In this document: positions 1-26,797 of the stretch, one piece after another
Numbering within the stretch: the stretch's first letter is position 1
Layout of the letters: each line of letters opens with the position of its first letter
Notes under the pieces: model-generated
Databases searched by the model: none
Seen by the model: only the letters and a program-made list of their open reading frames with translations
Told to the model about the DNA's origin: nothing
Source: a virus
IMG/VR virus record: IMGVR_UViG_3300033148_001020
Coordinates: 1-26,797 of that record
Reading direction: 5' to 3' (one strand)
DNA: 26,797 nt
Position numbers and translations under genes: made by a program

Positions 1-517
1 AATTCAGAGATTAGATAAGCAAGGTTCTATTGAAGAAAATGTAATCTTTGTTAACCGTCAGTTCTCTTTCGATATTGACGATATGTTAGCTGCTCAAAAC
101 TCTTACGGAGCGGGTGGTACTTCATATGGTTTATTCGATAACGATGAGGACATGGCTCTAAACTTAGGTTTCACTGGATTCAGAAGAGGTTATGACTTCT
201 ACAAGTCTGACTGGAAATACCTTAACGATCCTACAATGAGAGGTGGTTTAACTGCTGGTGCAATCAACGGACTTATGGTTCCTGCTGGTTCTACTACAGT
301 TTATGACCAAATCTTAGGTAAGAACGCTAAGCGTCCATTCTTACACGTAAGATATAGAGCTTCTGAAACTGAAGATAGAAGAATGAAAACTTGGATCACT
401 GGTTCTGCTGGTGGAGCAAGAACATCTTCTTTAGATGCGATGGAAGTTAACTTCTTGAGTGAAAGATGTGTATGTACTTTAGGTGCAAACAACTTCTTCA
501 TCTTCCAAGATGCTTAA
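1..517 (+). CDS. Major capsid protein, C-terminal part (5' end off the window)
   Basis: The frame is open from base 2, well before the first ATG at 83, so this is the tail end of a longer gene and 83 is not its start. About 171 codons are visible. The end of the protein, with short beta-strand-like stretches and the finish NNFFIFQDA, is typical of the C-terminus of phage major capsid proteins. The position fits: it is the first gene of a structural block, followed 10 bases later by a strong intrinsic terminator, as expected for the most highly expressed late gene. Its codon choice (AGA for Arg, TTA/CTT for Leu) matches the rest of the block. Assignment rests on position, recalled similarity to capsid proteins of Bacteroidota podoviruses and the terminator; no diagnostic motif exists. 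A major head decoration protein is the main alternative. Confidence 0.68.
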   Translation, partial: IQRLDKQGSIEENVIFVNRQFSFDIDDMLAAQNSYGAGGTSYGLFDNDEDMALNLGFTGFRRGYDFYKSDWKYLNDPTMRGGLTAGAINGLMVPAGSTTVYDQILGKNAKRPFLHVRYRASETEDRRMKTWITGSAGGARTSSLDAMEVNFLSERCVCTLGANNFFIFQDA

Positions 518-526
518 TAAATGATT

Positions 527-558
527 GAGAGGAGGGGGTAACCCCTCCCTCTTTTTTT
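527..558 (+). terminator. Rho-independent terminator after the capsid gene
   Basis: A G-rich arm at 527-537 pairs with a C-rich arm at 542-551: GGAGGGG with CCCCTCC, then GAG with CTC around one bulged A. The loop is GTAA and a run of seven T follows (552-558). It begins 10 bases after the capsid stop codon. I see no TAnnTTTG promoter between it and the next start at 582, so the next gene probably depends on read-through, which would lower its expression relative to capsid. Confidence 0.88.
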
Positions 559-581
559 AACTTTAATTTAATTATAATAAA

Positions 582-1253
582 ATGAAAAATAAAAAGATTT
601 ATGTCGATAAGACATACAGGCTAAAAAGAGAAGCAGCACCACTTACCTTTATGCTGGCTTCTCACAATACCAAAAGAAAACCCCTTCTATATTTTGATGA
701 AGACTCTGGAACAAACCGAGCTCTTCGTTATGCAAGAAACCAAAAGAGTCCGTTTGAAGACGAGCAAGATGGTAATGCCATATTAGAACCTGTAATTTTT
801 GAAGACGGGATGTTACACGTTCCAAAAAACAATCAAGTATTACAAGAGTTTCTATATTATCATCCGTCAAGAGATTCTATTTACGAAGAAGTTAATAATG
901 AAAGAGATGCCGCTGAAGATGTAGAGGTATTAGAGCAAGAGTTGAATGCTCAGATTGTAGCTTCGGAGTTAGAGTTTGATAAAATGCTTTCTGTAGCAAG
1001 AGTATTATTAGGTGGTAGATCAGAGCTTCTTAGCACTTCTGAACTTAAAAGAGATATACTTCTTTTTGCTAAGAGAGATCCTTATACTTTCTTAGAAGTT
1101 GTAAATGATCCAGATCTTGAGTTTGAAGATGAAGTTAGACAGTTCTTTACAGAAAAACTTCTTTCTTTTAGAAACAAGAAAAAAGATGTTTACTTTAACT
1201 TACCTGGAAACAAAACCAAAATGTTAACTATACCATTTGGAGAAGATCCCTAA
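582..1253 (+). CDS. Conserved structural/capsid-associated protein, function unknown
   Basis: A 223-residue acidic protein with no recognisable enzymatic motif. The N-terminal half (about 1-110) is basic then mixed. Residues about 100-135 are rich in Glu and Ala and should form a helix or short coiled coil. The C-terminal third, with a repeated pattern of Asp/Glu and hydrophobic residues, looks helical. It lies immediately downstream of the major capsid gene and its terminator, and its ATG follows an AT-only leader without a Shine-Dalgarno sequence, as is usual in Bacteroidota. Proteins of this style commonly follow the capsid gene in marine Bacteroidota podoviruses. A head decoration, completion or assembly role is inferred from position only. 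Confidence 0.6.
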   Translation: MKNKKIYVDKTYRLKREAAPLTFMLASHNTKRKPLLYFDEDSGTNRALRYARNQKSPFEDEQDGNAILEPVIFEDGMLHVPKNNQVLQEFLYYHPSRDSIYEEVNNERDAAEDVEVLEQELNAQIVASELEFDKMLSVARVLLGGRSELLSTSELKRDILLFAKRDPYTFLEVVNDPDLEFEDEVRQFFTEKLLSFRNKKKDVYFNLPGNKTKMLTIPFGEDP

Positions 1254-1275
1254 TTAAAAAGATAAAATAAATAAC

Positions 1276-1283
1276 TATCTTTG
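1276..1283 (+). promoter_or_regulatory. Putative Bacteroidota -7 promoter element (TATCTTTG)
   Basis: TATCTTTG matches the TAnnTTTG element used by Bacteroidota primary sigma factor. It lies in the 58-base gap between the 223-aa and 110-aa genes, about 28 bases before the ATG at 1312. No clear TTTG element is visible at the usual 19-21 base spacing upstream, so this is either a weak/extended promoter or one served by a phage factor. The same 8-mer is found in two other gaps of this block. Confidence 0.55.
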
Positions 1284-1311
1284 CTTTTTATTAACCCATT
1301 AAATTTTTATT

Positions 1312-1644
1312 ATGGTAAAATTTCTTAAACTCAGTTTTGATGGTGTAAGCCACTTAATTCCACTTAATAACATAATTGGAGTTGAACCAGGAGCTAACAC
1401 GAAAGTAAACATTCTTTACAATTCAGTAGGTCATAGAGCTACAGGTGCTTCTGAAGTTTTAGGTTTTGAGATCACTGCTACTACAGCAACTGATGCTGCT
1501 AAAACTAAAGAGCAAACAAACGCTGTTGTTGATGCTATTGAAAATGCTTTAGTAACTTCGTGGACTAAACCATTCTTTGTACTTGACAATCTTCCATACG
1601 TTGTTACTGGCGTAGCGCAAATTGAAGTAGAGTATTCTGCATAA
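1312..1644 (+). CDS. Small hypothetical virion-region protein
   Basis: A 110-residue protein rich in Thr, Ala and Val, with alternating hydrophobic residues suggesting a beta-rich fold at both ends (about 1-60 and 85-110) and a helical stretch around residues 58-82. I do not recognise a family. It is a single-gene transcription unit by the look of it: a TATCTTTG promoter element lies in front and a hairpin terminator 20 bases behind. Small, separately transcribed proteins next to the capsid gene are often decoration or head-surface proteins needed in many copies, but nothing in the sequence proves that. Confidence 0.55.
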   Translation: MVKFLKLSFDGVSHLIPLNNIIGVEPGANTKVNILYNSVGHRATGASEVLGFEITATTATDAAKTKEQTNAVVDAIENALVTSWTKPFFVLDNLPYVVTGVAQIEVEYSA

Positions 1645-1664
1645 GAAACACACACAAGACGATT

Positions 1665-1699
1665 AAGGAGGCTCTAAAAATTAGGGCCTCTTTTTTTTT
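1665..1699 (+). terminator. Rho-independent terminator after the 110-aa gene
   Basis: GAGGCTCT (1668-1675) pairs with AGGGCCTC (1683-1690), with one G-U pair, around the 7-base loop AAAAATT. Weaker pairs extend the stem by up to three bases on each side. A run of T at 1691-1699 follows. A promoter element begins two bases after the T-run, so one unit ends and another begins here. Confidence 0.87.
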
Positions 1700-1701
1700 G
1701 T

Positions 1702-1709
1702 TATCTTTG
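1702..1709 (+). promoter_or_regulatory. Putative Bacteroidota -7 promoter element (TATCTTTG)
   Basis: A second exact TATCTTTG, two bases after the T-run of the preceding terminator and 15 bases before the ATG at 1725. With transcription starting a few bases past the element, the leader would be only about 12 bases. It would drive the connector and tail genes that follow. I see no clear -33 TTTG at normal spacing; a TTTG at 1697-1700 is too close. Confidence 0.6.
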
Positions 1710-1724
1710 TAGAAAGTTTTTTTT

Positions 1725-2771
1725 ATGTCACTAATAAACTCGGTAAGAAATACAGTTCTGGCTATAGCCAACAAGAACAACTACGGATATATATCTCCTC
1801 AAGACTTTAACCTGTATGCTAAGCAAGCTCAGATGGATATGTTTGAGGATTACTTTTATTCGTACAATAATTGGATCAATAGAGAAAATAGTCGTACATC
1901 AGGTACAGGGTATGCTGATATAATAAAAGGATTAGAAGAGGTTATTGATACGTTTTCTGTTCAAGCTTTTTTAGAACCTTTTGGCTCTACTCCTGGACAA
2001 AGCGGATTATCTGGTACAAACATATATGTTTTGCCAGAGGATTATTATTTGATAAACAAAATGTTTCGTTTCTCTCGACTCAAAACTGTTAGTTCAAATG
2101 TTCTTCTGGGTAGCAGCTTGTTAGTAGACAATAGTGTTGATTTTTTTGCTTTAGGTGTTCAGCCCGGTGATATTGTAGTTAGCTTAGATCCAACAGGAAT
2201 TACCCCATATCCAGAGACGGGATACCGAGGTCTTCAAGGAACAGTTTCAAATGTTCAAACTGCCAACACTTTAGGAATAAATGGTCAAATATTTCCTAAT
2301 CCACTTGGATTAGCAAGTATGAAATACGCTTTGTATGGTCCTAAAATAGTTGAAGTAGAAAGGGTAACTCAAGCAAAGATTCATAATCTTTTAATGTCTA
2401 ACTTAACATATCCTAAACCAGATTATCCGTGTTATGTTTTAGATGGAAATCAAGTTAGTGTTTATCCTCATTTTTGGGACGGATTAGTTACGCCTTACAC
2501 GCCTTCTACTACTTATACAGGGGGGGCTGATGTGAAGGTTCAATACATAAGGTATCCTAAAGCTCCTCAATGGACATTTGTTACATTATCTGGAGGGGAA
2601 CCTTTATTTAACCAGTCAAACACTTCTTATCAAGACTTTGAACTACCAGCTTCGGACGAGCCTGCTTTGGTTGCAAAGATTTGTCAGTATGTTGGTATAG
2701 AGATTAGAGAGGCTGAGGTTGTAGAATTTGGATTAGGGGAAGAAAGAGTTAACACGCAAGAAACAAGTTAA
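1725..2771 (+). CDS. Putative head-tail connector / ring protein
   Basis: A 348-residue protein. The first ~50 residues look helical (Ser/Asn start, then an FNLYAKQAQMDMFEDYFYSY segment typical of connector-type phage proteins, where a helical N-terminus packs into a ring). The middle (about 125-175) is beta-rich with a GDIVVSLDP strand. The C-terminus returns to a helix rich in Glu. It follows a terminator/promoter pair and precedes the adaptor-like gene by 2 bases. The size, helical start and place between capsid and nozzle genes fit a ring or gatekeeper protein of the portal-tail junction in podoviruses of Bacteroidota. I infer this role by position and recalled resemblance, without a diagnostic motif. 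Confidence 0.6.
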   Translation: MSLINSVRNTVLAIANKNNYGYISPQDFNLYAKQAQMDMFEDYFYSYNNWINRENSRTSGTGYADIIKGLEEVIDTFSVQAFLEPFGSTPGQSGLSGTNIYVLPEDYYLINKMFRFSRLKTVSSNVLLGSSLLVDNSVDFFALGVQPGDIVVSLDPTGITPYPETGYRGLQGTVSNVQTANTLGINGQIFPNPLGLASMKYALYGPKIVEVERVTQAKIHNLLMSNLTYPKPDYPCYVLDGNQVSVYPHFWDGLVTPYTPSTTYTGGADVKVQYIRYPKAPQWTFVTLSGGEPLFNQSNTSYQDFELPASDEPALVAKICQYVGIEIREAEVVEFGLGEERVNTQETS

Positions 2772-2773
2772 TT

Positions 2774-3697
2774 ATGTCATATATAACAGATTATCAATAT
2801 TACGAAAACAATCAAAACGTACCTACAGATGCGAACTGGGGTTCTTATCAATATGTGTCATTAGATGATATTGTTAACAACTTCATGTTGATGTTTCAAG
2901 GTAATAATGAACTAATAAATAATATAAATAGGTATCAAGTTTTATTCTTTGCAAAAAGAGCAATACAAGAGTTGAACTATGATGCAATGAAAGAAATAAA
3001 AATCCTTCAACTACAAGTATGCGATCAACTTAGATTTGTTCTTCCTCCTGACTATGTAAACTGGGTGAGAATATCGTGTTACAAAGATGGTCTACTTAGA
3101 CCTTTAACTGAAAACATACAAACTAACTGGAGTGACGCTTACTTACAAGATCACAAGTGTAGAGTTTTGTTTGATATATATGGAGATGTATTAAAACCAA
3201 ATAACTCTAAATTAGATATAGACAGGATAACTAAACAAAAGAAGAGTATTTACCTAAACGAGGGTAGTCCATACAACGGTGCGATGGGTTATTATTATGA
3301 TGGGGGTTGGTATTTTGACTACGAGATTGGTGCTCGATTTGGATTAAACACAGAGACTGCCAACAGCAACCCGACATTCAGCATTAACAAAAAGGGAGGA
3401 GTTATCAATTTCAGTTCTGGAGTATCGGGTGAGTTGGTGGTTTTAGAATATGTTTCTGATGGTATGGAGAAAGGAAATGATTCCGATGTTAGTGTAAATA
3501 AATTGTTTGAAGAATACATTTACGCTGCTATTAAATACTCTCTACTTAACAATAGAATATCTGCTCAAGAGTATGTTATAAACAGAGCGAGAAAAGACAA
3601 GTCATCTCTTTTAAGAAATGCGAAGCTAAGAATCAGTAATATGCATCCTGGCAGATTGTTGATGAACTTAAGAGGACAGGCTAAAATAATAAAGTAA
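2774..3697 (+). CDS. Putative tail adaptor (tail tubular protein A-like / ring protein)
   Basis: A 307-residue protein. Residues about 55-85 form a helical segment (RYQVLFFAKRAIQELNYDAM) followed by a beta-rich domain with LRFVLPPDYVNWVRI, a pattern I associate with the adaptor protein that sits under the portal in T7-like and crAss-like podoviruses. A Gly/Tyr-rich insert (about 165-190) and a beta-rich part follow. The C-terminal ~60 residues are basic and helical (many Arg and Lys). It starts 2 bases after the upstream stop and ends 1 base before the nozzle-like gene. That is the classic adaptor-then-nozzle order (gp11-gp12 in T7). Moderately confident in the tail-junction role, less in the exact equivalent. 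Confidence 0.62.
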   Translation: MSYITDYQYYENNQNVPTDANWGSYQYVSLDDIVNNFMLMFQGNNELINNINRYQVLFFAKRAIQELNYDAMKEIKILQLQVCDQLRFVLPPDYVNWVRISCYKDGLLRPLTENIQTNWSDAYLQDHKCRVLFDIYGDVLKPNNSKLDIDRITKQKKSIYLNEGSPYNGAMGYYYDGGWYFDYEIGARFGLNTETANSNPTFSINKKGGVINFSSGVSGELVVLEYVSDGMEKGNDSDVSVNKLFEEYIYAAIKYSLLNNRISAQEYVINRARKDKSSLLRNAKLRISNMHPGRLLMNLRGQAKIIK

Positions 3698-3698
3698 T

Positions 3699-5087
3699 AT
3701 GCTTATACAAACTAATTTCATCGCTGGTAAAATGAACAAAAGCGTTGATGAACGCTTAGTTCCTGTTGGAGAATATGTAGACGCTCTTAATGTAAGATTG
3801 GGTTCTACAGAGTCTACTGAGATTGGTGCTGTAGAAAATTCAAAAGGAAACACAGCTTTAACATCGATACAGCTTCTTAATCAGGGTGGAAGCATGAATA
3901 ACGCTCGCTGTATTGGAGCATATGAAGATGGTATAAACGAAACAATATATTGGTTTGTTCATAATGAAAACTGTCCATTCTCACCAACAGGTAAAGCGGA
4001 TATGGTTTTATCATACAATACCAATACAGGTTCTTTAACATATCACGTAGTGAGCCAGGATGATGGTAGTGGTAATAACAGAACTACACTAAATTTTGAT
4101 AAAAAATATTTAATTACTGGAGTAAGTAAGATTAATGATTTACTTTTCTTTACAGATGACCTCAACCCTCCAAGATATATAAACGTAACAAGAAATTACG
4201 ATTTACCTTCACCTGTTGATGGTTTTGTAGAAGAGGATATATCTGTTATAGTGAAGCCTCCAGGGTTTGAAACAACTGCTCCTGTAGAGCCTCTTTCAGC
4301 TCCTTTTATAGAATTGATTCCAGAGATCATAGACCCTAACATACCTAACAACGTAACAACAAAAAGTAATTATATAGAAGAAAGGTTTTTATGCTTTGCT
4401 TATAGGTATAGATATGAGGATGGCGGATATAGTGCTACCTCATTATTCACAAACCCTTCTTTTGAGCCAAAAGATTTCGCTTTTAGTTTTGAGACCTTCA
4501 AAAACGAGGGTATGCTAAACAGGTTTAGAAAATTAAAAATCTATGTTAATACAGGATCTAAAAGGGTAAAAGAGTTTCAGATATTATATAAAGAAGCTGG
4601 TAGCAATCAAATATATATTTTAAATAGATATAATAAGGCTGCTTTAGGTATTGCCGATGATGTTGTGTTTGCTTCAGATGAGTTTTCTAACAGTCAAATA
4701 CTTACGGTTTTAGGCTCGGATGAGTTGTTAAGATTATATGACAATGTTCCTAAGTTAGCTAAAGCTCAAACAATACAAGGTAATCGATTGATGTATGGAA
4801 ACTACGTTGATCAATATGATGTTACTAAGGAAGAAGGAGGAGCTACTATAAACATGGACTACACTCTTGAAACCAGAACAGACAATTTTGGTGGAGAGAC
4901 GCTCCCTGGTCCAACAGGTTCTGCCTCAACAAATAATATCGATCCAACTTCAGCTGTAACAGTTACTAATGGAAACGTTACGTTTGACTTGTCATCGGTA
5001 CCAACACCAATTGCAGCGGGAACTGTTTTTAGTTTTTCCCTGCCAATGCAAAATGTATTTTTTCCCTGCCAATGCAAAATGTATTAA
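3699..5087 (+). CDS. Tail nozzle / muzzle-like protein, N-terminal part (frame broken by 26-bp duplication)
   Basis: The 462-codon N-terminal portion of what is almost certainly one large gene. It begins with a segment (residues about 5-37, including NFIAGKMNKSVDERL and GEYVDALNVR) that resembles the start of nozzle or stabilisation proteins capping the podovirus tail tube. The rest is beta-rich with Asn/Thr loops, as in a beta-propeller-like tail protein. The last ~9 residues (FFPCQCKMY) are a frameshift product: they read through the second copy of an exact 26-bp tandem duplication. If one copy is removed, residue 453 onwards continues straight into the 1237-codon frame that follows. The ORF follows the adaptor-like gene by 1 base. 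In crAss-like phages the corresponding muzzle protein is well over 1000 residues, which fits the repaired length of about 1686. Confidence 0.66.
   Translation: MLIQTNFIAGKMNKSVDERLVPVGEYVDALNVRLGSTESTEIGAVENSKGNTALTSIQLLNQGGSMNNARCIGAYEDGINETIYWFVHNENCPFSPTGKADMVLSYNTNTGSLTYHVVSQDDGSGNNRTTLNFDKKYLITGVSKINDLLFFTDDLNPPRYINVTRNYDLPSPVDGFVEEDISVIVKPPGFETTAPVEPLSAPFIELIPEIIDPNIPNNVTTKSNYIEERFLCFAYRYRYEDGGYSATSLFTNPSFEPKDFAFSFETFKNEGMLNRFRKLKIYVNTGSKRVKEFQILYKEAGSNQIYILNRYNKAALGIADDVVFASDEFSNSQILTVLGSDELLRLYDNVPKLAKAQTIQGNRLMYGNYVDQYDVTKEEGGATINMDYTLETRTDNFGGETLPGPTGSASTNNIDPTSAVTVTNGNVTFDLSSVPTPIAAGTVFSFSLPMQNVFFPCQCKMY
5033..5085 (+). repeat. Exact 26-bp tandem duplication that shifts the reading frame
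   Basis: The 26-base unit beginning with TTTTTCCCTGCCAATGC is present twice in direct succession: every base from 5033 to 5059 equals the base 26 positions later, with mismatches just outside. Because 26 is not a multiple of 3, the second copy moves the downstream gene into the -1 frame. Both copies encode FSLPMQNV in the frame of the downstream ORF. A run of six T (5058-5063) sits at the junction of the two copies. Confidence 0.95.
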
Positions 5088-8000
5088 CCGTAGACGCCAG
5101 CCCAGTCCTTCCTGGTCCAGCTGTAGACTTAACACCTATACCTGACTTTGTAATAAGCTTTAGCTTTGGATGCCCTCAGCAGTACGGTACAGTTAATGAC
5201 ATGCTTACTTCCACTGAATTTCAGGCGGCAATTGGAAATGCTGGTAACGTTCAAAATATATTACCATATACAAACCCAGTTCAACCCCTTTGGGATCCAG
5301 TAGCTGCTCCGGGACCTTTATCACCTTTAGATAATGATTTTACTTTAACAGGTGCGTTTAATAATAGTATACCATATTATAGAAATTTAGCAGCTAACCC
5401 AAGCACACAAATATTAGTTAACACATCTACTACAGCTTCCTGTGCGGCTCCTCCTGCTGGGCCTCCAGCTGGTTATTTCCCTAATGTTAATGACCCTGGG
5501 TTTGCTTGTATAGGAGCTAATGAGCCATTTGGGTTAACTGTTGTTGGTAACACCTTTACCTTAACAGCTTTAGCTGCTCAATACTATTTTGATGATTCAT
5601 TATTATTGCCAGCACCAAATACTGGTATACCTCAGCCAACTACAGAAGTAAGTAATCAGTATGATTATTTTGCATTTAATATAGCTGGTTGTAGCGGTGG
5701 TTACACTGAAACTTCGACACAAGGTAGTTTACATAGTCATAGAGATTATGAGGTGGGAATAGTATATATGGATGGCTTTGGAAGATCATCTACGGTTTTA
5801 GCTTCTGAAACAAACAGTTGTTTTATACCAGCGTTTGCTTCTACTAAGAAAAACAGCATTAAGGTTGAGCTTAACAATGTAGCTCCTTATTGGGCTGAAA
5901 AATACAAGTTTGTAATTAAACCAAGCAAGGGTGATTACAATATGATTTACAGTGCTTTGGTGTTTTCACAAACAGGCGGAACACCAAGCTCATCAGCACC
6001 TTTTAACTCAGATCCTGAAAGTTTTTGGTTTAAGTTAGAGGGTGATTCTCAAAATTTAGTTTCAGCTGGGGACACTCTTGTAGTTAAAAGAGATGCCGGA
6101 GGATCAGTTCCTTCATATTCCACAGCAGAGGTTTTAGATAAAGAAGCTGTGTATGCTGGACAGATAGATACAGCAAACCCTCCAGGCACATATATCAGGC
6201 TTAAAGCCAGTGGATGGGAGACAAGAGATCAATCTCTACCTCCTAATGTAAATTCCACAAACACAAGAGTAAATGGCGAGGAGGGGGATTGTGCTTACGA
6301 GCCCTCTAACCCTCGTGTTAATGTGCCAGGAGCAATAACAGCTGGATCCAGCATATCAATAACAGTTAAGACTTCACGTGGTGGTGGTGGCGGAGCTTGT
6401 AATGATAATAATTTAGAATGGTCAAGTGGATTTATTTCAGTCCCTCAAAACTACAATAACATTCATCAAGCTTTACTGGGATTACAGTTTGGTAATATGG
6501 TAAATATTGGAACAGCCAGTGCTGTTGATGATTATAGTGGTATATCTTTTGATGCCACTCTTTATGGGCCTGGCGGTAACGGTTCTACAAATCCACCGAG
6601 TAGCTGTTTTAATGGTATTATATATGTGTATGATGACGGTGCTGGAACTCAAAGTATAAGATGGCAATCTGGTAATCCTCGATGCGATGAGATGATTGCT
6701 ACGTGGCTAAATAGCAACTGGAGAGAAGACGCTACAAATACACTTACAGTTAAAGTTAACTACTCTTCCGGTGTTTTTGCTTTTGAGACAGAGCCTCAAC
6801 TTGCAGACCCAAATCTTTTTTACGATGCTTCTGAGTTTATGGACATTATAGAGCATCCTGTAAGTGGCATTAAGTACCATGCAGCAAGAAGAGTATTTAG
6901 CCCTGCAACAACTTCTTATTCTTTAGCTCCAGGTTCTATAGACCAGGTTTTAAATGCTACAGGTCAAACAACTGTAACGCCATTAGAAACGGTTCTAACT
7001 TTTCAAAACTGTTATGTTTTTGGTAATGGTGTAGAAAGCATGAGAATAGAGGACAGAATTGATGGTAAGTCGTTTAAACTTGGAAACAGAGTTTTAGCTC
7101 CATCTAATCAAGACTTTGTGGAGGCTGATAGATATGCTTCAATGACTTATAGTGGTGTATATATTGACTCAGCTAATAGTAACAATCTAAATGAGTTTAA
7201 TCTTGGATTGGTTAACTATAAAGATTTAGAGTCTACCTTTGGTCCTATAATGAAAATGCATTCTCGTGAGACAGATATACTTGTATTGCAAGAAGACAGA
7301 ATATCATATGTTTTATCAGGAAAGAATGTTGTAACTGACTCTACTGGAGGTGGTGCTATCGCTTCAGTTCCTGAAGTTTTAGGTACACAAGTAGCTCGTA
7401 TTGAAGAATATGGTATAAGCTTTAATCCTGAGAGTTTTGCTCAATGGGGACACCAAACGTATTTTACAGACACGAAAAGAGGAGCTGTTATTCAATTAAG
7501 AGGTGGTACTCGTGGTGAACAATTAACTGTGGTATCTCAACAAGGAATGCGATCTTTCTTTAGAGATCAATTTAATGCTCAGCTTACTACCCAAAAATTA
7601 GGAGCGTATGACCCTTATATGAATGAGTACGTGTTAAGCACTAATAACAATGCTGTTCCAACACCTTCGGTTCCACTACCTTGTGGTCAAACTTTAAGTC
7701 AACAAGGGTCTTCAGTTCCATTGGTTTCTTCTATAGATTTTGGAAGTATTATAGGTACTGTAAACATACCTTACACAATAACTTCTGGTCAAATAACTAT
7801 AAGTGTTGAATGGAATGGTTCGGTGGTAGCAAGTACAACCACGTCTACATCAGGATCTATTTCTTTCAATAAGACATTGGTTAATCCTAATGAGGCTACT
7901 TTAACAGTTACACCTACATCTACAGCTACTTATAATATAACACCTCAATGCCCACCTGAAGTTCCAATAACAGTGGTTCAGGTAGTTGTTAATAGTAACA

Positions 8001-8785
8001 CAAGCGCTGGTGCTACATTACATATAGAGTACGATTGGTCTAACCCAAGTTTTGTGAGTCCATTCCAACAAAACTCTGTACAGCTTAATGGCGTAGGTCC
8101 AACTTCATTCTATCAGGCTCAGACCGGATTTAGATCGCAGGGAGTATTCCCTTATGATGGTGCTTCGGTTAGGTTGAAAACAAGAAAAATACCACCTGAC
8201 ACTTTTGATTTTGATCCAGCTCTTCATAATTTTAAAATATTATCAAGCAATAATCTTTATCAAAATAATACAGCGGATATAAACACTTTACTTGGTTTAG
8301 CAGCTAATGTTACGCCAACAACTCCTGTAGGCGCAACTACATATGAGGCTACTGAAGTAGGTACTCTTAGTGGAGGAACTTTCAATATACCAATTGGAAA
8401 CCAATATTTGTATTTAGTTTGGGATCTAAGAGATATAGGAAACCAATTGCTTTGTTACAGTGCTACATCGGCATCTGACGCTTGTTGCAGTTGTACTACA
8501 GCGTGTAATAAAGCTGACTTCAGTCCAGTTCAACAAAACTTAACTCAAGCATGCTTAACAAATAATGATGCGTTTGGATCAGGTTCAATGTCCTTCAATA
8601 ATAGTGGTAATATACCTGTGGTTGGAGATATTGTATTTAATGATCCAAATAATGTTTGTGATCCAAGTGCTGGTTATCCTTCACCTGGATATTACATTGT
8701 TTCTCAATCAGTACCTGCACCTAATCCTAAAACTTGGGTAGAGATAGGGGCTAACGGAGTAGTAATTAACGCAGGAACCTGTTAA
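5072..8785 (+). CDS. Tail nozzle / muzzle-like protein, C-terminal part
   Basis: A 1237-codon frame, probably not an independent gene. Its ATG is the Met of PMQNV inside the duplicated segment, and the frame is open back to 5033. The protein is beta-rich, with many Gly, Ser, Thr, Asn and Pro residues, as in tail nozzle or fibre proteins. Residues about 830-930 are Ser/Thr-rich and resemble an immunoglobulin-like or fibre repeat. Near the end is a Cys cluster (C1138, C1139, C1141, C1145). The last ~78 residues form a domain with VGDIVF and GANGVVINAGTC that is shared with the next gene. Fused to the 462-codon part it gives about 1686 residues, in the range of crAss-like muzzle proteins. The C-terminal domain may touch the host surface; this is inferred. 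Confidence 0.65.
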   Translation: MQNVLTVDASPVLPGPAVDLTPIPDFVISFSFGCPQQYGTVNDMLTSTEFQAAIGNAGNVQNILPYTNPVQPLWDPVAAPGPLSPLDNDFTLTGAFNNSIPYYRNLAANPSTQILVNTSTTASCAAPPAGPPAGYFPNVNDPGFACIGANEPFGLTVVGNTFTLTALAAQYYFDDSLLLPAPNTGIPQPTTEVSNQYDYFAFNIAGCSGGYTETSTQGSLHSHRDYEVGIVYMDGFGRSSTVLASETNSCFIPAFASTKKNSIKVELNNVAPYWAEKYKFVIKPSKGDYNMIYSALVFSQTGGTPSSSAPFNSDPESFWFKLEGDSQNLVSAGDTLVVKRDAGGSVPSYSTAEVLDKEAVYAGQIDTANPPGTYIRLKASGWETRDQSLPPNVNSTNTRVNGEEGDCAYEPSNPRVNVPGAITAGSSISITVKTSRGGGGGACNDNNLEWSSGFISVPQNYNNIHQALLGLQFGNMVNIGTASAVDDYSGISFDATLYGPGGNGSTNPPSSCFNGIIYVYDDGAGTQSIRWQSGNPRCDEMIATWLNSNWREDATNTLTVKVNYSSGVFAFETEPQLADPNLFYDASEFMDIIEHPVSGIKYHAARRVFSPATTSYSLAPGSIDQVLNATGQTTVTPLETVLTFQNCYVFGNGVESMRIEDRIDGKSFKLGNRVLAPSNQDFVEADRYASMTYSGVYIDSANSNNLNEFNLGLVNYKDLESTFGPIMKMHSRETDILVLQEDRISYVLSGKNVVTDSTGGGAIASVPEVLGTQVARIEEYGISFNPESFAQWGHQTYFTDTKRGAVIQLRGGTRGEQLTVVSQQGMRSFFRDQFNAQLTTQKLGAYDPYMNEYVLSTNNNAVPTPSVPLPCGQTLSQQGSSVPLVSSIDFGSIIGTVNIPYTITSGQITISVEWNGSVVASTTTSTSGSISFNKTLVNPNEATLTVTPTSTATYNITPQCPPEVPITVVQVVVNSNTSAGATLHIEYDWSNPSFVSPFQQNSVQLNGVGPTSFYQAQTGFRSQGVFPYDGASVRLKTRKIPPDTFDFDPALHNFKILSSNNLYQNNTADINTLLGLAANVTPTTPVGATTYEATEVGTLSGGTFNIPIGNQYLYLVWDLRDIGNQLLCYSATSASDACCSCTTACNKADFSPVQQNLTQACLTNNDAFGSGSMSFNNSGNIPVVGDIVFNDPNNVCDPSAGYPSPGYYIVSQSVPAPNPKTWVEIGANGVVINAGTC

Positions 8786-8796
8786 AAATTTAATAT

Positions 8797-9807
8797 ATGT
8801 CATTACCTCAACCATTTTATTTTGATACCATAACATTCCAAACAGCAACAGATGTTTGGTTAGACGCAGCCTTAACAACACCTGCTCCAGACGGTTATTA
8901 TGCTCAGTCAGGAATTTACAGAGAAAAATCTGGTGGAATTTTAGGACCTGTTCAACCATGCCCTGAGTGTTCAGTTTTGTGCAACACACAGGTTAACGGT
9001 CAAGGTGGTGCTGGAAAATACTTTTTAGATTATAATGTAGGCAACTCTACAGGAGCTGTGGTGATTAAGTTTACTCCTTTAGCTATACCAGATAAACTTA
9101 CATGGACTTATGATGGCACAAGTGCTTCAGAATACTCTTCAGCAAACTTTGGCTATGTACAAGGATTGATTGGAGAATATAATAATGTTCCGACACAATG
9201 TTATGTCCCTGGAGTTGGCAATAATATATGTAATAGTAATGGTAGTAACGGAGGGACTTACACTGGAAATGATTATGTTTTTGATTTTGGAACATCTACT
9301 TTTATTTCTACTGGAGCGGTTGCTACTCTCGGACCTTATACCAGTCAGGTTGCTGGCGGTGTAGATTTGGTAGCTCCAGGAACTGGTTATCAGCCTTCCA
9401 ATCCAGCTTTTATGGTTGTTCCTAAAACAGATCCTAATATTTCTATTGTAAATATGGTTATAGAAGCTCCTCTTGGTGGAACAAATTGGTTTGTTACTGC
9501 GTATTGCCCTACAAGACTAAATCATTTTAAAGCTGGAACAGCCGGAGGTAGTTGTGTGTCAACAGGTACCGTTATTTATACCTGCTCTGTAGAACCATTT
9601 GGTAACGGTGTAAATATAATAGGGACTGGAGTTCCTATTGATTTTCTTACTGTTGGCGATTGGGTATTCTCGGATCAAGATGGGCTTAATCAGTTAGCCG
9701 CAGGAGTGTATCCTGTTGAAGAGCCAAGTAGTGGTTCAATAAAATGTGTAACGGTAAGCGGCAATGGAGTAATAACAAATATAACAACCTGTGCAGGTAG
9801 TTGTTAA
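8797..9807 (+). CDS. Cys-rich tail structural protein sharing the muzzle C-terminal domain
   Basis: A 336-residue beta-rich protein, high in Gly, Thr, Asn and Tyr. The N-terminal region (about 15-62) has a pattern DAALTTPAPDGYY followed by a CPECSVLC cluster. This type of motif recurs in surface proteins of Bacteroidota phages. The C-terminal ~75 residues align by eye with the end of the upstream giant protein: C, FG, GD-VF-D, G-Y-V, then GNGVI-N--TC. The gene starts 11 bases after the upstream stop and shares its composition, so it probably arose by duplication of that tail module. A tail accessory, fibre or receptor-binding role is inferred from composition and neighbours. A cargo or head-fibre protein is possible. 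Confidence 0.58.
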   Translation: MSLPQPFYFDTITFQTATDVWLDAALTTPAPDGYYAQSGIYREKSGGILGPVQPCPECSVLCNTQVNGQGGAGKYFLDYNVGNSTGAVVIKFTPLAIPDKLTWTYDGTSASEYSSANFGYVQGLIGEYNNVPTQCYVPGVGNNICNSNGSNGGTYTGNDYVFDFGTSTFISTGAVATLGPYTSQVAGGVDLVAPGTGYQPSNPAFMVVPKTDPNISIVNMVIEAPLGGTNWFVTAYCPTRLNHFKAGTAGGSCVSTGTVIYTCSVEPFGNGVNIIGTGVPIDFLTVGDWVFSDQDGLNQLAAGVYPVEEPSSGSIKCVTVSGNGVITNITTCAGSC

Positions 9808-9818
9808 AATAATATAAT

Positions 9819-10607
9819 ATGGCAGATCCAAAAACATTAACATACGCAGAAGACGTCCAGGGATGGCCTTCTTTTTACTCATACTTAGCAGACTATATGA
9901 TAGGTATGAATGGGTTTTTTTATACTTGGAGTGGAGGAAACTTGTACAGACACAATACCAATAATACCAGAAATAACTATTATGGTCAACAGTACAACTC
10001 TACAATTACCGGGGTTCTTAATATAGAACCAAAGACCATTAAGCTATTTAAGACAATGTCGTATGAAAGCGATGACGCTTGGGCGTGTACTAACTTGTTT
10101 ACCGATCTTGGAGATGGCTCCATGTTGTCCACATATTTTCAACAAAAAGAAGGAGAGTGGTTTACTTTTTTAAGAGAAAACTCCACAACAAGAGATTATA
10201 AAGACAGAAATGTAAATGGTATTGGAGAAGCATCAAATGTTACAGGACCAGCCAATGCTGTGGTAATTACATTCCCTGCAAGTGTTCCTGTAGGAACTAT
10301 TATTAGTGCTGGTGATTATATTTATTTTGGCACAGTGCCTACATATGTCGGTCAAATAGATCCGTTAGTAGGGGTTGTTGACTTTGTAAATAACAGTATA
10401 ACTGTGGATACTACAGTGCCAGAACCAGCTACGGGTAACGGTGGTACAGCTCCTAATATAGGTGATTTTATATTTTATTTTAAAGATGTAGTAGCAGAAT
10501 CACATGGGGCAAGAGGTTACTTTATGCAGTTTACACTTCAAAACACAAACACTCAAGCGGTTGAATTATTTGCAGTTGGCAGCAGTGTAATGAAAAGTTT
10601 TCCATAG
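9819..10607 (+). CDS. Conserved structural protein of Bacteroidota podoviruses
   Basis: A 262-residue protein. The first ~70 residues are aromatic-rich (many Trp, Tyr and Phe, with NLYRHNTNNTRNNYYGQQ) and the rest is beta-rich with Val/Thr/Gly strands. I recall similar proteins encoded in the tail region of Cellulophaga-type and crAss-like phages, but cannot assign a position in the virion. It follows the Cys-rich tail protein by 11 bases with an AT-only spacer, and is most likely co-transcribed with it. No signal peptide or membrane segment is visible. Its stop lies 20 bases before the next ATG, and that gap holds a promoter element. Confidence 0.58.
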   Translation: MADPKTLTYAEDVQGWPSFYSYLADYMIGMNGFFYTWSGGNLYRHNTNNTRNNYYGQQYNSTITGVLNIEPKTIKLFKTMSYESDDAWACTNLFTDLGDGSMLSTYFQQKEGEWFTFLRENSTTRDYKDRNVNGIGEASNVTGPANAVVITFPASVPVGTIISAGDYIYFGTVPTYVGQIDPLVGVVDFVNNSITVDTTVPEPATGNGGTAPNIGDFIFYFKDVVAESHGARGYFMQFTLQNTNTQAVELFAVGSSVMKSFP

Positions 10608-10614
10608 ATTTTAT

Positions 10615-10622
10615 TATCTTTG
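10615..10622 (+). promoter_or_regulatory. Putative -7 promoter element giving a near-leaderless transcript
   Basis: A third exact TATCTTTG, in a 20-base gap. It ends only 5 bases before the ATG at 10628, so a start site a few bases downstream of the element would leave a leader of about 0-3 bases. The full gap apart from this element is T/A-rich and no -33 TTTG is seen at normal spacing. The promoter could drive the acetyltransferase gene and the ejection protein genes after it. Confidence 0.52.
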
Positions 10623-10627
10623 CATAA

Positions 10628-11038
10628 ATGAAATTTACTATAGAACCATTACAAGAGGGAGATTACGAGAATATCTTGTGTAAGTGGTGGAAAGATTGGA
10701 GATGGACACCACCCTCAAAAGAATTTTTACCAGACAATGGTTTGGGTGGTTTTATGGTATATGATGACGGAGTCCCTGTTTGTGCAGGTTTTATGTATAG
10801 AACAAACTCAAAAGCTGTTTGGTGTGATTGGATCATATCAAACATTGAATATAAAAACAGAAAGGGTAGAAAGATAGCTATCGAATTATTAATCAATACG
10901 ATAGAAAGGTTAGCGAAAGATTTGGATAACAAGTTTATGTATGCTTTAATTAAGAACAAACCTTTAATTAACACATATGTAAAATTAGGCTACACAGAGG
11001 CTTCTTCTTATTCAACCGAAATGATAAAAAAGATTTAA
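10628..11038 (+). CDS. GNAT-family N-acetyltransferase
   Basis: A 136-residue protein with the GNAT layout. An N-terminal strand-helix (1-25) is followed by central strands, including GVPVCAGFMY (48-57). The acetyl-CoA binding loop NRKGRKIA (77-84) leads into a long helix (ELLINTIERLAKDL), and a C-terminal strand-turn with YVKLGYTE (117-124) completes the fold, where Tyr often acts as general acid. Its substrate cannot be read from sequence. It sits between tail genes and the ejection-protein genes, ends 1 base before the next ATG, and has its own promoter element. Options are modification of a virion protein, of a host protein, or of a small molecule. Length is near the lower limit for the family but all core elements are present. 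Confidence 0.78.
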   Translation: MKFTIEPLQEGDYENILCKWWKDWRWTPPSKEFLPDNGLGGFMVYDDGVPVCAGFMYRTNSKAVWCDWIISNIEYKNRKGRKIAIELLINTIERLAKDLDNKFMYALIKNKPLINTYVKLGYTEASSYSTEMIKKI

Positions 11039-11039
11039 T

Positions 11040-11786
11040 ATGGCAGTAACAACAGCAGCAGTAGTAGGTATAGCAGCAGGTGCTGGATCAGCAATACAAG
11101 GTTTTGTCTCAGCATCAAAGAATAAAAACGCTATGAAAAAAGCTGAAGCGGAGGCTGAGAGAATGATGCGTTCGGCACGTGAAAGAGCAGAGGTTGATGA
11201 GTATGCAGCTTTAGATATTCCAATGGATGCTTACAATCAAAAGTATGAAGCTAACTTAGCCGCAGACAGACAGGCGGTAGACGCCCTTATGGAGGGTGAT
11301 GCGAGGTCATTAGCTGCTGGTGTAGGAAGGATAGGTGCTCAACAAGCAGCTGAAGCTGAGGAAACTCGAATAGCTCAAGCTGACGAGATGTTTAATCTTG
11401 ACAAAATGAAGGCTGATTCAAGAGAAGCTATAAAACAACAGTTAATTTCCATGGATGTTGGTGAAGCTAAAATGCAAGACCAAAAAGCAAGAGAGGCTGC
11501 TGAGGCAAGAGCTCAAGATATAAAACAAGGCTTTGCTGGTATAGGTCAGGTTGCTACAGGTATCGGAGAAATGGCTCCATTATATGGTATGTCAATGAAT
11601 GATAAACGTGCTTCTGCCCTGATGAGTGATCCGAACTTTAAAAAAGGAATACAAGCACAATATCCAGGTAAATCAGACGCAGAATTGTTTGATATAATTT
11701 CAGGAACTGAAATATCAGGAAAGCAGTTTAGAGGTGGTAGGAGAACTAACTTCCAGGATTTTGATTACAGTATATTCAACCAATAG
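11040..11786 (+). CDS. Putative internal virion / ejection protein (gp14-like position)
   Basis: A 248-residue protein. The first ~25 residues are an Ala/Gly/Val-rich hydrophobic segment, able to insert into membrane. A long charged helical region (about 28-165, rich in Ala, Glu, Lys and Gln) follows with coiled-coil character. A second Gly/Ala-rich segment lies near 167-185, and the C-terminus is more polar. This layout, and its place as the first and smallest of three genes before the giant protein, match the small internal core protein of T7-like podoviruses, which inserts into the outer membrane during DNA ejection. It starts 1 base after the acetyltransferase stop and ends 3 bases before the next gene. 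Function is inferred from layout and context. Confidence 0.6.
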   Translation: MAVTTAAVVGIAAGAGSAIQGFVSASKNKNAMKKAEAEAERMMRSARERAEVDEYAALDIPMDAYNQKYEANLAADRQAVDALMEGDARSLAAGVGRIGAQQAAEAEETRIAQADEMFNLDKMKADSREAIKQQLISMDVGEAKMQDQKAREAAEARAQDIKQGFAGIGQVATGIGEMAPLYGMSMNDKRASALMSDPNFKKGIQAQYPGKSDAELFDIISGTEISGKQFRGGRRTNFQDFDYSIFNQ

Positions 11787-11789
11787 AAC

Positions 11790-13682
11790 ATGGCGAGAGA
11801 TTTAAACATAAAAGGAACAGCTGGTATTGTAGATACTGACAAGTACGTTTATAGGCAGGAAAGAGACCTCTCTAAAACAAAAGTAGACTGGTCAACAGTT
11901 GCTAAAACCCTTACTGAAACTATTGAAACAGTAAGGGACGATAGGGAAACTCGTAAAGCAGAGATAGATGAGAATACAAGAACCGCAATGAATGAATTTG
12001 CGAAGTTCGACCAGTATGATTCAAAAACATTAAATGTATCTGTTCAAGAAGGCTCTCAATGGTCTATGAATTTCTTGTCTACTCAAGCCGATCTTGTGAA
12101 AAGAGGAATAATATCTCCTGGAGAATTTAAAATAATTGAACAAAGAATGCAAGACAGCTGGACCAGCCTTAAAGCTTCTTTAGGAAATGCAGATGCTCAC
12201 TTTAAAGAAATGGAGAAAAGATCTAACGCTGGTGAGTCTAATATGTTTGAAGGAGCTATTAACAAAAGTTTAGCCGGATTTGCTAATTTAAAGCAATACG
12301 AACTACAAGGAAACCCGGTTACTGGTGAACTTGGTTTTGTTAAAAAAGGAGCAGATATAAATGATCCTGAGAGCTGGTTAAGTATGGGTGTTATTAACCA
12401 ACGAATGAATCAGAAATCAAACTACGTAGACCCTATAGCTGAAGCTTCAACAATTACTCAAACTTTAGGAGAGGTTGTGACAATAAACCCTAAGTCTAAC
12501 CAGGCTTTTGAAAGTTATGAAGATTGGAAGCAAATGGAAAGTAGTCAAAAATATATTCAATCGTTTGTAGGAGCGATGACAGCTACTGAAGATAAAAAGC
12601 TCAGTCTTTTACAAACCGTTGGTCCAGGAAAATATTCATCAGATAGTTTTACAGAGGATCCAGAAGAGGCGGCTAACGACCCAAGCAAAATACTTATGAG
12701 AGAATCATCAGATGGTTCTGGTCAAATGGAGGTTGTTCTTAGCGATGCTCAACAGAAAGAAATTGAAGAGGCTGCTGAAGGTATTTTGAAATCTCAACTT
12801 GATGAAAAACAAAGTTTCACAAAAGGATTCCAGAGACAACCACAAACTAAGTTAGAGGGAAGTAAAGAAGAAAGAAATAGAAAGGCTGCTGGATTATACA
12901 ATCAGGTGGTTCAGCTTGTGGCAGGAGATGCTACAGCATCTGGACAGTCCGCAACATCCCTTACCAATACCTTGAACGACTTACTTCCTGAAGATAAGTC
13001 TCCATTTGCAGATGTTTCAAGATCAGAGGATGGTAATACGTTTATAGCAATTAGACAAGACGGATCTAAGTTTAAGGTAGATAGAATGACTCCAGGTGGT
13101 GAGAGAAAAAGTAACGAACAAATCGTTGACGAGCTGTTCCAGAAACTTAATCCTTATAAAGAAACTATTGATGTTGAGTTAGCCAAAGACGCCTTTGACG
13201 GAACTATAACAGAGTATGAATTTGATGAGGAAACAGGAACATATAAAAATCCTGGAGCATCATCAGCTAATGTAGAGACAACGACATATGACGTAATTGA
13301 CATGGCCTCTACTAAGGAGTTGTTGGATAATAAAACTCCGGGGGGCTATCTTGAATCTGAGATAGGTACTTCTTTTGAGGCGTTAACTGATAGTGATAGT
13401 CAAATAAATGAAGTTTATACCGACATATTAAACAATATAGTTCCTCAAGATTTATTCAATGATATTGGTGGTACCGCTGCGTTAGACTTTAATTATGATG
13501 GAGATGACGCTACGATAACCGTTGGTGGCACGACTATATCTGTTACAGATGTAAGAGATCAGTCCCCTCAAGCTGTTCTGAAGGAGGTAGAAAAAGCTGT
13601 TAATCAAGAAAGAGTGAGATTAGGAAGAGGTGGAAAGAACCCACAGGGTGGCGGTGGCGCTGAAGGCGATGATATATTTTAA
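11790..13682 (+). CDS. Putative internal virion / cargo protein (gp15-like position)
   Basis: A 630-residue, acidic, mostly helical protein with many Gln, Glu, Lys and Asp residues and no membrane segment. Residues about 30-140 and 320-400 are charged helices. The final ~20 residues are Gly-rich with Arg and end in acidic residues (GGGGAEGDDIF). It is the middle gene of the three following the acetyltransferase, 3 bases after the 248-aa gene and 13 bases before the giant gene. By analogy with the mid-sized ejection protein of T7-like phages and the cargo proteins of crAss-like phages, it probably travels in the capsid or tail and is ejected with the DNA. A YDGDD sequence near residue 570 is not enough to call a polymerase. 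Confidence 0.58.
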   Translation: MARDLNIKGTAGIVDTDKYVYRQERDLSKTKVDWSTVAKTLTETIETVRDDRETRKAEIDENTRTAMNEFAKFDQYDSKTLNVSVQEGSQWSMNFLSTQADLVKRGIISPGEFKIIEQRMQDSWTSLKASLGNADAHFKEMEKRSNAGESNMFEGAINKSLAGFANLKQYELQGNPVTGELGFVKKGADINDPESWLSMGVINQRMNQKSNYVDPIAEASTITQTLGEVVTINPKSNQAFESYEDWKQMESSQKYIQSFVGAMTATEDKKLSLLQTVGPGKYSSDSFTEDPEEAANDPSKILMRESSDGSGQMEVVLSDAQQKEIEEAAEGILKSQLDEKQSFTKGFQRQPQTKLEGSKEERNRKAAGLYNQVVQLVAGDATASGQSATSLTNTLNDLLPEDKSPFADVSRSEDGNTFIAIRQDGSKFKVDRMTPGGERKSNEQIVDELFQKLNPYKETIDVELAKDAFDGTITEYEFDEETGTYKNPGASSANVETTTYDVIDMASTKELLDNKTPGGYLESEIGTSFEALTDSDSQINEVYTDILNNIVPQDLFNDIGGTAALDFNYDGDDATITVGGTTISVTDVRDQSPQAVLKEVEKAVNQERVRLGRGGKNPQGGGGAEGDDIF

Positions 13683-13695
13683 TGATAAATAAACT

Positions 13696-16600
13696 ATGGA
13701 CGAAAAGTTAAGAAAAATATATGACCTTTACCTAAAGAAAGGACTCATAACAGAAAAGATAACTTTTGACCAGTGGTCGGCTGCCGATGAAGATCAGCAG
13801 GTAAAACTTTATGACTTAGGTAGAACTAATGGTCTTTTCGATAAAGTTCAGGTAGATCAGTTCAAGACATTGTGGTCAGGTATGACTACAGGAGATCCAA
13901 AAAAAAAAGTCGAATCTCCTGGTACTTCTCAAGAGGAAGTTATGGAATCCAATATACAAGTTCAACAGGAAGATCCGTCCTTATCGGTATCTTCTGGTCA
14001 AGAAGAAGTTCCTGATAGTTTAGCTCAATTCACACCTGATCAATTTACACCTGATCAATTTACACCTCAAGAAGATATTACAATTACAGGTTTAGAGGAG
14101 GTCCCTACCTTTGATTTTGAGGCTGGTAGAAGACGTAGAGGTCAGAAGCAAGACATACAAGAAGCGCAAAGAGGGCAAAGAGGAGCAAAAGGAACTATTG
14201 AAAAAGACACTGGTATTGAAAGATTGTTCGGTAAGAATGAGGTTACTGACTTCTTTGGAGATATTTATAGAGCGGGGGTTAAAGGTTTTCAAACAGGACA
14301 ACAGGTAGATGAAGCCTTAGAATTATTTGGTAAAGGAGGTAAAGTCACCTCTGAAGATGTTCAAGATTATATAAACGCAGTAAATGCGGCAGGTGAATCT
14401 GATTACGTTATGAGTGATGAGATGGCTGATTTTAACGCTGCTTACGAAAAAGCTGGTGGTGGTCTAATTGGTTTCTTAAAAGGAATAGCAGCCTCTCCTA
14501 CTGTTATAAATGAAATAGCTATAACAAGTATTACACAGATGGTAAACCCTGCTACCTTAGCGGCAGCTGGTGCTACTACAGCGGGTTTTACTGCTACTGG
14601 TGCAGCTGGTGGTTCGGCAGCAGGTGGTGTTGGTGCAATACCTGGTGCGATAGCTGGAGCTGTGAGTAGTATTCCTTTTGCTATTGGTGCTGCTGGAGCA
14701 ACCTTAGAGGCTGGTCTTTCTTTCTCAGAATTTTTACAAGAAGAAATATCTGAAAAAGGATTAGATTTTGACGAAGCGGGGATTAGAGCTGTTCTAAACG
14801 ATCCTCAAGCCATGATGAATATTAGAGCTAAGTCAGCAGGTAGAGGTATAGCTATTGGTTTGATTGATAGATATACAGCTGGTCTTGCTGGTAAAGTTAC
14901 AAAAGGCGTTATTAAGAAAGCGGTCAAGGGAGGCAAAGGAAAATTTGCTACTAATGTGAGAGCGTTAGGTGCAGCTACACCTATCGAGGCCGCTGGTGGC
15001 GCTGTCGGTGAAGCTACTGCAAGAGCTATCGTTGGTCAGGATATGGATGCTGCTGAAATTGGTTTTGAAGCTGTAGGTGGTGGTCCTGGAGCTATCATAA
15101 GTGGTGGTAAGGAAATCATTTTTGCTAACAAGGAAGGAACTTATAAAATGGGTCCCGACAAAAAAACTATCTCAAGAGAGGAGATGATCAATATGATCAC
15201 GAACACTGATGATAAAACATTTGCTCAGGCAGATTTAGAAATATCAGGAGACTCATCATTAAAAGAACTTGCTCAAGACAGAAAAGAAAAGCTAAGAAAG
15301 AAACAAGAAAAACAAAAACAACTCGGTAACAACTTAGATAATTTAAGTGAAGAGCAACAACAAGAAGCTTTAGACTTAGAAACAGAATTAGATGAATTAA
15401 AAAATGAAGGTACAAGAAGAGCAGATAACAGAAGGAAAGAAGTAGAACAAAGGCTCGATGATCTTTACTCTCAAAAACCAGAAGCCGCAGCAGGAGAAGA
15501 TGTAGATGTGAGTATGGATGAGGTTTTCGATGAGCTTGGAATAGATACAAGCGATCCGGAAAACATAAGAGGTGTTTCTGCTGAGGATATAGCGGATACT
15601 AAAAAACGATTACAAGAACAAAAACAAAAACAAAATGCCATTCAAGAGTCAAGCACAGCGCAAGTGGATGTACAAGAACAAGCCAGAGATGGCGAAACGG
15701 TGGGAGAAGGAGACGCCCCAGGGGCCACTACCACTGAAGGTGAAGTCCAAGCCGATATTACCCCGACAGAGGAAACGCAAGTAGAGTCAGCCGATTTTGG
15801 AGAACTTATAGACCAAGCTTCCAGCGCACTAAGTGATGTTGGTCAAGGGGTGCGAGGAAGAAACGTAACTAAAACCGAGATCTTTGACGAGACTGTTCAA
15901 GAAAACCCTGACGGAACCGTAGAGGTTGCTTCTTCAATTGATGAAGAGGGTAATACTGTTATGGCTCCTAAAAGAAAAGGGAAAGTAGTATCAGAAAACT
16001 TTACTATTGTAGATCAAACAGAGACGGATAATTACTACAACTCTGATAGATTTAAAAGAGAAAACAATAACATTGATAAAGGCCAACACGAGGTTAATAT
16101 ATTAAACTCAGCATCAAAAGCAATTGCGGCAATATCAAAAGTGTTGCCGGGTTTAAATATAGTTGCTCATAGAAATGAAAACTCTTATAAAGATCACGTT
16201 GATGTTTCCTCTCGTGCGGCATATAAAAGCGGAACTAATACCATACATATTAATATGCCAAAGGCTACTGGTAAAACCATAGCTCATGAGGTGTTTCACG
16301 CTGTATTAAAAGCAAAGCTTGGTACTGAAGTAAATATACAGGATGCCTCTAAAAATATGGTGGATTCTGTTAGAAAAGCTATCGCTAAGAGTAAGACTTT
16401 AACAGCAGATCAAATAATTCAGTTTGAAGAGTATGCGGCTAATTTTGACTCAGATGTAAGAAACGAAGAGTATTTAGCTGAGATTGTAGGTTTCTTAGCT
16501 GATAACTATAGTAAAATTGATACTCCTGAAGTAAAGGGTGCTGTAAGACAATTTATAGAAAAGATAGCAAGTATTCTTGGTTTAGACGTAGATACTTTTA

Positions 16601-19600
16601 CTCAGAGTGATAAAGACACTGTAGACCTTCTTAACACCATAGCTGAAAAAGTAGCAACAGGTGAAGAGATAACTGAAACAGATTTAGCTGCATTAGATCA
16701 AGGTGGTTCTATAAATGTTGGACTTCCTTCTACAATACAAACAACTAAGACAGAAAAAACAGATGTAAATTTTAGCGACACACCACCACCACTTTCTTTT
16801 GTTACCATCAAAGATAAAATCAATATAGATGCTTTGGTAAAAGAGATATCAGAAAAAGGTCAAAAGGTTTGGTTTTGGGTAGCCGACCAGCTGGGTAGGG
16901 GTGAGTATGGTGATGTAGTTATAGGTGATACTCATTACTTAGATGCCGGTCCAAGCTATGCGTTAGATCCATCCAATAAAGAAAAGGGTATAGTGTGGGC
17001 TTCAGGTATGAATAAAACAACTTTAGAAAAAAACATAGCAAACTCTGACTATGTGTTTTTAATAAGCGGTTCGCCTCAAAGAAGTAAACTTTTTAATAGA
17101 AGAGTTTCTCAGTTATTACAAAGAAGAGTTGAGCAGGTTGGAGATTTTAAGCAGTTCAAACAAGAGATTCTTGATTCAAAACCTGTTAAAGCTTTTAGAG
17201 ATATATTAGCTAAATATGATTCATTTGAAGCTTTAATTAACGTTGACAACTCAGATAGGAAAGAATTTTTGTTAGCTATAGAAGCTGAATCAAAAAAGAA
17301 AAACACACCTTTAAAAAAGACATTAGAAAAATTTAATGCGTTTTTAGATTTCGATTCTTTACGTGATGGTTTTTACAAGGAGAATGATTTCAAAATGAAT
17401 GACGTAATGTTAGTTCTGAAGCCATCTTCTGTAGGTGAAAAGTCTAATCACTCAACATACACTAATGATATTATGGGTGAGGTTGTTGGTGTTCCAGATA
17501 AAAAGATTAATGCAGCAGACATTATGACTGGTGCGGCTCGTGAAAAATTAAAAGATATAACACGAAGAGAACGACAAACTCAAGTGGTAGCTCCTTATGG
17601 ATCAGGTGTTAGACAAGTTCAACCTGCATCTAAAAAACCTAAAGTAAAAACAGAGATACCATCCCCATCTAAACAAACCACAAAAGAGTTTACTAAAACA
17701 TTAAAATCAGCATTAAAAGGTAAAGGTCAGTTTGCTCATATGACAGCAGAAAACCCTAACAACAAACCACTATCAGCAAAAGAAAACGCTCAAAGAAATA
17801 AAGAGATGAAGGCTGAATTAAAACAGATGGGGTATGATGTTGTTGAAGTAGATGGGATGTACGACAGATCTGAAAAGTCTTTCTTTGTTCCAGGTATAAC
17901 AGAGGCTGATGCTATAAAGTTAGGTAAAAAATATGGGCAAGAATCTGTTGCTCATAGTAAAGGGATGATATATACAACTGGTAAAAATGCCGGCAAGAGA
18001 AATCCTGTGACAGGAGGTGTTACTATAGATAACACTTTAGAAAATTACTATAGCGAAATAAAAACTAAAGACGGAAAAGTAAGATATAGTGTAGATTATA
18101 ATTTTGATGTTTTAACAGAAGAGACTGGGCCTAAAGTAAAGACAGAAAAGTTTGGTCCGGAATCTAACAATAAAAAATTACAAAACCTTGGGCGTATGTA
18201 TAATATGAACTCTCAAGGATTTGCTCCGGCAAATGTAAACTTAGGAGCTTTAAAACAAGCTGCTAAAAAATTAGGTTTTGGAGTAAAGGCTGCTAAAATT
18301 AGTTATGGCCCACAAGCTGGGAAGGTAACTGGTTACTACTTTACTAAAGGTGGTAGAAAGGTAAATGTTATGCCAGGTATGACTAAGACTGAAGTGTTTG
18401 ATAAAGGAATGAGCACTCAGGATATAATCAAGTTTGGTAGAGACAACAATTTCTCAGACGCTGCTATAAAAGATTATCTTGTAAGGACAAAAGGATTACC
18501 TGTGAAAGAAGTCACAGGTTTATTGTCATTAGATGCTAATTTGTTTTCTCAGATGCCTCCAAGCTTTGGCAACATGAAGGGAGGCGCAAAAGCTGGATTG
18601 CAATTATTTAAAAAAGTTTTAAAGTTTAGCAATAATCTTTCTAAAAAATTATCTCCTGACCAGGTTGTAGAACAAACATTACAGTTCTTAGAGCAACAAC
18701 CTGAATACATAGCTGAGGGTAATAAAACAAAAACAGAGTCTCAACAACAATCTGAAATGATTATAGAGGTTCAAAAATCTTTAGATGCAAAACCAAATAA
18801 AGATACCTCTAAACGTGTAAAGCTTTTGAAAGAAGCTGTTAGAAACAGAAAGAAAGGAGCTAAGGAGTTGTCGGCAGTAAAAAGAAAACTAAGAAACTTT
18901 ATAAGACAAGCTTTACCTAAAGATCTTTATACTAAAGCAGATGTAATGTCTCTTATCAACAAAGTAACAAAAGCAGACGCTACTAATATTGATAACCTAA
19001 CTAACGAGGTTATTGAGATGGTTACTGAAAAGCAAAACAAAAGCTTAGAGGCAAAAATAGATTCAATCCTAAATGGTAAGTACCAGTCTGTAGAATCTGG
19101 TAGACAAAAAGGAAAGAAAATAGACAACCAAACCAGATTACGATTAGAAGCTATCAAAGAGGCTGTTTCTGATGATGCGGCTACAGCTGATGAGGTTGTA
19201 GAAAGTAATCTTAAAATGAATAAAGAGATAAGTGAGTTGACCGCTAAGACAGATCAAACTCCTGATGATAGAAACAGGATAATGGATCTGATGACTATAC
19301 TTAGTATAAATAATGCTAAGCTGAATCAAAACACTGATGTGTTTAAAACAGAGTCATTGTCAAGAGCTGAGAATTTATTATTAGAGATTGTTGGTGAAGG
19401 AAAAGAAAATTTCAAAGCTCAGTTAGCAGAAGATCACAAAAGATATATAGATCAGCAAAACGCAATGTATAAAGCGGTAACAGGAAAGGATATTGACTTT
19501 AGTGATCCAGACTCTGTTAATGAAAAAGTTCAACAAGATATAGCTGATAAAAGATTAAAAGAAAGAGTGAGTAATGGATTCAAAAGAGCTATGTCTTCGG

Positions 19601-21840
19601 TGGGAGATTTTGTTAGTTGGTTTGGATTAAGTCACGAGTCTTTGTCTGGTTTAATGGATATACTTCAAAAAACTCCAGGACAAATCTTTGATGGTCAAAC
19701 AACTAAAGACTTAGTGTATAGGCCTGTAAACAAAGCTACACGTGCTTTTAAGGAAAAGCAGTTAAATAATACGCAGGTCCAGGTAGACAAGATGAAAGAC
19801 ATCTTTGGAAAAAAGTGGAAGAAAGCTGCTCATAAAAACTCTACTCCAAAATCTACCGGAGTGTTTAGAGATCAAGCTGCTGTTGACAAGGCACAAGCGG
19901 AGTACGATGCTAACCCAACAAGAGCTAATAGAAGAAAATTGTCCAAAGTTAAAAAGAGTCAAGAGATTGTTCTTTCGGACAATCAAGTAGGATATTTACA
20001 CAATCAATATAAAGACCCGGCAAATTTACCTTCTTTTGCTAATACGGAGAATGAATACTTTGGTCCAGATCACGAAAGAATAATGACGGAACTTAGAGAT
20101 CAGGTTGATCCAAAAGTTTTGGAATATGCTGATTGGATGGTAGATGAATACTTCCCTTCTCTTTATGACGGATACAACGCTGCATATGAGCAAATATACA
20201 GAACGAGCATGCCTTGGAATCAATATTATGGTGGTAGAATATTCCGTGAAGGGGTAGATCCTCAGCCATTAGATTTACTTGGTGATAAAACAAAAATGAA
20301 TCAACAAGTTGGTTCTGCATCTACTAAGGTTAGGGTTAATAATAAGAAGCCAATAAAACCTATGGATATGATGGACTCTATGACCACATATACCACTGAT
20401 ATGGATTGGTTCTCTTCAATGGGTCCAACCCTACGTGATATAAATAAAATATTCACTAATAAAGAATTAAGAAAAAGTATTGAAGCAAATCATGGTTCTA
20501 AAATTTTAACTTTTATAGATTTTAACCTACAACAATTAGCTTCACGTGGTATAAATACTGCTGCACAAGCTTCGTTTATTAACCAAATAAATAATTTATT
20601 TATATCTACTCGTTTGGGTGCTAACCCAACAATTATGCTTAAGCAGTTAACATCCTTCTTAGCTTATGCTGATAGAGTGGGACCTATTAACTATTCAAAG
20701 TATGCTGCTAAAAACAAAACTGAATTTTTAAAAATATTTAAAGAGATACGAGATAACTCTGTTTATGTTCAAGATAGGATGAGCGGAGACATAAAGCAAA
20801 ACCTTGAAAGTTATTCTGGACAAACAATAGTTGGTTTTGAAGGTGATGCAGGATTAAGTTTCTTCAACAAGATAATGATGGGCTTTGTTAAAGCGGGTGA
20901 TATTGGAGCTATCTATTTAGGTGGTATGCCGGCCTACTCTTATTATAAAGCAGAGTTTAAAAAGAATAATCCTGACGCTACAGAGCAACAAGCTATTGAT
21001 CATGCTATAGAAAGGTTTGAAGAGGACACTAAAGAAACTCAGCAGTCTAAAGATATACAAGATAAAGATTGGTGGCAACAACAAGGGCCGATACTTAGAA
21101 GTTTACAGATGTTTGTTTCTGCACCAAGACAGATGGTAAGACAAGAGTTTGCTGGTTTAAGAATGATGGGTAAAGCATTCAAACAAAAAAACGCTAAAGA
21201 CGGTGTTAAATTATTTGGCCAAGGATTTAGAAAGTTCGCCACATTCCATATGGTATTACCTATGTTCTTCCAATATGTAGCGTTAGGTCTCCCTGGTTTA
21301 ATGAAACCTATTGATGATGAAGACGAAGAAGATTTATTAAGAGCAGCTATTCTTGGTTCATTTAACTCTTTGTTTGCGTTAGGTGATGTTTTAAATATTG
21401 TAGCTGATACTGCTCAAGGTAAGCCTTGGGCTGGAGCTTCAAGAGATTTAGCACCTATATCGTTAATTAAAGAATTAACAGATCTGCAAAAAAGAGCTTC
21501 GAATACAAAAGATAAAGAAAAGAAAGCAGAGCTTACAAGAAGACTTTATTCAAGAGCTGCTGAGATAGGTTTAAAATTAACTACTAAACAGTCCGTTCCA
21601 ATATACAACCTCACTAAGTGGGCTAAGAATGTTGATGAGTTAAGTAAAGGTGAAGATCCAGGTAAAGCATTCCTAAGATTATTCAACTACAGCGAGTATC
21701 AAATAAGCGGTGGTCCAAAAGGTAAGAAAGTTAAACCTGTTAAAAGAGGTGAAGGTGGAGGAAGAGGATCAGGTGATAGAGGTGCTGGTGGCAATAGGGG
21801 AAAAAGTAATAGAGGTGCTGGTGGAAACAGAGGTAAGTAA
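13696..21840 (+). CDS. Giant polyvalent internal virion protein with zinc metallopeptidase motif
   Basis: A 2714-residue protein, by far the largest here and the last virion gene. By residue: 1-65, a small helical module also common at N-termini of such phage proteins; 111-125, three QFTPx repeats; 283-342, an Ala/Gly-rich hydrophobic region; 521-594, a charged coiled coil; about 786-1000, a peptidase-like domain with HEVFH at 864-868 and EEYLAE at 924-929 offering the third zinc ligand; 1035-1279, a compact unknown domain; about 1344-1430, a segment with a DUF3293-like pattern; 1979-2500, a helical region with NPTIMLKQLTSF typical of polyvalent phage proteins; hydrophobic stretches near 2514-2536 and 2552-2575; a basic RG tail, 2674-2714. 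It probably enters the host with the DNA, degrading cell-wall or host proteins. Position and size match the largest T7-type ejection protein, but with a peptidase and no transglycosylase that I can see. Confidence 0.7.
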   Translation: MDEKLRKIYDLYLKKGLITEKITFDQWSAADEDQQVKLYDLGRTNGLFDKVQVDQFKTLWSGMTTGDPKKKVESPGTSQEEVMESNIQVQQEDPSLSVSSGQEEVPDSLAQFTPDQFTPDQFTPQEDITITGLEEVPTFDFEAGRRRRGQKQDIQEAQRGQRGAKGTIEKDTGIERLFGKNEVTDFFGDIYRAGVKGFQTGQQVDEALELFGKGGKVTSEDVQDYINAVNAAGESDYVMSDEMADFNAAYEKAGGGLIGFLKGIAASPTVINEIAITSITQMVNPATLAAAGATTAGFTATGAAGGSAAGGVGAIPGAIAGAVSSIPFAIGAAGATLEAGLSFSEFLQEEISEKGLDFDEAGIRAVLNDPQAMMNIRAKSAGRGIAIGLIDRYTAGLAGKVTKGVIKKAVKGGKGKFATNVRALGAATPIEAAGGAVGEATARAIVGQDMDAAEIGFEAVGGGPGAIISGGKEIIFANKEGTYKMGPDKKTISREEMINMITNTDDKTFAQADLEISGDSSLKELAQDRKEKLRKKQEKQKQLGNNLDNLSEEQQQEALDLETELDELKNEGTRRADNRRKEVEQRLDDLYSQKPEAAAGEDVDVSMDEVFDELGIDTSDPENIRGVSAEDIADTKKRLQEQKQKQNAIQESSTAQVDVQEQARDGETVGEGDAPGATTTEGEVQADITPTEETQVESADFGELIDQASSALSDVGQGVRGRNVTKTEIFDETVQENPDGTVEVASSIDEEGNTVMAPKRKGKVVSENFTIVDQTETDNYYNSDRFKRENNNIDKGQHEVNILNSASKAIAAISKVLPGLNIVAHRNENSYKDHVDVSSRAAYKSGTNTIHINMPKATGKTIAHEVFHAVLKAKLGTEVNIQDASKNMVDSVRKAIAKSKTLTADQIIQFEEYAANFDSDVRNEEYLAEIVGFLADNYSKIDTPEVKGAVRQFIEKIASILGLDVDTFTQSDKDTVDLLNTIAEKVATGEEITETDLAALDQGGSINVGLPSTIQTTKTEKTDVNFSDTPPPLSFVTIKDKINIDALVKEISEKGQKVWFWVADQLGRGEYGDVVIGDTHYLDAGPSYALDPSNKEKGIVWASGMNKTTLEKNIANSDYVFLISGSPQRSKLFNRRVSQLLQRRVEQVGDFKQFKQEILDSKPVKAFRDILAKYDSFEALINVDNSDRKEFLLAIEAESKKKNTPLKKTLEKFNAFLDFDSLRDGFYKENDFKMNDVMLVLKPSSVGEKSNHSTYTNDIMGEVVGVPDKKINAADIMTGAAREKLKDITRRERQTQVVAPYGSGVRQVQPASKKPKVKTEIPSPSKQTTKEFTKTLKSALKGKGQFAHMTAENPNNKPLSAKENAQRNKEMKAELKQMGYDVVEVDGMYDRSEKSFFVPGITEADAIKLGKKYGQESVAHSKGMIYTTGKNAGKRNPVTGGVTIDNTLENYYSEIKTKDGKVRYSVDYNFDVLTEETGPKVKTEKFGPESNNKKLQNLGRMYNMNSQGFAPANVNLGALKQAAKKLGFGVKAAKISYGPQAGKVTGYYFTKGGRKVNVMPGMTKTEVFDKGMSTQDIIKFGRDNNFSDAAIKDYLVRTKGLPVKEVTGLLSLDANLFSQMPPSFGNMKGGAKAGLQLFKKVLKFSNNLSKKLSPDQVVEQTLQFLEQQPEYIAEGNKTKTESQQQSEMIIEVQKSLDAKPNKDTSKRVKLLKEAVRNRKKGAKELSAVKRKLRNFIRQALPKDLYTKADVMSLINKVTKADATNIDNLTNEVIEMVTEKQNKSLEAKIDSILNGKYQSVESGRQKGKKIDNQTRLRLEAIKEAVSDDAATADEVVESNLKMNKEISELTAKTDQTPDDRNRIMDLMTILSINNAKLNQNTDVFKTESLSRAENLLLEIVGEGKENFKAQLAEDHKRYIDQQNAMYKAVTGKDIDFSDPDSVNEKVQQDIADKRLKERVSNGFKRAMSSVGDFVSWFGLSHESLSGLMDILQKTPGQIFDGQTTKDLVYRPVNKATRAFKEKQLNNTQVQVDKMKDIFGKKWKKAAHKNSTPKSTGVFRDQAAVDKAQAEYDANPTRANRRKLSKVKKSQEIVLSDNQVGYLHNQYKDPANLPSFANTENEYFGPDHERIMTELRDQVDPKVLEYADWMVDEYFPSLYDGYNAAYEQIYRTSMPWNQYYGGRIFREGVDPQPLDLLGDKTKMNQQVGSASTKVRVNNKKPIKPMDMMDSMTTYTTDMDWFSSMGPTLRDINKIFTNKELRKSIEANHGSKILTFIDFNLQQLASRGINTAAQASFINQINNLFISTRLGANPTIMLKQLTSFLAYADRVGPINYSKYAAKNKTEFLKIFKEIRDNSVYVQDRMSGDIKQNLESYSGQTIVGFEGDAGLSFFNKIMMGFVKAGDIGAIYLGGMPAYSYYKAEFKKNNPDATEQQAIDHAIERFEEDTKETQQSKDIQDKDWWQQQGPILRSLQMFVSAPRQMVRQEFAGLRMMGKAFKQKNAKDGVKLFGQGFRKFATFHMVLPMFFQYVALGLPGLMKPIDDEDEEDLLRAAILGSFNSLFALGDVLNIVADTAQGKPWAGASRDLAPISLIKELTDLQKRASNTKDKEKKAELTRRLYSRAAEIGLKLTTKQSVPIYNLTKWAKNVDELSKGEDPGKAFLRLFNYSEYQISGGPKGKKVKPVKRGEGGGRGSGDRGAGGNRGKSNRGAGGNRGK
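14026..14070 (+). repeat. Three 15-bp in-frame tandem repeats (QFTPD/QFTPD/QFTPQ)
   Basis: Three consecutive 15-base units (14026-14040, 14041-14055, 14056-14070), nearly identical, encode QFTPD, QFTPD and QFTPQ in the giant protein. They lie in a Pro/Gln/Ser-rich acidic linker between the N-terminal module and the first hydrophobic region, and probably vary in copy number by slippage without harming the frame. Confidence 0.9.
21775..21837 (+). repeat. 33-bp tandem repeat encoding the Arg/Gly C-terminal tail
   Basis: Two in-frame copies (21775-21807, and 21808-21837 cut short by the stop) encode DRGAGGNRGKS and NRGAGGNRGK at the very end of the 2714-residue protein. They follow a Gly/Arg/Lys-rich stretch. 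The result is a strongly basic flexible tail, fit to bind DNA or a negatively charged partner. Confidence 0.88.
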
Positions 21841-22161
21841 TTAAAAATTCTTATCAAAGTTTTCTCTTTCAACCTCAAGCTTATAATATAAGAATGCGTG
21901 GAACCCATTGATGTGAGAGTCAGTGGGAAAGAAATACTTCCAACCTTTTGACATTCCTCTGTTTATATAATAACAAAAAGCCAAGCCAACCTTACCAGTA
22001 TTCTTTTTAAATCTAACCACTGCTGTGTGGTCTGATGTTGGTATAACTTCTTGAACATGAAATGTTTCTTTATTTGAATTACCTTCCCTATCTGTTCTTG
22101 AGTATCTCAAAGCTAACTTTCCTGCAAACTCATTCAGTTCTATCGCTATCTCTTTTTTCAT
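21841..22161 (-). CDS. Hypothetical protein at the end of the replication operon
   Basis: A 106-residue protein with a helical start (KKEIAIELNEFAGKLALRY), a beta-rich middle with charged strands, and an aromatic-rich second half (FCYYINR, WKYFF, FHAFLYYK). I do not recognise a family. Its start overlaps the end of the HNH gene by 32 bases, so the two are translated from the same leftward message. Its stop codon is directly next to the stop of the giant virion gene on the other strand, with no bases between. Small proteins like this at the 3' end of a phage early operon are often dispensable host-takeover factors, but nothing here shows that. Confidence 0.6.
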   Translation of the reverse strand: MKKEIAIELNEFAGKLALRYSRTDREGNSNKETFHVQEVIPTSDHTAVVRFKKNTGKVGLAFCYYINRGMSKGWKYFFPTDSHINGFHAFLYYKLEVERENFDKNF

Positions 22162-22498
22162 TTCTTCTGTTATAAGTTACTATTCGGTGACAGTTAGCAC
22201 ACCTTATCTCACATTTTTCAATCTCTTTTTGTATTTTTTTTATTGAGTACGCTTGTCTCGCTAAGTCAGAAACATTACCAAATTTATCACCTCTGACGTG
22301 ATCAAAGTCTAAAACAATAGGATTGTTTTCCCCACAATCAATACACCCGCTTTCATTTTTAACAGATAAGATGTAGTCCTTGTTTCGTTTTATTCTTACT
22401 TTATTACTCTCTCTTGATCGAGCTATTATCTTTTTTTTATGTTTTTGATAATGTCTCTTTTGAGCTTTCTTTTGGTCCTCTGGGTTTTTATAGGCCAT
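22130..22498 (-). CDS. HNH endonuclease
   Basis: A 122-residue protein. The first ~45 residues are very basic (KKAQKRHYQKHKKKI and following Arg/Lys), a DNA-binding arm. A zinc-bound HNH fold follows: Cys52 and Cys55 (GCIDC), then Asp66-His67 (LDFDHVRG), then Cys100 and Cys103 around CANCH with Asn102 and His104, and Asn110 in VTYNRR. All elements of the beta-beta-alpha-metal active site are present, so it should be an active nickase or endonuclease. Free-standing HNH genes in phages are usually homing endonucleases; here it lies right after the tRNA gene and interrupts an otherwise compact replication operon. A role in packaging is less likely, since it is far from the terminase and on the other strand. 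Confidence 0.85.
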   Translation of the reverse strand: MAYKNPEDQKKAQKRHYQKHKKKIIARSRESNKVRIKRNKDYILSVKNESGCIDCGENNPIVLDFDHVRGDKFGNVSDLARQAYSIKKIQKEIEKCEIRCANCHRIVTYNRRNEKRDSDRTE

Positions 22499-22532
22499 AT
22501 TACTACTATGTTTGGCATACTGTAAAATTTAG

Positions 22533-22606
22533 TGATCAAGGAAGGACTCGAACCTTCAACCTACAGCTTAGAAGGCTGTTGCTCTATCCAGTTGAGCTAC
22601 TCGACC
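22533..22606 (-). tRNA. tRNA-Arg (anticodon UCU)
   Basis: Reading the minus strand from 22606: a 7-bp acceptor stem (GGTCGAG with CTTGATC, two G-U pairs), D-arm GCTC/GAGC, anticodon stem ACAGC/GCTGT with loop CTTCTAA, so anticodon TCT (decodes AGA), a 5-base variable loop, and T-arm GAAGG/CCTTC with TTCGAGT. The discriminator is A and the CCA end is not encoded. Total length 74. AGA is the dominant Arg codon in the genes of this window, so the tRNA probably supports phage translation. It lies 3 bases after the stop of the 62-aa gene and 34 bases before the HNH gene, and must be cut from the operon transcript. Confidence 0.95.
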
Positions 22607-22609
22607 AGT

Positions 22610-22798
22610 TTATATTTCATCTGATAAAGATTGACTAAGCTCTGATAAGTATTTCATCATTTCTTGAATACTCTTTTTAGCTTCATCATTATCTCTATCC
22701 ATTAAAGATTCATAAAGATCTGTTGTCTTCTCGTGAATCTCTTTACATATAAAATTTATGTGAGTTATTGTTGATATGTCCTCCTCTTGTACAGGCAC
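22610..22798 (-). CDS. Small helical acidic hypothetical protein
   Basis: A 62-residue protein with a GTG start at 22798, sharing one base with the TAG stop of the DnaA-like gene (TAGTG). Most of the length looks helical with many Glu, Asp, Lys and Ser residues, and a heptad-like pattern (about 20-60), so it may dimerise. No family is recognised. Its stop is 3 bases before the tRNA gene. The overlap with the DnaA-like gene suggests translational coupling, so the two products may act together. The GTG start is supported by that overlap; the next Met codons would remove half of the protein. Confidence 0.55.
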   Translation of the reverse strand: MPVQEEDISTITHINFICKEIHEKTTDLYESLMDRDNDEAKKSIQEMMKYLSELSQSLSDEI

Positions 22799-23322
22799 TA
22801 TGACATTCCGTTTATTAGTTGGTTTAACTTGTGTTCTAATTCTGATATTCTTGATTCGGGAACTCTCTGTTCAACAATGTTTACAATGTTCTTGTACCTT
22901 TTATTTTGTCGAACTACGCTTTCCAACTTTTCTTGAACATCTAATAAAGACAAAGTTAACAAATTATTCTTTTCTTGCAAATCTTTTATCTCTTTTTTTA
23001 ATTGAGTAGGATTTAACTCTACGTATTGATCTGCTTCTTGCTCCCATATCCCAAGTATTTGATGGTAAGATCTTTGTAATCTTTTATCAAACTGCATCAT
23101 ATATGGAAACTCTTTTAGAGAGTGCATTATGGTTGCGTGATTTTTCCCAAATTGATCGGCAATATACTTCAGAGTGAAGTAACATTCATCCCTCATAATT
23201 TTATAACAGATTGCTCTTGCTTTTACAATCTCATCTGTTTTTCTGTTGCTGTCTACATTAACGTCAAGAACAGAGTTAACTATGTTCTTTAGTGCTATTG
23301 TTTTCTGTGTGTTGATGTTCAT
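22798..23322 (-). CDS. DnaA domain IV-like DNA-binding protein with coiled coil
   Basis: A 174-residue protein. Residues 34-72 match the helix-turn-helix DNA-binding domain (domain IV) of the initiator DnaA: KARAICYKIMRDE, then YIADQFG, then the signature loop GKNHATIMHSLK (59-70). That loop corresponds to the GRDHTTVLHA-type signature that reads DnaA boxes. There is no Walker A motif, so it lacks the ATPase of true DnaA. Residues about 103-148 form a charged coiled coil, probably for dimerisation. It sits in the replication operon next to primase, helicase and nuclease genes. It could bind a phage origin, act as a repressor, or occupy host DnaA boxes to block host replication. The start at 23322 overlaps the upstream gene by 47 bases. 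Confidence 0.8.
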   Translation of the reverse strand: MNINTQKTIALKNIVNSVLDVNVDSNRKTDEIVKARAICYKIMRDECYFTLKYIADQFGKNHATIMHSLKEFPYMMQFDKRLQRSYHQILGIWEQEADQYVELNPTQLKKEIKDLQEKNNLLTLSLLDVQEKLESVVRQNKRYKNIVNIVEQRVPESRISELEHKLNQLINGMS

Positions 23323-23638
23323 CTGTTTTGATATATAAATTTAAGTTAATTAGGTCTAAGTATTCATCCATACTTATTAGTTTTATGTCTGTAAGTAATA
23401 TAAAGTCATCCTCCATTTTTACAAGTTCTATAGCAAATGTTATGTTTTCATTCCCACGAGTTACAACACCGCCTAAAACGTGTGAAACAAGATTGTTTTT
23501 TGGAAGTTCTACCCAGCTATCACCTATTGTTCTTGCAATAAGTAACGCTGTAGGAAACTCTATTTCAGAAATACTTTCTATGAAGTCTTCTGAAACATCA
23601 TACTCCTTACCCCCTGTATACCTCAGTCTTACATCCAT
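23276..23638 (-). CDS. Hypothetical protein of the replication operon
   Basis: A 120-residue protein with mixed strands and helices. There is a beta-rich first half with hydrophobic strands, a middle with VVTRGNENITFAIEL, and a polar His/Thr/Asn-rich C-terminus (about 106-120) that lies in the overlap with the DnaA-like gene. I do not recognise a family. It overlaps the VRR-NUC gene at its start by 32 bases and the DnaA-like gene at its end by 47 bases, both strong signs of translational coupling. The low-complexity end may be of little importance, kept only because the overlapping frame encodes the DnaA-like start. Confidence 0.55.
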   Translation of the reverse strand: MDVRLRYTGGKEYDVSEDFIESISEIEFPTALLIARTIGDSWVELPKNNLVSHVLGGVVTRGNENITFAIELVKMEDDFILLTDIKLISMDEYLDLINLNLYIKTDEHQHTENNSTKEHS

Positions 23639-23846
23639 GTGTTTTTAGTTCTTTTAATCTATACTCTTGTAGTTTAGATAGTTTACCTGATGGTTTCTTT
23701 ACCTCCGAAAATATAACCTCGCAGTCAGGAGGTATAGCAATTAAATCAGGTATTCCGTTTTTGTTTGTTTTGATCAGCTTGATTACGTAGTAGCCCTCGT
23801 TCTCCAATTCTTTGATACGTTTGGCTTGTATCTGCTGTTCTGTCAT
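23607..23846 (-). CDS. VRR-NUC domain nuclease
   Basis: A 79-residue protein that is a bare VRR-NUC domain of the PD-(D/E)XK superfamily. The layout is an N-terminal helix ending in ENEGYYVIKL, then GIPD (31-34, catalytic Asp34), then the strand SEVKK (47-51, with Glu48 and Lys50), then the conserved Gln60 in KLSKLQEYRLKEL and a final strand. All catalytic positions are present. Such minimal VRR-NUC proteins are common in phages and cleave branched DNA or help recombination. It starts 2 bases after the end of the SF2 helicase gene, so the pair is likely to act together at recombination or replication intermediates. Confidence 0.85.
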   Translation of the reverse strand: MTEQQIQAKRIKELENEGYYVIKLIKTNKNGIPDLIAIPPDCEVIFSEVKKPSGKLSKLQEYRLKELKTHGCKTEVYRG

Positions 23847-23848
23847 AA

Positions 23849-25096
23849 TTACAAAGTTAATAAATCTCTTTTGAAATGTTTAAGTGTGTAGTCTTTCTTC
23901 TTAATAACCGCTTTGTATATTTCTTTTTCTATACCGTCTTTACTAAAAACCCAGTACACATCATTCTTTAATCTATCTTTAGTTGTCATTCTATCTCTTG
24001 ACTGCCAGTAGCTTGTAGCACTGAAATCTATATTGTAGTATACAAGAGCATCAGCTTTTCTCAAACTGATACCTTCACGCCCACTAACAATCTGTAGAGC
24101 AATGTCTTTATCTGTGGTATTAAAACACTCAAGGTCTTGGCAAATATCTTCTCCAAAAACATTTTTGATTGCATTAAGTTCTTCTTTGAACTTATAAAAT
24201 ATACCTATCTTTTTACCTGCAAACTTTTCTTTAATAAAGTGTGCTTTACTATAATCAAGCACCATAGAGTTACCACTCTCAAACTTGATTGTGCCACTAC
24301 ATAACTGATGTACCTTAGTCATAAGTTTAACAGATGTATCAGCAAGTATAACCTCGTTCTCACCTTCAATAACAAGATCCTTCTTTAGTTTCTTGATGAG
24401 AATAGAAGTATCTTTTTCCATCTCCACCTCCAAAACATGCTCTTGAGTATCAACCACAAAGCCAGCATCCTTTTGACTAAACCTTATTGTATATGGTGCC
24501 ATTTCTTTTATAATCTTTTCAGAACCACGTGAGTAATCATTGATATACATACCACCAACTTTTAGTTTTGTCACGTTAATATATTCGTGAGCAAACTTAT
24601 AAAAGCTTTTGTGTTTTCTAAAAGGATTATTTGGCAATGCATAAACTTGATGATACATTTGGGAGTAAGCTTCCGGAGTAGGTGTACCACTTAAAAGTAT
24701 TACGTATGGGTTGGACCAAAATACAAACTCTTTAAACTTCTTTGCTCTACCACTTGGCTTTGGGTATGCTCCCATTCCGTGTGCCTCATCAGCTATTACT
24801 ACATCCCATCCTTTCTGTGGAAGTTTATGTAAAGATTCGTAGTTGATCACCGTTAGGTTGAAGTCTGGGTTATAAGCCTTATAATCATCCTCGATACTTG
24901 ATATTGCTTTCTTTTTTGTGATAAACAACACTTCTTGTATTCCATCATAAATATCATACAGCTCTTGGCATATACCTAAACTTGTAAGTGTTTTGCCGGT
25001 TCTAACCTCCATAGCTAAGTAGACAAACTTATGTTTGAATAGTATCTCTGTGCCAGTCTTTATTATGTCTTTTTGATAATCTCTAAACTCTATCAT
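23849..25096 (-). CDS. SF2 (SNF2-like) DNA helicase/translocase
   Basis: A helicase of about 415 residues, counted from the Met at 25096. Motifs in order: a Q-type start (FRDYQKD, 4-10), Walker A EVRTGKT (30-36), DEAH box (103-106), motif III SGTPT (136-140), motif V GREGISL (339-345) and motif VI QSRDRM (365-370). This is the full set for ATP-driven movement on DNA. I chose 25096 over the longer start at 25138 because it makes an ATGA overlap with the upstream stop codon and places the first domain at the usual distance from the N-terminus; the longer form would add 14 residues and a 46-base overlap. It precedes the VRR-NUC gene. It is likely to be a replication or recombination translocase. 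Confidence 0.87.
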   Translation of the reverse strand: MIEFRDYQKDIIKTGTEILFKHKFVYLAMEVRTGKTLTSLGICQELYDIYDGIQEVLFITKKKAISSIEDDYKAYNPDFNLTVINYESLHKLPQKGWDVVIADEAHGMGAYPKPSGRAKKFKEFVFWSNPYVILLSGTPTPEAYSQMYHQVYALPNNPFRKHKSFYKFAHEYINVTKLKVGGMYINDYSRGSEKIIKEMAPYTIRFSQKDAGFVVDTQEHVLEVEMEKDTSILIKKLKKDLVIEGENEVILADTSVKLMTKVHQLCSGTIKFESGNSMVLDYSKAHFIKEKFAGKKIGIFYKFKEELNAIKNVFGEDICQDLECFNTTDKDIALQIVSGREGISLRKADALVYYNIDFSATSYWQSRDRMTTKDRLKNDVYWVFSKDGIEKEIYKAVIKKKDYTLKHFKRDLLTL

Positions 25097-26797
25097 ATCA
25101 AAGAAGTTTGTGTTACGTTTTGACAAAACTCTATCCATTTACCAGTCTTATCTCTTCCTTCAATAGGTTTAGATTTGTACTTGTATATAGAGTAAGAATC
25201 TATCCACTTATAAAACCTTTGTCTTGATATAGTCATTCTTGCTTTCGGTCCGTAATCCGGATACTCATCTATGAAATCAAAGTAAAGATCGTTTCTAAGA
25301 ATCTTAGTGTTAGAAACTAATTTGTTATTCTCTTTACCATCCAATAGTCCACACCACTCAACAAACTCGTGAGAAGTTTCAGCAGACAATCTTCTAAGTT
25401 CAAGATTTACAAATGTACTTTTTAGTAATCCATTTTCTAAATACAACTGCAAACAACTAATCATAAAGTTATCAAACTGGCACCACTCTTCATCATCCCA
25501 TTCCCCAAAGAAATGTTTACCAAACTCCACTAACGGAGTAAACTCTTTAGTGTAATGCTGAGCAAGTTCTAACTCCCACTTTCTTCTTTCAAAAGAACTA
25601 CCCTTGCCACGAATAGCATAGTTGGTAGTGATAGCAATCTTAGGAGACTTACTAAATGGTATCTTAATAGCATCTTTGTTTTTCTTTTCAAGTGTTAAGC
25701 CTTCTGTTACCACAGAGAATAATCTTTCAAAGTCGAAATACTTTTTCACATCATCAAAACAAAGTAGTTGTGTATCGGCTGATACTAATTGGTAAGCAAA
25801 CGATCTTTCAAAGTTAAATGACTTGCCATCTATAACTACTAATTTTTTCATTTGTGATAGACCTTTCATAAATAAACCCTTACCAGTACCTCCTTCCGGA
25901 TTGTCTGATATTACCTCATCATTTAATATAACAGCCGGGCAATACGATAAGTTCTTGTATCCGTGCATCATATACCCAATAGTTGAATACATAGAGTTTA
26001 TTCTCTCATCAGTCCCACCTGCAATGTTATTTACAAATACTTTGAAGTCACATTCATTTACCTTGCATATTGTAAAATCTCTATCTATTACGTGATCCTT
26101 CCAAACATAACCTCCAAGATCAATGTAGTCTATAGGTTTTACCTCTGTGCTTGTAATTTTTACTGCACAATTTCTGTAATATAAATAAGAAGTTGATGAG
26201 GTATCCTCTATAAAGAACACATCAATAGAAGACAGCAGGGTTAAAAACTCTTCTCTAAAATATCTCGTGTGTTCTGCAAAGTAATTGTATATACTTATAT
26301 CATCCTCATCTATCAAGTAGTTTAATATAAAATCTTTTATTTCTTTTTCTGATGTATGATCAATTAAGTTATTGGTTACTCTTACAAAAACATAGTTCTT
26401 ACTACCTTGTGGGTTAAACTTATAGAACCCATGCTCCTCCAAAAACTGCTTGAAAGCTATGTGTATAATTTTTATTACACCCTTCTCAGACTTAGTCCAA
26501 AACTTTTGTTTAGCATTCTCATCCTCTATTCTTTCAAGTACACTATCTACATTATCTACATCAAACTTCTCCTCCTCCAACTGATACTTGATTTCTTTTT
26601 TAGATACACCTCTTCTAAACTTATTCTTTATTTGGTTTACCTTATCCTCATCCTCGTAATACTTGGTTCCAAAGTTTTGTTTTTGTGCGTAGGCTGACTC
26701 AATAGTTCTTTTGATCTCGTAGTCAGGAAAGTCTTTTGTAGCAAAGCTTGACATCACATACTCTGCAAGAGTTTGGTTTACTCCAAAGTCATTGAAG
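25093..26797 (-). CDS. Primase-helicase, SF3/D5-type (5' end off the window)
   Basis: About 568 codons are visible. The frame is open through the window edge, past the GTG at 26757 (upstream residues include VNQTLAEY), so the start lies outside. Counting from that GTG: residues 8-36 (DFPDYEIKRTIESAY, then FGTKYYEDE) look like the end of a primase C-terminal region. An SF3-type ATPase follows, with Walker A PEGGTGKG (287-294), Walker B LLCFDDV (331-337), the KIAITTNY sensor (373-380, Asn379) and Arg391/Arg392 as arginine finger candidates. The C-terminal ~80 residues look like a winged helix. It would unwind DNA at the fork and prime synthesis if the missing part is a primase. The stop overlaps the helicase start as ATGA. 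Confidence 0.85.
   Translation of the reverse strand, partial: FNDFGVNQTLAEYVMSSFATKDFPDYEIKRTIESAYAQKQNFGTKYYEDEDKVNQIKNKFRRGVSKKEIKYQLEEEKFDVDNVDSVLERIEDENAKQKFWTKSEKGVIKIIHIAFKQFLEEHGFYKFNPQGSKNYVFVRVTNNLIDHTSEKEIKDFILNYLIDEDDISIYNYFAEHTRYFREEFLTLLSSIDVFFIEDTSSTSYLYYRNCAVKITSTEVKPIDYIDLGGYVWKDHVIDRDFTICKVNECDFKVFVNNIAGGTDERINSMYSTIGYMMHGYKNLSYCPAVILNDEVISDNPEGGTGKGLFMKGLSQMKKLVVIDGKSFNFERSFAYQLVSADTQLLCFDDVKKYFDFERLFSVVTEGLTLEKKNKDAIKIPFSKSPKIAITTNYAIRGKGSSFERRKWELELAQHYTKEFTPLVEFGKHFFGEWDDEEWCQFDNFMISCLQLYLENGLLKSTFVNLELRRLSAETSHEFVEWCGLLDGKENNKLVSNTKILRNDLYFDFIDEYPDYGPKARMTISRQRFYKWIDSYSIYKYKSKPIEGRDKTGKWIEFCQNVTQTSLI

Follow-up and report, generated by a model that had tools for sequence, protein, structure and literature searches.

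A 26-bp tandem duplication splitting a crAss-like muzzle gene is probably an error of one metagenomic phage contig

The muzzle fold comprises a ring-joining domain, a beta-propeller, the domains IG1 and IG2 and a crass domain, arranged as a hexamer. At its tail tip, PhicrAss001 carries a hexameric muzzle complex of ~1 MDa (PMC10172136). The gene analyzed here lies in the window, by which we mean the whole stretch of 26,797 bp, an IMG/VR metagenomic virus record classed as linear. Like gp44 of PhicrAss001 and the families Pfam PF25731 and PHROG 14478, the window muzzle is a long virion protein whose gene adjoins virion genes. With ~1686 aa it is longer than the 1224-position Pfam model PF25731 and, unlike PhicrAss001 gp44 and the muzzle family, its frame is interrupted by the doubling of 26 bp, and this in the window contig only. 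The nearest annotated phages are distant, namely one uncultured Caudoviricetes record (37.8% protein identity), Flavobacterium elemo phages (35%) and Cellulophaga phi19:3 and others (31%). Homologues of the muzzle are found as structural proteins of the Cellulophaga phages phi19:3, phi18:3, phi46:3 and phi13:2, of the Flavobacterium elemo phages and of the Maribacter phage Panino; these share ~31–35% identity over parts of the second muzzle half, and among the matches listed none of these distant proteins reaches the duplication site.

For comparison two contigs from two metagenomes were used: IMGVR_UViG_3300033144_002802 (L083), which is 98.7% identical to the window over 12.9 kb, and IMGVR_UViG_3300033388_005149 (L082), which is 98.1% identical over 8.8 kb. 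Both are nearly the same virus as the window. The relevant features of the window are as follows.

1249..1253, plus strand: second private blunt join; 58 bp of L082 and L083 are missing in the window
3699..5087, plus strand: N-terminal muzzle part, 462 aa, ended early by the frameshift (PHROG 14478; Pfam crAss_MUZ)
5033..5058, plus strand: copy 1 of the 26-bp unit, TTTTTCCCTGCCAATGCAAAATGTAT; the aligner places here 26 extra bases that are absent from L082 and L083
5059..5085, plus strand: copy 2 of the unit plus one more matching base (27-nt match, 1-nt junction homology)
5072..8785, plus strand: remainder of the muzzle gene, 1237 aa, in the post-duplication frame (PHROG 14478)

A preliminary description of this DNA had reported an exact 26-bp tandem duplication at 5033–5085 that splits a giant tail gene. 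The repeat was confirmed: positions 5033–5059 are identical to 5059–5085, an exact 27-nt match with a period of 26. As only ~2e-10 such matches are expected by chance from the base composition, the doubling represents one event, which affected either the DNA itself or its assembly. The TAA stop of ORF 3699–5087 (5085–5087) straddles the end of copy 2, and ORF 5072–8785 opens at an internal ATG within the same copy. After subtraction of one copy the muzzle gene measures 5061 nt, which is divisible by 3 and corresponds to ~1686 codons, so that the proposed repair to a single frame was borne out.

Profile searches supported the claim that the 462- and the 1237-codon frames are one gene. ORF 3699–5087 matched PHROG 14478 at profile positions 2–375 (E 3.6e-92) and ORF 5072–8785 matched it at positions 518–1362 (E 5.4e-115); as these positions are consecutive, the two frames are evidently two parts of one gene. 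Furthermore, Pfam PF25731 (crAss_MUZ) scored 40 bits against the L083 muzzle and 31.6 bits against the first muzzle half of the window, both above the cut-off of 27. These matches place the protein within the muzzle family, and on their basis the split gene is predicted to code for a crAss-like muzzle (tail-tip) protein. The earlier term "tail gene" was therefore right and can be sharpened accordingly, PF25731 matching the N-terminal part. What the window muzzle lacks is the continuity of the gene, a failure private to the window contig. No PDB chain was matched in sequence by the muzzle of the intact relative or by a profile of 12 sequences, and the predicted model of a 341-residue fragment of the L083 muzzle had a mean pLDDT of 65.6. 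Downstream of the muzzle gene, a separate 262-aa ORF (9819–10607) matches the crAss muzzle C-terminal domain PF25729 (E 1.2e-11).

In both near relatives the contig sequence carries a single copy of the repeat unit, two copies being present in the window contig only. A single open frame encodes the muzzle in both, with 1689 codons in L083 and, up to the contig end, 1664 codons in L082. The preliminary description had proposed a search for homologues with the same two ORFs; this search unveiled a single muzzle ORF in 76 of the 78 full-length rows, several of which are near-duplicates of one another, leaving fewer independent cases. The exceptions were the window itself and another IMG/VR contig (L052), which carries an in-frame stop inside its muzzle gene (L052:4673-4675). 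A 24-mer spanning the duplication junction had no match in viral_contigs and genome_contigs (IMG/VR and GTDB genomes), sets that may omit the records closest to the window. The duplication is private to the window contig.

The lengths of the other indels follow a different pattern. Between the window and its near relatives the remaining muzzle indels (+6 and −9) are in frame, and ORF 1725–2771 contains one indel of 3. In a survey of perfect tandem duplications with periods of 12–400 over 173 sequences including the window (2.12 Mb in all), six others were found, with periods of 15, 15, 18, 18, 18 and 24, all divisible by 3; the 26-bp duplication has the sole period that is not. Thus, the duplication does not resemble evolution. 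Downstream of the break, 19 synonymous and 14 non-synonymous codon changes separate the window from L083, as would be expected of a frame still under selection.

A base-by-base screen for joins, which covered the window up to 12.8 kb, revealed a second lesion at 1249|1250. There, both near relatives contain 58 bp that the window has lost, and its ORF 582–1253 is thereby shortened from 248 to 223 aa; in relatives the lost C-terminal tail, YHVVATYLKTDEGVDIYKGLIKKIK, can still be recognised at 52–60% identity. The loss shows no junction homology, compared with 1 nt for the duplication, and a 25-mer across the deletion junction had no match elsewhere in viral_contigs. Two joins separated by 3.8 kb are consequently found in the window contig, both of them private, blunt and frame-breaking, and the 58-bp loss is probably a second misjoin. 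Outside the two joins, most differences between the window and L083 are substitutions clustered in the muzzle gene. For the right half of the window, searches for near-identical relatives turned up only sequences with ~81% protein identity for ORF 25093–26757 and with 32–48% for the start of ORF 13696–21840. The minus-strand genes beyond 12.8 kb look colinear with relatives.

Among the three explanations offered in the preliminary description (a false join by the assembler, a disabling mutation, or a tolerated change rescued by slippage or acting as a switch), the false join turned out to be the best supported. We estimate a probability of about three in four that the 26-bp duplication arose as an error in the metagenomic contig, presumably during assembly, and is not a feature of the phage. 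The private nature of the duplication, the single copy and single frame in the relatives and the second private join 3.8 kb away all point in this direction, and two such joins within 4 kb make wrongly abutted assembly pieces the best explanation. Two pieces whose ends truly overlap by 27 nt may have been abutted without collapsing the overlap; this would double the sequence and break the frame of a normal single-ORF muzzle gene. The 58-bp loss at 1249|1250 would be a like fault with a gap instead of an overlap. In analogy to the present joins, artefacts of metagenomic assembly such as uncollapsed overlaps and misjoins are private, blunt and frame-breaking, with lengths unrelated to 3. On the other hand, such a join is not normally made by a k-mer assembler with k > 27, unless a chimeric read or a step of scaffolding or gap filling is involved, and neither join in the window is marked by N letters. 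Near-identical copies, even from the window's own sample, may also be absent from the searches. A literature search on whether metagenomic misjoins of this type have been described under a name yielded nothing usable. As a caution, the 462-aa, 1237-aa and shortened 223-aa gene models should not enter databases as real proteins. Furthermore, such misjoins can be flagged simply by looking for perfect tandem duplications whose period is no multiple of 3 and which occur in one contig but not in its near-identical counterparts.

The disabling mutation, as the leading alternative, is unlikely but keeps an appreciable share of the probability. It would be a real, recent tandem duplication that truncates the muzzle, in a genome that is defective or in the minority and was sampled by chance at low coverage. 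Replication does generate short tandem duplications, the 1-nt junction homology is compatible with such an origin, and the other genes within 1–12.8 kb are open and match L083. However, the muzzle is an essential-looking tail-tip hexamer encoded in one frame in nearly all relatives (PMC10172136), and a consensus contig is expected to represent the majority form. For this reading, the other frame-breaking join, less than 4 kb away, would have to be an independent real change as well. Should the duplication nevertheless exist in the phage, the muzzle would provide a rare example of a crAss-like tail-tip gene that is broken or can be switched.

We consider it very improbable that the phage tolerates the duplication through −1 slippage on the T6 run, or that the muzzle gene contains a switch based on phase variation or programmed recoding. 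The T6 run at 5058–5063 is present, the earlier arithmetic that a −1 shift there restores the frame with 9 extra residues is correct, and a P-site UUU can re-pair with UUU. However, the zero-frame codons GTA TTT TTT CCC (A TTT TTT C) do not form an X_XXY_YYZ slippery heptamer, and the downstream RNA offers no stimulatory structure (MFE −17.3 versus a shuffled mean of −17.95, z 0.22). The repeat site is conserved in no relative, being absent from L082 and L083, and relatives have one frame. In the predicted model the 9-residue insertion would sit in a beta strand (model residues 80–95; residues 81–90 with pLDDT 93), and the corresponding columns showed no length change in 19 aligned muzzle proteins. 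Slippage, phase variation and recoding are hence left without support. Still less credence can be given to a viable phage that uses the site as a reversible on/off or length switch, with either a muzzle 9 residues longer by T6 slippage or a two-chain muzzle.

Least probable of all, to the point of being negligible, are two genuine genes with the second begun at ATG 5072 by re-initiation: the 16-nt stop/start overlap is a layout usable for this process, but in relatives one ORF spans the site, the two halves match successive stretches of PHROG 14478, and ATG 5072, not credible as a native start, is without the A/T-rich leader present before most other genes of the window, which makes a native second gene unlikely.

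Several further observations were made in the window. The second muzzle half (5587–6771 and 8474–8593) is a hotspot of divergence among otherwise near-identical contigs. It holds 45 of the 65 substitutions between the window and L083 over 12.8 kb, in tight clusters and together with the in-frame indels of 6 and 9, and perhaps reflects selection acting on host contact, or recombination. These clusters seem unlikely to stem from a diversity-generating retroelement, since by eye the changes are not limited to A. ORF 13696–21840 encodes 2714 aa with a DUF3293 match at residues 1350–1418 and contains an in-frame 15-bp repeat (FTPDQ, ~3 copies) at 14025–14067. A tRNA-Arg (tct) lies on the minus strand at 22532–22606 beside the HNH-endonuclease-like ORF 22130–22498.
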